Positions 1 to 64,000 of a DNA stretch of 64,000 bases are shown one piece after another. The stretch is from assembly GCF_000724545.1 (NCBI RefSeq), contig NZ_JHBV01000043.1:124001-188000 (forward strand), read 5' to 3'. Under the pieces are notes generated by a model. The model was given only the letters and a program-made list of their open reading frames with translations, was not told the origin of the DNA and made no database searches. Both the position numbers and the translations under genes were made by a program. This DNA comes from Aureispira sp. CCB-QB1 (GTDB lineage: Bacteria > Bacteroidota > Bacteroidia > Chitinophagales > Saprospiraceae). The stretch's first letter is position 1; the number at the start of each line of letters is the position of its first letter.

Positions 1-242
1 TGTATCTTTTAAAACCTGCGCCATTCTGTATTTTTGATGAGGTAGATGCGCCATTGGACGATGCGAATATTGCGAAGTTTAATAATATCATTAAGGATTT
101 TTCTAAAAATTCTCAGTTTGTCATTGTGACCCACAATAAGAAAACAATGGAAGCGGTGGATATTATGTATGGAGTAACGATGGTAAAAGGAATTTCAAGG
201 GTTGTGCCTGTTGACTTCCGTGAAATGGAAACAGTTACCTAA
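1..242 (+). CDS. smc: Chromosome segregation ATPase SMC, C-terminal end (5' partial)
   Basis: Only the last 79 or so codons are present and the gene enters from the left edge. Translation in frame 3 gives the SMC Walker B/D-loop signature FCIFDEVDAPLDDAN at the start. It is followed by a switch-like strand and histidine (FVIVTHNK) and the usual short tail ending in VDF. In SMC proteins this C-terminal half-head pairs with the N-terminal Walker A half to form the ABC-type ATPase that drives chromosome condensation and segregation in the cytoplasm. The signature order and the stop about 60 residues after Walker B match SMC better than RecN or MukB. The rest of the protein, with hinge and coiled coils, is outside the window. 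Confidence 0.9.
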   Translation, partial: YLLKPAPFCIFDEVDAPLDDANIAKFNNIIKDFSKNSQFVIVTHNKKTMEAVDIMYGVTMVKGISRVVPVDFREMETVT

Positions 243-306
243 TAAAAAACTGTTTGAAGGCCAGTAATTCATGGTTCAAACTACTTGTTGCTACAAAAAA
301 GACAAG

Positions 307-343
307 GCGAGTTGGTAGAAGGCTAACTCGCATAGTTTTTTCT
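307..343 (+). terminator. Rho-independent terminator after smc
   Basis: A GC-containing inverted repeat (GCGAGTTGG at 307-315 against GCTAACTCGC at 322-331, with G-T pairing) closes a short loop. A T-rich run starts at 336. It lies about 65 nt after the smc stop. Confidence 0.6.
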
Positions 344-385
344 ATAAGAAAGGTTGTAAAGAGCTTTTAAATCGTAGTTTTTTTG

Positions 386-393
386 TACTTTTG
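386..393 (+). promoter_or_regulatory. Possible -7 element upstream of hmgA
   Basis: TACTTTTG matches the Bacteroidota primary sigma -7 consensus TAnnTTTG, about 60 nt before the hmgA ATG. There is no TTG at the usual 19-21 nt upstream spacing, so this is a weak call in AT-rich DNA. Confidence 0.3.
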
Positions 394-451
394 GAATATC
401 TGAAATATATTACTTAACCACAATTCTACTAAAAAAAGTACCTAAATAATT

Positions 452-1612
452 ATGGCTTTTTATCAAAAACTAGGAAAAATTCCACAAAAGCGACACACAC
501 AATTTCGCAAGGAAGATGGTAGTTTGTATGCAGAAGAGTTGGTGAGTACAGAAGGCTTTGATGCCAACTACTCGCTTATCTATCACGTACATCCTCCTAC
601 ATTGGTCAAAGAAGTTGGAGAACCTTATTCTGTGGAGCCTAAAATTGCAATTAAAAAGAATTTAAAGTCTTTGTCTTTAAAAACGTTTGCTGTCAAACCA
701 GAAGCAGATTATCTCAAAAGTCGTGTGGTTCTGATGGTAAACAATGATTTGCAAATTGGTGTTGCCGCTCCCAAAGGAGCTCCAATGGATTATTACTACA
801 AAAATGCAGATGCAGATGAAATGCTTTTTGTCCATGAAGGGGAAGGAACCGTGCATACGATTTACGGAGATTTAGATTTTGAATATGGAGATTACATTGT
901 CTTACCTAGAGGAACCATCTATCAAATTGAATTTAAGACAGAGAAAAATCGTTTGTTTGTTTTAGAATCATTTAGCCCCATTCGCTTTCCAAAGCGTTAT
1001 CAAAACAACCAAGGACAACTAATGGAGCATGCTCCTTTTTGTGAGCGAGACATTCGTACCCCACAAAATTTAAAAACGCACGATGAGCATGGTGATTTTA
1101 AGGTGTTGATTAAGAAACAAGGAATGATTTTTCCTTATACCTATGCAACACATCCGTTTGATGCTGTAGGTTGGGATGGATACCATTATCCTTACATTTT
1201 TTCTATTCATGACTTTGAGCCAATTACAGGGCGAGTACACCAACCGCCACCAGTGCACCAAACTTTTGCAGGTGCGGGATTTGTAGTGTGTTCTTTCTGC
1301 CCCAGAAAATACGATTACCATCCTAAGGCGATTCCTGCACCATACAACCATAGCAACATTGATTCAGATGAAGTGTTGTATTATGTAGATGGTGATTTTA
1401 TGAGTCGTAATAATATTGAAAGAGGTCAGATTACACTACATCCAGGAGGCATTCCTCATGGACCACATCCTGGCGCTGCGGAACGGAGTATCGGTGTAGA
1501 AGATACAGAAGAATTAGCTGTAATGGTTGATCCTTTCCGACCATTCCAAATTACAGAAGCAGCTTTGGAAATTCAAGATCCTAATTATTATTTATCTTGG
1601 TTAGAACACTAA
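452..1612 (+). CDS. hmgA: Homogentisate 1,2-dioxygenase
   Basis: This 386-residue protein should open the aromatic ring of homogentisate to maleylacetoacetate, using Fe(II) and O2, in tyrosine and phenylalanine breakdown in the cytoplasm. The fold is a double cupin. The N-terminal half carries a cupin strand set (EGEGTVHTIYGDLDFEYGDY, about residues 129-148). The C-terminal half carries the iron-site region: PYNHSNIDSDEVLYY, with candidate ligands H300 and E307, then HPGGIPHGPHPG with a histidine cluster. Length fits the shorter bacterial subfamily rather than the roughly 440-residue animal enzyme. The ATG at 452 begins the conserved sequence directly. hppD, the enzyme that makes its substrate, lies 559 nt downstream on the same strand. 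Confidence 0.93.
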   Translation: MAFYQKLGKIPQKRHTQFRKEDGSLYAEELVSTEGFDANYSLIYHVHPPTLVKEVGEPYSVEPKIAIKKNLKSLSLKTFAVKPEADYLKSRVVLMVNNDLQIGVAAPKGAPMDYYYKNADADEMLFVHEGEGTVHTIYGDLDFEYGDYIVLPRGTIYQIEFKTEKNRLFVLESFSPIRFPKRYQNNQGQLMEHAPFCERDIRTPQNLKTHDEHGDFKVLIKKQGMIFPYTYATHPFDAVGWDGYHYPYIFSIHDFEPITGRVHQPPPVHQTFAGAGFVVCSFCPRKYDYHPKAIPAPYNHSNIDSDEVLYYVDGDFMSRNNIERGQITLHPGGIPHGPHPGAAERSIGVEDTEELAVMVDPFRPFQITEAALEIQDPNYYLSWLEH

Positions 1613-2171
1613 ACGTTAGTAGGTTGAAACGGCACGTAGCGACACAACTAACTACTATTAGAAATAATAAACAATGAACTATAATTTAATTAGTAAAATT
1701 TCAGAAAAACAACGCATTAAATTGGCCATTCAAAGTAGTGCCATGTGGTAAGTATTGGACTTTGTAAAACTAGGTACTTTACAAAGTCTATTGGGCTGTT
1801 GAATTATAGTTGCTAAATTCATACACTATTTGCTATTTATCTAAAATACTTGACAAAGGATGGTACAGTAAGTGCGATTTAGCAAAAAATTATTATCATT
1901 AACTTAAATACACTGGAAAATAGATTTTTAAACGAGTATTGGTGTTTTGATAACGGAGCTTATCAAGTTGTGAGTGCTCTTGAATTTTATCAAAAGTATT
2001 TTATACATAGTTTGTTGAAACCACGCAGTAGCAGCGAACCGAGCTATGCGAGCTCACGACCGTAGGGAGCTACCACGAAGTAGCAGCGTAGCTAACTACT
2101 ATTATAATAACAATCACAAATTTCTGTTGCAGTGTACTAAAAGAGTTTTACTCTATCAAAATAAAATAATC
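1613..2171. other. Repeat-containing spacer between hmgA and hppD
   Basis: This 559-nt gap holds a degenerate core-repeat echo near 1622-1662 (ending AACTAACTACTATTA) and a 25-codon open frame at 1674-1751 that resembles nothing I recognise. It also has an 11-bp inverted repeat at 1758-1768/1778-1788 (GACTTTGTAAA / TTTACAAAGTC) and two full core-repeat copies at 2021-2040 and 2073-2101. An open frame runs in phase from 2046 into hppD, but it is made of the repeat and is not taken as coding. Confidence 0.7.
2021..2101 (+). repeat. Two copies of the CCACGNAGTAGCAGCG core repeat
   Basis: CCACGCAGTAGCAGCGAACC lies at 2021-2040 and CCACGAAGTAGCAGCGTAGC starts at 2073, continuing TAACTACTA. The first copy is preceded by TTTGTTGAAA, the same context as the copy at 41327. 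The core recurs at 32406, 36385, 36433, 41327, 41358 (reverse), 41515, 46168 (reverse), 48421 and 48497, always between genes. Confidence 0.85.
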
Positions 2172-3326
2172 ATGGCAAACGATTTAAAAAATTTAGAGAA
2201 TGTAAATTATGGCATCGAAAAAATCTTTGAAGAAGCAGAGGATTTCTTGCCATTGTTAGGAACGGATTATGTAGAGCTGTATGTGGGCAATGCCAAGCAA
2301 TCAGCACACTTTTATAAAACAGCTTTTGGCTTTCAGTCTTTGGCATATTGTGGTTTAGAAACAGGGGTGAAAGATCGTACCTCTTATGTATTGGTTCAAG
2401 ATAAAATACGATTGGTTTTAACAACACCAATGGATGCTGATGGACCTATTGCAGAGCATATTAAGAAACATGGAGATGGAGTTAAGGTGGTTGCTCTTTG
2501 GGTAGACGATGCTACGAAGGCGTTTGAGGAAACGACAAAGCGTGGCGGAAAGCCATTTATGGAGCCAACGGTTGAGAAAGACGAACATGGAGAAATTGTT
2601 CGTTCTGGAATTCATACTTATGGAGATACAGTACATATTTTTGTAGAGCGCAAGAATTATAATGGTATTTTTATGCCAGGCTTCAAAGAATGGAAATCAA
2701 ATTACAACCCTGCACCAGTTGGTTTGAAGTATATCGACCATATGGTTGGTAATGTAGGTTGGGGAGAAATGAATACGTGGGTAGATTACTATGCTAATGT
2801 TATGGGCTTTGCCAATTTAATTAGTTTTGATGACAAGGATATCTCCACAGAATATACTGCTTTGATGTCAAAAGTGATGACCAATGGCAATGGTCGAGTA
2901 AAATTCCCTATTAACGAACCAGCAGAAGGAAAGAAAAAATCTCAAATTGAGGAATATTTAGACTTCTATCAAGGAGCAGGGATTCAGCACATTGCAGTCG
3001 CAACCGATGACATTCTAGCAACCGTAAAAGAAATGACTGCTCGTGGAATCGAATTTCTATATGTACCAGGAACGTATTATGATACGGTATTAGATCGTGT
3101 TGGCGAAATTGACGAAGAAATACTGAAGTTAAAAGAATTGGGTATTTTGGTTGATAGAGATGATGAAGGATACTTGTTACAAATCTTTACAAAACCTGTA
3201 GTAGATCGTCCAACGATGTTTTTTGAGATTATTCAACGCAAAGGTGCACAGTCTTTTGGAAAAGGAAATTTCAAAGCATTGTTTGAATCAATTGAAGCAG
3301 AGCAAGCTCGCAGAGGGACATTGTAG
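2172..3326 (+). CDS. hppD: 4-hydroxyphenylpyruvate dioxygenase
   Basis: This 384-residue Fe(II) enzyme converts 4-hydroxyphenylpyruvate to homogentisate, the substrate of the upstream hmgA product. It has two vicinal-oxygen-chelate halves. The N-terminal half starts with DYVELYVGNAKQSAHFY. The catalytic C-terminal half carries the three iron-ligand regions: the histidine in YIDHMVGNV, the histidine in GIQHIAVATDDI, and the glutamate in FFEIIQRKG near the C-terminus. The ATG at 2172 is chosen because the open frame upstream of it is built from an intergenic repeat, while the conserved protein begins MANDLKNLENVNYGIEKIF. A strong terminator follows. Together with hmgA it forms a tyrosine-catabolism pair, though the large gap leaves co-transcription uncertain. 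Confidence 0.95.
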   Translation: MANDLKNLENVNYGIEKIFEEAEDFLPLLGTDYVELYVGNAKQSAHFYKTAFGFQSLAYCGLETGVKDRTSYVLVQDKIRLVLTTPMDADGPIAEHIKKHGDGVKVVALWVDDATKAFEETTKRGGKPFMEPTVEKDEHGEIVRSGIHTYGDTVHIFVERKNYNGIFMPGFKEWKSNYNPAPVGLKYIDHMVGNVGWGEMNTWVDYYANVMGFANLISFDDKDISTEYTALMSKVMTNGNGRVKFPINEPAEGKKKSQIEEYLDFYQGAGIQHIAVATDDILATVKEMTARGIEFLYVPGTYYDTVLDRVGEIDEEILKLKELGILVDRDDEGYLLQIFTKPVVDRPTMFFEIIQRKGAQSFGKGNFKALFESIEAEQARRGTL

Positions 3327-3705
3327 AAACTGCTTTTTTGAATAGTTTTTAGAGCAAAGGATAATCATTTAAGCGTATTATCCTTTGCTTTTTTTATTAA
3401 AACTAATCTAGTTTGTATTGTTATGGCATAAAAATAACGTTTTTAGGACAACGAATTTGAGGTGGTGTTTTTAGAATTATTTAAGATAAAGTAATGAATA
3501 AGGAATGAACAATTCTAAGTAAATCCTATGAATTAATCTGCTTTAGAAGACTTGAATTCATAATTCTTTGTTATTTTAGAGCAAGAACGATATGATTTTG
3601 GGGCTATTTGCTTTGATTGTGAAATCTTTGTATAATTAAAGATTGTAAATTGATTCTTGTAAAAGTTTAAAAAAATCATCCATACCCACATCAAAATGAA
3701 TTGTT
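3327..3705. other. Spacer with terminator, otherwise empty
   Basis: Apart from the hppD terminator at 3353-3396 I see no gene, no core repeat and no clear promoter in these 379 nt. The sequence is AT-rich. Confidence 0.6.
3353..3396 (+). terminator. Rho-independent terminator after hppD
   Basis: A perfect 13-bp stem (AGCAAAGGATAAT at 3353-3365, ATTATCCTTTGCT at 3377-3389) has an 11-nt loop and is followed directly by a run of T. Confidence 0.92.
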
Positions 3706-4602
3706 ATGTTATATAAATGGATTTTAGTAGGAAGTTTAGTTAGTTGTTTTTTTGCTAGTTTTGCGCAGAAAAAAGACTCTATACGTGTTGTTATCGCTAT
3801 GGATGCCGCTAATGACGATATTGAAACTTCTTATGGGTATTGGGAAGCTCGTTCTAACTTAAAGGTTTTGATTGATATGTATGGGTTTAGTGGGGGCGTA
3901 AAGCACTTGGCAGAACAATACGAAATGAAATACGATGTAGGAGAAGAAGCTTGGGTGGTAACCTTGCCGAAGGGCTTTTTTGAACTTCGAGTAGAGTCGT
4001 TGGGGTTTACTGATATTAAATCTCCGCTTCGATTAAAACAAGATTATAGAGAGAATATTTTGTTGAATGTAGATTCTACTTCTTATACCTATAAAAACAG
4101 AAAACGCTATAATTATATAGCAGGAACATTAAACTTTTGTTCTACGATATTGGTTCAATTTGGAAGTGGAGACCCCGCTGCTCAACGTGATTTTTTATTA
4201 TCGGCTTTAGAAGTAGAAGGTTTTGAGCACATCTCTGTCCTTAGAACCCAAAAAATACGACATACCAATGCATTTTTAGTTACCCTAGCTATTACCGATC
4301 GCACTCCTTTAAATATTCTTTTGTATCGAAAAATGACCAAGCAGCCCGAAATAGAACGAGGCTATTTGATTGGAGGCGATATTACCAAGGCAATTGAGCT
4401 ATTTCAAGAGAACAGCAATGTTCTTTTTGCCAATCCCAGTTTTTTGAATGACCCCAACGTTGTATTCAAGAATTCGGCTAAATTTACAAAGAGCGAACAG
4501 TTGGAACGCAAATTGTTAGGCTTAATGGAAGAGGACAGTCAAACATTGGATAAGATTAATTACATTTTAGATAAAACCACTCCCAAAGAAGAAATAGAAT
4601 AG
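3706..4602 (+). CDS. Hypothetical exported protein
   Basis: I do not recognise this 298-residue protein. It begins with a hydrophobic signal peptide (MLYKWILVGSLVSCFFASFA, cleavage likely before QKK), so it should be in the periplasm or outer envelope. There is no lipobox and no T9SS sorting tail. After about residue 130 it is predominantly soluble mixed alpha/beta sequence, and it ends in a charged, probably helical tail (SEQLERKLLGLMEEDSQ). The next gene, 116 nt downstream on the same strand, is another exported protein of unknown function. The two may be transcribed together. Confidence 0.6.
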   Translation: MLYKWILVGSLVSCFFASFAQKKDSIRVVIAMDAANDDIETSYGYWEARSNLKVLIDMYGFSGGVKHLAEQYEMKYDVGEEAWVVTLPKGFFELRVESLGFTDIKSPLRLKQDYRENILLNVDSTSYTYKNRKRYNYIAGTLNFCSTILVQFGSGDPAAQRDFLLSALEVEGFEHISVLRTQKIRHTNAFLVTLAITDRTPLNILLYRKMTKQPEIERGYLIGGDITKAIELFQENSNVLFANPSFLNDPNVVFKNSAKFTKSEQLERKLLGLMEEDSQTLDKINYILDKTTPKEEIE

Positions 4603-4718
4603 GTTCATGTTGCTGTCTGGGAGATTCTCTCTTATAGCAATTGAATCCCCTAATCATCCCTTTTGATTAAAAGTCCTATCATTTTAATTCTAAATGGTCG
4701 AAATACAACCACAATCTT

Positions 4719-6209
4719 ATGAGATTAGGCGCATTGTTTTGCATTACATACTTATCATTTTATTCATTAGTTGTTGCACAAGCAGATGTAAAGCTTGAAG
4801 TAGAGTACTTTACAGATAGTATGGTTACGGTGGCTACCTTAGATACCAATTATTTGTATCCTTGGAATAAACGTGTCTTGGCTTCTGTAAAAGCTTTTTT
4901 AGCTTTGGAAAAGGGAAATCATGATGTAATGATTTTGGTGACTATGCCAAAGGGTAAACCAGCATTTGTTGAGGTGAGTTCAAGACCTCAGTTAAACAAA
5001 GAAACGACAGATCACTTGATTCGACGACTGGAAGCTTTGTCCCGTCCTCCTCGATCAGAATTGACGGAATATGCTTACTTAATTACAGCTACGGTAGGGA
5101 AAGGCTGCGAAAATCCGCAGTTAAAATTCTTACCTAAGGTGGCATTGCCAGAAGAAAAAGTTCGTGCAAAATTTGAAGCAGCAGACTTAGCAGGCAAAAT
5201 TGATTTATTCCAGAATTGGGTCATCGAAGATGTCATTCCAGTCTTAGCATTTTATGAAGATAGTTTAAGGTCTGAGCTAAAAGGAGTAAATGCTATTGGT
5301 AAAATATTAAAAACCAAAGCTTTCAACGATAAAAGTGCTGAAGAGTTGACTATTGCGAATCCTGAATATTGGCGTGCAACTATGGAAATTGGTTCGGGGA
5401 ATGGATTGGTTATTTTATCTAAAATTTCTATTCATATTGCGAAAGGAGAGTTTGATTTGGCGAAACGTTACCTTGATGTAGCACAAGCGTTTCCTGAGCA
5501 AAATTCAATGGCTCTTAATTTTTATAAACAATTTGGATTTAGAATGGAATGGCTCTATGATGATGTTCGAGAACAAATTCGAATTGGAAAAAAGTTTCAA
5601 ATTGAGGGAGATTTTGAAAGCGCTGCTTTGCATTTTGAGGCACAACTAAAAAACTTTCCCAAATCTGCTGATTTTAATTTTGAAAAATACTATTCTCGTT
5701 CTTTGTTGATTAGCGAACATGATCCTGAGTACATCATTCAATTATGGAAAGATTGCAAAGCTGCTGTTTATGCTTGTGATCCTTTGTATAATATGAATGT
5801 TCCTGCCAAAAATAGTAAAGACCTATACTTGATGTCCAAACGACACGAAATTAATTTATTGTTTGATAATCAAGTAAGTATTAGCGAGAACATACTAGAA
5901 TATGCCGATATTGCTTTGGATTTGGAAGTCTATGGATTTGCTGCTCATATGTATTGGTTAATTATCGGAAATAAACCTGATGCTTTTCCTGAAAGAGATA
6001 TTTTGGCGCATTATTTATATTGTCTAGAAAAATTGGGCGATACCGAAAATATTCGAACATTTGAAGAAGAGTATACGCGTCAAAAATTCAAAAAAATAGA
6101 GCGAGAACGGAAACAAGCAATGGAGAATAGTCCCATTTACAATCGCTCAAAGGGCATTCAAAATAAGAACGACAAGCGCCGAAATAATCAAAAAAAAGAT
6201 AAGGGATAA
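4719..6209 (+). CDS. Hypothetical exported protein, helical repeats likely
   Basis: This 496-residue protein starts with a signal peptide (MRLGALFCITYLSFYSLVVA) and has no T9SS tail. From about residue 230 onward the sequence is helix-rich with TPR-like spacing: a segment around GEFDLAKRYLDVAQAFPEQN, then EGDFESAALHFEAQLKNFPK, which looks like a TPR unit. The last 40 residues are strongly basic and low in complexity (RKQAMENSPIYNRSK onward, then Lys/Arg/Asn-rich). The function is unknown; scaffolding in the periplasm is only a guess from the TPR-like units. It converges with xerD, leaving only 11 nt between the two stops. Confidence 0.6.
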   Translation: MRLGALFCITYLSFYSLVVAQADVKLEVEYFTDSMVTVATLDTNYLYPWNKRVLASVKAFLALEKGNHDVMILVTMPKGKPAFVEVSSRPQLNKETTDHLIRRLEALSRPPRSELTEYAYLITATVGKGCENPQLKFLPKVALPEEKVRAKFEAADLAGKIDLFQNWVIEDVIPVLAFYEDSLRSELKGVNAIGKILKTKAFNDKSAEELTIANPEYWRATMEIGSGNGLVILSKISIHIAKGEFDLAKRYLDVAQAFPEQNSMALNFYKQFGFRMEWLYDDVREQIRIGKKFQIEGDFESAALHFEAQLKNFPKSADFNFEKYYSRSLLISEHDPEYIIQLWKDCKAAVYACDPLYNMNVPAKNSKDLYLMSKRHEINLLFDNQVSISENILEYADIALDLEVYGFAAHMYWLIIGNKPDAFPERDILAHYLYCLEKLGDTENIRTFEEEYTRQKFKKIERERKQAMENSPIYNRSKGIQNKNDKRRNNQKKDKG

Positions 6210-6220
6210 ACGAAGAAATT

Positions 6221-7129
6221 TTACTCGTTTGTTCTATGTCTAGGGTGAAAAAGTTGGATTGTTTCTTTGAGGTACCCCATGTCTAAATGGGTGTAAATTT
6301 CTGTTGTAACGATGGATTTATGCCCTAGCAAGTCTTGTACGATTCTTAGGTTAGCGCCTCCTTCAATTAAATGAGTGGCAAAAGTATGTCGAAAAGTATG
6401 TGGAGAAACTTTTTTATCAATGCCTGCTTTTTTTGCTAAGTCTTTTATGATAATGAAAATCATGTTTCGGGTAAGTTGCCCACCTCGCCGATTAAGAAAG
6501 ACGATGTCTTCACTTTCTGGTTTGATATTGGTCATTTGATTTCGATCCAATAGATAGAACTCTAAATGCTTAATAGCTTGATCTCCAATCGGAACCATTC
6601 GTTCTTTGTTGCCTTTCCCTATTACTTTGATAAAACCAATATGCAAATACATATTGGATAGTTTGAGATTGGTTAATTCGCTAACACGCAAACCACAAGC
6701 ATACAAAACTTCTAAAATAGCTCGATTTCTAGAACCTTCTTTTTTAGAATGGTCTATTGCTGCAATTAGTAACTCTATTTCTTGATGTGTCAATACAGAA
6801 GGGAGCGAACGAGCTAGTTTGGGAGCACTAAGCAACAAAGCAGGATCTTCCAACAAAACATCTTCTAAAATCAAATAACGAAAAAAAGCTTTTAGGCTAG
6901 ATATAATTCGAGCTTGAGAATTAACACTTAAACCCAATTCATTTAAATAAGTAATGAAATTTTGTAAATCATTGAGTTCTAATTGAGATAATCCCTTATT
7001 TAACGCATGAATTTCTATAAACTCTGTCAACTTTTTTAAGTCTTGCAGATAGGCAGTGATGGAGGCAGGAGAAAGCCCTTTTTCTAATGCCAAAAATGCT
7101 TTGAAAGATTTTATATAGGGTGTTTCCAT
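6221..7129 (-). CDS. xerD: Site-specific tyrosine recombinase XerD
   Basis: This 302-residue integrase-family enzyme is expected to resolve chromosome dimers at dif. The N-terminal SAM-like core-binding domain covers about residues 1-85. The catalytic domain holds the full set of active-site residues: R148 (GLRVSEL), K172 (GKGNKERMVP), H244 and R247 (HTFRH), H270 (LLGHKS) and the nucleophile Y279 (TTEIYTH). Length and motif order fit XerC/XerD rather than a phage integrase, and no attachment site or phage gene is nearby. XerD is favoured over XerC by general resemblance only. The start codon is 2 nt from the stop of the upstream lipoprotein gene, so the two probably form an operon. Confidence 0.88.
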   Translation of the reverse strand: METPYIKSFKAFLALEKGLSPASITAYLQDLKKLTEFIEIHALNKGLSQLELNDLQNFITYLNELGLSVNSQARIISSLKAFFRYLILEDVLLEDPALLLSAPKLARSLPSVLTHQEIELLIAAIDHSKKEGSRNRAILEVLYACGLRVSELTNLKLSNMYLHIGFIKVIGKGNKERMVPIGDQAIKHLEFYLLDRNQMTNIKPESEDIVFLNRRGGQLTRNMIFIIIKDLAKKAGIDKKVSPHTFRHTFATHLIEGGANLRIVQDLLGHKSIVTTEIYTHLDMGYLKETIQLFHPRHRTNE

Positions 7130-7131
7130 TT

Positions 7132-7608
7132 TTACTCTCCTAAGGTGCTTTGAACGCCAAAATCAATAATTATGCGAGTTTCTGTAATAGGAATGGCTCT
7201 AAAGATAACTTTTAATTCCATTTCAAATTCATCTTGAGTAATGTGTTCTTTCATATCTAGAATAGACGGATAGAGTTGGATAGTTCCAGAGTTGGTTATG
7301 GGTAAGTCGGTTTGATAGGCCATTTCTTGGCGTTTTGTTCCATCTACGGTATAAAAATAGGCTTGTTGAATGAAATCCAAATTGCTCTCGCCATATTCTA
7401 CCGTCATTGTAACATAGGCAGGCTTTGCTTCCAATAAGTCAGTACGACTTACGCCAGGAATGTCTCTTAAGACAAAATGATGCGAAAAACCTGTATTGAG
7501 TCCTGCGGGGATGGTTACATAGGTTCGAAAAGGAATATCTATAACAGGACCCTTTTGGCAAGCATTAAAAACACAAGCAATGATGATAAAGCAAAAAAAA
7601 CGCAGCAT
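7132..7608 (-). CDS. Hypothetical lipoprotein
   Basis: This 158-residue protein has a lipoprotein signal: a hydrophobic start and lipobox ending VFNAC, with C17 as the lipidated residue. The mature part is beta-rich (for example YVTMTVEYGE and FEMELKVIFRAIPI). It resembles the small Bacteroidota lipoproteins of unknown role. I considered a gliding-motility GldH-like protein because of the size and beta content but could not find its motifs. It lies immediately upstream of xerD with 2 nt between them, which suggests co-transcription but not shared function. Confidence 0.65.
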   Translation of the reverse strand: MLRFFCFIIIACVFNACQKGPVIDIPFRTYVTIPAGLNTGFSHHFVLRDIPGVSRTDLLEAKPAYVTMTVEYGESNLDFIQQAYFYTVDGTKRQEMAYQTDLPITNSGTIQLYPSILDMKEHITQDEFEMELKVIFRAIPITETRIIIDFGVQSTLGE

Positions 7609-7776
7609 GATAGTTTATTTTTTGTCTAATGCAATGGCTTATTAAAAATTTAAGAATCACAATTCTTAATTAGTAGTTCGCTAATTCGCACCTTATGCTT
7701 CGTTGCTCCCTCTGGTTATTAGGGGAAAACTTAGTCAACAGAAGATAAAAGAGTAGATTTACATTACTTTGTCAAC

Positions 7777-7789
7777 GAACGATTACTTA
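7777..7789 (-). repeat. Isolated family A terminus
   Basis: GAACGATTACTTA is the exact complement of the TAAGTAATCGTTC terminus of the family A elements at 32321, 46038 and 48391. No matching second end or core was identified nearby, so it may be a relic or a chance match. Confidence 0.35.
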
Positions 7790-7800
7790 TAGCACAGGAA

Positions 7801-8271
7801 CTATTGCTTAACTCCTTCAAAGATACTATTTTGCTTTAATACACCAACAGAACAAGCTCTGTCATGTTCATATTTCAGGATAAGTTGTCGGTTGGCAGGT
7901 GAAAAAGTTAGCAAATAAGCTTCCTTGCCGCTACAGTCTTGAGCAGAGTAAAGAAATACATCGTCGTATTGATTTTTGTTGGAAACCGATTGTGTAACTA
8001 AGTTGAGGACATTGCCATTGATAACAAGAGCATTGTCTTGAGTACTTGATTTTGTGATTTCAACTTGTTGATGCTCCAAGTGATCATAAGCTTTCGTAGA
8101 TTCTTTGTTTTCGTTGGATTTGGCGATGTCTTCATAAGTAATGGTTCCTTCATAAATCCCTATCAGTTGATCTCTGTAGTCCTCTGTCTGGATGGGAGTT
8201 AAGGCTTCTTTTTCACAACTAGTTAACAAAAAAAGACTAGAAACAAGGCAAGCAAAAAGTAATTTATTCAT
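7801..8271 (-). CDS. Hypothetical lipoprotein
   Basis: This 156-residue protein has a clear lipobox (MNKLLFACLVSSLFLLTSC, C19 lipidated), so it should be anchored in the inner or outer membrane. The mature domain begins about residue 35 with LIGIYEGTITYED, a pattern common in small Bacteroidota lipoproteins with a beta-barrel-like fold. It contains cysteines near the C-terminus (SAQDCSGKE and HDRACSVG) that could form a disulfide. I cannot assign a function. It stands alone, transcribed away from the haem-binding gene at 8474. Confidence 0.62.
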   Translation of the reverse strand: MNKLLFACLVSSLFLLTSCEKEALTPIQTEDYRDQLIGIYEGTITYEDIAKSNENKESTKAYDHLEHQQVEITKSSTQDNALVINGNVLNLVTQSVSNKNQYDDVFLYSAQDCSGKEAYLLTFSPANRQLILKYEHDRACSVGVLKQNSIFEGVKQ

Positions 8272-8473
8272 TATTTAGCAATTGTAGGTGGTTATATCTT
8301 AATGTTTAAGGTTATATACTATAAGACGAACGTTTTTGAGTAAAGGTCTACAATACTACTTTATTTTTCTTAATTTTAACGTTATCTTAAGTGATCTATT
8401 GTAGAAGATTATTTCTACCAATAAGTTAAGAATACGTCCATTTTAAAACCTGTTTTGAACTAAAAAATAAAAA

Positions 8474-8920
8474 ATGAATAAAAAAAAGATTTTGATTGGA
8501 ATAGGGTTATTATTGATTGCGATGCAATTTTTTCAAATTGATAAAAGCCCCATTATGATTGATAATAGAGTAACATTTGCAACGAATGAAAAACCTCCTC
8601 AAGATGTTTTGGCACAACTAAAATCCTCTTGTTACGATTGTCATTCAAATGAAACAAAATATCCTTGGTATACGTACGTAGCTCCTGTATCATTTTGGAT
8701 AAGAGGTCATATTAAAAATGCAAGAAAAGCGTTGAACTTCTCTACGTGGACTATAATGAGCAAAGAAGATCGCCGACACGCTTTGAGAGAATGTGCCGAA
8801 GAAATAGAAGAAGGACACATGCCGCCTAAAGGGTATTATAGAATGCATGGCGATGCTTATCTGGATGATGCTAAAAAAGTATTATTACAGGACTGGTTTG
8901 AGCAACAGAGCCTCCAATAA
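8474..8920 (+). CDS. Haem-binding domain protein (single CxxCH)
   Basis: This 148-residue protein has an N-terminal hydrophobic segment (residues 5-20) that acts as a signal anchor and then a compact domain with one c-type haem motif, CYDCH (C53, C56, H57). Conserved surroundings such as YPWYTYVAPVSFW and GHMPPKGYY match the Bacteroidota haem-binding domain (Haem_bd family). The methionine or histidine in GHMPPK is a plausible distal ligand. It probably sits on the periplasmic side of the inner membrane and carries electrons, though a partner is not evident. dprA follows 54 nt downstream on the same strand. Confidence 0.82.
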   Translation: MNKKKILIGIGLLLIAMQFFQIDKSPIMIDNRVTFATNEKPPQDVLAQLKSSCYDCHSNETKYPWYTYVAPVSFWIRGHIKNARKALNFSTWTIMSKEDRRHALRECAEEIEEGHMPPKGYYRMHGDAYLDDAKKVLLQDWFEQQSLQ

Positions 8921-8974
8921 CATTAATGTTATTACTTCAAAGGGGAGAGCGTTGTCAAACCATTAAAGAAACGC

Positions 8975-10087
8975 ATGATATTGAACCAAGAAGTTGTTGC
9001 CGACGAATTTATTTATAGAATTGCTCTGAATTTAATTCCTAGAATAGGAAATAAAACTGCTTTTGAACTGCTAGATTGTTTTGGTTCTGCACAAGCTGTT
9101 TTTGAGCAAACATCAATTTCTGATTTACAGCAAATTCAAAAATTAGGAAAAACTGCTGCCCAAAAAATTTTGAATAAAAGCACACTTCAACAAGCAGAAG
9201 AGGAGTGGGCTTTTGTTCAAAAATACAGTATAAAAGTATTGGCTCAGGAGTCATTAGGATATCCTAAGCGTCTTAAGAATTGTCCAGATGCTCCTTTTTT
9301 GTTGTATTATAAAGGAAATGCCAATTTAAATGCTGCGAAAGTAGTAGCGATTGTAGGAACACGAAAGCCAAGTACAAAAGGGCGGGTATTTTGCGAACGT
9401 TTGGTTGAAGATTTGAGCATATACCATCCTTTAATTGTAAGTGGTTTGGCTTATGGGATAGATGTTACAGCACATAAGAAATGCCTAGATTTGGAACTTC
9501 CTAATGTCGGTGTTGTTGCACATGGTTTGGATCAAATTTACCCTAAGATGCACAAAACAGTAGCTCAGAAAATGACCAGCTGTGGGGGGATTCTTACTGA
9601 GTTTAGAAAAGGAACAGAACCATTGCCACAGCATTTTCCTATGCGCAATCGAATTATTGCTGGGATGGCCGATGCAGTCGTTGTTGTTGAAACGGCTAAC
9701 CGAGGTGGCTCTATGATCACTGCTTACATTGCCAATGAGTATAATAAAGATGTTTTTGCCGTTCCTGGTCGCCTAGAAGATCCTTTGTCCAAAGGGTGTA
9801 ACCACTTGATAAAAACACATCGTGCTTCTCTGTTGGAGTCTGCAAAAGATCTTGCTTATATCTTGCGTTGGGAAAAGAAAAATATTGGACAACAAAAGCA
9901 ATTATTTAATGAGTTGTCCAAAGAAGAACGACTAATAGTTGATCTAATGTTGGGGAAAGAAATCCATTTAGAAACTATGATTCAACAGACAAAAATTTCG
10001 ACTAGTAAAATGGCTGCTCTTTTATTAGATTTGGAATTGAGAGGTATTATTCGTGCGTTGCCAGGCAAAAATTTCCGTTTGATTTAA
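8975..10087 (+). CDS. dprA: DNA-processing protein DprA
   Basis: This 370-residue cytoplasmic protein loads RecA on incoming single-stranded DNA during natural transformation. Residues 1-70 form a SAM/helix-hairpin domain. The Rossmann-like DprA/Smf core follows, with GTRKPSTKGRVF, SGLAYGIDVTAHKKCL, AHGLDQIYPKMHK, FPMRNRIIAGMADAV and TANRGGSMITA, and VPGRLEDPLSKGCNHLI near its end. The last 60 or so residues look like the winged-helix C-terminal domain common in Bacteroidota DprA. Size and motif order are canonical. Presence of dprA suggests a capacity for DNA uptake or recombination, but no other competence gene is in the window. Confidence 0.94.
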   Translation: MILNQEVVADEFIYRIALNLIPRIGNKTAFELLDCFGSAQAVFEQTSISDLQQIQKLGKTAAQKILNKSTLQQAEEEWAFVQKYSIKVLAQESLGYPKRLKNCPDAPFLLYYKGNANLNAAKVVAIVGTRKPSTKGRVFCERLVEDLSIYHPLIVSGLAYGIDVTAHKKCLDLELPNVGVVAHGLDQIYPKMHKTVAQKMTSCGGILTEFRKGTEPLPQHFPMRNRIIAGMADAVVVVETANRGGSMITAYIANEYNKDVFAVPGRLEDPLSKGCNHLIKTHRASLLESAKDLAYILRWEKKNIGQQKQLFNELSKEERLIVDLMLGKEIHLETMIQQTKISTSKMAALLLDLELRGIIRALPGKNFRLI

Positions 10088-10266
10088 TCAACAAATAGTT
10101 GGTTTTTATGTTGTTTTTAATAGAAACATGTTGTTAATAGTTGCTTTTAGCGCTTACTCAAGTTTATAAGAAAGACCCCAATTGGGAATATCTTATCTCA
10201 TGCTTTTAGTAGACAACTATCTACAATAGTTCGAATAAAACATCAAATCAAATTAAAAAACAACAC

Positions 10267-10584
10267 ATGAATACTAAATTTCAAGCTTGTATAGATGCCT
10301 GCCAACAGTGTTTGATCGACTGCCAAGATTGTCTGACACAAATGGCTACAAAAGAGAGTAGTAACGATTGTCCCAAATGCTGTATGGCATGTATAGATGC
10401 CTGTTTGATCTGCATCAAATTTATGGTTGCAGATAGCAAATGGGCGGCAAAGTACTGCGAATTGTGTGCGGAAATTTGCGAATGGTGCAGCGAACAATGT
10501 GGAGCACATCAACACGATCATTGCCAAAAATGTGCAGAATCTTGTCGTATCTGTGCAGAAGAGTGCCGAAAAGTAGCGGCATAG
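10267..10584 (+). CDS. Four-helix-bundle copper-binding protein, Cys-rich
   Basis: This 105-residue protein has 21 cysteines, arranged mostly as CxxxC or CxxC pairs along predicted helices (QACIDACQQCLIDCQDC; then CCMACIDACLIC, CELCAEICEWCSEQC and CQKCAESCRICAEEC). That is the layout of the DUF326/copper-storage (Csp) family, in which cysteine thiolates fill the inside of a four-helix bundle with Cu(I). There is no signal peptide, so a cytosolic Csp3-like location is expected. The gene stands alone. Binding of copper rather than another soft metal is inferred from the family. Confidence 0.85.
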   Translation: MNTKFQACIDACQQCLIDCQDCLTQMATKESSNDCPKCCMACIDACLICIKFMVADSKWAAKYCELCAEICEWCSEQCGAHQHDHCQKCAESCRICAEECRKVAA

Positions 10585-10606
10585 TTGCTACAAGGCGTTT
10601 TAATAT

Positions 10607-10623
10607 GTGGGCAATATGCCCAC
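10607..10623. terminator. Hairpin between convergent genes
   Basis: A perfect 7-bp stem GTGGGCA/TGCCCAC with a 3-nt loop lies between the convergent stops at 10584 and 10653. It has no T run on either side, so its role as terminator is uncertain. Confidence 0.35.
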
Positions 10624-10652
10624 TACTATTCATGCCAATAATCTCTGCTTAT

Positions 10653-11783
10653 TTAAAAACCTTTTTCTCGTAGTTTGATCAGTTTGTGCTTTTGTGTGCC
10701 GTATTGAGAGCTAATGTTTAGAATGATCATTCCTGTCGGAAAACCCTCTAAATAAGGGTGTAAATCGTGTAAACCTTCAGGCAAAGAAATAACTTTTTGT
10801 TTTTTACCATCTATGGACAAGAACGTTAGGTTACTATGATCAGATAATTTTAAAAATAGCTCGTTGGCAAATGGGTTGGGATAGGGAGTATTTGTTATCG
10901 AATGCTTTCCTGTTACACTAATAATATCAGAATAGTAGAAGCTTTCGTTTGTATCAAAGGACTTCAATCGATAATAAACGGTTTGTGGAAGACTTAAATC
11001 TTCAAAATGATAATAAGCACCCTTGGATGTTCCAATTGCGGCAATATTTCCTATTGTTTGGAAATAAATACCATCTATTGATTTTTCTAACTCAAAGTGA
11101 CTACTAAATTCTTCGGATGAAGTTTGCCAATATAGTTGAGTCAAATTGTTTTGAGGCATCGCAGTAAAAGAAACCAAATTGACAGGTAAGAGACTTGTGT
11201 GGCTTACAACAACATTGTCTAAGGTCATCGTTTCTGTTCCTGCCGTATTACGCATGACGACTCTTAAGACTAAGGTGTTGCCCGAAAGACCACTTTGAGT
11301 AATTGTTGTACTTTCCCAGTCAGCATCTAAAGCACTTCCGTTTTGACTGTCCCCAGTAAGCGTATGTCCTGGCTCTCCATCTCCATTCCAGTCTTCTATT
11401 GTAATAAAAGCACCACCATCAATACTATAAGATACGTCAAAGTAGTCGATATTAACTCCACAAGCACAACCGGGACCTTCATGGTCACCTGTTTCGATAG
11501 CATCTAATGCAAAGGTAACATCACTCACTCCCGAGATGTTAATGGATTCAGATTCCCACGTAGAAAAATCATTAACATCTTGTGCTGAAAACGCGCCAGA
11601 TCTAACTTCAAAAAAATCACCCGATAGGCAAGCGCCGCAGGTACTTGTCCAACGTCCAGTGGTGCCTACTGTCGTTCCATCTGTATAAGCATTAAAATCT
11701 TCTTGCCAAATAATTTGTGCACTTAGATACGGGGGGGAAAGCAGCAGTAAAAGGTAGGTAAATATTATTCTCATATTAATCAT
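10653..11783 (-). CDS. T9SS cargo with adhesion-like beta domain and C-terminal sorting domain
   Basis: This 376-residue exported protein starts with a signal peptide (MRIIFTYLLLLLSPPYLSAQ from the second ATG; the first ATG adds three residues). Residues 20-190 form a beta-sandwich-like region typical of choice-of-anchor or carbohydrate-binding modules (IIWQEDFNAYTDGT; SGNTLVLRVVMRNTAGTET; MTLDNVVV). It is followed by a fibronectin-like segment beginning LPVNLVSFTA. The final 80 or so residues are a type A sorting domain opening TPYPNPFANELFLKLSD, which is cleaved on export by the type IX system. Ligand unknown. A possible -7 element, CAAATATA on the + strand at 11822, lies upstream. Confidence 0.8.
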   Translation of the reverse strand: MINMRIIFTYLLLLLSPPYLSAQIIWQEDFNAYTDGTTVGTTGRWTSTCGACLSGDFFEVRSGAFSAQDVNDFSTWESESINISGVSDVTFALDAIETGDHEGPGCACGVNIDYFDVSYSIDGGAFITIEDWNGDGEPGHTLTGDSQNGSALDADWESTTITQSGLSGNTLVLRVVMRNTAGTETMTLDNVVVSHTSLLPVNLVSFTAMPQNNLTQLYWQTSSEEFSSHFELEKSIDGIYFQTIGNIAAIGTSKGAYYHFEDLSLPQTVYYRLKSFDTNESFYYSDIISVTGKHSITNTPYPNPFANELFLKLSDHSNLTFLSIDGKKQKVISLPEGLHDLHPYLEGFPTGMIILNISSQYGTQKHKLIKLREKGF

Positions 11784-11910
11784 TTAATAATGTTAGATGA
11801 GGGTTCTAATTTGCTGGTTTACAAATATAAAAATAAGAAACTAGAAAATACTATTATCCTCTGTTAGATTAATAAATTGTTACCTTTTACTAGGGATAAA
11901 GCACCCGATT

Positions 11911-12321
11911 TTAAGTATAAATAGTAGCTACTAATTTTCTGCTTCCACCTTGATTTCTAAATTCACAAAGGTAAATACCTTGCCATGTGCCCATATTTAA
12001 TGAGCCGTTGGTAATTGGAACTTGAATAGAAGCTCCTACTAATGAGGATTTGATATGTGCGGGCATATCATCAGGACCTTCTAAAGTATGGACTAAATAA
12101 GGCAAATTTTCGGGAACTAGCTCGTTAAAAATATTTTCAAAGTCCGTTCTAACATCTGGATCGGCATTTTCGTTAATACTCAAACCTGCTGATGTATGTT
12201 TTATAAATAAATGAAACAATCCAGTTGATGGAAGAGGAGGTAAAGCACTCAAAACTTCTTGAGTAATTAGGTGAAAACCTCTTTTTTTTGCTTTTAAATT
12301 AAACTCTATTTGTTGAATCAT
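11911..12321 (-). CDS. YjbQ/UPF0047 family enzyme (secondary thiamine-phosphate synthase type)
   Basis: This 136-residue protein matches the YjbQ/UPF0047 family. Conserved blocks are GLFHLFIKHTSAGLSINENAD, DFENIFNELVPENLPYLVHT, DDMPAHIKSSLVGASIQVPI and MGTWQGIYLCEFRN, covering nearly the whole length. Some members have weak thiamine-phosphate synthase activity, but the physiological role of the family is not settled. The ATG at 12321 is preferred: an in-frame TTG at 12375 would add 18 poorly conserved residues. It is divergent from the cryptochrome gene, with about 190 nt between the starts that should hold both promoters. Confidence 0.88.
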   Translation of the reverse strand: MIQQIEFNLKAKKRGFHLITQEVLSALPPLPSTGLFHLFIKHTSAGLSINENADPDVRTDFENIFNELVPENLPYLVHTLEGPDDMPAHIKSSLVGASIQVPITNGSLNMGTWQGIYLCEFRNQGGSRKLVATIYT

Positions 12322-12508
12322 GTTGAAAATGGTTGATGAGCAGAAAAATTTTTGTAAAGAAAGTGCAATTTTCAATTAAAAATGAAAGTTTCTAGAAGTT
12401 TATATTTTTAGGTCAACTTTTTTTCGGCTTTTTTTGTTATTTTTATGCACTTTCCTCTAGTCGATAAAGTGATGAGCAAAGAATGATTTTTTAGTAGCAA
12501 TAGTACTT

Positions 12509-13828
12509 ATGAAAAAAGTAAAACGAATAGTAGTCTGGTTTCGAAAAGATTTGCGCTTGCACGATAACGAAGCGTTGACCAAAGCTATTGAAAATAGTGA
12601 GGAGGTAATACCAGTTTATGTCTTTAACGAAGAAGAGTTGATGGGAACCACACCTTATGGTTTTCAAAAGACAGGTGCTTTTAGAACTCAATTTTTATTA
12701 GAGAGCATCGACTACCTACGCCAAAAATTGAGAGATAAAGGTATTGACTTAGTAATTAGAAAGGGAAAGCCAGAGGAAGAAGTTTTTAAGCTTGTCCAAG
12801 AGGTCGAAGCCAGTTATGTCTATGCCAACATGGAGCGTACACATGATGAGGTATTGGTTCAGAATAGTTTAGAGAAAAACTTATGGTCTTTGGGGTTAGA
12901 GATACAGTTTTTTAGAGGTAAAATGTTGTATTATACACAAGATTTGCCCTTTCCAATTGCACATTCACCCGATACCTTTAGCACGTTTAGAAAAGAAGTA
13001 GAACGTTTTGTGATGATTCGAGAGCCTTTGCCCGAACCAGAGGACTTTGTGCCTTGGACTATTGATGTAGAAGATCAAGCGTTGCCAACTTTGGAGGAAT
13101 TAGGGCATCAGAAAAATGAACAAGACGAAAGAGGAGATTTGAAGTTTGTGGGAGGAGAATCTGCCGCATTAACTCGACTAGCAATTTATTTTGGTGCTGA
13201 ACGCCATCTGGATAGTTTTGTAGATAGCCGGTATGAATTAAAAGGTACTTATGCCGCTTCTCGTTTGTCGCCATGGTTGGCATTGGGATGTCTATCACCC
13301 AAAGAAGTTTATGCACAGCTCAAAGCGTATGAACAAAAATACAAGTCTAATAAATCCACTCAAACTTTTTTCTTAGAATTACTTTGGCGAGATCATTACC
13401 GTTTGATGGGAAAGAAGTATGGAGATAAAATATTTGAAGAAGGAGGAATTAGAGGGCAAGAAACCAAGGATTTAAAAGAAGATACTATTCTTTTTGAGCA
13501 ATGGAGGAATGGAAAAACAGAAGTTGATTTGATCAATGCTTGTATGTTACAACTGAAAAATACTGGTTTTTTGTCTCACAAAGGACGCCAATTGGTTTCG
13601 AGTTACCTAGTCAACGATATGGGAGTACATTGGAGAATGGGCGCGACTTACTTTCAGCATATTTTAATTGATTATGACATTTGTTCTAATTGGGTCAATT
13701 GGAATGTGGTAGGGGGCGTTGGTCCTGATACTAAAGAAGATCGGTATTTAAATATTGAAAATCAAGCAAAACGATTTGATAGCAAAGGCGACTATACCGA
13801 TTTGTGGTTGGGGTCGGTTTGTTCTTAG
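12509..13828 (+). CDS. DASH-family cryptochrome/photolyase
   Basis: This 439-residue flavoprotein has the photolyase N-terminal domain (VVWFRKDLRLHDNEAL) and the FAD-binding helical domain. Features that favour the DASH clade are DLPFPIAHSPDTFSTFRKEVE in the linker and FFLELLWRDHYRLMGKKYG, plus the late block VVGGVGPDTKEDRYLN and QAKRFDSKGDYTDLWL. DASH proteins repair cyclobutane dimers in single-stranded or loop DNA using blue light and may also signal. The antenna pocket suggests MTHF as second chromophore, by family. A divergent YjbQ gene and the exported protein at 13887 flank it. Confidence 0.92.
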   Translation: MKKVKRIVVWFRKDLRLHDNEALTKAIENSEEVIPVYVFNEEELMGTTPYGFQKTGAFRTQFLLESIDYLRQKLRDKGIDLVIRKGKPEEEVFKLVQEVEASYVYANMERTHDEVLVQNSLEKNLWSLGLEIQFFRGKMLYYTQDLPFPIAHSPDTFSTFRKEVERFVMIREPLPEPEDFVPWTIDVEDQALPTLEELGHQKNEQDERGDLKFVGGESAALTRLAIYFGAERHLDSFVDSRYELKGTYAASRLSPWLALGCLSPKEVYAQLKAYEQKYKSNKSTQTFFLELLWRDHYRLMGKKYGDKIFEEGGIRGQETKDLKEDTILFEQWRNGKTEVDLINACMLQLKNTGFLSHKGRQLVSSYLVNDMGVHWRMGATYFQHILIDYDICSNWVNWNVVGGVGPDTKEDRYLNIENQAKRFDSKGDYTDLWLGSVCS

Positions 13829-13886
13829 GTACTTGTTCTAAGATTATCTCTCAAATAAAGTACGGGTATTGCTAAGCTCTAAAAAT

Positions 13887-15194
13887 ATGAAAATTATTTG
13901 GATACTATGTTGGAGTTGTTGTGCAACATTATTAATTGGACAAAAAGGCAATACTTTTCAAGTAAAACGGCTGAAAAAAATTAAGCAGAAAATTCGACAA
14001 GACTTAAAAGGTTTTGGAGTCCAAATTAAAAATGTACGGTACAAAGGTAAGCGCCGTGCTATAGGTGAATTTTGGAATGGCGATGCAATTTTTCAAATGT
14101 CTCATGGAATTGTTCTTTCTACAGGTGTTGCAGAAGATGCCCAAGGTAACAATGATATTACAAGCAAAACAGGAGTCAATAGAAAAAAAGGACAAGCTAT
14201 TTTTAAAACAACAACCAATCAAAAATTGTACGATGCAGCTGTTCTACAGTTTGACTTTTATCCCAATTCTGATTACATTTCATTCAATTTTGTTTTTGCT
14301 TCTGAAGATTATCCCGAATTAAGCTATTCTGGTTTGAATGATATTTTAATTTTTATATTAACCTTGCCGAATGGAGAAAAAGTTAATTTAGCCCATTTAC
14401 CTAACTCCAACCATCCCATATCTGTTGCTACGATCAATCCAACTACACATCCACAGTACTATATTAATAACAGCATCCAATCAGCAATTCAAGTTGAGAA
14501 TAGTGTAGATACTTTTTTAGAAACGAATTCTACCCACCAACTATTATTAACTCGTTCTTGGAATATGGAACAAGCGATTACAGCAACAAGTCTTTATCCC
14601 ATTCAATACGATGGTTTTACTAAGGTGCTCCAAGCGCAATCAAATGTCATCCCACATCAAAAACATCGGTTACAAATAGGGATAGCAGATCATGGCAATT
14701 ATATTTTTGACTCGGCTGTTTTTATCGAAATGGAAAGTTTGCACAGCCACGAGGATTCTTCTTTTCAAGCTGGAATATTAAAGAGGGAACCTAATTATTA
14801 TTATACCATAGATACTCTATCCCAAACTAGAATTCGACCCATTATTATAGATCACCCAACCCGGCCAAGCATTTGTCTAGACCAACCATCAGATTTGTTA
14901 TTTAGTTATGATTCTCCTAATTTAAGCCCAACCAACCAATCTTTGTTGAAGCAACTAAGTCAGCAATTACATCAATGCCCTGATTTGAAACTTAGAGTGG
15001 TGGGTTATGCGGCGGCTAAGGACAACCGATATAACCGAAAATTATCAAGAGAACGAGCCGAACGAGTTAAAATCTATTTGATAGAACAAGGAATTGCTAA
15101 TGATCGAATTGAGGTCAACTGGCAAGGAGATGGATCTAAAACGACTAAAAAAGCATTGGCACAAAATCGTCGTGTTAAGCTACAAATTTATTAA
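13887..15194 (+). CDS. Choice-of-anchor L domain protein with OmpA-like C-terminus
   Basis: This 435-residue exported protein (signal peptide MKIIWILCWSCCATLLIG) has two recognisable parts. Residues about 40-290 match the choice-of-anchor L domain, with GIVLSTGVAEDAQGNND, QFDFYPNSDYISFNFVFASE and YSGLNDILIFILT. Residues about 330-435 look like an OmpA-like peptidoglycan-binding domain (LRVVGYAAAKDNRYNRKLSR, then RIEVNWQGDGSK). So it appears tethered to the cell wall rather than secreted through T9SS, since no sorting tail is present. The ATG at 13887 is chosen because it begins the signal peptide; the in-frame TTG at 13869 adds only six residues. It overlaps the transcription direction of chrA, 8 nt downstream. 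Confidence 0.78.
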   Translation: MKIIWILCWSCCATLLIGQKGNTFQVKRLKKIKQKIRQDLKGFGVQIKNVRYKGKRRAIGEFWNGDAIFQMSHGIVLSTGVAEDAQGNNDITSKTGVNRKKGQAIFKTTTNQKLYDAAVLQFDFYPNSDYISFNFVFASEDYPELSYSGLNDILIFILTLPNGEKVNLAHLPNSNHPISVATINPTTHPQYYINNSIQSAIQVENSVDTFLETNSTHQLLLTRSWNMEQAITATSLYPIQYDGFTKVLQAQSNVIPHQKHRLQIGIADHGNYIFDSAVFIEMESLHSHEDSSFQAGILKREPNYYYTIDTLSQTRIRPIIIDHPTRPSICLDQPSDLLFSYDSPNLSPTNQSLLKQLSQQLHQCPDLKLRVVGYAAAKDNRYNRKLSRERAERVKIYLIEQGIANDRIEVNWQGDGSKTTKKALAQNRRVKLQIY

Positions 15195-15202
15195 AAAATA
15201 AA

Positions 15203-16366
15203 ATGACAAACCAAAAAAATAATAAGGGCACTATATGGGAAGTGGCACAGGTGTTTTTTAAGCTAGGATGTATTGCTTTTGGAGGACCTGCCGCTCATGT
15301 TGCTATGATGGAAGATGAATTGGTGACAAAGCGAAAGTGGATGAGTCGCCAACATTTTTTGGATTTGATGGGGGCGACCAATCTGATACCTGGACCTAAT
15401 TCTACCGAGATGACGATGCATTGTGGGCATGAACGGGCAGGTGTATTGGGGCTGTTTGTTGCAGGAATTTGTTTTATCTTTCCTGCGGTTGTCATTACAG
15501 GAATTTTTGCTTGGTTTTATGTTCAGTATGGTGCCCTTCCTGTGGTTGCACCTTTGATTTTTGGAATAAAACCTGCCGTTTTGGCGATTATAGCAGGGGC
15601 TGTTTATAAATTGAGCAAAAAGGCTTTAAAAAGCAAAGCATTGGGGGTTTTAGGAGGACTTGTTTTAGTTGTTAGTTTATTGGGGGTTAATGAAATTGTG
15701 GCATTATTAGTAGCAGGTATTGTTGGGACACTTTTTTTTATGGGAAGAAGCCAATGGCAGAATCATCCGAAGTCTATTTTTCCAATTTTGTTATTACAAA
15801 CAGGAGGAACGGCAACTGCTAAAATTTCTGGTGGAACCGTTTTTTGGAGTTTTCTGAAAGTCGGTTCCGTATTGTATGGCAGTGGGTATGTTTTATTTGC
15901 TTACCTAGATGCTGAATTAGTCATGAAAGGATTATTAACTCGTGCAGAGTTGATTGATGCAATTGCCGCAGGGCAATTTACGCCAGGTCCTGTTCTGTCT
16001 ACGGCAACTTTTATAGGCTATCAATTGGCGGGTTGGACAGGAGCAATTGCAGCTACATTGGGAATCTTTTTACCTTCTTTTATTTTTGTGTGGTTGCTGA
16101 ATCCATTGGTGCCTAAGATGCGTTCTTCAAAACCTTTAGGTTTCTTTTTAGACTCTGTTAATGTTGCTGCGTTGGCAGTTATGGTCAATGTTCTTATTGA
16201 AATGAGTTTGGAAACATTGTTGGTTACTGCTTCTTGGATGCCTGATTGGCGGGCATGTGTCATTGCGATTTTTGGAGCAGTGTTAGTTTTTGGTTTTAAG
16301 AAAATAAATGCAATGTGGGTAGTGCTAGGAGGTGCTTTGTTGGGATATTTATTAATGTTAGTTTAA
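15203..16366 (+). CDS. chrA: Chromate transporter, CHR family, two-domain
   Basis: This 387-residue inner-membrane protein consists of two homologous chromate-transport halves. The first is marked by GCIAFGGPAAHVAMMEDELV, RKWMSRQHFLDLMGATNLIP and GPNSTEMTMHCGHERAG. The second is marked by FWSFLKVGSVLYGSGYVLFAY and AIAAGQFTPGPVLSTATFIG. About ten hydrophobic segments fit the family topology. CHR proteins export chromate by a proton-linked mechanism, but many homologues have no shown chromate role, so the substrate is uncertain. It follows the choice-of-anchor-L/OmpA gene by 8 nt, suggesting one transcript. Confidence 0.9.
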   Translation: MTNQKNNKGTIWEVAQVFFKLGCIAFGGPAAHVAMMEDELVTKRKWMSRQHFLDLMGATNLIPGPNSTEMTMHCGHERAGVLGLFVAGICFIFPAVVITGIFAWFYVQYGALPVVAPLIFGIKPAVLAIIAGAVYKLSKKALKSKALGVLGGLVLVVSLLGVNEIVALLVAGIVGTLFFMGRSQWQNHPKSIFPILLLQTGGTATAKISGGTVFWSFLKVGSVLYGSGYVLFAYLDAELVMKGLLTRAELIDAIAAGQFTPGPVLSTATFIGYQLAGWTGAIAATLGIFLPSFIFVWLLNPLVPKMRSSKPLGFFLDSVNVAALAVMVNVLIEMSLETLLVTASWMPDWRACVIAIFGAVLVFGFKKINAMWVVLGGALLGYLLMLV

Positions 16367-16527
16367 ATAATCAATGGTGTATTAATAATAATAATATGGT
16401 GCTAAAATTAATGCTCTAAAAAAAGATTAAAAATTTAGCAGTATTGTTAAAAATGAACACAAAACAGCTAATTTTAGGAACTAGAAATGCTCAATAAGTT
16501 TTTTTTAAGTTAAAACAGTTGATTGTT

Positions 16528-17115
16528 ATGAATAAAGACTTATTTGAAGAACATTATCTCAATGCTATCCATCCAATTTATATTGGTGCCATTCCTTCAG
16601 AATTAAAAGCACAATTACCAGATTTTGATACATTATGGAATACACATCCTGATGAGTATCATGTGGTGAAAATTTTGGGAAAGGAAGTGCCAACACCACG
16701 TTGGCAACAGGCTTATGGGTTTGATTACAAATACACAGGCTCCAAACAAAATGCTTTGCCTATTAGCCCTGTGTTGAAGTTGTTTTTAGATTGGTGCAAA
16801 AAAGAAATTCATCCCTCTTTAAATGGCTTGTTACTCAATTGGTATGAGGGAGAAAAAAAGCATTATATAGGACCACATCGAGATGCTGTTGTTGGTTTGA
16901 AAGAAGATAGCCCTATTGTAACCATATCATTGGGGGAGGAGCGTATTTTTAGATTTCGTCCTTGGAGAGAAAAAGGCTATCAAGATTTCAAGGTAGAGGA
17001 TGGAACGGTAGTGATTATACCTTGGGCGACTAATAAAGCGTGGACACATGAAGTGCCGCATTTTGCTCGATTTAAAAACAGAAGAATTTCTGTTACATTG
17101 AGAGTTTATGAATAA
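16528..17115 (+). CDS. AlkB-like 2-oxoglutarate/Fe(II) dioxygenase
   Basis: This 195-residue protein resembles AlkB-family enzymes that remove alkyl groups from DNA or RNA bases by oxidation. The double-stranded beta-helix carries the iron facial triad: HRD in YIGPHRDAVVG, and the histidine in NKAWTHEVPHFA. The 2-oxoglutarate arginines fall in RFKNRRISVTLRVYE at the C-terminus. Upstream elements TPRWQQAYGFDYKYTG and LLLNWYEGEKKHY match family sequence. The ATG at 16528 is used; a TTG three codons earlier is also open. Its substrate (DNA repair versus another role) cannot be told from sequence. Confidence 0.85.
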   Translation: MNKDLFEEHYLNAIHPIYIGAIPSELKAQLPDFDTLWNTHPDEYHVVKILGKEVPTPRWQQAYGFDYKYTGSKQNALPISPVLKLFLDWCKKEIHPSLNGLLLNWYEGEKKHYIGPHRDAVVGLKEDSPIVTISLGEERIFRFRPWREKGYQDFKVEDGTVVIIPWATNKAWTHEVPHFARFKNRRISVTLRVYE

Positions 17116-17134
17116 TGGAATGAACAAGTTAAAA

Positions 17135-17170
17135 TTTGAAAACCTCTATCTTATCTTAGAGGTTTTCAAA
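17135..17170. terminator. Bidirectional terminator between convergent dioxygenase genes
   Basis: A perfect 14-bp stem (TTTGAAAACCTCTA at 17135-17148, TAGAGGTTTTCAAA at 17157-17170) with an 8-nt loop sits between the two convergent stop codons. T-rich arms serve both strands. Confidence 0.8.
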
Positions 17171-17192
17171 TCGATTCCTTGTTGCAAAAGGA

Positions 17193-18152
17193 CTATTTCA
17201 GACCAAGCTCTCGGATACGTTCATCTAGAAACTCACCAGCTGTAATATCTTCGTAAGCTTTAGGATTGTCTTCAGAAACACAACTGTCTAAACAAGACAA
17301 ATCCATATCGCTGCGTGGGTGTAAGAAAAACGGAGCAGAATATCTAGGAAAACGCATTGACTCCTTGTCCAAATTGATGACACGGTGAATAGTAGATTTT
17401 AAGCGACCATTGGTATGGCGGTGTAGCATATCACCAATATTGATAACAATTTCATTTTCTTTTGGAGAAACATCGACCCATTCTCCCGCAGAGTTTTTGG
17501 CTTGTAATCCTTTGGCAGATCCACCCATTAACAATGTAATCAAGTTGATGTCACCATGTGCAGCAGCACGAACAGCACCTTCTTCTATTTCATCCAAATT
17601 TTTGACAGGGAAATAATGCAACAAGCGAAGTACACTATTACCATTGTGAATTTTTGCATCAAAGTAGTTCTCCTCTAGTCCTAAGTATAACGCAATAGCA
17701 CGCAATAAATTACGACCTGTTTGCTCAAATGTACTGTATATTTTTTTGCCTACGGTCTCCAAAGAAGGAACTTCTTCCATCCAAATATTGTCAGGGTATT
17801 CTGCTTTTAGAGCAGGCTCGTTAACTACTTCTTGACCAATATGCCAAAATTCTTTTAAATCAGGTACTTTTTCTCCTTTGGCAGTTTCTCTACCTTTAGA
17901 AATGTAGCCTCTTTGTCCACCGTTGTTTAAGTCTTCGTATTTTTGTTTTATTTCTTGTGGTTGATCGAAAATATTTTTTGAAACTTCAAAAAGTTCTTGA
18001 CGTAGTTCTTCCGATACGCCATGATTTTTGACAATAACAAACCCAATTTGAGAGAAAGCATCTCCTAAGTCTTGGATAAATTGTTTGCGTTTTTGAGCAT
18101 CGCCAGATGTAAAATCATGGTAGTCAACAGTTGGAACGGTCTGTAAAGCCAT
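17193..18152 (-). CDS. Isopenicillin N synthase-like 2-oxoglutarate/Fe(II) dioxygenase
   Basis: This 319-residue protein belongs to the plant-type/IPNS-like dioxygenase family. The N-terminal DIOX_N region is visible (DLGDAFSQIGFVIVKNHGVS). The catalytic core has HGDINLITLLMG as the HxD motif, the distal histidine in LKSTIHRVINLD, and RYSAPFFLHP with the arginine that holds the co-substrate. Genuine IPNS makes penicillin, but most bacterial relatives act on unknown small molecules, and no beta-lactam cluster is seen. It converges with the AlkB-like gene. Confidence 0.85.
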   Translation of the reverse strand: MALQTVPTVDYHDFTSGDAQKRKQFIQDLGDAFSQIGFVIVKNHGVSEELRQELFEVSKNIFDQPQEIKQKYEDLNNGGQRGYISKGRETAKGEKVPDLKEFWHIGQEVVNEPALKAEYPDNIWMEEVPSLETVGKKIYSTFEQTGRNLLRAIALYLGLEENYFDAKIHNGNSVLRLLHYFPVKNLDEIEEGAVRAAAHGDINLITLLMGGSAKGLQAKNSAGEWVDVSPKENEIVINIGDMLHRHTNGRLKSTIHRVINLDKESMRFPRYSAPFFLHPRSDMDLSCLDSCVSEDNPKAYEDITAGEFLDERIRELGLK

Positions 18153-18204
18153 CTTATAATTTGTTTTTAAAAATTAAACAAGTAAATATCATCAAGAATT
18201 GTTT

Positions 18205-18263
18205 TAAGAAGAGGTCAGAAAAATAATAACAAAAAATGGGATTATTTTTTTGAACATTACTTA
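18205..18263 (-). repeat. Short (59-bp) family A element lacking its centre
   Basis: Runs from TAAGAAGAGGTCAG to GAACATTACTTA. Its first 45 nt closely match 46044-46088 (shared GGTCAGAAAAA and AAAAAATGGGATTATTTTTT), yet the middle containing the CCACG core is missing. It is thus an internal deletion of the element seen in full at 46038-46219. Confidence 0.75.
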
Positions 18264-18553
18264 ATATATAAATAGTGGATGATTGGTATACTCTAAAATT
18301 TGAATTAGAGATGATGTAGGCATTCCACATCTATACAATTCTAGGTGTAATAATATTTAGTAATTATCGTGAATATACAACATTAGAAGCAGTTGAAAAA
18401 GTAGATCTTAAAATCTTTACAGGAATTTATTCTTAAGAAGTGGCTTATGCTTAAATACAAAGGACAAGAATTAGTTTTCTTACCACATTTAAGATAATTT
18501 TAAGAGAGGTGTTTTTTGCAAATTACTTGCCCTTTTTTTTTTCTGCACGTTTA

Positions 18554-18561
18554 TACCTTTG
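18554..18561 (+). promoter_or_regulatory. Possible -7 element for the first bamA
   Basis: TACCTTTG matches TAnnTTTG 118 nt before the ATG at 18679. The nearest upstream TTG (18527-18529) is 24 nt away, looser than the usual spacing. Confidence 0.35.
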
Positions 18562-18678
18562 AAGCACCAAATACAGCTTCAAATTTCACTTTTAAATTAC
18601 AGTTTCCTTATAAAAAGCACATCCACTTATAAGGTAGTTATTATATTATATAACAATAATTTTATTATAAAAATAATT

Positions 18679-21195
18679 ATGATAAAAAGGACACTCTTTG
18701 CCTCAACTTTAGGGTTGACATTATTATGGACCAATTTATACGCACAAAAAAATAGCCCTTTGGTAGATAGTAATGAGGCAAAAATGCTAGATTATAACCA
18801 CACACAGACCTATGAAATAGGAGGTATTAATGTTAAAGGGGCAATATATACCGATGCAAATGGAATTATAGCCATCACAGGGCTTACTATAGGTGAAACC
18901 ATACGTATACCTAGTGATCAAATCAGCAAGGCAATTAGAAATCTTTGGAAGCAACAACTTTTTGTAGATGTAGCGATCAATATAGAAAAAACAATAGGGG
19001 ATATTGTGTTTTTAGAAATTGAAGTACAAGAATATCCAAGGTTTGCTCGCCATGGGTACAAAGGAATTCCAAAAGGGCAACACGATGATGCAAATGCTGT
19101 TGTTCAACGATATTTGCAAAAAGGGCGAGCAGCAACTCCTGCTATGAAACAAAGTGCTATCAATGCGTTAAAAAAACTTTATATAGAAAAAGGTTTTTTG
19201 GACGTTGCTATTGAGGTGGACGAAACAGAGGACGTCATTCTAAAAAATTCCATTCGATGGATATTTAATATTCAAAAAGGAAAACGTGTACGGATTGCAA
19301 AAATCAACTTTCACGGGGTCAAAAATGCTAAAAAAGGCAAATTGTATCGTTCGATGAAAGAAACAAAACGCAACAACTTCTGGGCGATCTTCAAACCATC
19401 TAAGTTTATTCAAGAAGAATACGAGGTGGATAAAAATAACTTGATAGCTTATTATAATTCTATCGGGCATCGGGATGCTCGTATCCTAAAAGATTCTGTA
19501 TACTTTATTCAGAAGAAAAATAGGAAGGTTTTGCATATTGATATGCAGGTAGAAGAAGGAAATATTTATCGTTTTGGAAGTATAAAATTCAAAGGAAATA
19601 CCATTTACTCCGATCGAATTTTAAAAAACATTATAGGCATCGAAAAAGGAGCCATTTATGACAAAGATTTATTAACGACTCGTCTAGAATTTGACAAAAA
19701 TGGGAGAGACCTAAAAACGCTTTATATGGATAATGGGCACCTGTTTTTTAGAGTTGATCCAATCGAAAAAGGAATTCGAGAAGATTCGATTGATTATGAA
19801 ATTCGTATCGTAGAAGGACCGGTTGCCAAAATTGGTGCGGTTAGAATTATTGGCAATACTAGAACTAGTGAACATGTTATTCGCCGTGAACTGAGAACCT
19901 TGCCAGGAAATAATTTTAGTCGTTCTGATTTGATTCGTTCTCAAAGAGAATTGATGGCATTAAATTATTTTAATCCAGAAACGATGCAGATTAATACCCC
20001 AGTTAATATAGAACGAGGAACCGTAGATATTGAATATGTCTTAGAAGAGAAAATTTCTGACCAAATAGAGTTATCCGCAGGTTGGGGAGGGACGACCGTT
20101 TTTGGAACCGCAGGGATTAAATTGACAAATTTTTCTTTGCGCAAGTTTTTTCAACCCAAAACTTGGAATCCTTTGCCTGCAGGAGATGGTCAAACGCTAT
20201 CGTTTAGAATACAAACCAATGGACCTAGTTATCAATCGTATAATTTCTCTTTTACAGAACCTTGGTTGGGGGGCAAAAAGCCTAATTCTCTAACGTTTTC
20301 TGCTTATTATTCTAACTTTACCAATGGGTACACCGAAGAGAGTTCGGCATTGAGACGTTTGCAGGTAACAGGCGCAACGATAGGGTGGGGAACTCGTTTG
20401 CGTTTTCCAGACGACTTTTTTGTCTATCAGGCAAGCCTGAACTATAAGAAAATGGATTTGTTGCGTTGGGATGACATCAATGTTCCTTCAGGAACGTACC
20501 ACAACTTGAGTTTTAATCAAACTATTTCTAGAAATTCTGTTGACAATCCAATTTTTCCAACAAAAGGCTCCAATATTGCTCTAAGTATGAGTTTTACATT
20601 GCCGTATTCTTTGTTGTCAAACAATAATGAAACCTCAGGGACAAAAGACCGATTGGTCGAGTATCACAAGTGGGATTTTACGACGGAGTGGTATGGAAAA
20701 ATCGCCAAGAATTTTGTTGTGAAAATAGGAGGCAAAATGGGATTCTTGGGCTATTATAATCCAGATTTAGAGGTAACTCCTTTTGATCGGTACGAATTGG
20801 GGGGAAATGGTTTGTCTAATCCTCAAACTGTTCAAGGACGAGATGTGATTTCTATGCGAGGGTACGAATTGGGTGATTTGGCAGCGAATGGCGCTGGTGC
20901 TACAATTTATAATAAGTTTAGTTTAGAGTTTCGCTATCTGATTTCTCCTAATCCAAGTGCTACTATATGGGCTTTGGCGTTTCTAGAAGCAGGAAATGCT
21001 TGGTCGAATGCAAAAGATTACAACCCTTTTGATTTAAAACGATCGGCAGGTTTAGGTTTTCGCATCTTTTTGCCAATGTTTGGTACACTAGGAGTCGATT
21101 ATGGAATTGGTTTTGACAAACCTAATTTGAGTGGCGTGAAAGATTTTACAAAGTATGGAACCTTTAATATAGTGTTGGGAGTCGAACCAAAATAA
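18679..21195 (+). CDS. bamA: Outer membrane protein assembly factor BamA, copy 1
   Basis: This 838-residue outer-membrane protein inserts beta-barrel proteins. After the signal peptide (MIKRTLFASTLGLTLLW) come POTRA-like repeats over roughly residues 45-440, including RRELRTLPGNNFSRSDLIRS, and then a 16-strand-type barrel with the lid-loop motif region YELGGNGLSNPQTVQGRDVI and the ending LGVDYGIGFDKPNLS. It is unusually rich in basic POTRA segments. The ATG at 18679 starts the signal peptide. A close paralogue follows directly. Compared with that copy this one uses more CGA/CGG/AGA arginine codons and fewer CGT, which suggests lower expression. Confidence 0.9.
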   Translation: MIKRTLFASTLGLTLLWTNLYAQKNSPLVDSNEAKMLDYNHTQTYEIGGINVKGAIYTDANGIIAITGLTIGETIRIPSDQISKAIRNLWKQQLFVDVAINIEKTIGDIVFLEIEVQEYPRFARHGYKGIPKGQHDDANAVVQRYLQKGRAATPAMKQSAINALKKLYIEKGFLDVAIEVDETEDVILKNSIRWIFNIQKGKRVRIAKINFHGVKNAKKGKLYRSMKETKRNNFWAIFKPSKFIQEEYEVDKNNLIAYYNSIGHRDARILKDSVYFIQKKNRKVLHIDMQVEEGNIYRFGSIKFKGNTIYSDRILKNIIGIEKGAIYDKDLLTTRLEFDKNGRDLKTLYMDNGHLFFRVDPIEKGIREDSIDYEIRIVEGPVAKIGAVRIIGNTRTSEHVIRRELRTLPGNNFSRSDLIRSQRELMALNYFNPETMQINTPVNIERGTVDIEYVLEEKISDQIELSAGWGGTTVFGTAGIKLTNFSLRKFFQPKTWNPLPAGDGQTLSFRIQTNGPSYQSYNFSFTEPWLGGKKPNSLTFSAYYSNFTNGYTEESSALRRLQVTGATIGWGTRLRFPDDFFVYQASLNYKKMDLLRWDDINVPSGTYHNLSFNQTISRNSVDNPIFPTKGSNIALSMSFTLPYSLLSNNNETSGTKDRLVEYHKWDFTTEWYGKIAKNFVVKIGGKMGFLGYYNPDLEVTPFDRYELGGNGLSNPQTVQGRDVISMRGYELGDLAANGAGATIYNKFSLEFRYLISPNPSATIWALAFLEAGNAWSNAKDYNPFDLKRSAGLGFRIFLPMFGTLGVDYGIGFDKPNLSGVKDFTKYGTFNIVLGVEPK

Positions 21196-21648
21196 TTTTA
21201 AACAATATTAGACGATTACGAATGAAATGGTATGCCTACAAAAACATCTTGCTTTCTCACCTATACAACTCTATTCGTGATAATGTCTATTCTTAACTGG
21301 ATTAAAATCAAAAATAACTGACCTCTTTTTTGCGATTTTAATAGATATATTTTCTTATTGCTATTAGATTACCTTACTTTTGTGCAAAAATTATCGTTTA
21401 TAGGTTTGAGTAAAATTTATAGATAAGATATTACAGTAATCAGACGTTTAAGAATAGTAATTGTATGGTCTTTGTACCATATTGTTGCACGACAAAATTA
21501 GTTTGATAAATGTAGCCACAATAAAATGGACTTTTTAATGGCATCTAAATATAACTAAACAATCCAAAAAATAATGATTGTTTATGATTGGGTGTGACAT
21601 TGAGAGCCACAATGCTGGTTTAAAATTGTTATTATTATAAAAAATATT
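21196..21648. other. Spacer between the two bamA genes
   Basis: A 453-nt AT-rich gap without a gene. It contains a TAnnTTTG match at 21375-21382 and a partial resemblance to the family A end near 21318 (CTGACCTCTTTTTT). The second bamA therefore probably has its own promoter. Confidence 0.55.
21375..21382 (+). promoter_or_regulatory. Possible -7 element for the second bamA
   Basis: TACTTTTG matches TAnnTTTG. No TTG lies at the usual spacing upstream, so support is weak. It would leave a long leader before the ATG at 21649. Confidence 0.3.
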
Positions 21649-24201
21649 ATGATTCAGAGGTTATTTAGTGTAGTATGCGCTGTGTTGTTGTTATCGAACC
21701 AAAGTACTTGGGCACAAGCGACAGAAGAAAAATTAGATTCGTTAGAACCTGCACCATTGATTGATTATAGCGAACCACAAACTTATGAGATTGGTGGGAT
21801 AGAGGTTGTAGGAGCAAATTATACAGATGCCAATGGAATCATTGCTTTATCTGGATTAACAGTAGGCAAAACAATTCGTATTCCTAGTGATCAGATTTCT
21901 AAAGCGATCCGAAAACTATGGAAACAAGGGTTGTTTGTAGATGTTAATATTAACATTCAAAAGAAAATTGGAGATATTGTATTCTTAGAAATCAAAGTAA
22001 AAGAATATCCACGTTTTGCTCGTCATGGATACAAAGGTATTCCGAAAGGTCAGCATGATGATGCTAATGCAGCTACAAAGCGTTATCTTCAAAAAGGTCG
22101 TGCGGCAACTCCTGCTATGAAACTGCACGCTGTACAAGCCTTAAAAGAAATCTATATCGAAAAAGGATTTTTAGACGTAGAAATAGAAGTGATTGAAGAA
22201 GAAGATAAAATTCTTAAAAATTCGGTTCGTTGGGTTTTCAATATCAAGAAAGGAAAGCGTGTTCGTATTGCCAATATCAATTTTCATGGTGTTGAAAAGA
22301 TGAAAAAGGGAAAGCTTTATCGCTCTATGAAAGAAACCAAACGCAATAATATTTGGGCTATCTTCAAACCTTCTAAGTTTATTCAAAAAGAATACGAACA
22401 AGACAAAAAAAATATTATTGCTGCTTATAATAACCTAGGACATAGAGATGCTGTTATCACAAAAGATTCTGTTTATCTAGTTCAAAAAGGGAAGCGCAAA
22501 GTCATGAATATTGATATTCATATTGACGAAGGAGCAACTTATGTTTTTGGTGATATTGTATTTAGAGGAAATACAACCTACTCTGATCGTATCTTAGATA
22601 ATATTTTAGGTATCAAAAAAGGAGATGTGTACAATGAAGAGCTGATTCAAACTCGTTTGAAGTTTGATCGTAACGGTCGAGATATTAGTACGCTTTATAT
22701 GGACAATGGATACCTGTTTTTTGATGCAACGCCTATCGAAAAAGGTGTTCGAGAAGATTCCGTAGATTTAGAAATTCGTATTTCAGAGGGACCAATTGCT
22801 ATTATTGCCAATGTGATTATAAAAGGAAATGATCGTACACACGAGCATGTTATCCGTCGCGAGTTAAGAACGTTGCCAGGCAATAAATTTAGCCGTTCTG
22901 ATATTATTCGTTCTCAACGAGAGCTAACAGCTTTGAACTATTTTAATCCAGAGAATATTCAAATCAATACGCCTGTCAATCCTCAACGAGGAACGGTAGA
23001 TATTGAATATATCGTCGAGGAACGTCCATCGGATCAGTTAGAATTGTCTGCTGGATGGGGTGGTGTTGGTCGTGGAGTTATTGGTACACTTGGGGTTACG
23101 TTCAATAATTTTTCTTTGAGAAATTTATTAAAACCAGAAGCTTGGAATCCTTTGCCACAAGGTGATGGTCAACGATTGTCTTTGCGTGTTCAGACAAACG
23201 GTCGTTTTTATCAGTCGTACAACTTCTCTTTCACAGAACCATGGTTGGGAGGCAAGAAACCAAATGCCTTTACAATTTCTGCTTATCATACGAATTTTAA
23301 CAATGGATTTAGTCAAGAAAGTTCTGCATTCCAACGCTTGCAAATTACGGGAGCTTCTATTGGTTTAGGAACTCGTTTGCGTTTTCCTGATGATTTCTTT
23401 GTGTATCAAATTAGTTTGAATTATCAGAACATGGATTTGTTGCGTCGTTATGATTTTGAAATTCCAACAGGATCATTCCACAACTTGAGTTTGAGCCAAA
23501 CTATTTCAAGAAACTCTATCGACAATCCAATTTTCCCTCAGAAAGGCTCTAATATTTCATTGACCTTGAAATTGACAATTCCATACTCTTTGTTTGATAA
23601 TAAATCGGCTTCGGATTATGCGTTGATGGATCCTGCAAAGAAATTTGAATTGTTGGAATACCACAAATGGGATTTCTTGGCAGAGTGGTACGGAAAGATC
23701 GTGAAAAACTTTGTAGTAAAAGTTGGTGTTAAAATGGGATTCTTAGGCTTCTACAATCCAAACGTTGGTTTGTCACCATTTGAGCGTTATGAGTTAGGAG
23801 GAGATGGAATTTCTAATTTCCAAGGATTGCAAGGAAAAGATATCATTTCTTTGAGAGGATATCGTGATCCTGTAACGGATGTTTCTGCTGCTAATGCACA
23901 AGGGGCAGCTATTTATAATAAAATTACAATGGAATTGCGTTACTTGATTTCTCCAAATCCAAGTGCTACTATTTGGGTGTTAGCATTTGCAGAAGCAGGA
24001 AACGCTTGGTCAAAATTTGAAGATTATAACCCATTCCAATTAAAACGTTCAGTAGGAGCTGGGGTACGTGTGTTCTTGCCAATGTTTGGAACACTTGGAT
24101 TTGACTACGGAATAGGTTTTGATAAGCCACATTTGAACGGAAGTACTAAAGTAACTGACTATGGAGCCTTTAATATTGTCCTTGGGTTTGAACCTAAATA
24201 A
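21649..24201 (+). CDS. bamA: Outer membrane protein assembly factor BamA, copy 2
   Basis: This 850-residue paralogue of the preceding gene has a signal peptide (MIQRLFSVVCAVLLLSNQ), the same POTRA series and the same barrel (YELGGDGISNFQGLQGKDII; LGFDYGIGFDKPHL). Long blocks are nearly identical to copy 1, for example ARHGYKGIPKGQHDDANA and SMKETKRNN, so the pair arose by tandem duplication. Arginine is written almost entirely as CGT in many stretches (CGTTATCTT, GGTCGTGCG) where copy 1 has CGA or CGG. This suggests copy 2 is the highly expressed, principal BamA. A strong terminator follows. Confidence 0.92.
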   Translation: MIQRLFSVVCAVLLLSNQSTWAQATEEKLDSLEPAPLIDYSEPQTYEIGGIEVVGANYTDANGIIALSGLTVGKTIRIPSDQISKAIRKLWKQGLFVDVNINIQKKIGDIVFLEIKVKEYPRFARHGYKGIPKGQHDDANAATKRYLQKGRAATPAMKLHAVQALKEIYIEKGFLDVEIEVIEEEDKILKNSVRWVFNIKKGKRVRIANINFHGVEKMKKGKLYRSMKETKRNNIWAIFKPSKFIQKEYEQDKKNIIAAYNNLGHRDAVITKDSVYLVQKGKRKVMNIDIHIDEGATYVFGDIVFRGNTTYSDRILDNILGIKKGDVYNEELIQTRLKFDRNGRDISTLYMDNGYLFFDATPIEKGVREDSVDLEIRISEGPIAIIANVIIKGNDRTHEHVIRRELRTLPGNKFSRSDIIRSQRELTALNYFNPENIQINTPVNPQRGTVDIEYIVEERPSDQLELSAGWGGVGRGVIGTLGVTFNNFSLRNLLKPEAWNPLPQGDGQRLSLRVQTNGRFYQSYNFSFTEPWLGGKKPNAFTISAYHTNFNNGFSQESSAFQRLQITGASIGLGTRLRFPDDFFVYQISLNYQNMDLLRRYDFEIPTGSFHNLSLSQTISRNSIDNPIFPQKGSNISLTLKLTIPYSLFDNKSASDYALMDPAKKFELLEYHKWDFLAEWYGKIVKNFVVKVGVKMGFLGFYNPNVGLSPFERYELGGDGISNFQGLQGKDIISLRGYRDPVTDVSAANAQGAAIYNKITMELRYLISPNPSATIWVLAFAEAGNAWSKFEDYNPFQLKRSVGAGVRVFLPMFGTLGFDYGIGFDKPHLNGSTKVTDYGAFNIVLGFEPK

Positions 24202-24253
24202 GCGTTTTACTGTTACTAAAATAGTAAAGCCGTATTCATAATAAATTATAGTT

Positions 24254-24292
24254 AAGAGCCGAATTGTGAGTACCCACAATTCGGCTCTTTAT
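24254..24292 (+). terminator. Rho-independent terminator after the second bamA
   Basis: A perfect 15-bp stem (24254-24268 AAGAGCCGAATTGTG, 24275-24289 complement) with a 6-nt loop, followed by TTATAT. One of the strongest hairpins in the window. Confidence 0.88.
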
Positions 24293-24475
24293 ATGAAGTA
24301 TTGGGGCGTTTAGAATCAAAAAATGCCCAAGAACGACTGATTTAACGACTTTTTTTGATAAAAGGACAATATTTAATTGAATATGTTGTTGTAAAAAGTT
24401 AAAGTTTTTTAACTTTATTCTAGTAAAAGAAACACAAGGGACTATTTCCCTATTTTTATAATAAAACGAATCGTA

Positions 24476-25072
24476 TTGGCTAAAAAATTTAATAGAAGAA
24501 ACACCTATAACAAGGGGAATCAACCGAGTCATCGCATTAATGGATTTATCAAAGTACCTGAAGTGCGCTTGGTTGGAAATAATTTTAAAGAAATCAGCAA
24601 AGTAGCAGGAAAAGACTTAGAACCAGGTGTCTATCCAACTTCAAAAGCACTGGAATACGCTACTAAATTGGAAATGGATTTGGTCGAAATCTCTCCAAAA
24701 GCTTCTCCTCCTGTTTGTAAGATTATTGAATACAAGAAATTCTTGTATGAAAAGAAGAAAAAAGAAAAAGAGCTTAAATCTAAACAGGTAAAAGTAGTCG
24801 TTAAAGAAATTCGCTTTGGTCCGAACACAGATGACCACGATTTTGAATTTAAATTGAAGCATGCTAAAAAATTCTTAGAGCAAGGTGCTAAGGTGAAAGC
24901 TTATGTTCAATTTAAAGGACGTACTATTGTGTTTAAAGATAGAGGAAGAGATCTTTTGAAAAGATTTTTGAAGGAACTAGAAGGTATTGGCTTCCCTGAT
25001 TATCCACCTAAAATGGAAGATAGAAGAATGCATTGTACCTTGGCCCCTAAGAAGATGGGTAAGTCTAAATAA
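24476..25072 (+). CDS. infC: Translation initiation factor IF-3 (TTG start)
   Basis: This 198-residue protein binds the 30S subunit and polices start-codon choice. The N-terminal domain opens with NGFIKVPEVRLVGNN and ends by VEISPKASPPVCKIIEYKK; the C-terminal domain includes KEIRFGPNTDDHDFEFKLKH and VKAYVQFKGRTIVF. The first ATG-encoded methionine lies well inside the conserved domain, so a non-ATG start is needed. TTG at 24476 (MAKKFNRRN) fits. A rare start is common for infC because IF-3 represses its own translation from such codons. The usual partners rpmI and rplT do not follow: the next 240 nt hold no gene and a bactofilin comes next. Confidence 0.95.
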   Translation: MAKKFNRRNTYNKGNQPSHRINGFIKVPEVRLVGNNFKEISKVAGKDLEPGVYPTSKALEYATKLEMDLVEISPKASPPVCKIIEYKKFLYEKKKKEKELKSKQVKVVVKEIRFGPNTDDHDFEFKLKHAKKFLEQGAKVKAYVQFKGRTIVFKDRGRDLLKRFLKELEGIGFPDYPPKMEDRRMHCTLAPKKMGKSK

Positions 25073-25124
25073 AACTTAACATTTTATTAGGAGCAAACTT
25101 CAGTAAAAGCCTCTTAATATTTCT

Positions 25125-25132
25125 TATCTTTG
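25125..25132 (+). promoter_or_regulatory. Possible -7 element for the bactofilin operon
   Basis: TATCTTTG matches TAnnTTTG, about 190 nt before the bactofilin ATG. A 9-bp hairpin (CCTGTCTTT at 25142, AAAGACAGG at 25157) lies just downstream, in the expected leader. Confidence 0.4.
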
Positions 25133-25314
25133 CCCCAAAATCCTGTCTTTGTTCAAAAAGACAGGGTAACTATAACTTAGTGTGCCTTATTGTATACAAA
25201 TTTTTAAAGGCAAGCTTGGAATTTGCGTATAGCGTGTCGTTGAGACCAACTCGCAAATGAAATGGTTGTTTTTGAAAGGTTACATTGATAAAAATTTAGT
25301 ATAATTATAATTTC

Positions 25315-25758
25315 ATGTTTGGAGCAAAAAAAGAAAATAATTTACCTAAAGGAAAAGGAGCTTCTTCATCTGCCCACAATAGCTTGGTATTTGGTACGGT
25401 CATTACAGGAAATCTTAAATCAAAAACAGATATAAGAATTGATGGCAAACTAGAAGGCAATTTGGAAAGTGAAGCTAAAGTTGTTGTTGGAAAAAATGCT
25501 TTAATTGTTGGCAATATTGTCTGCGAAAGCATTTTAATTGAAGGTAGAATAGAAGGTAATATTACCGCCAGAGGTTGTTTGCACATTCAAAGTGCTGGAA
25601 CGGTATTCGGTGATTTAAGAACCAATAAGTTAATTATTGAGGACGGAGCTGTGTTTGACGGTGCTTCTATTATGAAAAAAACTTCTTCAACACAAACTAA
25701 AAATGGACAAGAAGGATCCTCATCTAACAAAAAGCAAAACGTCCAAAAAGCAAGTTAA
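25315..25758 (+). CDS. Bactofilin, polymer-forming cytoskeletal protein
   Basis: This 147-residue protein has the DUF583 bactofilin core at about residues 22-118: short hydrophobic beta-helix rungs (VITGNLKSKTDIRIDGKLEG, VVVGKNALIVGNIVCESILI, EGRIEGNITARGCLHIQSAG) with a GxI/GxL periodicity. Flanking regions are charged and unstructured, as is typical. Bactofilins polymerise on the cytoplasmic face of the membrane and shape the cell or position envelope machinery. Its last 56 nt overlap the start of atpZ in another frame, so the two are translationally coupled. Confidence 0.93.
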   Translation: MFGAKKENNLPKGKGASSSAHNSLVFGTVITGNLKSKTDIRIDGKLEGNLESEAKVVVGKNALIVGNIVCESILIEGRIEGNITARGCLHIQSAGTVFGDLRTNKLIIEDGAVFDGASIMKKTSSTQTKNGQEGSSSNKKQNVQKAS

Positions 25759-25945
25759 TTTCCTAAAGTATACCAGTATGGCTACTCAAATGGGAGTAAC
25801 CATTGGTTTGTTTATTTTTGTAGGATTAAAACTAGATGCTTGGTTGGAAACCAAAGTGCTTTTTGTGCTAATAGGTTCTCTTTTAGGGGTTGGACTATCT
25901 CTATATTATTTTATCAAACAAGCAATTTCAGATAATGAATCGTAG
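25703..25945 (+). CDS. AtpZ/AtpI family protein
   Basis: This 80-residue protein has a charged N-terminus and two membrane helices (about residues 26-48 and 52-75) with the family pattern MATQMGVTIGLFIFVGLKLD. AtpZ/AtpI proteins help assemble the F-type ATP synthase c-ring or transport Mg2+/Ca2+. Here the gene starts inside the bactofilin gene and is followed by a 4-TM protein. The F1Fo genes themselves are not in the window, so the operon is either incomplete here or split. Confidence 0.85.
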   Translation: MDKKDPHLTKSKTSKKQVNFLKYTSMATQMGVTIGLFIFVGLKLDAWLETKVLFVLIGSLLGVGLSLYYFIKQAISDNES

Positions 25946-25990
25946 TTTCTAAATTGGTAGAAACAAAACGATTTTTAATACAAAAGGAGA

Positions 25991-26368
25991 ATGGCTCCCA
26001 AAAAATTTTATATACAGCTTACAATCATATCTATTGTTGTCGCTTTATTATTGGTGTTGCTAGACTCATCTAACTTAATAAGCTCTCATCTATCTTTATC
26101 ATGGATAAGTTGGGGCTTCTTTATTTTATTCTCTATAGGTTTGTTTTATGCTTCTTCCAAAACTGCAAAAAGCGAAAACAAAAATCTATTTGGGCAAATA
26201 TTCTTGCTGTCTATCTTTTTTAAAATGCTTTTTTGTGCCACTTTGTTAATTGTTTATATGTTGGTAACAGCACCTAAAACAGCTTATTTTGCCTTACCTT
26301 TTTTATTTGTCTACTTAGTTTATACAGTATACGAAGTCTATTTTGTAACTAAATTAGCAAAAACATAA
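25991..26368 (+). CDS. Small four-helix membrane protein
   Basis: This 125-residue protein has four hydrophobic segments (about residues 8-25, 38-53, 66-88 and 98-118) and almost no soluble domain. In Bacteroidota, small proteins of this kind are found next to atpZ before atpB, so a role in ATP synthase assembly is possible but not shown. I recognise no family motif. It is 45 nt after atpZ and 6 nt before the biotin carrier gene, clearly one transcription unit. Confidence 0.65.
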   Translation: MAPKKFYIQLTIISIVVALLLVLLDSSNLISSHLSLSWISWGFFILFSIGLFYASSKTAKSENKNLFGQIFLLSIFFKMLFCATLLIVYMLVTAPKTAYFALPFLFVYLVYTVYEVYFVTKLAKT

Positions 26369-26374
26369 CGTTTT

Positions 26375-26848
26375 ATGTACGAATCTAATGTTAATGAGAA
26401 TTATAAATCAATGATAGATCCCAATAGTTTGAACTGGGATTTATTGGAAATAAAAGATGGGAGATTTCATATCTTACAAGACAACCAGTCTTTTGATGCG
26501 ACGGTCTTGGAGGCGGATTATGAAACAAAAACATTTCGGATTAAAATTAATAGAAATGTTTATAATGTAACACTGAAAGATAAATTTGATCTCTTGGTAG
26601 AAAAATTAGGGTTCTCCAATATGACAGCTCAAAAAGTAAACCACATCAAAGCTCCAATGCCTGGGTTGGTTTTGGATGTTTTGGTACAGGTAGGAGATAC
26701 GGTGGCTAAAGGAGATTCTGTCCTTATATTGGAGGCTATGAAAATGGAGAATATTATAAAAGCAGATGGCGATGCTGTGGTCAAAAGCATTGAAATTGGA
26801 AAAGGAACACCTGTGGAAAAAAATCAAATTTTAGTAGAATTTGAGTAA
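26375..26848 (+). CDS. Biotin/lipoyl attachment domain protein (carboxylase carrier subunit)
   Basis: This 157-residue protein ends in a classical biotinyl domain with EAMKMEN (attachment at the central lysine) preceded by KAPMPGLVLDVLVQVGDTV. The N-terminal half (about residues 20-80) resembles the oligomerisation region found in carriers of acyl-CoA carboxylases or oxaloacetate decarboxylase. In Bacteroidota such a free-standing carrier usually serves propionyl- or acetyl-CoA carboxylase; no carboxylase subunit is nearby. It ends the bactofilin-atpZ operon at a strong terminator. Confidence 0.85.
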   Translation: MYESNVNENYKSMIDPNSLNWDLLEIKDGRFHILQDNQSFDATVLEADYETKTFRIKINRNVYNVTLKDKFDLLVEKLGFSNMTAQKVNHIKAPMPGLVLDVLVQVGDTVAKGDSVLILEAMKMENIIKADGDAVVKSIEIGKGTPVEKNQILVEFE

Positions 26849-27289
26849 TTAGAAGCAACAAAAATACTATTAAGTCAGATAAAAAACGGCTATTAGAAAT
26901 GTGATTTTCTAGTAGCCGTTTTTATTTAGACTAGTTGAAATGATAAAACTGCTATGCAACAAAAGAAGTACTTGCCTACCGAAAAAAACTTCTAAATACG
27001 TTTGAGAGAAAAATGAGTTGCCTAGATAATAGTTATCTGATAAAGGGTAATTGTCTAAAGGTAAGATCGTTTAAATGTAGTTTTAAAATAGCATGAATTT
27101 TTTTTTAATACTTTGATTATTATTGATTTATGGTTTTGTTTTTGCGTTTTATTATGAGGTAATTATTCTTTTTTTATCCGTTTTCTGTTCTGATTTCGGC
27201 AAATGAAAAACGTATCCTTTGTTGAGGAAATCTTACTTTTATTTCACCCCCACCTCATTTTCGAAATTTATTACAAATAAAACTTAATT
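26849..27289. other. Spacer with terminator and protease leader
   Basis: It contains the terminator at 26882-26923 and, from about 27167, a leader resembling that of the second protease gene (29847-29969). No gene was found in between. Confidence 0.6.
26882..26927 (+). terminator. Rho-independent terminator after the biotin carrier gene
   Basis: An 18-bp hairpin (26882-26899 against 26906-26923, one G-T pair) with ACGGCTA in the base and a T-rich end (TTTTTATTT). Confidence 0.88.
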
Positions 27290-29605
27290 ATGAAGAGAAT
27301 TTTCATTTCTATCTTATTCAGTTGTCTATTTGTCCACCAGACAACCGCACAAATGACAAATGAAGGAGCACCTCGCAGTTGGAGTTTAAAAAAAAATCAA
27401 TCTAGAATTGATTATTACTTAATGCCAAAATTTAATTTAGAAAAACAAAAAAAAATAGATGCATTAAATGCCGCCTCGAAAACAAAACCGTGGCAATTTG
27501 GCTATGAATATACCGTCAATTATGGCTTGAATAATAGTGGTACTTGGACGACATTGGCAAATGGAGATCGAATTTGGCAAATTGAGATCGAATCAAAAAA
27601 TGCCTTAACAATGAATTTTGTTTTTGATGACTATCATTTGCCTAAGGGAGCTACTGTTTATTTGTACAATCCCAAAACAAAAGAAGTACAGGGAGCCTAT
27701 ACTCATGCCAATAATAGTGCTGATAGAATGTTAGGAACGACACTTATACAGGGTGATAATGTTGTGATTGAGTACTATGAACCTAAGGTGGTACAAGGTC
27801 TAGGGGCTTTAAATATTAGTATGGTTGTTCATGGATATCGTCAATTAGGAGCTTATCCTAGTAGTAAATTAACGAAAGGTTTGAACGATGCTGGAGATTG
27901 TCATATAGATGTGAATTGTCCGCTGGGTTCAGGGTGGCAAGATCAAATCAATTCAGTTGCGTTGATTATAGAAGGAGGGAATGCACTTTGCTCAGGAGCG
28001 TTGATTAACAACACTTCTAATGATGGAACACCTTATTTCTTAACGGCAGAACATTGTGGAGCTGCAGGTTTTGGCGCATGGGTTTTTCGTTTTAATTGGG
28101 AAAGCCCTGTACCCGTTTGTGCACAAGTAGGTAATAGCCAAGACCCTGGTGCGCCATATAATGAAATAAATGGTGCTGTATTGCGTGCAAAGAAAAGTGA
28201 TTCTGATGTTTTGTTGTTGGAGTTGAATAACACCCCAACAGGAAATGTTTATTATGCGGGTTGGAATAGAAGTACAACTCCTGCAACTCAAGTAACTGGA
28301 ATCCATCATCCTTCTGGCGATGTAAAGAAAATTAGTCGAGATAATGATGCTGCTGTATTTTTAAATGCAGGGAAGTCATTATGGAATGTAGAGGGGTGGG
28401 ATCAAGGAGTAACAGAATCAGGTTCTTCAGGATCCCCTTTATTCAATCAGAATAAATTAATTGTTGGGCAGTTATTTGCGGGGGCATCAGCCTGTGTTGG
28501 TACAAGTGGTAATGCCGATGCAGATGCTTACGGTCGTTTTGATGTTTCTTGGAATGGTACAAGTCCTGCGGATCGTCTGAAAGATTGGTTAGACCCAGGA
28601 AATATAGGGCTGGTACAACAATCTGGTTACGACCCAAATGCTCCAGTATTGGCTGTAGATGCTGGAGTTGTTCAGATTAATGGAATTGAAGCACTTTATT
28701 GTGGCGTAGATTCTTTTATCCCTGAAATTTTAATTCATAATTACGGGAGTGATACCATTACTACTCTAGAGATTGTTTATGATGTGGATGGAATTCCCTA
28801 TCCTAATTATTCGTGGATAGGAACTTTAGCCCCTAATGGTATTGTAAGAGCTTTTTTGCCAACGATAACCTCGACGGATGGAATGCATACATTTACTGCG
28901 GTTACTGTTATGCCCAATGGCATGGTTGATTCTAACACAGTTGATGATGCTCGTAGTATGTCTTTTTCTATTACAAGGGGAGGGCAACAAGTAGATTTGG
29001 AGTTAATTTTGGACTGTTTTGCTAGCGAAACTTCGTGGTCACTAACAGATTCTGCAACTGGTCAAGTTTTGTATAGTAGAGATACGGCTTTCTATCTTGA
29101 TAATTTTTCAACAATAGATACTGCTCAAGAGCGATTTTGTTTGACAAATGGTTGCTATCGTTATACTATCTACGATAAACACGGAGATGGTATGGATGGA
29201 ACAGGTTTTTGTGGTCGTTCAGGAGATTATACGATAAGGGATGAAAATGGCAATGAGTTAGCTCGTATGACAGCGGCAAATGGAAATTTTGGAGATAGCG
29301 CAGTTCATTATTTTTGCTTGCCATATGTTGTTAGTAATCAGATGTCTATTTTTAATTTGAATGAGTTTAAAGTATTTCCAAATCCAACTGATGGAATTGT
29401 TTATGTTAATTTAGGATTAAAAGAATCTGAAAATATTAGGCTAGAACTGTATACGGCAACAGGGCAATTGCTAGAGCAAGTAATTGCTCAAGATAGTACA
29501 TCAGAGCAGTTTGAATTTGATTTAAATATGTATAGTATGGGGATGTATTTTGTGAAACTGCGGGTTGGAGACCAAACACTTGTCAAAAAAATTGTTAAGA
29601 ATTAA
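27290..29605 (+). CDS. Lysyl-endopeptidase-like serine protease, T9SS-secreted, copy 1
   Basis: This 771-residue secreted enzyme has a signal peptide (MKRIFISILFSCLFVHQTTA), an N-terminal prodomain with a conserved MTNEGAPRSWSLKKNQ start, and a chymotrypsin-fold domain of the Achromobacter protease I type. The triad is H255 (YFLTAEHCG), D306 (SDVLLLEL) and S382 (GSSGSPLFN); YYAGWNRSTTPATQVTGIHH is typical of this group. A cell-adhesion-type beta domain and NGCYRYTIYDKHGDGMDG follow. The last 80 residues are a type A sorting domain (FKVFPNPTDGIVYVNLG). It should cleave extracellular protein after lysine. A close tandem copy follows. Confidence 0.88.
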   Translation: MKRIFISILFSCLFVHQTTAQMTNEGAPRSWSLKKNQSRIDYYLMPKFNLEKQKKIDALNAASKTKPWQFGYEYTVNYGLNNSGTWTTLANGDRIWQIEIESKNALTMNFVFDDYHLPKGATVYLYNPKTKEVQGAYTHANNSADRMLGTTLIQGDNVVIEYYEPKVVQGLGALNISMVVHGYRQLGAYPSSKLTKGLNDAGDCHIDVNCPLGSGWQDQINSVALIIEGGNALCSGALINNTSNDGTPYFLTAEHCGAAGFGAWVFRFNWESPVPVCAQVGNSQDPGAPYNEINGAVLRAKKSDSDVLLLELNNTPTGNVYYAGWNRSTTPATQVTGIHHPSGDVKKISRDNDAAVFLNAGKSLWNVEGWDQGVTESGSSGSPLFNQNKLIVGQLFAGASACVGTSGNADADAYGRFDVSWNGTSPADRLKDWLDPGNIGLVQQSGYDPNAPVLAVDAGVVQINGIEALYCGVDSFIPEILIHNYGSDTITTLEIVYDVDGIPYPNYSWIGTLAPNGIVRAFLPTITSTDGMHTFTAVTVMPNGMVDSNTVDDARSMSFSITRGGQQVDLELILDCFASETSWSLTDSATGQVLYSRDTAFYLDNFSTIDTAQERFCLTNGCYRYTIYDKHGDGMDGTGFCGRSGDYTIRDENGNELARMTAANGNFGDSAVHYFCLPYVVSNQMSIFNLNEFKVFPNPTDGIVYVNLGLKESENIRLELYTATGQLLEQVIAQDSTSEQFEFDLNMYSMGMYFVKLRVGDQTLVKKIVKN

Positions 29606-29644
29606 GATACTTTATTTTTTGTCAAAAAGTAGTGGATGTTAGTT

Positions 29645-29681
29645 ACACTCTATGAGCTTTTAGGCTTGTAGGGTGTTTTTT
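29645..29681 (+). terminator. Rho-independent terminator after protease copy 1
   Basis: A 13-bp stem with several G-T pairs (29645-29657 against 29664-29676) followed by a T run. Its left arm, ACACTCTATG, is shared with the terminator after copy 2. Confidence 0.75.
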
Positions 29682-29915
29682 ATACCATATTTAGGAGCGT
29701 ACTAAGTGATAGAAGAGGGCATAAAGAAACTGCTCATGGAATAATCTACGACTACATCGTAACAGTGCAGTACTAAAATTATAGTAATTAAAAGTAAAAT
29801 AAGCGCCTGAAAGATAGGAGCAAATGGTGTTTTGTTGTTGGCTAGAGTCCTTTTTTTATCAACTTCCTGTTTTGTGTTTTGGCAAATAAAAGACATTCTT
29901 TTGTTAATAAAATCT

Positions 29916-29923
29916 TATTTTTG
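29916..29923 (+). promoter_or_regulatory. Possible -7 element for protease copy 2
   Basis: TATTTTTG matches TAnnTTTG, 46 nt before the ATG. The equivalent place in copy 1 is TACTTTTA at 27234. No -33 TTG is correctly spaced. Confidence 0.3.
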
Positions 29924-29969
29924 TTTTGTCCCCACTTTATTTTCGAAATTTTTACCAACAAAGTGTATT

Positions 29970-32285
29970 ATGAGCAGAACTTTTATTTTTATTCTGATAG
30001 GTTGTTTATTAGCGATTCAAACTAAGGCACAAATGACCAATGAGGGACACCCTCATAGTTGGAGTTTAAAAAAATCTAGACCAGCAATTGATTACTATTT
30101 AATGCCAAAATTTGATTTAGAAAAACAAAAAAAAGTAGATGCATTAAATGATGCTACAGGTATGAAGCCTTGGCAATTTGGATATGAGCATACGGTCAAT
30201 TATGGTCTTAATAATAGTGGGACATGGACTACCTTGAAAAACGGGGATCGAATTTGGCAAATCGAGTTTGAGTCAAGAGGAGCTTTAACAATGAACTTGG
30301 TATTTGATGATTATCAATTACCGGCAGGAGCAACGGTTTATTTATATAATCCGAAAACAAAAGAGGTACAAGGCGCTTATACTAGCCAAAACAACAATGC
30401 CGATAGAATGCTAGGAACTACGTTGGTTAAAGGTGATAATATTGTAGTAGAATACTACGAACCGAAAGCTGTCAAAGGAACTGGTGCGTTGAATATAAGT
30501 ATGGTTGTGCATGGGTATCGTTCGCTTAAAGGTTATCCGATGGAAAAGGCAATTAAAGGTCTTAATGACGGAGGGGCATGTAATATAGATGTTGCTTGTC
30601 CATTGGGTTTGGGATGGCAAGATCAGATCAATTCAGTTGCCATTATTATTGTAGGAGGAAGTGGCAACTGTACAGGTGCTTTAATTAACAATACTTCTAA
30701 TGATGGAACACCTTATTTTTTGACGGCTAATCACTGTGGTACCTCAGGTTTAGGAGCATGGGTTTTTCGCTTTAATTGGGATAGTCCTGTACCTGTTTGT
30801 GCTCAAAATGGCAATAGTCAAGACCCTGGAGGACCATACAATGAGGTGAATGGTGCCGTTTTACGAGCAAACAATAGTGGTTCTGATTTTGCATTAATGG
30901 AATTAAATAGCGCCCCAACAGGAAATATCTACTATGCAGGTTGGGACAGAAGTACAACGCCTGCTACAGAAGTAACAGGAATTCACCATCCTCGTGGTGA
31001 TGTAAAGAAAATTTGTCGAGAAGAAGACCCTGTTACTGCACTGAATTGGAGTGGTGCTGCCGTATGGGAAGTAGCAGACTGGGAACAGGGAGTGACAGAG
31101 CCAGGTTCTTCAGGGTCTCCTTTGTTTAATCAAAATCAATTGATTATTGGGCAGTTGTATGGTGGAGGTGCTGCTTGTAACGGAACGAATGACAATGGAT
31201 TAGAGGATAATTATGGTCGTTTGGATGTTTCTTGGAATGGTGCTAGTGCTTCTGAGCGTTTGAAGGATTGGTTAGATCCAGGAAATACCAATGTATTGAC
31301 ACACTCAGGGTACAATCCTAATGGTCCAGGTATTGCTTTGGATGCTGGTGTGGCTCAAATTAGTGGTATAGAAGAGAACTATTGTAATGTTGATTCTTTT
31401 ATTCCTGAAATTTCCATTCGAAACTATGGCAGCGATACGATTACCACTGTAGACATTATCTATGATGTAGACGGCGTAGCTTATCCTACTTATTCTTGGA
31501 CAGGAACTCTGCTTCCTAATAGCATGGCAACGGTTGTTTTGCCAACGGTAACGGCAAGCGCTGGAGCACATATATTTAATGCCAAAACGATAACACCTAA
31601 TGGTGCATTGGATTCTAATGTGGTTAACGATGCTCGTAGTGTGCCTTTCTTTATAACTTTGGGAGGTCAATCGGTAGCATATTCATTGGCTTTTGACTGT
31701 TTTGGGAGCGAAACAAGTTGGTCTATTAGCGATTCGGCAAGTGGGATCGTTTTGTATAGCGGCGGTCCTTATAGCAACAACTTTTCAAGTTTGGATACTT
31801 TCAAAGAGCAATTTTGCCTAGCAGATGGTTGTTATCGTTATACAATATATGATAATTATGGAGATGGCTTGGATGGTACCAGTAGTTTCTGTGGTCGTTC
31901 AGGAGATTATTGGATTGCGGATGCTGTTGGCAATGAACTTGTGAAAATGACTGCTCCCAATGGAAATTTTGGAGATAGCGCTGTCCACTATTTTTGCTTA
32001 CCTCTTGTTATCAATGGTCAAACAAATGTGAATTCCCTAAACGAGTTGAATGTATATCCTAATCCAACAGAGGGAATGGTGTCTATTGATTTTGCCTTAA
32101 AAGAATCTCAAGATGTTCAATTAGAACTATATACAATAACAGGGCAGTTGCTAGAACAAATAAGCTTAGGGAATAGTATTGCGGAGCGACTTGAATTAGA
32201 TTTGAAACAGTACAATGCAGGAATGTATTTTATAAAGTTGCGAGTTGGTGATCAAACCTATGCTAAGAAAATTATCAAACATTAG
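29970..32285 (+). CDS. Lysyl-endopeptidase-like serine protease, T9SS-secreted, copy 2
   Basis: This 771-residue tandem paralogue has the same layout as the preceding gene. It has a signal peptide (MSRTFIFILIGCLLAIQTKA), a prodomain (MTNEGHPHSWSLKKS), a catalytic domain with H255 (YFLTANHCG) and S383 (GSSGSPLFN), the aspartate in GSDFALMEL, and a type A sorting domain (LNVYPNPTEGMVSIDF). The ATG at 29970 is chosen because it starts the signal peptide and corresponds to the copy 1 start; an open frame from a TTG at 29832 lies inside the leader shared with copy 1. Differences cluster in surface loops around the active site, which may change specificity. Confidence 0.88.
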   Translation: MSRTFIFILIGCLLAIQTKAQMTNEGHPHSWSLKKSRPAIDYYLMPKFDLEKQKKVDALNDATGMKPWQFGYEHTVNYGLNNSGTWTTLKNGDRIWQIEFESRGALTMNLVFDDYQLPAGATVYLYNPKTKEVQGAYTSQNNNADRMLGTTLVKGDNIVVEYYEPKAVKGTGALNISMVVHGYRSLKGYPMEKAIKGLNDGGACNIDVACPLGLGWQDQINSVAIIIVGGSGNCTGALINNTSNDGTPYFLTANHCGTSGLGAWVFRFNWDSPVPVCAQNGNSQDPGGPYNEVNGAVLRANNSGSDFALMELNSAPTGNIYYAGWDRSTTPATEVTGIHHPRGDVKKICREEDPVTALNWSGAAVWEVADWEQGVTEPGSSGSPLFNQNQLIIGQLYGGGAACNGTNDNGLEDNYGRLDVSWNGASASERLKDWLDPGNTNVLTHSGYNPNGPGIALDAGVAQISGIEENYCNVDSFIPEISIRNYGSDTITTVDIIYDVDGVAYPTYSWTGTLLPNSMATVVLPTVTASAGAHIFNAKTITPNGALDSNVVNDARSVPFFITLGGQSVAYSLAFDCFGSETSWSISDSASGIVLYSGGPYSNNFSSLDTFKEQFCLADGCYRYTIYDNYGDGLDGTSSFCGRSGDYWIADAVGNELVKMTAPNGNFGDSAVHYFCLPLVINGQTNVNSLNELNVYPNPTEGMVSIDFALKESQDVQLELYTITGQLLEQISLGNSIAERLELDLKQYNAGMYFIKLRVGDQTYAKKIIKH

Positions 32286-32320
32286 TAGGAGCATAGAATC
32301 TTATACTAGATAAATAAACA

Positions 32321-32504
32321 TAAGTAATCGTTCATAAAAATTTATAGGCAAAATAGAATTCTTTTTGCACTGTTCTTCATCAAAAAATCTCGTTTTAGCC
32401 CGCTACCACGAAGTAGCACCGCAGGTAAAACTTCAATTCTTTTCTTTGAACAGCACTAAAAACAATTACATTTTTAACTATACTTTTTTCTGTCCACTTA
32501 CTTA
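32321..32504 (+). mobile_element. Family A MITE-like element (184 bp)
   Basis: It starts TAAGTAATCGTTCA and ends CCACTTACTTA, giving a 7-bp terminal inverted repeat TAAGTAA/TTACTTA. The interior shares TTCTTTTTGCACT, CTTCATC and CGCTACCACGAAGTAGCACC with the element at 48391. It contains no open frame. A non-autonomous mobile element is the simplest reading. Confidence 0.7.
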
Positions 32505-32519
32505 ATAAAAGAAAGAAAA

Positions 32520-32557
32520 AACACTCTATGGGCTTTGTCTATAGAGTGTTCTTTTTT
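32520..32557 (+). terminator. Rho-independent terminator after protease copy 2
   Basis: A 10-bp stem (AACACTCTAT region at 32520-32529, ATAGAGTGTT at 32541-32550) followed by CTTTTTT. It lies beyond the family A element, about 235 nt after the stop. Confidence 0.75.
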
Positions 32558-32712
32558 GAGATTGGTGTTATAGTTTAAAAAATTATTAAATATAATTAGA
32601 TGAATCTTGTTTTTGTTCTTTGAGAGTTGTTGATTGTCAATAGTTTTTGCTTTGGATATAGAGGCGATATTCTTTACATATAATTTACATATATAGACCC
32701 ATTAAAAAAGGC

Positions 32713-32743
32713 TTGATGTGGCTAAACAAAAGACGTAATTTTG
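32713..32743 (+). promoter_or_regulatory. Bacteroidota-type promoter for the PilJ-like repeat gene
   Basis: TTG at 32713-32715, a 20-nt spacer and TAATTTTG at 32736-32743 match the -33/-7 consensus (TTG-N19-21-TAnnTTTG) exactly. The ATG is 44 nt downstream. Confidence 0.6.
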
Positions 32744-32786
32744 TAATAGTTCTAATCCTCATTTATCTTTCTACAACTATCTAGTC

Positions 32787-34382
32787 ATGCAACAATTTAC
32801 ACACTTCATTGCTATTTGTATATTTCTTTTGCCCTCGTTTCTTTATGCCAATAGTAAAGGACCGTCCATCAAAGAAGCGTTAGAAATTACTGTAGAACAA
32901 CAAATTTTATCGCAGAAGATTGCCAAAATCTATTTGACTTTATGTTACGATATTAGAAACCCAAAGCTGTACAAAGACAGAGCAGCGACAGTTGCCAAAT
33001 ATGAAGAACAATTGTATCAGTTGAGTTTATTTATACCAAACGAGCGGGTAAAAGAACACATCCAAGCGGTTCGTGTTGTCTGGAAAGAGTTCAAAAGTAT
33101 TGCTGATTGGTCCATCAAAAAGTCCTCGATTACGGCGTTGTTGAACAAAGCTAAGGAATTGCTAAAAGCCTCTAAAATGCTTCATTCTGCTTATCAAGAA
33201 TATGAATATACAATTCAAGACGACAATAACTGGATTACTATTAATCAATACATCAATCAGGTGCAACATCAAAAGATTTTGATGCAGCAAATTTTAACGT
33301 ATTATATGGCAAATGGTCATACCGATGAAACATTAGATTGCGCTACAGAATTAGCAACTTTTCAAAAATCATTTGTGCGTATTTTATACATTCTCGAAAA
33401 AGCAACGACTACTTCGGCTTCTATTCAAGAAACATTGCAGTTAATTAGAACCCAATGGCTTTCTATTATAAAGCAGTTTTCGGTTAAAGAAAATGATGTA
33501 GAAGCTTTGCATCGAATCTTAGAACAAGGAACAGCTATTGAAGAGAATATCCAAAAAGTAATGGATAGTTATGGTGTGCTTAGTGCCAATCTTTCTTTGA
33601 GTCATATGATTCATCAAGGGGCAAAACAATGCGTATTAGTACAGCAAATGTCCACTACTTATGTTACTAGTAATCACAAAGATATCAAGTACGTTTATCA
33701 GCAACAAATCTTAGATCAAACCAATGATTTTGAACACAACTTAGAAGGTATGCTGCTGGCAGCACCAACACTTGAAATTCAGGATGCTGTAGAGGTTGTT
33801 CAGACTATGTGGAAAAACTATAAGAACCTATTGGTCAATTTTGAGACAATGAATGAGGTGCAAACATTCAAAACTTTGGAACAAGGTTTGGTGGTGATGG
33901 CAGCCTGTGACCAAGCCAATGTAATGATCAAACGTCATGCTGAAACAGTTCCTGCTTACCAAAAGATTTTACCCCAAAACAACGGAAATTCTCCCATGTC
34001 AGAAGACATGATTTTTCAAATAGAACAGCTTAGTCACTTAAAAATAGAAAGTCAACGGAGCGCACTTTATTTTATGATGAAAGCATTAAATTGGGATATT
34101 GCATTGTCTATAAAGCGTTTAGAAGCTAGTCGAGTTCGGTTTAAAAAGTTGTTGGCAATTTTAGAGCAAAGTGTCGAGGAGCCTAGTAGACAAAAAGTTC
34201 TAGCTGAAATTAAGAAGCTTTGGGAAACATTGAATGATGTTTACGAAGAAGGGACTAAGGATAATTTTCTCAAAGTCGTTCAGCAGCAACAAGAATTGAA
34301 TCAAAAACTAAATAAATTGAGCGATGCTTGTATTTATGAATTGAATCAATTATTTGCTCAAGATTTGCAGATTAATTATTGA
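32787..34382 (+). CDS. Exported protein with four PilJ-like helical repeats
   Basis: This 531-residue protein (signal peptide MQQFTHFIAICIFLLPSFLYA) appears to consist of four copies of a helical hairpin related to the PilJ/type IV pili chemoreceptor N-terminal domain. Each has a glutamine-rich helix followed about 50 residues later by a W-containing helix: EQQILSQKIAKIYL (about 28-110), QHQKILMQQILTYYM (about 150-233), AKQCVLVQQMSTTYV (about 270-352) and IESQRSALYFMMKAL (about 406-492). PilJ domains sense signals in the periplasm, but here no membrane helix or methyl-accepting signalling domain is attached. It may be a free ligand-binding protein. It overlaps the convergent lipocalin-like gene by 7 nt. 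Confidence 0.7.
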   Translation: MQQFTHFIAICIFLLPSFLYANSKGPSIKEALEITVEQQILSQKIAKIYLTLCYDIRNPKLYKDRAATVAKYEEQLYQLSLFIPNERVKEHIQAVRVVWKEFKSIADWSIKKSSITALLNKAKELLKASKMLHSAYQEYEYTIQDDNNWITINQYINQVQHQKILMQQILTYYMANGHTDETLDCATELATFQKSFVRILYILEKATTTSASIQETLQLIRTQWLSIIKQFSVKENDVEALHRILEQGTAIEENIQKVMDSYGVLSANLSLSHMIHQGAKQCVLVQQMSTTYVTSNHKDIKYVYQQQILDQTNDFEHNLEGMLLAAPTLEIQDAVEVVQTMWKNYKNLLVNFETMNEVQTFKTLEQGLVVMAACDQANVMIKRHAETVPAYQKILPQNNGNSPMSEDMIFQIEQLSHLKIESQRSALYFMMKALNWDIALSIKRLEASRVRFKKLLAILEQSVEEPSRQKVLAEIKKLWETLNDVYEEGTKDNFLKVVQQQQELNQKLNKLSDACIYELNQLFAQDLQINY

Positions 34383-34972
34383 TGTTTTTCGCTTAATAAC
34401 GATTGTTGAATCGTAACTAAGTTAGTTGATATGTTTAACTGTTTTAGTTGAGTATCAATAGCTTGTTCCTGTGCTAAAGACAGTTTTTTTTGTCTAGAAA
34501 TAACATCATAACCGTTGGGAGTGAATAATGTTTTTTGAAAATATATAATTGCCCAACTTTGATCTGGTGCAAGGTGTAAAATTTCCCATTTACTAGTTAA
34601 CATAGCCAGCAGCCCTTTGCCGCGCCACATGAATTTTCGATTATTGGCATCTAGTACTGTATCATAACCTTTAATGGACTTTGTCTTGCCATTTTGTTGA
34701 TATTGTACAATATCTAATAATCTTTTTTGTCCCTTTTTTTCTTGGAGGGTATAATTGAATGTCGGGTTGGCTTTGTTTCCTTTTAGCCACATTGGGAAAT
34801 TACTTTGATTGATATACCAACGACCTTCTAAATCTTGTAAGTTGATTTTCATATAGTTATGTTTGTTAAAATATACAGAAGTAAAGGGAGATGGAGTACA
34901 CAATATTTGACTAATACCACAGAAGAACAGGAAATAAAAAAATGACAAAAAGACAAGGATTGGGTATTTCAT
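34376..34972 (-). CDS. Lipocalin-like protein
   Basis: The domain from LQDLEGRWYINQSNFPMW to about residue 160 looks like a calycin barrel: an initial GxW strand, then NPTFNYTLQEKKGQKRLLDI, KGYDTVLDANNRKFMWRG and WEILHLAPDQSWAIIYFQKT, as in lipocalins of the ApoD/violaxanthin-de-epoxidase type. Lipocalins carry small hydrophobic molecules; the ligand is unknown. The start is uncertain. ATG at 34972 gives a 198-residue protein with a hydrophobic signal-like leader; ATG at 34852 gives a 158-residue cytosolic form that starts right at the domain, with a near-consensus promoter just before it. The longer form is given. Confidence 0.6.
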   Translation of the reverse strand: MKYPILVFLSFFYFLFFCGISQILCTPSPFTSVYFNKHNYMKINLQDLEGRWYINQSNFPMWLKGNKANPTFNYTLQEKKGQKRLLDIVQYQQNGKTKSIKGYDTVLDANNRKFMWRGKGLLAMLTSKWEILHLAPDQSWAIIYFQKTLFTPNGYDVISRQKKLSLAQEQAIDTQLKQLNISTNLVTIQQSLLSEKHQ

Positions 34973-35170
34973 AGTGCAATGCTTATTGGGCTTTTTCTTA
35001 CAATTATTAATATCAATAGCTAGTGCTACTATCGTATAACAACTAGCAACAGCGAGATGTTTAATGGAGCGTATTGAAATATGACCACAATAGTGCCAGC
35101 AAACCACCTAAGCAGTGTCACTATATTTATAAACTAATAATGATTGAGCACGTATAATTAGATGCTATTA

Positions 35171-36202
35171 TTAAGCTTCTAAAGCATAAATAAGTACTTT
35201 TATTTCTGCCAGCAAACGATTTTCTAACCATGTTTTTTCTTGGATGTCTAATAACTCCAAGATTCCATCATGTTCTAAATTAAAATCCTGCCAGACATCT
35301 TCAAGATAACTGGTTTTAATTTCTTTTAATCGTTCTTGATTGTCAAAGTCTAAATGTCCAATTTTAGAAAGCACATTATTCAGTCTATTTTTAGTAATGG
35401 AGTTTCTCAAATCTAATAATAAAAAGTTTAGCGCTTCGCTATTGGTTTTTTGAGTTGTGCTAAATGACCATTTTTGAGCTTGATGAAATTTTATATCTTC
35501 TGCGAAAGCTTCATTTTTGAGCTTCAAAGTAGGGCGAAAATAAGAAGCATCCAAAGGGTCAACAATATTTTGCAAAGGTTTTAAAACAACTCCTTCTGCT
35601 AGATTAGAATGTAGAGGGGGCAAGCCCAACAAGGTAGGTAAGTGGGAATCAAAGGCAATATCATAATCTAAACAAGTATTTAGAGGTCCTTGATGCAATA
35701 TTGTAGCATAAAAAATGTTTGCCTCCTCAAAATAGGCAATGGCTTTTTCGTAATCCAAATAATAACGGTGTTCTTGGGTTTCAATGGCAATATCAAAAGC
35801 ACAAAAATGAATATTAGGACTGTAGTAAACACCTGTTTGAATGGCGTGCAAATCAGCAATAGATTCAACTTCAGGGTGTGGATAGGCACCTCCAAAAAGT
35901 TCTCCATAGATCGCATAACTTTCGGCGGGAAACTCTAAGGCTAATAACTCAAATAAAGATAATATTTTTTCTTCTAAACGTTGAACCACTATTTGAAAAC
36001 CAAAAAAGTCGTCTGTCCATGCTAACTTTGTTTTGCGTTTTGCAAACCCTAATGTTCGATCTTTGTAAGTCAAACAAAAGTTAGCGCCATGTACTTTTTC
36101 TGTCACGACCCAATCTACTTTATGTAAGAGTGCGTATTGTTGCTCATTCAGACGTAACTTTTTTAAGCTAGTCGGCATTTTTTCGTAGGCCTTAAAATCC
36201 AT
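35171..36202 (-). CDS. RNA ligase, T4 Rnl2-like family
   Basis: This 343-residue protein has the nucleotidyltransferase motifs of ATP-dependent RNA ligases: motif I VVTEKVHGANF with the adenylated K36, motif III YAIYGELFGG, motif IIIa HFCAFDIAIE, motif IV AEGVVLKPLQ, and motif V with paired lysines in RPTLKLKNEAFAED. The spacing resembles the Rnl2 branch, which seals 3'-OH/5'-phosphate nicks in duplex RNA. The last 100 residues would be the helical C-terminal domain. Such ligases repair or edit RNA. A PIF1-like helicase gene lies upstream on the same strand but 308 nt away with repeats between, so an operon is unlikely. Confidence 0.85.
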   Translation of the reverse strand: MDFKAYEKMPTSLKKLRLNEQQYALLHKVDWVVTEKVHGANFCLTYKDRTLGFAKRKTKLAWTDDFFGFQIVVQRLEEKILSLFELLALEFPAESYAIYGELFGGAYPHPEVESIADLHAIQTGVYYSPNIHFCAFDIAIETQEHRYYLDYEKAIAYFEEANIFYATILHQGPLNTCLDYDIAFDSHLPTLLGLPPLHSNLAEGVVLKPLQNIVDPLDASYFRPTLKLKNEAFAEDIKFHQAQKWSFSTTQKTNSEALNFLLLDLRNSITKNRLNNVLSKIGHLDFDNQERLKEIKTSYLEDVWQDFNLEHDGILELLDIQEKTWLENRLLAEIKVLIYALEA

Positions 36203-36510
36203 CGTATTCTATTTATAAGTGTACTTGAATAACAGCTAGAACACTTAAAAAAGTTCGATGAAATAAGTATTAATCCGCTTAAAAATTGCATTGGATTGAT
36301 TGTTAATTTAATATAAAATAAATTTTTATATCTCGCTAACTAAGAGTAGCAACTTCATATGAAATGAAGGTTATGAAATAAATACCACGCAGTAGCAGCA
36401 CAGCTAACTAAAAGCGCAACGCTCACGAAGTACCACGCAGTAGCAGCGCAGCTAATCACCAAGCTACAAACCTTAATAGGGAGGAGCACAAAACGGTTTG
36501 TTCATGAACA
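36203..36510. other. Repeat-rich spacer between RNA ligase and helicase genes
   Basis: It holds two core-repeat copies (36385 and 36433) separated by AAAAGCGCAACGCTCACGAAG, and an AT-rich part next to the ligase with the motif AGTTCGATGA at 36252, similar to the family B end. No gene. Confidence 0.6.
36385..36460 (+). repeat. Tandem pair of CCACGNAGTAGCAGCG core repeats
   Basis: Two direct copies start at 36385 (CCACGCAGTAGCAGCACAGC) and 36433 (CCACGCAGTAGCAGCGCAGC), 48 nt apart, both continuing TAA. No terminal inverted repeat could be assigned. Confidence 0.8.
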
Positions 36511-38214
36511 TTACTGAATAAACAACAAAGCCAATTTAATTTGTGTGTAGCCAATCTCTTGGTTCATGGCTTCATACAGGGCTTTAGAACTCACCGAGCC
36601 ATCTGGACGGACATCATCAGGCTTGTTGGCTGCCAATATTTGGTTGTAAGCAGCTTGTACTTTCTGCAAAATACCAGCAGGAGGTGCATAGGGAGACCAG
36701 TCAAAAGTAGGAAATAAGTCATGGAGTTTGGCGATATGACCTGTAATAGTACTTTCTGTCAATCCACGTTCGGCGGCAATTTGTTGAATGCTCCAGTTTT
36801 GATCAACCAGTTCTTTGGTAATCAGGTGGGTTGCTTTTTTCTTGTGTTTTTTCTCCTTTTTTTTCTTTTTATAACGCTCAATGTCTTCGGGATCGGTCAA
36901 GCCTCCACAATGTCTTAAAAAACCAAGGGCTCTTTTTTCTAGAGCTGTTGCATCAATTTTAGCTTCTATTTCAGATGATAACTCTTGGAAACGCTTATCT
37001 GCTTTAAAGGCTAAAGGATCAACTTGTAGTGCAATATCATTGAAGCCTGTTAATTGAAGTCCCGCTAGGTTTTTCAGACGAGAGAGGGCAACGTAGCCCT
37101 GTCCTTTCTCAAAGGTTCGGCTCAAATCAACTTTTGCATAATCCAAGGTCATACCTTGGCTTTTGTGAACAGTAATAGCCCATGCCAATCGAATAGGAAT
37201 TTGTTGGTAAGAAGCAAGGGACTTTCCCATATCGTCCTCTATAGACCATTCGTTGGGTTCGGCAATTAATTGTTTTCCATCACTGAGCATAATGTGGGGA
37301 AATCCTTCTGGTGAATATCCCATCACTTTGCCCAATGTTCCATTAATATACCCATGTTCATAGTTATTTTTGACAAACATTACTTTAGCGCCTTCTTTGA
37401 GGTAAACTTGTTCTTCTGCTCGAACAGAGTTTTTGAGCAAGTCTAATAATTTTTTATTGCCTTTTGTTGTTGCTTCGAAGGTGGTAATTTTTCCATCTAA
37501 GGCTCTAAGATATTGATTGTTGGTTCTATTGACATCGTGGTTGTGACTATATAGCATGGGCGGTTCCCAGCCTTTGGGAAAGGTCGTATGGGCGGCTTCT
37601 TTTAATAACTGCAAAGAGTTTTGAGAAATTGTATTGTTGCGGATTTCGTTCAAAATCTGATTTAGTTGACCGCTTTCTTGTCTATGTTGCTCTGTAAGAT
37701 AGCAAATGGCAAGTTTGGCTTCTAGCCAAGCTTTAGACATAAAGGCAAATTTTTCTCGATTATTTTCTGTTCCTAAGCCAACTGGAGGAAGTTGGAAAAA
37801 ATCGCCTGAAAAAATTACTTGTATGCCACCAAAAGCATAGTCATTGCCCTTAAAAAATTTCAAAACTTGATTGACCATATCCAATTGTGTTTTGTGCAAC
37901 ATAGATATTTCGTCAATGATCAATACCTTGGCAGCTTCTAGTTTATCCCGAAGGTATTTCTTGGTTTTCATGAATTCCAAATCCTTTTGGCTCAAATGTG
38001 TACGCACGCCAATACCCGACCAAGCATGGATGGTCATTCCATTCATATGCGTAGCAGCAATCCCCGTAGAGGCTGTAACAGCAACAGGGACCCGACGTTC
38101 TTTCAGATATTGTATGTACTGGTTGAGTACATAGGTTTTTCCTGCTCCAGCAGAACCTGTTAAAAATACATTTTTTCCTGCTTTGAGAATACGTAGAGCA
38201 GTGGATTGTTTCAT
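36511..38214 (-). CDS. PIF1-like DNA helicase with C-terminal HTH domain
   Basis: This 567-residue protein is a superfamily 1B helicase: Walker A GSAGAGKT (residues 20-27), Walker B VLIIDEISML, SGDFFQLPPVG, and in the second RecA-like domain VHKSQGMTLDYAKVDLSRTF and GQGYVALSRLKNLAG. After a lysine-rich linker come residues about 455-500 with a helix-turn-helix (WSIQQIAAERGLTESTITGH), as found at the end of Bacteroidota PIF1/RecQ-type proteins. PIF1 enzymes unwind DNA with 5'-3' polarity, including G-quadruplexes and RNA-DNA hybrids. An exact promoter match lies upstream at 38249-38279. Confidence 0.88.
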   Translation of the reverse strand: MKQSTALRILKAGKNVFLTGSAGAGKTYVLNQYIQYLKERRVPVAVTASTGIAATHMNGMTIHAWSGIGVRTHLSQKDLEFMKTKKYLRDKLEAAKVLIIDEISMLHKTQLDMVNQVLKFFKGNDYAFGGIQVIFSGDFFQLPPVGLGTENNREKFAFMSKAWLEAKLAICYLTEQHRQESGQLNQILNEIRNNTISQNSLQLLKEAAHTTFPKGWEPPMLYSHNHDVNRTNNQYLRALDGKITTFEATTKGNKKLLDLLKNSVRAEEQVYLKEGAKVMFVKNNYEHGYINGTLGKVMGYSPEGFPHIMLSDGKQLIAEPNEWSIEDDMGKSLASYQQIPIRLAWAITVHKSQGMTLDYAKVDLSRTFEKGQGYVALSRLKNLAGLQLTGFNDIALQVDPLAFKADKRFQELSSEIEAKIDATALEKRALGFLRHCGGLTDPEDIERYKKKKKEKKHKKKATHLITKELVDQNWSIQQIAAERGLTESTITGHIAKLHDLFPTFDWSPYAPPAGILQKVQAAYNQILAANKPDDVRPDGSVSSKALYEAMNQEIGYTQIKLALLFIQ

Positions 38215-38248
38215 GAATTAGTTTTTAAGCCCAAAAAATTGTAAAAAA

Positions 38249-38279
38249 CAAAGGTATAAGATGTTCACTTATATTGCAA
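38249..38279 (-). promoter_or_regulatory. Bacteroidota-type promoter for the PIF1-like helicase
   Basis: On the minus strand TTG (38279-38277), a 20-nt spacer and TACCTTTG (38256-38249) match the TTG-N20-TAnnTTTG consensus exactly, about 35 nt before the ATG. Confidence 0.65.
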
Positions 38280-38369
38280 GCGAATGACAACTTTGTTCTT
38301 ATGGAGCATGGAAATCTTTACAAGGGGGAGAATAGAGTGGGCATTCTATTTCAAGAGGTTCCTAATTAC

Positions 38370-38513
38370 AATAGTTCGTTGAAAAATCGTATTAGTTTGA
38401 TTATCAGTAAGATGTATTTTTATTAACCTTTGCGCTAAAAGACTGATAATCAAACTAATGCAAGATGCTTTTTTACGTTTTTCGTAGGAAAACTAAAAAA
38501 TCAACGGAGTATT
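38370..38513 (+). mobile_element. Family B MITE-like element (144 bp)
   Basis: The ends AATAGTTCGTTGA (38370-38382) and TCAACGGAGTATT (38501-38513) are inverted repeats with 11 of 13 matches. Inside lies a perfect 18-bp inverted repeat (38391-38408 and 38442-38459) with TTTGATTATC in its arm. The element at 41312 shares both ends and the TTTGATTATC segment. No open frame. Confidence 0.65.
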
Positions 38514-38642
38514 AAATTAGATACCTATTTAGTTGAAAAAAGAATAATTAGCCGATAGACGGTAGGCTAAAGGTTGTTTTTCTTATGGAAAATGGCTATC
38601 TTAAAATGCAAAATGCTTGACGATATGATATTAAAACAAAGT

Positions 38643-39305
38643 ATGAGAATTATTATTTTAAGTTTATTGTTGAGTTGGTATTGCCAAGAGAGTTTTGCAA
38701 CTGCCCAAATTCCAGATCAATTAATTTACGAAGGCAAAACGTATTATTTGCACAACAATCCTTTGGAAGCTTATTTTAAAGAACATCCTAAAAAGCGCCC
38801 TGAAGGAGACGTTTTATCTACTGCTTTATGGCGAGGCTATATTGCTACTTTCGAAATTCAGAATCAAGTATTGGTATTAAAAGACATACAAATTCAAGTG
38901 TATCAACACCAAGAGGGAAAAGAGGAGTGGGCACCCAATGTTTCCTTAAAATCGGTTCTGAAACAAATATTCCCCAAAGACGAGGTATTTAAAATTGATT
39001 GGTGTACAGAGATACTGATCTTGCCCGATGGTAAAATAAAGGATTATGTGCATCATGGGTACGCTTCTATTTTTGAAAAATACCTCTTGTTAGAAATAAA
39101 GGAAGGAAAATTGATACAATCGAAAGCTTTTGATTCAGTAGGCTACCTAGCTTTTAGAAAAGAGCAATTACAACGATTTAAACAAACAGCAGCTTATCAG
39201 GAATATTTGGTAAAATGGAAGGAGAAATATGAATATACAGAAACAGAAATTGATGCCATACTAGAGAATAATATTTTCAACTATTTGAATGGTTTTTTGG
39301 AATGA
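38643..39305 (+). CDS. Hypothetical exported protein
   Basis: This 220-residue protein has a signal peptide (MRIIILSLLLSWYCQESFA) and a conserved-looking start to the mature part, IPDQLIYEGKTYYLHNNPLE, a pattern I associate with uncharacterised Bacteroidota proteins. The remainder is mixed alpha/beta and ends in charged helices (QLQRFKQTAAYQEYLVKWKE). There is no lipobox and no T9SS tail. The ATG at 38643 is chosen for the signal peptide; ATGs at 38625, 38613 and 38592 are also in frame. Function unknown. Confidence 0.62.
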   Translation: MRIIILSLLLSWYCQESFATAQIPDQLIYEGKTYYLHNNPLEAYFKEHPKKRPEGDVLSTALWRGYIATFEIQNQVLVLKDIQIQVYQHQEGKEEWAPNVSLKSVLKQIFPKDEVFKIDWCTEILILPDGKIKDYVHHGYASIFEKYLLLEIKEGKLIQSKAFDSVGYLAFRKEQLQRFKQTAAYQEYLVKWKEKYEYTETEIDAILENNIFNYLNGFLE

Positions 39306-39418
39306 GCAAGTTTATTTTAGTCTGTTTTGCAGTATGATTACTTACTATTTTAATAACACCAAAAATAGTTGTATCATCACGTTTGAGGTATATTCTAAAG
39401 AATTTCTACGTATAAAAA

Positions 39419-40108
39419 ATGAAGGCAACATATCATATTACACAACACGTTGAGCAGTTTGAGCAATGGAGAAAGGAAAATCACACACAAGAACAATATG
39501 AAAAAGGGTTTACGGATGACCCTGCTTATCCATTTTGGGAGAATATCGAAAGTGATTTAAAGCAATTATTTGAGAGTGGCACACTCCAAAACTTATCTAT
39601 AGAAGAACAGGAAGGGATAATGTATTTGATTGCTCGAAGTTGGGATGTTGGAAATATTATTAATTGGCTAACCATTAGTGCTGAAGAACCAATTTCTTAT
39701 TTGGAGTGTACCGAATCTGATTTTTTGCAGATGTGTCAGTGGGCTTTAAAGACCAAAGAAGAAGATGTGAAATGTCAGTTTGTAAAAGTGCTGCCTTTTT
39801 TGAAGACGATTTCTAAAGACGTAATAAGAGCACTTTTATTAGATTTTTATAAGGATGGAGGAACGTATACCAAGCGCATGAGTTTATTTGCATTGCAAGA
39901 AACTAAATATCCCCATTTAGAAGAACTTGTGCTGACTTCTTGGGCAAGCGAGGAGGATGAGTTTTATACAATTGCTTGCATCAATATTTTGCATAGTTTA
40001 AAAAGCAAAGAGCTAAAAGTATATCTCAAAAAAGCCGAAGCGTACAAGGATTGGGAATTCTTGCAAGAAAATATACAGCGTATAAAAAAGGAGGCGAAGT
40101 TGAAGTAG
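39419..40108 (+). CDS. Hypothetical cytoplasmic protein, possible HEAT-like repeats
   Basis: This 229-residue acidic protein has no signal or membrane segment. After residue 90 it is made of paired helices of 30-40 residues (LQMCQWALKTKEEDVKCQFV, SKDVIRALLLDFYKDG, HLEELVLTSWASEEDEFYTI) that suggest HEAT-like repeats. Such proteins are common among immunity or scaffold proteins, but no toxin gene is adjacent and I do not assign a role. It converges with the acyltransferase gene, 6 nt between stops. Confidence 0.6.
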   Translation: MKATYHITQHVEQFEQWRKENHTQEQYEKGFTDDPAYPFWENIESDLKQLFESGTLQNLSIEEQEGIMYLIARSWDVGNIINWLTISAEEPISYLECTESDFLQMCQWALKTKEEDVKCQFVKVLPFLKTISKDVIRALLLDFYKDGGTYTKRMSLFALQETKYPHLEELVLTSWASEEDEFYTIACINILHSLKSKELKVYLKKAEAYKDWEFLQENIQRIKKEAKLK

Positions 40109-40114
40109 TTGTAT

Positions 40115-41278
40115 TTAAATCATTCGCCAAAAAGAATCATTAGCAGTACCTTTTTTAAACTCCAAGAAACGTTGGCAAATAACATACAAAATAACCAAAC
40201 CGCTTAACCAACACAAATACATCACTTTAATATCACAGCCCATTCTAAAGGCAGCTCCAATAAAGGCATATAAGTATAAGTGTGTGATATAAAAGAACAT
40301 AGCTGTTTGTCCAAATACTTTGACTGGATGGAGCCAAGCTTTTCCAGAAAGACGGGCAAAAATAGAGAGCAAAACCAAATTGATACCGCAAGTGATAAGA
40401 GCAAAAGTAAGACTAGGAGGGTATTTGACCAATGTGAAAAATGCAATCCAAGTATCGTTGTTGGCAATGGAAAAGTTGCCCCATTCTAGTAAGCGAAGTG
40501 CCACGAAAATTAAGATAAAAAACAAACCTGTAAAAGCTGAAATTGTATAGATTTGTTGCGGTTTCTTTTGTAATAATTGTGCCCAAAACATACCAAATGT
40601 TGTAATACCTAACCAAGGAATAATAGGATAAATCACCAAAGCACCAGGAGACATTCCAGGCACCAACAAAAAATGCTCAAAAAAACTAAAGGCAACATTT
40701 GGATTGGAGTTGCTAATATACCACCAAGACAATGCAAAACTACCCACAGTGATGCTTAATAATTGCCATGGTTTTAACTTCCATAAAAAGCCAGCAATCA
40801 TCATACAACTCCCCAAACCATACAAAACAGATGTTGGAATAAAAAAATAATTCCCAGGAGCACCTGGCATTTGTACACTAGGAGCGCTTATTGTAGGATC
40901 TTGGATCTGCAAGGCCATGCTAATTCCCCACGCAGGAAATTCTAAAAAGAACATAAGCAGTAAAATTACTCCTCCTCGTTTTAAAAAATAGGTATAAATT
41001 TTTTGATTGGACCATTCCGATTGTAGCCGTTTTTGTGCAAACAGGTAAATACTCATGCCCATCAAAAAGAAGAAACCAGGAGCACATAAATGACTCAAAA
41101 AACGTGTTAGCCACCATCCCAAATCGGGATAGCCTCTAAATGGCACACCCCACAGTTCGCTAAAATGCCTTCTTCCAACCATTGCACTGGCATGATCCAA
41201 TGCCATTAATAACATAATAAAACCACGTAATAAGTCTATGCTATCCGTTCGATAAGTGGTGTTTGTAGAAGTTGTCAT
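40115..41278 (-). CDS. HGSNAT-like membrane acyltransferase (DUF1624)
   Basis: This 387-residue inner-membrane protein begins with DSIDLLRGFIMLLMALDHAS, the signature of the heparan-alpha-glucosaminide N-acetyltransferase catalytic family (DUF1624), and has about ten membrane helices. The histidine in ALDHAS corresponds to the family's catalytic region. Bacterial members are thought to transfer acyl groups from CoA to envelope sugars, but the acceptor here is unknown. Its upstream region holds the family B element at 41312. Confidence 0.8.
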   Translation of the reverse strand: MTTSTNTTYRTDSIDLLRGFIMLLMALDHASAMVGRRHFSELWGVPFRGYPDLGWWLTRFLSHLCAPGFFFLMGMSIYLFAQKRLQSEWSNQKIYTYFLKRGGVILLLMFFLEFPAWGISMALQIQDPTISAPSVQMPGAPGNYFFIPTSVLYGLGSCMMIAGFLWKLKPWQLLSITVGSFALSWWYISNSNPNVAFSFFEHFLLVPGMSPGALVIYPIIPWLGITTFGMFWAQLLQKKPQQIYTISAFTGLFFILIFVALRLLEWGNFSIANNDTWIAFFTLVKYPPSLTFALITCGINLVLLSIFARLSGKAWLHPVKVFGQTAMFFYITHLYLYAFIGAAFRMGCDIKVMYLCWLSGLVILYVICQRFLEFKKGTANDSFWRMI

Positions 41279-41311
41279 AATGTGTTAGATTATTGTTGAG
41301 AAGAGTAGTTC

Positions 41312-41543
41312 AATAGTTCGTTGAAACCACGGAGTAGCAGCGAAGCTAAACTTTATTAGTTTAGCTGCGCTGCTACTCCGTGGTACTTCGTGAGTGCTGC
41401 GCAGTTGATAATTAACGAGTTGTTCATTTGTTGTGATTTGAGTTAAAGATTTGATTATCAAATTAATATAAATGTAATTTTTTGTCTTTTTGGTAAAGAG
41501 TAAAAAATCAACGACCACGAAGTAGCAGCGTAGCTAACTACTA
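41312..41543 (+). mobile_element. Family B MITE-like element carrying core repeats
   Basis: It starts AATAGTTCGTTGA (41312-41324) and shows the matching end TCAACGA at 41508-41514, after which a third core copy runs 41515-41543 to TAACTACTA. The interior contains the hairpin at 41327-41383 and the TTTGATTATC segment shared with 38370. The core seems to have been inserted next to both ends. Confidence 0.6.
41327..41383. repeat. Near-perfect 26-bp inverted core repeat
   Basis: Left arm 41327-41352 (CCACGGAGTAGCAGCGAAGC then TAAACT) and right arm 41358-41383 are complementary at 25 of 26 positions with a 5-nt loop. Both arms are the core repeat. It lacks a T run, so it is not a typical terminator. 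Confidence 0.85.
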
Positions 41544-41547
41544 ATAG

Positions 41548-44500
41548 TTAATACCTAAAGATAAAAAAATCATTGCTTCTATTAATATGCCTTGTGGTAG
41601 GCACTTGCTGACCATCTGTCAATTGATGTACGTTAAAGGTGACATATTGTTGTAATTCTGAAATTTTTACCAAGCCATCTTGATCTAAGTCTGCTTTTTG
41701 AGACTGCAAGCCTTCTAATACAGAATAAGCAAAAGCACTGTTGTTCCATTCCTTAGATTCCAAAGCAAATTCCATCCCGCCAGCTGCCGAGATAATCGTT
41801 GTTCCAGTACCTTTGGTAACATTAGAAAATAAGGTTTGCATATAGGCAAATGAATTATTAAGCCCCATTTTAGGATGGAGGGTATAATCGCCACTTTTGG
41901 GATAAGCTTGAACTGCTTCGTGAGGCAATGTTGTTTGTGCTAACTGTTCAACTTCTGACTTGTCTATCTCACCAGAATGGCAAGCATCGATAAATAGTAA
42001 GCGTTTGCGAGCAGGAATTTGAGCCAATATACTTTCTAAGGTTTGATAGGCAAGCCCGCCATATTGAGGTTGCTCGAAATTGGTATCGTGCATAGCCAGA
42101 TAATAATTGAGTTGATCGTCCAACAAGCCATGACAAGAAAAATATAAGATGATTTCATCGTCCACAGTTGTGTTTTGGAGGAGTTCTAATTGTTGAAGGA
42201 CATATTTTAAAGTGGCTTTTTCATTGTTGATATAATGGGTATGAATTTGTTGGTAAAATGTTGTTTGATTGGAAAATGCGGTTGCAATGTCTTGTGCATC
42301 TTTGCTGGCAAAGGTTAAGTTTCTACTACTATCGGCATAGTTAGAAACTCCTACGGCAAAGACATACAACTCTACGGCTTGTTTAGTGGGTTGGTTATAA
42401 GCGACTACTTTTTTTCTTTTTAAACTTTCTGCTCCTTTTTTATTGGTTACAGATAAGGTGATTTCATTTAAGCCTTGCGAAAGTTGAAGTTGGATTTTTG
42501 CTGTTTGTTGATTTGGATTTCCGTTGGATAAATCTTTGCCCAATAAGCCATAAACAGGAACATCGTTGACATAGACATTCAAACGATTCAACGTTTCTTG
42601 TGTGTCTTCTAGAGCTACATCAAATTCAAGATAGCTTTTTTTGACTTCAAAAGGCAGCGGATCCATTATGGACAAGGACGGAACATGAAATTGATCATCT
42701 AGCATATCAGGAGTATAGCCCATTTTTTCCAAACGTTTGTTGTAGGCTTTTTGCAGCATACGATTTAAAATAGAACTCGCTAGTCCTAGAGAATCCATTA
42801 AAATATCAGGGCGATTGAATTTTAAGTCAAATTGCTCAAAGTTAAAGAGTTGTTGTTCTTTTTTGAAGGCTACCCAATCCAATGCCTTTTGAGTTGCCAT
42901 ATAATAGCCATCTTCGGTATATAAAATATAATCGTTTTGGTCAACCAAAATCATTTTTGCCAAAATAGACCAAGATTTAGTATCCCAAAAAATAATTTGC
43001 GCATCTTGACCAGCAGTAGCCATTATGGCTTTGTTCGGATGGAAACTAATGGCAGTAATCAAGCTAGAATGTCCTTCCAAGCGATGCAAGAGTTTTCCTG
43101 ATGAAACTTCCCAGATTCGAACCTGATGATTGCCCCAACCGCCAACCAAATACTTTGAATTAGGGCTAAAAGCCAAGGCAGAAACATGAACAGGAGCACA
43201 GATTTTTTGAGATGTTTCAGAATCCATTTGCCAATGAAAACAATTGTCCACAACCAGCGGAATTTTGGTTTTTATCGTATGTTTGACAGCATCAACAATG
43301 TAAATACTAGCAACGGTCTCCGTTCGACTTTTGTATTCTTCTTTTGCGGCAATGGCAAAGAGTGTTGCTTGGGCATTAGTCGCAGTTGCGTTGCGCTCCC
43401 CAAAATCCCAAAACATAGCGCCTAGATCTAATTTCCCTGTTTTCTTACCTGTATTAACATCATAAAAATGCAAAGCATTGTTGGCAGTTACTTTTTCATA
43501 ATTTTTGATTTTACCAACTTCTAACAAGGCAACCTCCTTGCCCGCATTCATAAAGTGAACATTGGGCTTGTGTTCCTCTTTTGGATTAGGCATTTTTAAT
43601 TGTCCTATATAATGATTGTTGTTGATATTTTGCTGACTAATTTGGTACAAATTAAAATCCTCATCAATCGCTGCGGTATGATTTTGATTAATGACAACAG
43701 ATTTATCTACATAATCAAATGTTTTTTCTGAAAGCCCTAAACTAAATAATGGTTGCGCTTTGCTTTTTTGACGAAGTGTCACGATGTCTTGATAACTATA
43801 ATCATTAGTTTGAACAATACCTGCTCCATGAAACCAATAATAATTGATAAAACAGCTTTGTCGATTTGGTGAAAAAATCAACTGTTTGACCTCATCCGAT
43901 GCCAGCGTTGTGGTGGGTAAATTGCCCACTTCTCTAAATTTCCATACATTGAGAAGAGAATGTTTGTTGGGTATATAAGAGGACTCATTTTCGACCATCC
44001 ACAAACTTTTGCCTTTGGGATCAAAAGAAAGTGCATTGATCGTTTTTCCAAGAGAAGCATATTCTCTCAATACGAATCCTGTTGATAAATCTATTTGGCG
44101 TATGGTAATAATATCTGGCTCAAAGTCACCTTGAAATTGGGTAAAGTGGCTTCCACCTCTTGCCGAGTTATTGCCTGCAAATGCAACAAAGACACTATTC
44201 CCATCAGCACTACTTGTGATAGCGGTAATGTCGCCCAAATGTTGTATCCGTTCTGGAGAGGTATTGCCTCGAACATCTTTGGCAGACCACGTCTGTTGAA
44301 TCAGAATTTCTCCAGGAGTACACACATAAATAGAATCATAATAACTATAAACAAACTGCCCATGAGGAGTCATACAATGGTTCATGACCACATTTTCTTG
44401 TTCCTTTAGTAATGTACCCATACTATCGACTAGCTCCCCTGTTTCTAAGCTGTATTTTCGCCAATAAACTTTGTTCCAATCTAATCCATTTTCAGGAATG

Positions 44501-45291
44501 GTATAAAAAAATGTATTATTTTTATCTGGAATGGCAGCATAAACCCGTCCACCTTTTATAGCGGGCAATGGAATGCGTTTTTGGGGCAGACCAGTACGAG
44601 CATCCAATAAAAAAACAACCTCTCCCGCTTCGGTGTTTTCATCTAGACCTTCTCCCCAGTCCAACCCCATGCTTAAGGTAGTTTGCTGGTTAGGGGTATG
44701 ATAAACGCCATATTTAAACGATGTCCAATGTTCTTGGCGATGGGCTTTTGAGAAGGATTTGTTTAAGTTATAGTAGGGGGTAGATTGAGCTTGAAGACTT
44801 TGAAGGTTATAATAAATCAATTGTTGCCCATTAACCCCTTCACAGAAAACAACCGATTTCCCATCAGGAGAAAAAAAGCCTCCAGCCAAGTGTCGATCAT
44901 CGCCATCTTGAAATGACTCTAATAAAATTTTATGATCCGAAACCCGCAAAAGTAAAAGCTGATCTACCACTTCTGAACGAACAAAACAAAGCAGATATTG
45001 ATTGTCTTTGGAAAACTCTAGTTTTGAAATTCGGGCGTTTTCTCCTAACAAATTCCATTGTTTAGCACGAAAAGTATTGGACTCAATACCTGAGTCTAAA
45101 TCCCTAAAGCGAATGGACATATCAGTTCCCCCAGTAGCTAATGTCTTACCATCAGAACTTATGGCAATGGTAACAATTGGTTCGTGATGTCCTTTTTGAA
45201 AGCGTAACTCTACTTTTTGGGCATGCGTGGGAGATGGGTTTAGCAAGAAGGAAATAACAAAAAGAACAAGGAATATAATGGAGTGTTTCAT
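41548..45291 (-). CDS. Exported WD40-repeat caspase-like protease
   Basis: This 1247-residue protein has a signal peptide (MKHSIIFLVLFVISFLLN, cleavage near THAQ). WD40-type repeats start at once (PIVTIAISSDGKTLATGGTD) and recur to about residue 775 (SALAFSPNSKYLVGGWGNHQ, ITAISFHPNKAIMATAGQD). The C-terminal 260 or so residues are a peptidase C14 (caspase/metacaspase) domain opening YVFAVGVSNYADSS, with dyad H1054 (LYFSCHGLL) and C1104 (FIDACHSGE). No T9SS tail, so periplasmic. It lies 4 nt after an RDD membrane protein gene, clearly one operon. Substrate and trigger are unknown. Confidence 0.88.
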   Translation of the reverse strand: MKHSIIFLVLFVISFLLNPSPTHAQKVELRFQKGHHEPIVTIAISSDGKTLATGGTDMSIRFRDLDSGIESNTFRAKQWNLLGENARISKLEFSKDNQYLLCFVRSEVVDQLLLLRVSDHKILLESFQDGDDRHLAGGFFSPDGKSVVFCEGVNGQQLIYYNLQSLQAQSTPYYNLNKSFSKAHRQEHWTSFKYGVYHTPNQQTTLSMGLDWGEGLDENTEAGEVVFLLDARTGLPQKRIPLPAIKGGRVYAAIPDKNNTFFYTIPENGLDWNKVYWRKYSLETGELVDSMGTLLKEQENVVMNHCMTPHGQFVYSYYDSIYVCTPGEILIQQTWSAKDVRGNTSPERIQHLGDITAITSSADGNSVFVAFAGNNSARGGSHFTQFQGDFEPDIITIRQIDLSTGFVLREYASLGKTINALSFDPKGKSLWMVENESSYIPNKHSLLNVWKFREVGNLPTTTLASDEVKQLIFSPNRQSCFINYYWFHGAGIVQTNDYSYQDIVTLRQKSKAQPLFSLGLSEKTFDYVDKSVVINQNHTAAIDEDFNLYQISQQNINNNHYIGQLKMPNPKEEHKPNVHFMNAGKEVALLEVGKIKNYEKVTANNALHFYDVNTGKKTGKLDLGAMFWDFGERNATATNAQATLFAIAAKEEYKSRTETVASIYIVDAVKHTIKTKIPLVVDNCFHWQMDSETSQKICAPVHVSALAFSPNSKYLVGGWGNHQVRIWEVSSGKLLHRLEGHSSLITAISFHPNKAIMATAGQDAQIIFWDTKSWSILAKMILVDQNDYILYTEDGYYMATQKALDWVAFKKEQQLFNFEQFDLKFNRPDILMDSLGLASSILNRMLQKAYNKRLEKMGYTPDMLDDQFHVPSLSIMDPLPFEVKKSYLEFDVALEDTQETLNRLNVYVNDVPVYGLLGKDLSNGNPNQQTAKIQLQLSQGLNEITLSVTNKKGAESLKRKKVVAYNQPTKQAVELYVFAVGVSNYADSSRNLTFASKDAQDIATAFSNQTTFYQQIHTHYINNEKATLKYVLQQLELLQNTTVDDEIILYFSCHGLLDDQLNYYLAMHDTNFEQPQYGGLAYQTLESILAQIPARKRLLFIDACHSGEIDKSEVEQLAQTTLPHEAVQAYPKSGDYTLHPKMGLNNSFAYMQTLFSNVTKGTGTTIISAAGGMEFALESKEWNNSAFAYSVLEGLQSQKADLDQDGLVKISELQQYVTFNVHQLTDGQQVPTTRHINRSNDFFIFRY

Positions 45292-45295
45292 TTGT

Positions 45296-45895
45296 TTAGT
45301 TATAATCTAAAGTATCAGCATCTTGGTCGTTTGAATTTTTTGAAAACGGAAGAGATTGAGCCAGCACACAATAAGTACGACTAAAACGATCGTGTATGGC
45401 CTGTTTTTTTTCGTCTAATAAGATAGCAGAACAAGAGAAGATAAAGAAAAAGGTAGTCATCTGTATAGTTGCATCTCTACCTATATTAGAGGTTTGTTCT
45501 AAATTTTGAAACTCTTCTAATGTATGTGCAGCATAAAAACCATCGATATTAAACAGCGCAAATGTAGAAAAAAGTAAACTCAAACTTACCGCAAAATAAG
45601 GCAGAAATCGCAAGGCTGCTTGGTTAAAAGAAAGTGCTTCAAAATTTTCATCTACAACACGGATTTTAAGAGCCATTTTGCCTAAAGTTGCGCCGTATTT
45701 CCATTCCATGACAGGTTTGTAAATCCACCAAATAACAGTAATTAGAATACTTAAGCTGAGTACTTTAAATGAGATGGTATTTAAGTTATTTAATATGTTT
45801 AAGGGGATAAATACTAAGCAATCAACGATAAAAGCATACATACGTTGTAGAAAAGTAGCATAAACTACAGGGGTATTGGAAGATGTTTGATTCAT
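45296..45895 (-). CDS. RDD family membrane protein
   Basis: This 199-residue protein has the RDD pattern: an early helix with acidic residue (MYAFIVDCLVFIPLNIL), a second helix (LSILITVIWWIYKPVMEW), the sequence GATLGKMALKIRVVDE with conserved lysine and arginine, and two further helices. RDD proteins sit in the inner membrane, and some are Na+/H+ antiporters, but most are uncharacterised. ATG at 45895 is used; ATG at 45916 and a TTG at 45973 are upstream alternatives, the latter overlapping a -7-like element (TACCTTTG, minus strand, 45963-45956). The WD40-caspase gene begins 4 nt after the stop. Confidence 0.85.
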   Translation of the reverse strand: MNQTSSNTPVVYATFLQRMYAFIVDCLVFIPLNILNNLNTISFKVLSLSILITVIWWIYKPVMEWKYGATLGKMALKIRVVDENFEALSFNQAALRFLPYFAVSLSLLFSTFALFNIDGFYAAHTLEEFQNLEQTSNIGRDATIQMTTFFFIFSCSAILLDEKKQAIHDRFSRTYCVLAQSLPFSKNSNDQDADTLDYN

Positions 45896-46264
45896 CAATA
45901 CTATTTTGTTTTTCATTAGTCTAAAAAAAATAAGTCGTATATCATTTGTTTTTAACAAAGGTATACGACTCAAAATTAATAGAATTCTACAAAAAATAAG
46001 TTAATTGTATTTTAATACTTTAGAAAAGTAAAAAAGCTAAGTAAGAGGTCAGAAAAAATAAGAACAAAAAATGGGATTATTTTTTTGCTAGTCCAAGAAG
46101 AAAAAGGAAGGCTTAGCGAGCTAAGACAAGTTTTTCTGATGAAGCGTAGCGCAAAAAGAAGGCTGTTTTAGCTGCGCTGCTACTGCGTGGTACTTGTTAT
46201 TTTTTTGAACGATTACTTACCTTCTATCGAATGCCTAAAAAGGGGCAAAAAATAGGTAAAGATC
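45896..46264. other. Spacer with promoter-like element and family A repeat
   Basis: It contains a minus-strand -7-like TACCTTTG (45963-45956) for the RDD operon and a full family A element at 46038-46219. No gene. Confidence 0.65.
46038..46219 (-). mobile_element. Family A MITE-like element (182 bp), reverse orientation
   Basis: It runs from TAAGTAAGAGGTCAG to GAACGATTACTTA. Read on the minus strand it starts TAAGTAATCGTTCA and then follows the 48391 element through CGCAGTAGCAGCGCAGC, CCTTCTTTTTGC, CTTCATC and TTAGCTCGCTA. Its right third, with AAAAAATGGGATTATT, is shared with the short copy at 18205. Confidence 0.72.
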
Positions 46265-48298
46265 CTAAAAACGAACAGGTTTGTTTTTAGCTTGTTTTTC
46301 ACATTTTCGACAACACTGCTTGTAGTTTTTATTGGTGGTGTAAATGCTCACAATAGGAATATCTACAGCAATAAAAGCGCCCCAACGCCAACCACTTGTC
46401 TGAGTTTGTAGATTGCCATTGGTAACGGTTCTTAAATTAGGTCCCAATTGAGCGCCCACGCCAATAGAAATGGGGTACTTGGGAACACCATAGACCAAAT
46501 AGCCACCAGGGGCCAATACATTTTCAAATTTTAAATCAGGCAATTCACTGACATTATCATCCTCAAATCGGAATGCCGTTAAAGCACCAATATCTAAGAC
46601 AGAAGCTAAAAGACTGATAGAACCATAGTTTTTGAACCCCCAGTTGAATGTTACCCCAATTGGAGTGGCTACCGCATAGTATGGATTTGCGCCTACATTA
46701 TCTAAAATTTCTTGACCAGCAGATAGTCCGACATAGGCATTAAGGGCAATACTAAATTTAGAATACTTTTTAATCGCTGAACCACCTGGAGGCAATGCAA
46801 AAGCAGAAATAACATCCGAAACTTCTTCTGCTGTTTTAGCCTTTACAGCCGTAGCAATGAATGTTCCGTATTTTAGCATGACTTGGCGTTCGCAAGCAAA
46901 CTGACCTTCGGGCAATAATTTTTCTATGATAAATAAGGTATTAATTAAAGCAGAGGTATAATGTTTTTTACGAACTTCCAAAGCCATTCCATTGATGTCA
47001 CCAACTATGGTCATATAACGATAAACAATACTATCTTCTTTACTGGTTGCGCCCAAAATCTCTTTTTTAAACTCATACGTATACAACAACAAATCACAAA
47101 TATTTTGAGTGAAATCATAATATTCATCATACTCAAGTTCTTTGTCTGCATCTGTCATCGGTGCAGCATTTCTATCTCTTCGGCGATCATTAGCTTTGCG
47201 ACGCATATCTTTAGCCAAACGCTCTAAGGCTTTGGTTTTGTCCAAAAAAGCTTTGAAAGTATTGAGCAATCTACGAACACGCGGCGCATTTTCACGAACG
47301 CTCAAAGGTGCTAGATATTCCGCAAATGTTTTTTCACCCATTTGAATATCTTTACCTTGTTGATAAATTAGCCCTAGATAAAGTGTGGTGATAATTGGGT
47401 TTTGCAACATTTTAGTAACCTTTTCGGGTTCTACCCAATACCCATTGTCGTCTTTGTTTTCAAGAGATTTAGAAAGCAAGCCCAAAACTTGCAAACTGCT
47501 TTGTAAGACAGGAACAAATTTAGAGCTATCGACTTCGGGCGTTATCGTATGCAGGTAAGCATCATCAGCTAAATAATTAATAATATCAGAAGGAGTTGTT
47601 TTATCATAAAATAACTCAATAACTTTAAAAAAGTCACTCATCATATGTCGAACAACAGTGTTTTTAATTCTAGAAGATTGTTGAACATAATCTTCGAGAT
47701 TATAGACCAAATCTTCCAAGTCTGCAAGAAAGCTTTCTCTTAGGACTTCCCAAAAAGCTTTGAACTGATAGATGTTTTCATCAATTTTAAGAAGTACTTT
47801 GGTTGTCGTAGGAAACAAAAACTGCATTTCTTCCGAACGCTGCACGATTTTTTGAAAATCTCTAAAGAATGCAATGGACAATTCTTGCTTGGTGCGTTTG
47901 ACTAAAAAGTCTGTCAAGCCCATTAAGAATGTAGAGCCTGGCAAGCCTAAGCCTGTACTTGCGCTTGCTAGGTCTCCAATAGCACGTTGTCCCGTTTTTC
48001 CACTAAAGACAACATCGCCTCCCAAAAGATCTGTTAGCATGGGGGCAATAAAAGGATTGTCACGATACGCATCGACAATCTCATCGTACGTTAGTCCTGA
48101 TTGAACCGTACTAAAGTTTCGAGCTAAAATTTCGTAAAAAGTCTCTACATCTTCTAAATCATACAGACCATAAGTGTCATAATCTACAAATTCGTGCAGT
48201 TTGAATGCATCGTGAATTGCTTGGGCTCGAACAGATTTGCCAAGCGTTCCAATGATTAATAGAGAGAAAAGGAGTTTCAAGTATGCCTTGTTTACCAT
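46265..48298 (-). CDS. Exported protein with predicted C-terminal outer-membrane barrel
   Basis: This 677-residue protein has a signal peptide (MVNKAYLKLLFSLLIIGTL, cleavage near VRAQ). Residues about 30-500 are helix-rich and soluble, with stretches such as FYEILARNFSTVQSGLTYDE and KAFWEVLRESFLADLEDLVY. From about residue 515 the sequence alternates hydrophobic strands and turns (KFSIALNAYVGLSAG; ATPIGVTFNWGFKNYGSISL; GGYLVYGVPKYPISIGVGAQ; WRWGAFIAVDIPIVSIYT) that look like an outer-membrane beta barrel. I know no family for it. It lies between the caspase-RDD operon and the CHAT gene on the same strand. Confidence 0.65.
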   Translation of the reverse strand: MVNKAYLKLLFSLLIIGTLGKSVRAQAIHDAFKLHEFVDYDTYGLYDLEDVETFYEILARNFSTVQSGLTYDEIVDAYRDNPFIAPMLTDLLGGDVVFSGKTGQRAIGDLASASTGLGLPGSTFLMGLTDFLVKRTKQELSIAFFRDFQKIVQRSEEMQFLFPTTTKVLLKIDENIYQFKAFWEVLRESFLADLEDLVYNLEDYVQQSSRIKNTVVRHMMSDFFKVIELFYDKTTPSDIINYLADDAYLHTITPEVDSSKFVPVLQSSLQVLGLLSKSLENKDDNGYWVEPEKVTKMLQNPIITTLYLGLIYQQGKDIQMGEKTFAEYLAPLSVRENAPRVRRLLNTFKAFLDKTKALERLAKDMRRKANDRRRDRNAAPMTDADKELEYDEYYDFTQNICDLLLYTYEFKKEILGATSKEDSIVYRYMTIVGDINGMALEVRKKHYTSALINTLFIIEKLLPEGQFACERQVMLKYGTFIATAVKAKTAEEVSDVISAFALPPGGSAIKKYSKFSIALNAYVGLSAGQEILDNVGANPYYAVATPIGVTFNWGFKNYGSISLLASVLDIGALTAFRFEDDNVSELPDLKFENVLAPGGYLVYGVPKYPISIGVGAQLGPNLRTVTNGNLQTQTSGWRWGAFIAVDIPIVSIYTTNKNYKQCCRKCEKQAKNKPVRF

Positions 48299-48648
48299 AG
48301 TTTTAAGTTTTTTGTTAAAAGGTTCTTTTGTATTGCAGTTCCGTTAAATACGCTGTAATAAACAGGTCAATAGGTTATTATTTGGATAGATAAGTAATCG
48401 TTCAGAAAAAATTCTATAAACCACGAAGTAGCAGCGCAGCTAAACAACCTTCTTTTTGCACTACTCTTCATCGGAAAAATTTGCTTTAGCTCGCTACCAC
48501 GCAGTAGCACCGCAGGTAAAACTGTACATTTCCTCTTCGATTAGCACTAAAAATAAGGCTATTTTTTGCCTATAATTTTTTATACCCACTTACTTATTGA
48601 TGATTATTACAAAAGAAATAACAGAACGCTATTCATTATTAGTGTTGT
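48299..48648. other. Spacer holding a family A element
   Basis: The element at 48391-48596 fills most of these 350 nt; no other feature is recognised. Confidence 0.7.
48391..48596 (+). mobile_element. Family A MITE-like element (206 bp), most complete copy
   Basis: It starts TAAGTAATCGTTCA and ends CCCACTTACTTA. It contains two core copies, 48421-48443 (CCACGAAGTAGCAGCGCAGC) and 48497-48516 (CCACGCAGTAGCACCGCAGG), with TTCTTTTTGCACT and CTTCATC between them. The first half matches the element at 46038 and the second half that at 32321. Confidence 0.75.
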
Positions 48649-51600
48649 TTATTCAATCAATAAAAAAGCCGCCCAATAGTAAGGGTTTCTATAGCGTTTT
48701 CGCATCGTGTGTTGTGCTTCTTCAAAAGCTTGGTGTGCAGATTTGCCGTTGATATACCCTTGGTAAAACAACTGCATTAATTCGGATGTTTGAGCATCTG
48801 GAACTTTCCACAAACTAATTAATAATTGCTTGGCACCAGCAGTTTTGAAAGCACGACGCAAGCCCATGATACCTTCATTGTTATCAATATCTCCACGCCC
48901 TGTTTCACAGGCAGATAGAACGACCAAATCTGTATTAAACAAGTCCATATTGGCAACCTCTAGAGCTGTCAATATACCATCGTCCAGCCCTTCTATCTCT
49001 GCTCCTCCTTTCCACACACGATTGATACCTGCTAACGCTAGCCCTGAACGTAATAAGGGATTGGACAGATTAGCAATTTTATCTTCTAATGTGGCTAATT
49101 TTTTGGGGTTAAGCCAACTGTCATCGTCTTCATCGGAGGTAGGGGTGGGAAAGAAGTAACCATGTGTGGCAATGTGAAGAATGGTAGGCGAGTTATCTGC
49201 TAAAATTTCTAAATTTTCTTCTGTGGCTAAGGTATCGGTTAATAAATTAACGACCCATCCTTCTGGAAAAACATTGGATATCGCATTAACTTCTTCTAAC
49301 GTACCAGGGAGGTAATTAAAATCTTCACCTCTAGCCCCTCTAGAGTAAGCCAAATCCTCTTCGCTTAATTCTCTTTCTTCAAATGCTTTTTCTAAGTTTA
49401 ATTCAGGAATATCGTTGCGTTGCGCCAAGTTTTGGATTTCTTCTTCTGTGAAGGTAAACTTTACCCCTCCAACGAGCCCCACATTGGTGACTCCTGGGCT
49501 TAGTTTGCCTACTTGCGGGTTTAGCAAATCACGGAGTGAACTGTAGTAGTGAATGGACCAATCATCCATAATACGGCGTTGGTCATAATCGCTTGTTCGC
49601 AAAGTACCAAAGGCAATTTTACTGAGAATTCCTCCAGGACAAATATGCAACCGTTTGGCATCTAGTACATAAGGCAACAACGGCTCCCAAACCAATTGGT
49701 ACAAATAACGACTTTCCAACTCATCTGTAATATAATTGATGGTATTGGGGGCAATATCTGGTGCCAAGACATCTCCCAATTCTTCTTCTGTTGCCAAGCG
49801 AACAAAGATAGGAGCTTCGTAGTTAGAACCAATAACAGCAGCATAGTAAACGGCAGTTTCATAACCACTTTCGTCTACTTGATCTACAATTAAAAAATCA
49901 ATAGCAAGGGCTGAACTATCTGGAGTTTCTACAGCTTTTAAGATTTGTTTTAGTTGATAAAAATTAAGTTGTTTATTATTCTTACCAAAGTAATCTCTCA
50001 AATCTTTAGAGGTCACCCCAATCTCTTTTTCTAGGTCAACAATTTGCGCACTAATATCGTTTTGTTTGTCTAAGGGCAGCGATGTAGATCTGGCCAACAC
50101 TTTTCGAAGTGCTTGCATTTCGTGGCATTTTTTCTTGAGAACTGTATTTTCTGTTTCATTACAAATACTTTGTAAATTGGTGGATGTTTCTAAGGCCAGC
50201 CCCTTGACAGTCAAGTGTGCATTAAAGGCAGCTAAAGTTAAGGTGCTGTCTTTTCTAGGTAGCGCAAAATTAAAAAACGAATTCAGACGCTTAGAGATAG
50301 GATTTAAAAATAACAGGCGTTCTTTTTCTGCTAAATTGTTGTAGTTGGCTTCCAATCGTTTCAAATCAATCTGCAAAGCATCTTTATAATAGATAGCAGC
50401 CATAGAATCTTGTTCAAGGTTCTCATAGAACTGAGCAAAGGCAAGGTTCAAATTGGCCAACTCGTCTCTATCTCTAATTTTTTGTATAGCAGTTTTATAA
50501 TAATAAATAGCCTGAGCTGTATCTCCTTTTAATTCTGCTAAATAGGCTAGGTCAGACTGGAGCGAAATATCTTTTTGGAAAGAAACGGGTGTTCTTTTAT
50601 CATTTTCAAAAGCTTTAATATCATTGTAGTAACTTTCTGCTAACTCTATATAACCGTTGTTTAAATGTATTCGCCCAATATGTCGTTGAATTTTAATGTA
50701 AAGTAGTGCCATGTCAAAATTTTCATAGCGACTAAGGCTCGGATTATAAATTTCTGCCGTAGCCAAAGCACTCATGGCATTATCAAATGATTTCATAGCG
50801 ATTTCGGGCTTCCCTTTTTGATAAGCAATCAATCCTAAATCGTCCAAGCATTTAGCAATAAAAACAAATTCTCTTTCTTTGATAGCTTGATTGACAGTTT
50901 GATAGTATAACAGAGCAGCTTTGTTAAGACGACCTGTTTTTCGATAAATTCTAGCCAAATTATAAGAAGCTTCAATGATCGTAAGAATGGTCTTTTTTTG
51001 CTTAGGTCGTTCTTCGTAATAATTGATGAGCGAACGATAATAACTTTCCGCTGAAACTAAACGCTCATTTTTGTAATGCCAATCGGCATATTTTTTTAAG
51101 TATTTGAGATAATCAAAGCCAATGCCTTGGTCTTGCTTTAAAATTTTTAATTCCTCTTCAAAAAAGAAGGCACTTTCTTCGGGAGTCCATGGGTCATATT
51201 GCTCCAAGTTGCCGATGATTCTCCTAACAAGAACTTCATATTCATAACTTTTGCCTTCTAAGTTGCTGTAAGTATCCAAAATTCGTTTGTATGCCAAAAA
51301 AGCTTCTCTAGGATGCCCAGGATCGCTTTTACTATAAAAATACCCATCAGCAATCAATTCTAATGCATTGTTATATTCAACACTATAGTTTGTAAACTCT
51401 TTGGCGATACTATCTAGTGGTGCTCTTAATAATTCTTTTAGGGGTTCTATCGGATATGTTTTAGGAAGATAGGCGATAAGTGTGTAACTAATTCCTGCAG
51501 GGTCACTTTTGAACAAAGAGTCAAGCCAAGGCGTCGCCACGTAATAATTTGAGGTGTCTAGTTTTCGAATGCCTTTAAACAAAAGATTTTCTCCATCTCT

Positions 51601-53010
51601 ACCAAAGTCATATTCTTTGAGATAGTACCAAGCTGCTTGAAACATAGCTCCAATATATTCCTTGCTATTTTGACCATAGACCGATTTCATAACTCGCAAA
51701 TTGCGTTCTTGGATAACATATATTTTCCAAGGGTGCACAACCTTTTTTATGTACTGCTCAAAAAGAGTTGGGCTACGATCAATAGGAAGTTCTATTGCAA
51801 GTTCGTCAAGCAAATTAAAGGCTTTTTGGTAGAGCTTTAGAGCATTTTTATCACTTCCATCCAAGGCTTCTAGGTTCGCTAATTGAATCAAAGCACCTAC
51901 ATATTGCTCACTTTTACCAAATTCCACTTCAATCTGTTTTACAATACTCTCTTGAATGGCAATTTTCTTTTCTTCATTGGTCAAATCCCAAGTGTCTTGA
52001 ATGGCTTTGACAATAATATAATATTGCCCTTTTTTACCTCCATGGTGTGTTTCTAAGTCTTTTAAGACCAATTTGAAAATTCGATCAGAATCATAATAAA
52101 TAAAGGTAGCATCGTCTGCGAGCTGTAGAAAAGGACGAAGGTCTGTAATAAAAGTATCACTAGCAGTTTCGTGTCGTTTGATTCTATCCATGATATCTTT
52201 TTCCAAAAGATAGAACTTTTTCATTTTAGGGTTAAACGTAGCAAAAGCCTTTTTGTATTTGGGGTGTTTTTTGCCGAGTTTTGCTTCGTAGATGTCTAAG
52301 GCATCTGCCAGCCAAGTGTAAGCCGTATCAATATACATATACTCGAAATATCGGATGTCGCTATGTATGATAATATCTGCAAAAGCAGTTATTTTATCGG
52401 CTAACTCAATACTATCAATAGGAGGAGAGAAGGCTTCTTGAACCTGAAGTTGTTGTTCAATAAAAGCAATAATGTCTGTAGGTAAATATTCAGACATGTT
52501 TTGATAGATTGGAGTACGCTTCTCTTTAGGTAATTTGGGTAAAATTTTATAGGCTTGGTAAGCATACTCGTAGGCATCGCCAGATTCTTGATCTAAGAGG
52601 TAAATTTTAGCGCGTTGCAAAAGTGCTTTGACATAAGAAACGGATAGCTTTTTATTGGCTTTTTCAAGTTCTTCAAGTGTCAAATCAGCATCAATTAATC
52701 GGGCTTGATGTTCTGAAAGTTGTGCCAAAGATTCTAAGTATAGATTACTTTTCGAGCCTTTTTCTTTTCGAATAATTCGAAGACCAATAGCTGCCCAAAT
52801 TCGAGCTTCGTCTTGGTTGTTTTCATCTTGATAATATAATAGCGCCAGATTTAAAGCTGCTTTGCCATATTCGATGTGTTCCTTGCTATATAGGGTCTGA
52901 GCTTCGGATAATTCTTGTTGTGCTTTGGTTAAGGCTTGCGGGCTTACTTGACTATGCGAATACTGAACAACCAAACAAAAGAATAGAGAGAGTAAAAGTT
53001 TGCTATGCAT
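48649..53010 (-). CDS. Exported TPR-CHAT caspase-fold protease
   Basis: This 1453-residue protein has a signal peptide (MHSKLLLSLFFCLVVQYSHS). TPR-like helical repeats fill about residues 30-930 (LAYLAELKGDTAQAIYYYKT, YNLARIYRKTGRLNKAALLY, AYQKGKPEIAMKSFDNAMSA). The C-terminal 400 or so residues are a CHAT domain: LHICPGGILSKIAFGTL, H1283 (LHIATHGYFF), C1368 (VVLSACETG) and KTAGAKQLLISLWKVPD. CHAT is the family of separase-like and TPR-CHAT bacterial proteases such as the one activated with gRAMP effectors, but those act in the cytoplasm and this one appears exported. No adjacent CRISPR or partner nuclease. It may act with the caspase operon downstream. Confidence 0.88.
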   Translation of the reverse strand: MHSKLLLSLFFCLVVQYSHSQVSPQALTKAQQELSEAQTLYSKEHIEYGKAALNLALLYYQDENNQDEARIWAAIGLRIIRKEKGSKSNLYLESLAQLSEHQARLIDADLTLEELEKANKKLSVSYVKALLQRAKIYLLDQESGDAYEYAYQAYKILPKLPKEKRTPIYQNMSEYLPTDIIAFIEQQLQVQEAFSPPIDSIELADKITAFADIIIHSDIRYFEYMYIDTAYTWLADALDIYEAKLGKKHPKYKKAFATFNPKMKKFYLLEKDIMDRIKRHETASDTFITDLRPFLQLADDATFIYYDSDRIFKLVLKDLETHHGGKKGQYYIIVKAIQDTWDLTNEEKKIAIQESIVKQIEVEFGKSEQYVGALIQLANLEALDGSDKNALKLYQKAFNLLDELAIELPIDRSPTLFEQYIKKVVHPWKIYVIQERNLRVMKSVYGQNSKEYIGAMFQAAWYYLKEYDFGRDGENLLFKGIRKLDTSNYYVATPWLDSLFKSDPAGISYTLIAYLPKTYPIEPLKELLRAPLDSIAKEFTNYSVEYNNALELIADGYFYSKSDPGHPREAFLAYKRILDTYSNLEGKSYEYEVLVRRIIGNLEQYDPWTPEESAFFFEEELKILKQDQGIGFDYLKYLKKYADWHYKNERLVSAESYYRSLINYYEERPKQKKTILTIIEASYNLARIYRKTGRLNKAALLYYQTVNQAIKEREFVFIAKCLDDLGLIAYQKGKPEIAMKSFDNAMSALATAEIYNPSLSRYENFDMALLYIKIQRHIGRIHLNNGYIELAESYYNDIKAFENDKRTPVSFQKDISLQSDLAYLAELKGDTAQAIYYYKTAIQKIRDRDELANLNLAFAQFYENLEQDSMAAIYYKDALQIDLKRLEANYNNLAEKERLLFLNPISKRLNSFFNFALPRKDSTLTLAAFNAHLTVKGLALETSTNLQSICNETENTVLKKKCHEMQALRKVLARSTSLPLDKQNDISAQIVDLEKEIGVTSKDLRDYFGKNNKQLNFYQLKQILKAVETPDSSALAIDFLIVDQVDESGYETAVYYAAVIGSNYEAPIFVRLATEEELGDVLAPDIAPNTINYITDELESRYLYQLVWEPLLPYVLDAKRLHICPGGILSKIAFGTLRTSDYDQRRIMDDWSIHYYSSLRDLLNPQVGKLSPGVTNVGLVGGVKFTFTEEEIQNLAQRNDIPELNLEKAFEERELSEEDLAYSRGARGEDFNYLPGTLEEVNAISNVFPEGWVVNLLTDTLATEENLEILADNSPTILHIATHGYFFPTPTSDEDDDSWLNPKKLATLEDKIANLSNPLLRSGLALAGINRVWKGGAEIEGLDDGILTALEVANMDLFNTDLVVLSACETGRGDIDNNEGIMGLRRAFKTAGAKQLLISLWKVPDAQTSELMQLFYQGYINGKSAHQAFEEAQHTMRKRYRNPYYWAAFLLIE

Positions 53011-53085
53011 GAGTGGAGAATTATAATCATTTTAGAGGTTAGAGTATAAATTTAGAACTTTTTGCTTAAAATGTCCTTTTTTGGT

Positions 53086-53121
53086 AAAAAAAAGACGCTC
53101 TATTTTGAACAGAACGTCTCT
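53086..53121 (-). terminator. Rho-independent terminator after the M43 protease gene
   Basis: Read on the minus strand, a 9-bp stem (53119-53111 with 53101-53093, one G-T pair) is followed by a run of T. It lies about 70 nt after the stop at 53191. Confidence 0.7.
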
Positions 53122-53190
53122 TGATAATCATATTTTTAACAAAAAAATCGTTGCGTAAAACGATTACTAACCTAATATAAGTAGCAATGT

Positions 53191-56100
53191 TTAGGAGCGC
53201 ATAATAATTTTTGTGTAATAATGTTGCGTGCCAACTTGTATTTTTAAAGTATACATACCTGCGGCATGTTGCTGAAGGTTGAGTGTAGTTTTGTTATGAT
53301 TTAATGTTTGTTCATGAACTTTTCTACCAACAGCATCAAAAACCTCAACCGTATAATAAGCACCTTCTAACCCTCTGAAATCGATGTTAAAGATACCTTG
53401 GTTAGGATTAGGATAAACCCAATATCCTATATCTTGGATAAATTCGACCGTTCTAACATTACTATAACTAACAAAATCATTGATGTCTGTAATTTCTAGA
53501 CGGTAATAATTTTGACCGTTCATAGGATTTTTGTCCAAGAAACGATAGGAGGTTGGTTGATTCAAACTGATTAATGAACCAATTTTTTCCCAGTGAACAC
53601 CATCTGAACTGCGTTGAATGTCAAAGAAACGGTTGTCTTTTTCAGATTCAATTTCCCAAGACAATAAGACTTCTTGATTAGACGTAGGTTGTACCTCAAA
53701 ATGCAAGAATTTATTGTTTAATAGTACGGTATTATTAACAGGGAATAAAATGCTAAAATCATTAATTCCTGCAAAAGAACAGTGATTGTTACCTGCTGTA
53801 TTGTCTGCCGTAGTAGCGGGCGAAAAAGTTTGAGGCCAGGCTCCAAAAGCTCTAGAAGGGCGTTTGTACAAGGTGAATTCAGTTAATAAATTAGTTGTAA
53901 CATTACCATCAGCATATCTAAACAATGGAATAGCTGCCAAAGCTGTATTCACAGAACCAAAATTATTGACGACCCAATATCCTGTTTCAAAGGGAGCATT
54001 GGCTGGTGCTGCAACTGGATTTTCAGTAAGAACATGAGTAACGACAATTTCACCATTAGGATGGGTACTTGGAAAGTTAATCTCCAAGTTAGTACCTGTA
54101 AAAATAACATTACCATTTGTTGTAACAGATTGAGTATTAGAAATACCACCACCAACATGCACTTCGGAAGGTAAATAAGCTGTTGGATTCACTTGTGCTG
54201 TGCTATGGCTAATTCCTAGCGCATCTCGAACGCCCAAATTAGTACCGACAACCTTATCTCTATCAAATTGATAATATACAGCTAGATGAGGTTCAGTACC
54301 ATCTAAGGATCGATGCATTGCTTCTCGAATTTCTGTTTGTGTTCTAGCAACTTTCCAAATTCGGACTTCATCCATTTTTCCATTAAAGAAATCAGATAAA
54401 GCAACACTAGCATCTCCCGAATGGGTACCTATATTATGAATACCACCTGCATCTGCTTCCGTAGAAGTTGTAGAACCGACTAAAATTCCATTGATATACA
54501 AGCGCATTTCATTGGTTAACGTGTCGTAAGTACCTGCTATGTGATGCCATTCAGAAGGGGTGATTGCTCCTGTTACGATAGCAGCGCCTTCTTGCTTGAA
54601 AAACTGAGCTTGTCCACCTGAAATATCTAGACCCGTTCCAGAAGTGCCAGTATAGTTGTGGTTTCCTAGGATGACTTGCCTAGTAGCCACATCGTCTGGA
54701 TAAACCCAAGCTTCAAATGTATAAGAAATATCTTGCGTATTAGAAGCACCCAAAGGCGTTGTATCCATAGCAATGTAATCATCTACACCATCAAAATCAT
54801 ACATGTTTCCTCGAACATTACTAAATAAGATAATGGAAACTTGAGCGGAGTCAGATGCTTTTACACAGGTAGGACCACAAGATACACGTCTATACCAGAC
54901 CGCATCTAAACTGCTGTTAACAATTACTTTTAGAGTATCGCCAGAGACACCATTGGGATACACAGCAGCATTACTAGTTAACAAGTTCCAACCCGTTCCC
55001 GTATTGATTTCCCATCCATTGCCACAAGTTTCATTAATACTATTAACAATAAAATCTACCGTATCTCCAGCATTTCCTACTTGTGAAATAGGCTGTCTTG
55101 TAATCTGTATCAATTGAAGTGATGTTGTATCACTATTAAGTGTTCCACAAGGACTGTTGATAGCACAATAATATTGATGATTGTTAATGCCTGTAGGGTT
55201 GGTAAAGGTAAGGGCAGGAGAAGTTGCACCACTATAAATACCACCATCAATAAGAGCAGACCATGTTGTACCATTAAATTCAAACCATTGGAAACTACTG
55301 GCATTAGTTGCTGTGATAACTAAACTAAAATTATTGTTTTCACATTGGATCGTATTGGCTGCTAAATTTGTAGTGATGTTTGGAGCAGCTGTATTGATGG
55401 TTAATGTGGCATTATTGGAAGTGGTATTGCAGGAACCATTGGCAACAACACAACGATATAAGAAACCATTCATGGGCGCATTGATGCCAGAAAGGGTCAA
55501 GGTTGCAGAAGTTACTCCACTGTAAATGCCACCATTGGTAATATTCACAAAGCCGCTTCCTTGGTCTTCTTGCCATTGGAAAGTAGTTGCAGTTGGTGCA
55601 TTGATAGTAAACGTCTCGTTGTCCCCAACACAACCATCTTGGTTGGTAGGTTGTGTTGTAATTGTTGGAGTTGTATTAACGGTTAGTGTGGCACTATTGG
55701 AAGTAGTATTACAAGTTCCATTAGCAACAATACAACGGTATAGGAAGCCATTCATGGGCGCATTGATGCCAGAAAGGGTTAAGGTTGCAGAAGTTGCTCC
55801 ACTGTAAATACCACCATTGGTAATATTCGCAAAGCCACTTCCTTGGTCTTCTTGCCATTGGAATGAGGTTGCAGCAGGTGCGTTGATGGTAAACGTTTCA
55901 TTATCACCGATGCAGCCATCTTGGTTGGTAGGTTGTGTTGTAATAGAGGGGGCTGTATTGACGGTTAGTGTTGCATTATTGGAAGTTGCATTACAAGAAC
56001 CATCGCTAACAAGACAGCGATACAAAAAGCCATTCATGGGCGCATTGATTCCTGTAATGGTTAAGGTTGCCAAAGTTGCCCCACTGTAAATACCACCATT

Positions 56101-58332
56101 GGTAATATTCGCAAAGCCACTTCCTTGATCTTCTTGCCATTGGAACGTAGTTGCAGCAGGCGCGTTGATGGTAAATGTTTCGTTATCACCAACACAACCA
56201 TCTTGATTCGTAGGTTGTGTATTAATGGTTAACCCACCACCAATTGTCAACGCAGCATTGTTAGAAGTGATGGATTGGTCACAACCATTGCCAACGATAC
56301 AACGATACAAAAAGCCATTCATCGGAGCTGTCACCCCTGTTAGATTTAGAGTGGCAGAAGTAGCACCACTATAGACGCCACCATTGCTAATATCAACAAA
56401 ACCACTTCCTTGGTTTTCTTGCCATTGGAAGGTTGTACCACCAGTAGCTACAATCGAAAAAGAAGCATTGGCTCCAGCACAAGCGTTGGTAGGATTGGGC
56501 TGTGTGGTAATGGTGGCAGCAGGGGAGATGAAAATACCATAGTCCTCTGATTCTCCTGTAAATAGATTGTCACAAGGACCTGATAGATTAAATTGGTCAT
56601 TAATAACTCTCATTCTAAGCAAGTCGCCTTCAACAGCATTGGTAGGAATAACAACATTTTGAGTAAACGTTTGATAACCACTACCTGCTGTAGTAGAACC
56701 ACTCAAAATGCTCTCGCCTGCAGAGAAAACGCCATCATCATTATAATCAATAAAACAATTATAAAAGCCATCTTGCCCGCCACTGTTACCTACTGTAATG
56801 GACAAAGAATAAGTTTGTCCTTCTGTTACACAGGTTGTTTGAGTACATGAAAAATCTTGTGGTCCATTGGTTGCAGGAGGAGTGCTGTTGTTGATATTGT
56901 TGAATGTTACATTAGAAAAAGAATAGCCAAAGAAACCCGTGTTCTGAATGCCAGGGGTACAGGCTGCTGTAGGAGATTCATAAATAGTAATATAACCTGT
57001 TTTTGTTTCTGTATTGCCAGCTCCACTCGCATTCGTAGCCACAAGTGTTACTGCATAGGTTCCTGCAGTATTGTATACCACGCTTGGATTTTGGGCAGTA
57101 GAGTTGGCAGGTGTACCTCCAGGAAACGTCCATGCCCAACTTGTTGGATTGTGTGTTGATAAATCATAAAATTGGATGGTGCTTCCCGTGCAACCAGCAA
57201 CAGCAGTACTAGCACATTCAGTTGTGAAATCACTAACAGGGGGAGCTACAGGAGTACAACCCGCAGAGGTCAACAAGTCAGCACGACCACTCGTTAAGAA
57301 GGAGCGTGCTCGTGTTTTTTGACCAGCTGTAAATTCTGTTTGGCAATCATCACTAGAGTAATCCATAAAATTGTGAATGTGATTGTCTCTTAGCGTCCCA
57401 CATAAATTATTCGTTCCTGTAAGGCAAGCGCCAGAACGTTCATGGGGAGGCGTGTCACAAACTCGATCGCCATCTGTGTTACAGTTAGTGTTAGTAGGAC
57501 AGGCGGTGCCTCCTGCATCTCCTTGGAAGGTGTGAAACAACCCAAAAGCATGCCCTAATTCGTGAATTAAAGTAATGTTGTAATTGGTAAAACTTTTGAC
57601 ATTAAAACATCGAGCAGCAGTCGGATCAAAGCCCAAGGAATTATGCATAATCACGGTACCATCAACGGCAGCACTAGCTCCTGGGAAATAAGCAAAGCCC
57701 TGTGTCCCACCTCCTGCGTTATTGCCATCAATTTCACTCACAACCCAAATGTTGTAGTAGTCCGTGTTGGGCCATCGACTTAGTGCTTTGATGGTAGTTT
57801 CGTTGTTTGTACCTGTTGTTGTTAGTCCATTGGCAGCATAGTCACTAGTTCCAGAAGCGTCAACACGATTGACACCATTGGTTGGGTTGCCAGAAGGGTC
57901 TTGTGCCGCTAAACAAAACTCAATTTCCATATCTACTCCATTACTGTTATAAGGGGCAATACCTCGGTAAGCATCGTTTAAACTAGCCAAGGCGCTTAGG
58001 ATTTGCTCATGAGAAATGTTGGTGCCTGTTCCTTCGGCTTCTCCCAAGTGCATGACATGGAAAACGACTGGAACTGTCAGCAATGGAGCTCTACCTGTAG
58101 AGGAAGGGTTGTTTCTGATTTCTTGTTCTACTCTTCGTTGTATATCCTCAAAGTTTTGACGGTATACAGGGTCGTTATTTAATAAACGTTGATGAATTTG
58201 GTCTGAGCCACATTTTTCTTGTTGATTATGCAAAGATGGGTTGGTATAAATACTGGCATTTTGACTTTTCAACGTGTGTTGAATAAACAAGAAAGTGGAT
58301 AAAAATAAGAGAATTTGTTGAATTTGTTTCAT
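53191..58332 (-). CDS. Giant M43 metalloprotease with PKD, GEVED, Ig-like repeats, LamG and T9SS tail
   Basis: This 1713-residue secreted protein has a signal peptide (MKQIQQILLFLSTFLFIQHT) and an M43 (pappalysin/cytophagalysin) domain with the zinc motif HELGHAFGLFH (H257, E258, H261, H267). A PKD domain follows at about residues 364-455 (SWAWTFPGGTPANSTAQNPS), then GEVED at 456-606 (FYNCFIDYNDDGVFSAGE), five Ig-like repeats to about 1080, a LamG/concanavalin-like domain at about 1177-1327 (YDFDGVDDYIAMDTTP), and a type A sorting domain (YWVYPNPNQGIFNIDFRG). Three Ig-like units are nearly identical in protein and DNA with a 282-bp period. It probably degrades extracellular protein while attached to the cell surface. 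Confidence 0.9.
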   Translation of the reverse strand: MKQIQQILLFLSTFLFIQHTLKSQNASIYTNPSLHNQQEKCGSDQIHQRLLNNDPVYRQNFEDIQRRVEQEIRNNPSSTGRAPLLTVPVVFHVMHLGEAEGTGTNISHEQILSALASLNDAYRGIAPYNSNGVDMEIEFCLAAQDPSGNPTNGVNRVDASGTSDYAANGLTTTGTNNETTIKALSRWPNTDYYNIWVVSEIDGNNAGGGTQGFAYFPGASAAVDGTVIMHNSLGFDPTAARCFNVKSFTNYNITLIHELGHAFGLFHTFQGDAGGTACPTNTNCNTDGDRVCDTPPHERSGACLTGTNNLCGTLRDNHIHNFMDYSSDDCQTEFTAGQKTRARSFLTSGRADLLTSAGCTPVAPPVSDFTTECASTAVAGCTGSTIQFYDLSTHNPTSWAWTFPGGTPANSTAQNPSVVYNTAGTYAVTLVATNASGAGNTETKTGYITIYESPTAACTPGIQNTGFFGYSFSNVTFNNINNSTPPATNGPQDFSCTQTTCVTEGQTYSLSITVGNSGGQDGFYNCFIDYNDDGVFSAGESILSGSTTAGSGYQTFTQNVVIPTNAVEGDLLRMRVINDQFNLSGPCDNLFTGESEDYGIFISPAATITTQPNPTNACAGANASFSIVATGGTTFQWQENQGSGFVDISNGGVYSGATSATLNLTGVTAPMNGFLYRCIVGNGCDQSITSNNAALTIGGGLTINTQPTNQDGCVGDNETFTINAPAATTFQWQEDQGSGFANITNGGIYSGATLATLTITGINAPMNGFLYRCLVSDGSCNATSNNATLTVNTAPSITTQPTNQDGCIGDNETFTINAPAATSFQWQEDQGSGFANITNGGIYSGATSATLTLSGINAPMNGFLYRCIVANGTCNTTSNSATLTVNTTPTITTQPTNQDGCVGDNETFTINAPTATTFQWQEDQGSGFVNITNGGIYSGVTSATLTLSGINAPMNGFLYRCVVANGSCNTTSNNATLTINTAAPNITTNLAANTIQCENNNFSLVITATNASSFQWFEFNGTTWSALIDGGIYSGATSPALTFTNPTGINNHQYYCAINSPCGTLNSDTTSLQLIQITRQPISQVGNAGDTVDFIVNSINETCGNGWEINTGTGWNLLTSNAAVYPNGVSGDTLKVIVNSSLDAVWYRRVSCGPTCVKASDSAQVSIILFSNVRGNMYDFDGVDDYIAMDTTPLGASNTQDISYTFEAWVYPDDVATRQVILGNHNYTGTSGTGLDISGGQAQFFKQEGAAIVTGAITPSEWHHIAGTYDTLTNEMRLYINGILVGSTTSTEADAGGIHNIGTHSGDASVALSDFFNGKMDEVRIWKVARTQTEIREAMHRSLDGTEPHLAVYYQFDRDKVVGTNLGVRDALGISHSTAQVNPTAYLPSEVHVGGGISNTQSVTTNGNVIFTGTNLEINFPSTHPNGEIVVTHVLTENPVAAPANAPFETGYWVVNNFGSVNTALAAIPLFRYADGNVTTNLLTEFTLYKRPSRAFGAWPQTFSPATTADNTAGNNHCSFAGINDFSILFPVNNTVLLNNKFLHFEVQPTSNQEVLLSWEIESEKDNRFFDIQRSSDGVHWEKIGSLISLNQPTSYRFLDKNPMNGQNYYRLEITDINDFVSYSNVRTVEFIQDIGYWVYPNPNQGIFNIDFRGLEGAYYTVEVFDAVGRKVHEQTLNHNKTTLNLQQHAAGMYTLKIQVGTQHYYTKIIMRS
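55390..56235 (-). repeat. Three near-identical 282-bp tandem repeats inside the M43 protease gene
   Basis: Matching landmarks (CATGGGCGCATTGATGCC) occur at 55471 and 55753 and, with the variant CATGGGCGCATTGATTCC, at 56035, exactly 282 nt (94 codons) apart; a fourth, diverged unit has CATCGGAGCTG at about 56320. Each encodes one Ig-like domain. DNA similarity is high enough to suggest recent expansion. Confidence 0.85.
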
Positions 58333-59118
58333 AGAGATACGTTTAGGATGAATACAATTAAATCTATTAAGATACTGTTGTGCGACACAGTAATATAGAG
58401 TAAGAAGAAAAAATAAAAGGTGTTTAATAAAAGGACGTTCTTACAATTATATTCAATAATTATTAGCAATATAGTTGATAATCATATTAATATGACTGAT
58501 GTTTGGTGTATTGCGATAACATTCATTAAGTTATCTAATTAAATATTGTGTACAACTTAGGCATCTGAGTGATTCAGACGTATAATCTTGAGAAAACATT
58601 ACAACATGAATAACATCCGCTAATGCTTTGCTAGCTACGAAACAACTACATGGCTTTAACGAGTTATTGTTTTTATATCTAAAAGCTTATTTGTTTTCTT
58701 AATTTTTAGGTTCAAAAGTGTCTAAAACTAGACAAACGCTTAAGGGGAAATACGATGATTTTCAGTTTTTGTGGAGTAGAAGGACAAGGGATTTGAAATA
58801 GTTGTATGCTTCTACGCACTATTAACGTATTACTTAGATATTTATTGGGGAGGTGTATCAATTCCTTTATGTGTATTTTTAACAGATTATTACCTTTTTT
58901 AGGGAATAATAGTTAACAAACTATTAATTTATTGACCTTACAAAAGCTCTGTTACTACGTTGTGGTTTACTAAAATTTACCACCATTTTATTGATTCTTA
59001 ATTAGAATTAACGGTTTAAAGTAAAGAAAAAAATACTTGTGAAGAGAATAATAATTGTAAAAAAAGAAAACAGGCAACCTTTTGTCAAAGATTGCCTGTT
59101 GAATAATGATTAAAAAAA
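58333..59118. other. Large AT-rich spacer
   Basis: This is the longest gap (786 nt) between the two giant surface-protein genes. The only feature I can support is the terminator at 59061-59100. No core repeat, family A or B end, RNA gene or convincing small gene was found. The promoter of the M43 protease gene must lie at its left end. Confidence 0.6.
59061..59100 (-). terminator. Rho-independent terminator after the SprB-repeat gene
   Basis: On the minus strand the stem AACAGGCAA/TTGCCTGTT (59100-59092 and 59077-59069), extended past one mismatch by four pairs, is followed by TTCTTTTTT. It lies 19 nt after the stop. Confidence 0.85.
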
Positions 59119-62100
59119 CTATCGAATTAAAGTCAAGTCGCCTTTAAAAATCTCCGTAGAACCATCTACATAACGGACTCGAATGTAATAGACAAACACG
59201 CCTGTGTTCATCGGTTGTCCTAAGAAAGTTCCGTCCCATCCATAGGCAGGATAATTAGGGCGTCCATCTTTATGATGACAAAGGAGTTCCCCCCATCGAT
59301 CAAAAATCATAAATTCTTCGATTTTGTCAACAGAACCAGAACTATAGAGCATAAATACTTCGTTGGTACGATCTCCATTCGGAGAGAATGCGTTTGGAAC
59401 ATAGACGCCTTTATCTTCATCAACTTCTATGAATACATCGGCTGTACTAGTACAGCCCTCATCTCCTGTAATGGAGACAGTATATAGGGTAGAAGTAAAT
59501 GGTTGTGCTGTTAATTGATAACAAGTATCGCAACTCAAGCCAGTATTGGGCGTCCATGTTACAACAGGATTAGTTGGAGAATTAACAGGCATCTGAACAA
59601 ATAGTGGTACTGTCTCTCCAAATTTGATACTCATATCGGCAGGAACTCGTAAAACAACAGAATCAGCAACAGCAACCGTTGCGCTTGTCGTAAAGATACA
59701 GCCACTAGCATCTGTGATTTCAACAGTATAGTTGCCAGCTCCTAAACCACTAAATGTGCCTGAATTTTGAACAATCCCTCCATTCAAAGAGAAGAAATAA
59801 GGAGGCGTTCCACCAGCAGCAGTTGCCACAATTTTCCCATCGGTGTCGCCAAAACAATCCAATTGGTCATCGCTAGCCGTGCCAGATAGTTGGGCAGGAT
59901 CAGTGATTAACGTATTCAAAGAAGTAGAGCAACCATTTTGGTCTGTTACTGTAACAGCATAGGTTCCCGCACTTAGATTTCCTACCGTAGAACTGCTAGG
60001 ATCAACTATTTGTATTCCATTGCTCCAACTAAAAATATAAGGACCAGTTCCATTTTGAGCTTCTATGGTTAGCATTCCGTTGTTGCCATTTTTACAATCT
60101 GCATTACTAATTTGCGTGAAAGTAGCCTGTAGTTCATCGGGTTGATACAAGAAAAATGATTCAACATGAGTACATCCATTGGCATCAGTTATGGTACAAT
60201 AAAACGTGAAATTGGCAGCAATACCGCTAATAGAATTACTAGTACTGGGGCTATTGGACCAAGTGTAGGTTAAAGGAGGCGTCCCACCAATAGCACTAAC
60301 AACAGCCGTTCCATCGTTGGCTCCAAAACAACTAATATCAGTACTCGTAGAAGTCACTAAAATAGGATTGGGATGATTGATGAACACAGAATCTAAGATG
60401 GTACAACCTTTGGAATCTGTTACCAAAAGCGTATTCCACCCATACGTTAAATAGGTTGGAATGCTATCATTGTAAGTAGAGGTATTGTTCCATTGGAAAT
60501 AATAAGGTGTTGTACCTCCAGAAACTAGGGGAGTAGCAGAACCATTTTGATTAACATTGCAATCAATATCTATAATATTCGTAAAGGTTAACCCTAGTGG
60601 AGAAGGTTGGGTAACAATTTCTTGGAACGTAGCCGTACAACCACTATTATCGGTAACCGTTACAGTATACAAACCAGCAATTAGATTAGAAGCTGTACTA
60701 GTCGTTTGACCATTTGACCAAAGATAGGTGTATGGCGCTGTACCTCCACCAATTTGAATACTTGCTGTTCCGTTATTACCACCGTGGCAATTAATGGGAG
60801 TTGTAGAGCTATTGATTAGATACATAGCTGTTGGTTCTGTTATAACAATAGAAGCACTTGCTTGACAACCATTCATATCCGTTAGGGTAGCAGTGTGCAT
60901 ACCAACCGCAAGGTTGTTATTAATAGCAGTGCTTGTTCCATCATCCCATAAAAAGCTAAACGTAGGTGTGCCCGAAATTGGAATAATTTCAGCGGCTGCA
61001 TCTTGACCACCTGCACAAGAAACATGATTAATTAGATTGATCGCTACGTTGGTTGGCGCAGGTTCTGTTAAACTTACTTGAGCAGTATCAGAACAGCCAT
61101 TGGCATCTGTTATCTGCACAAAATAGGTATGTGGTCCCAAGCCTGTAGCGGTAGCAGTCGTTTGCCCATCAGGCCAAAGGTATGAAAATGGAGCTGTTCC
61201 TCCGATTGGCAGAGCCGTTGCCATTCCATCATTGGCACCCACACAACTGATATCAACACCATTATAGTTAGAACTAACACTTACAGTTGCCTGTAATAGA
61301 CCAGGAGCAGTGATGGTTATACTAGCACTATCCATACAGCCATTGTTATCGGTAATTGTTACGGCATAATTGCCAACACCTAGCCCTGTTGCAATTGAAT
61401 CGGTTTGCCCATCAGACCATAAATAGCTGTAAGGGCTAGTTCCTCCCGTTGTGCTAGCAGTTAATTCTGCATCGGTTGCTCCAAAGCAACTAATTGGAGA
61501 ACCATTATAGTTAGAACTAATACTTATGGTTGCTGCAATAGAACTAGGTTCTGAAACAGTAATACTTGCTGTAACGCTACAAGCATTGGCATCACTTACC
61601 GTTACGGTATAAGCTCCAGTCGGCAAGTTGGTTGCAGCTGAACTGCTTTGCCCATCAGACCACAAATAAGTATAAGGAGCAGTGCCTCCTGTTGCTGTAA
61701 CAGTTGCACTACCACTACTATCTCCAAAACAAATTGCTGGAGCAGCTGTAATGGTAGCGTGCAGTTCGGTTGGTTGGAAAATATTCACATCATCTGTGAT
61801 CGTACAACCGTTGTTATCTGTAATGGTAACACTATGTATACCAAAGTCTAGGTTATTGACAGAGGAAGAAGTTGCTCCGTTATCCCATACAAAGTTATAA
61901 GTAGGAACTCCTCCAGAAACTACGACCGTGGCTTGCCCATCTGAAGCCCCAAAACAACTTGCATTTTGAACAGCGATAAATGTGTCAGAAAGGGCAGGTG
62001 GAGCAGTCAATGAATCGGTGTGCATGGTCCAACAACCATTAATATCTGTTACTGTAACAGCATAAGTGCCTCTAGAAAGTCCGACGGCAGTAGTGTTGGT

Positions 62101-64000
62101 TTGCCCTCCTGACCAGACATAGCTATAGGCACCAGTTCCACCTGTTGCACTCACTATCGCTGTTCCATCGTTGGCATCGTGACAACTAACATTATACCCA
62201 TTGTAGTTGGAGGTGATGTTAGTTGTGATAACAATTTGTGGTGGATGCATGAGTGTAACACTGTCTAGGGCTGTACAACCTTGTGCATCTGTGACGGTTA
62301 CGGGGTAAGTGCTAGCCTGTAAGCCTGTGATGGTATCGGTTGTTTCGCCATTAAACCATTGATAACTATATCCAGGAACTCCCCCAGAAGCACTAATCAT
62401 GGCAATTCCATCGTTTCCATCGGCACAAGAAATTTGTTGCCCATTGTATGGGGTAAAAATAGTAGTATGGGTAATAATAGGAGAAGGACTATGAATGGAA
62501 TCCTCAATAGTAGCGGAACATCCATTGGCATCCGTGACAGTGGCTTGATAAACCCCTTGGCCTAAGTTATGATTAGAAACGGAGTGGTTGCCATTGCTCC
62601 AAGCATACGAATAAGGGGCTGTGCCTCCACTGACAGTAAGCGTAATACTACCATCGTTACTATCAAAACAGTTGGCATCATTCACCAAGCTTGCAATTTG
62701 AATAGAATCGGTTTCGCTCAAGGTAATTGCCATGGCAGCTGAACAGCCATCTATATCTTCAACGGTTACTTGATAAACACCTGCACAAAGCCCTGTTGCC
62801 AAAGCCGTAGTTTGATTGTTCGGGTCATTCCATGTGAAGTTGTAAGGGCTACTACTGTTTCCGCCCGATGCGGATACAACAATAGAACCATCACAATGAC
62901 CAAAGCAACTAGGGCTTGTTTGATTGATAACACTTAGGTTCAACGAAGTATTAGCAGGAATTAGTATGCTAGTATCAATGCTGCATCCATTAGCATCTGT
63001 TACCGTAACTTGGTTAAAGTTGGGGCATAGATTGTTAGGGGTAGGGCTGGTGTTCCCATTCGACCATAGGTAGGTATAAGGGGCTTGCCCGCCGCTTACT
63101 GTAACCGTTGCTGTCCCATTACAACCTGTCGAAGAACAATTGGAAGCAGTTGTGTTTTGTATCCTAATAACTAAAGGATTAGGTTCTAGAATTACAACTG
63201 AAGTACTTGTTGTGCAATTGTTTCTGTCGGTAACGGTTACTGTATGAGAACCTGCAAGGAGTTGTACTGCTGTTTGATTGGTTTCTCCATTATCCCATAA
63301 ATAACTATAAGGAGTCGTCCCTCCAGTAGGGGTTGCTGTTGCTTGACCATCGGCAAGACCTGTACAACTAACGGGTTGAATAGGAGCTGCCAAGGTTGTT
63401 AAGGGAGCAGGTTCTGCCAAATTAATCGTTTCTACAACAAAGCAGCCACTATTATCGGTGACGGTGACGGTATAACTTCCTGCACATAGGCTAGAAAGGG
63501 CATTGGTCGTATTTCCTGTATTCCAAGCGAATGTGTGTGGTGTACCTGTTGTCGGAACAACAATGCTAATCGCCCCATTACAATCGCCATTACAAGTAAT
63601 CATTTGGTCTATTGTTGGTGTTACTGCAAATGAGTTGGAATTGGCAATCGTAACAGCTAAAGTAGCAGAGCAATTGTTGACATCTGTCACCGTAACGGTA
63701 TTGGTTCCTGCACAAAGGGCTGTTGGAGTTGCGGTAGTTTCTCCATTGGGCCAAAGGTAAGTAAAGTTTCCAGCACCACCACTAGCTGTAATGGTAGCGG
63801 TTGCATCGCAAGCCCCACAACTAGCTACGGTTTGAGCGTTTAGAACAACGTTAATGCCTGCTGGTTCGCTAATGGTAACAGGAATTGTAATGGTACAATT
63901 ATTACTATCTCGAATTACAACGGTATAATTATTTGCCGTAAGATTTAAGAATGTTCCATTATTACTAAAGTTAATACCATCAAGAGAGTAACGATAAGGA
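59119..64000 (-). CDS. Giant SprB-repeat surface protein with gliding-motility C-terminal domain (5' partial)
   Basis: The open frame continues to the right edge, so the N-terminus is missing; about 1626 residues are visible. They consist of SprB-type repeats of 70-80 residues, each with a strand ending like GLCAGSYTVTVTDNSGC, GGTAPYTYLWSNG and a following proline-containing linker. I count 19 such YTVTVTDxNGC motifs. A bacterial Ig-like portion follows (DEGCTSTADVFIEVDEDK) and then the gliding-motility-associated type B sorting domain (VPNAFSPNGDRTNEVF, FDRWGELLC, PMNTGVFVYYIRVRY). SprB is the mobile adhesin of flavobacterial gliding; this relative is probably a secreted surface adhesin exported by T9SS. 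Confidence 0.92.
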   Translation of the reverse strand, partial: PYRYSLDGINFSNNGTFLNLTANNYTVVIRDSNNCTITIPVTISEPAGINVVLNAQTVASCGACDATATITASGGAGNFTYLWPNGETTATPTALCAGTNTVTVTDVNNCSATLAVTIANSNSFAVTPTIDQMITCNGDCNGAISIVVPTTGTPHTFAWNTGNTTNALSSLCAGSYTVTVTDNSGCFVVETINLAEPAPLTTLAAPIQPVSCTGLADGQATATPTGGTTPYSYLWDNGETNQTAVQLLAGSHTVTVTDRNNCTTSTSVVILEPNPLVIRIQNTTASNCSSTGCNGTATVTVSGGQAPYTYLWSNGNTSPTPNNLCPNFNQVTVTDANGCSIDTSILIPANTSLNLSVINQTSPSCFGHCDGSIVVSASGGNSSSPYNFTWNDPNNQTTALATGLCAGVYQVTVEDIDGCSAAMAITLSETDSIQIASLVNDANCFDSNDGSITLTVSGGTAPYSYAWSNGNHSVSNHNLGQGVYQATVTDANGCSATIEDSIHSPSPIITHTTIFTPYNGQQISCADGNDGIAMISASGGVPGYSYQWFNGETTDTITGLQASTYPVTVTDAQGCTALDSVTLMHPPQIVITTNITSNYNGYNVSCHDANDGTAIVSATGGTGAYSYVWSGGQTNTTAVGLSRGTYAVTVTDINGCWTMHTDSLTAPPALSDTFIAVQNASCFGASDGQATVVVSGGVPTYNFVWDNGATSSSVNNLDFGIHSVTITDNNGCTITDDVNIFQPTELHATITAAPAICFGDSSGSATVTATGGTAPYTYLWSDGQSSSAATNLPTGAYTVTVSDANACSVTASITVSEPSSIAATISISSNYNGSPISCFGATDAELTASTTGGTSPYSYLWSDGQTDSIATGLGVGNYAVTITDNNGCMDSASITITAPGLLQATVSVSSNYNGVDISCVGANDGMATALPIGGTAPFSYLWPDGQTTATATGLGPHTYFVQITDANGCSDTAQVSLTEPAPTNVAINLINHVSCAGGQDAAAEIIPISGTPTFSFLWDDGTSTAINNNLAVGMHTATLTDMNGCQASASIVITEPTAMYLINSSTTPINCHGGNNGTASIQIGGGTAPYTYLWSNGQTTSTASNLIAGLYTVTVTDNSGCTATFQEIVTQPSPLGLTFTNIIDIDCNVNQNGSATPLVSGGTTPYYFQWNNTSTYNDSIPTYLTYGWNTLLVTDSKGCTILDSVFINHPNPILVTSTSTDISCFGANDGTAVVSAIGGTPPLTYTWSNSPSTSNSISGIAANFTFYCTITDANGCTHVESFFLYQPDELQATFTQISNADCKNGNNGMLTIEAQNGTGPYIFSWSNGIQIVDPSSSTVGNLSAGTYAVTVTDQNGCSTSLNTLITDPAQLSGTASDDQLDCFGDTDGKIVATAAGGTPPYFFSLNGGIVQNSGTFSGLGAGNYTVEITDASGCIFTTSATVAVADSVVLRVPADMSIKFGETVPLFVQMPVNSPTNPVVTWTPNTGLSCDTCYQLTAQPFTSTLYTVSITGDEGCTSTADVFIEVDEDKGVYVPNAFSPNGDRTNEVFMLYSSGSVDKIEEFMIFDRWGELLCHHKDGRPNYPAYGWDGTFLGQPMNTGVFVYYIRVRYVDGSTEIFKGDLTLIR

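Follow-up and report, generated by a model that had tools for sequence, protein, structure and literature searches.

Family A, a palindromic and probably TA-inserting MITE family in part of the genus Aureispira

The window analyzed here is a stretch of 64,000 nucleotides from the marine bacterium Aureispira sp. CCB-QB1 (contig NZ_JHBV01000043.1; G000:C43:124001-188000), whose genome (G000) comprises 7,365,792 bases in 184 contigs. The original prediction had placed four copies of a repeat, Family A, in this window, three full-size and one short, and all four were recovered at those coordinates with the ends and interior blocks attributed to them. All three full-size copies contain, with small changes, the ends TAAGTAATCGTTCA and C[AT]CTTACTTA as well as the blocks TTCTTTTTGC and CTTCATC, and the 46-kb copy carries the variant block GACCTCTTACTTA. 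The copies and their parts are as follows.

18205-18263, minus strand: 59-bp short copy of subfamily I whose ends have diverged
32321-32504, plus strand: copy of subfamily II, 184 bp; minus its module, it matches another copy of the genome (162 bp) exactly
32406-32427, plus strand: 22-bp module at site 2 (hairpin apex) of the 32-kb copy
46038-46219, minus strand: copy of subfamily I, 182 bp; the orthologous gap lacks a copy in G006 and G003 and is partly N in G001
46169-46190, minus strand: 22-bp module at site 1 of the 46-kb copy (19-base pattern at 46172-46190; 22 bp by reading)
48391-48596, plus strand: copy of subfamily III, 206 bp, with the 22-bp module at both sites; two sister copies (L002 and L003) are 96% identical to it
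48391-48397, plus strand: left terminal inverted repeat TAAGTAA of the 48-kb copy, its outer TA being the presumed duplicated target
48421-48442, plus strand: 22-bp module at site 1 of the 48-kb copy (19-base pattern at 48421-48439; 22 bp by reading)
48497-48518, plus strand: 22-bp module at site 2 (hairpin apex) of the 48-kb copy (19-base pattern at 48497-48515; 22 bp by reading)
48590-48596, plus strand: right terminal inverted repeat TTACTTA of the 48-kb copy

Genes near the copies (41548-45291 and 48649-53010) include one whose product combines TPRs and a CHAT domain (PF12770), and a gene in these intervals encodes WD40-like repeats together with what we take to be a caspase-like motif. 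A 13-of-14 match to the left end also lies at 7776-7789 on the minus strand, where the rest of the element is absent.

Genome-wide searches recovered many more copies than the four in the window. The 14-base left end had 109 exact matches, compared to 1 for a reversed-pattern control, and a 19-position right-end pattern had 71, compared to 0 in the control; blastn with the 206-bp copy returned at least 63 matched stretches in the same genome among the best 40 of 492 candidates scored. Within the window alone, 21 matches to the left end were found at up to 3 mismatches, against a shuffled mean of 9.46 (maximum, 20), and none of 100 shuffles reached 21. The sequence is thus repeated beyond chance. 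In the portion of the genome examined, a search allowing up to 1 mismatch located 117 left ends, for which a right end was present in 77 cases and absent in 40.

Complete copies (n = 76) span 58 to 240 bp, with sizes clustering at 58 to 64, 74 to 76, 130 to 140, 159 to 164, 181 to 188, and 206 to 240 bp, and were assigned by eye to three subfamilies: I (46-kb type), II (32-kb type), and III (48-kb type). TA stands at the start of all 76 complete copies of 55 to 245 bp and at the end of 73. Six of the seven pairs of the terminal inverted repeat TAAGTAA...TTACTTA are invariant among 21 aligned copies, and the seventh is A-U in 20 and G-U in 1. Gene context is known for 71 complete copies, and none of these falls within an ATG-started open reading frame (ORF) of at least 100 amino acids, a further 6 being at locus edges. 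Pairwise differences among the 162-bp copies of subfamily II (n = 17) do not exceed 3 bases (mean, 0.87), a near-identity that is the mark of a recent burst. In one relative (G001, L229:1146-1152), the end of a copy provides the stop codon of the upstream ORF.

Family A was matched in 4 of the 20 genomes searched, namely its own, G001, G003, and G006, with no match in 4 other genomes of the genus or in 12 more distant genomes. G001 and G006 are uncultured Aureispira. A scan of named genomes with a conserved 22-base pattern returned at least four contigs of two uncultured Aureispira isolates, which correspond to G001 and G006, a minimum, as G003 holds the pattern and was missed. Plasmids and phages searched as carriers gave no match, and viral contigs gave no exact match to the 22-base pattern.

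Orthologous gaps were then compared among relatives. The gap corresponding to the 46-kb copy is empty of Family A in G006 and G003 and in G001 contains other repeats and a run of N; the gap corresponding to the 48-kb copy is empty of it in G006, G003, and G001. Two other gaps are filled in two species each: a copy at G000 C30:366274-366337 shares its gap with L157 of G003, and one at C29:183358-183519 shares its gap with L213 of G001, in both cases in the same orientation and at different distances from the genes. Because of these two gaps, not every site is clearly species-specific; they may represent old insertions common to both species, or else separate insertions into one gap. The family is neither limited to the copies first noticed nor held only at conserved positions lacking empty sites, though these two gaps are occupied in two species.

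The one clean empty site concerns a copy in G006 (C213) situated between two genes, where the same gap lacks a copy in G001, G000, and G003. In G001, one TA marks the exact point of insertion, while the element carries a TA at each end, and the alignment score was 243.9 with TA kept compared to 238.7 with none; against G000 the corresponding scores were 206.0 and 204.0. Against G003, a 7-bp TAAGTAA join scored higher than TA (162.6 versus 159.1), and the 7-bp join also scored higher for G006:C258 against G000 (187.0 versus 180.9) and for G001:C358 against G006 (134.3 versus 124.3). At G001:C358, 15 bp of the target, including a start codon, are gone beside the element, a loss that simple TA duplication does not explain. 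Overall, the clean site points to insertion at TA and duplication of that TA; the other pairs do not discriminate, and the same process may apply there. A search for internal empty sites within other repeats was not productive, as BLAST of the flanks gave only the copies themselves among the matches listed. The original prediction of a MITE-like element is upheld by the dispersed copies, the 7-bp terminal inverted repeat, the exclusion of all 71 copies from ORFs, the gaps lacking the element, and the clean TA-duplicated site; we conclude that Family A is genuine gene-less mobile DNA residing between genes.

Part of the length variation is due to a 22-bp module, CCACGNAGTAGCANCGNAGNTA, which occupies two sites in Family A, site 2 being the hairpin apex. 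Its 19-base pattern has 256 matches genome-wide, compared to 0 in the reversed control. By this pattern, complete copies of at least 150 bp (n = 53) carry no module in 30 cases, a module at site 1 in 9, at site 2 in 11, and at both in 3; none of 12 copies in relatives contains it. When the module was removed from the 184-bp copies, four of seven became identical to a 162-bp copy, and the other three differed by 1, 2, and 8 bases. Three of the four identical pairs belong to subfamily II with the module at site 2, and one to subfamily III with the module at site 1. Within subfamily II, two sequence variants each occur with and without the module, so at least three gains, losses, or conversions would be needed. 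The module has come or gone several times, recently enough that the host copies otherwise match. These data also bear on the claim that the 48-kb copy is a mosaic of the 46-kb and 32-kb copies, which we reject: it falls in its own subfamily, III, alongside two copies that are 96% identical to it (L002 and L003). It resembled a mosaic because it carries the module at both sites, sharing site 1 with the 46-kb copy and site 2 with the 32-kb copy.

The module is also found inside other palindromic repeats, and within the window it occurs outside Family A at the following positions.

2021-2039: module, one mismatch
2073-2094: module
36385-36406: module, one mismatch
36433-36454: module
41327-41348: module
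41362-41383, minus strand: module
41515-41536: module

It is conceivable, at somewhat less than even odds, that the 22-bp module moves in its own right as a micro-element, inserting cleanly at two sites of Family A and into other repeats, a reading strengthened by the fourth identical pair, as this comes from another subfamily and the other site. Two further repeats were noted in passing. Another palindromic repeat of about 148 bp, with ends AATAGTTCGTTGA ... TCAACGGAGTATT, lies at window positions 38369-38515 and has many matches in G001, G006, and G003. A repeat in G001 (L115:1501-1617 and flank) has ends TAAGTAGATGGACAAAA...TTTTGTCCATCTACTTA and, by eye, an apex hairpin and the 22-bp module in common with Family A; in 709 kb of sequence from the present genome, ends of this type were represented by 1 weak left end and no complete copy.

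Short copies were compared with long ones on the assumption of one internal deletion. The fit was at least 0.90 for 16 of 23, four of them perfect, and below 0.90 for the remaining 7. Some microhomology was present at 22 of the 23 deletion junctions and reached 3 bases or more at 16, values that are inflated by A runs and include one 20-base case that is an artefact of an inverted core. Internal deletion seems to account for most short copies; exact single-deletion derivation establishes this for some, and it is probable for others. In four short subfamily-I copies (L041, L042, L056, and L098:4489), the AT-rich core is apparently inverted relative to other short copies. Lone ends occur on both sides: when left ends were taken in genome order, 4 of the first 30 lacked a right end, and 5 of the first 30 right ends lacked a left end within 3 mismatches, L178 and L195 retaining a damaged left end by eye. 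A one-ended, retro-like origin had been raised by the many lone left ends and was dropped, since truncation affects both sides.

The fold of the element was analyzed in 21 hand-picked, module-free copies of about 162 nucleotides from four genomes (13 from the present genome, 1 from G001, 2 from G006, and 5 from G003), aligned over their full length. They share an end-to-end imperfect hairpin of 55 pairs, 14 of which have double changes, and 96.2% of cells are paired. Cells changed on both sides numbered 58, compared to a mean of 20.5 in shuffles that ignore the relatedness of copies; none of 500 such shuffles reached 58, and sliding the structure gave at most 18. For further pair types, which was one of the five measures used, 33 of 500 shuffles attained the observed value. 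At about 162 bp, the element without its module forms one imperfect hairpin from end to end, and this hairpin covaries across the four genomes.

The two strands differ in predicted stability. The consensus folds at -30.6 kcal/mol on the reverse strand (TAAGTAAGTGG...CGATTACTTA) compared to -2.7 kcal/mol on the other. At pairs that are predominantly Watson-Crick, there were 36 G-U versus 4 A-C cells, or 10 versus 2 when the structure predicted on the other strand is used. At 69 opposed hairpin positions, for pairs predicted on that strand, G-U occurred in at least one sequence at 24 and A-C at 5. Because of that choice of strand, this excess of G-U over A-C is only suggestive of a preference for the reverse strand. 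Individual copies gave z-scores of -0.94 (plus, unremarkable) and -2.75 (minus, moderate) for the 206-bp window copy and -4.33 (plus) and -6.09 (minus) for the 162-bp copy L053; over 63 distinct copies of the genome, means were -3.15 (plus) and -3.94 (minus), with the minus strand lower in 45 of 63.

Such asymmetry, along with the 15 bp missing from one target, would suit an element that is mobile as folded RNA or ssDNA, in which the TAAGTAAGTGG...CGATTACTTA strand serves as the working form and the mobility machinery recognizes its hairpin. We regard this as improbable. The longer pair list was predicted on the favored strand, which itself favors G-U, and related copies are not independent; moreover, most short forms and most subfamily-I copies show only weak asymmetry. 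At the clean site, the duplicated TA suits a cut-and-paste transposase, the lone ends described above show that either end can be kept in truncated copies, and the genome search described below detected no Y1_Tnp. A covarying hairpin in an intergenic position, adjoined by eye to terminator-like hairpins in several copies, is likewise what would be expected if the copies were structured RNA parts selected by the host, such as terminators or mRNA-stability hairpins. That account is very unlikely, given orthologous gaps without the element and the recent burst of near-identical copies. There is also no clear orientation bias, as a gene reads into the element in the hairpin sense in 34 cases and in the other sense in 28 (71 copies), and Rfam gave no match in the window at gathering thresholds nor in 48300-48700 at an E value of at most 1.

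The search for a mobilizing enzyme covered two transposase families genome-wide. DDE_3 (IS630-type) gave no matches at an E value of at most 1e-3 (4 candidates scored), and Y1_Tnp (IS200/IS605, RAYT) gave none at the same threshold (11 candidates scored); 3 and 5 of 14 control genomes, respectively, were matched. End pairs 300 to 6,000 bp apart were also enumerated in the window and 49 further loci of the genome (709 kb), and none of the ORFs inside three such pairs was transposase-like. Pfam analysis of ten proteins beside solo left ends (10 of 40 such ends) identified no transposase family, and 2 of the 10 had no family at all. The copies carry no transposase ORF, and a transposase elsewhere is an inference for which the three end pairs, the ten neighbors, and the two families searched provided no candidate. 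A gene-cassette reading, in which ends bracket genes, was set aside, as few candidate pairs were found. One of them, L138:3063-4675, holds by eye a DegQ-like protease gene between a solo left and a solo right end; by eye, neither end is present in the orthologous gaps of G003.

The absence of Y1_Tnp matches also speaks against placing Family A among REP/BIME-type families, for which a RAYT (Y1 transposase) would be the mover. Family A is palindromic and intergenic, as such elements are, and its 22-bp module contains GTAG, which is reported as the tag of one REP super-family (PMC3733652). Its length of about 162 bp, its 7-bp terminal inverted repeat, and its TA termini set it apart from REP elements, and we give this explanation next to no weight.

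We propose, with a probability of roughly 0.8, that part of the genus Aureispira carries, in Family A, a fully palindromic and non-autonomous MITE that inserts at TA, is moved in trans, and probably descends from a module-free ancestor. The mobile unit would be AGTAATCG...CACTTACT with TA on both sides. It would insert at a TA dinucleotide that is then duplicated, as at the one clean site and presumably at the rest, and a putative transposase would move it in trans. The module-free form of about 162 bp is probably ancestral because this form is seen in relatives. Short forms would derive mostly from internal deletion, and gain or loss of the module in the present genome has been recent and repeated. 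Counting against this proposal, no transposase with these ends turned up in the loci and families searched, DDE_3 is absent, just one empty site is clean, and 7 of 23 short copies fit one deletion poorly.

Family A resembles ERIC/RUP-type MITEs in how it would work and may be viewed as a new family of a known kind of element. ERIC/IRU/RU-1 of enterobacteria is described as an intergenic element of 127 bp with a 7-bp terminal inverted repeat, TA termini, a target site duplication, and a long stem-loop (PMC2229807), and a second source describes duplication of TA at target sites and a transfer mechanism that is not elucidated (PMC2759123). Family A is likened to ERIC by features and not by sequence: the 7-bp terminal inverted repeat, TA termini, long stem-loop, and intergenic position. 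It differs in belonging to another phylum, in its 22-bp module, which also occurs dispersed by itself, and in having three subfamilies and many deletion forms in one genome. RUP of Streptococcus pneumoniae is described as a simple 107-bp AT-rich repeat with hairpin-paired terminal inverted repeats and TA-containing targets, thought to be moved in trans (PMC2229807, PMC3049150). RUP has terminal inverted repeats in common with IS630-Spn1, and DDE_3 (IS630) is the usual partner of TA-inserting MITEs (PMC2229807). Unlike RUP with IS630-Spn1, Family A resides in a genome in which no IS630-type DDE_3 domain was detected. BOX of S. pneumoniae is composite, with ends kept and an inner module in variable number (PMC3049150). 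Family A likewise has kept ends and a variable inner module; boxB is described there as a tandem part of BOX, whereas the 22-bp module also sits in other repeats. Finally, an IS982-derived MITE of Cardinium (Bacteroidota) is reported to have spread in one lineage, with a parental IS proposed (PMC9769881); it shares the phylum and the one-lineage spread with Family A, for which the searches described above gave no parental IS.

Title and abstract-opening searches with limited wordings, mostly of the open literature, found no paper on Family A. The family adds a palindromic, probably TA-inserting MITE from Aureispira (Bacteroidota) to those described. If the 22-bp module is a mobile micro-element, mobile units would be nested within one another in this genome, the smallest being 22 bp long. 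Recent copies with and without this module constitute a natural experiment on the gain and loss of parts in hairpin elements.
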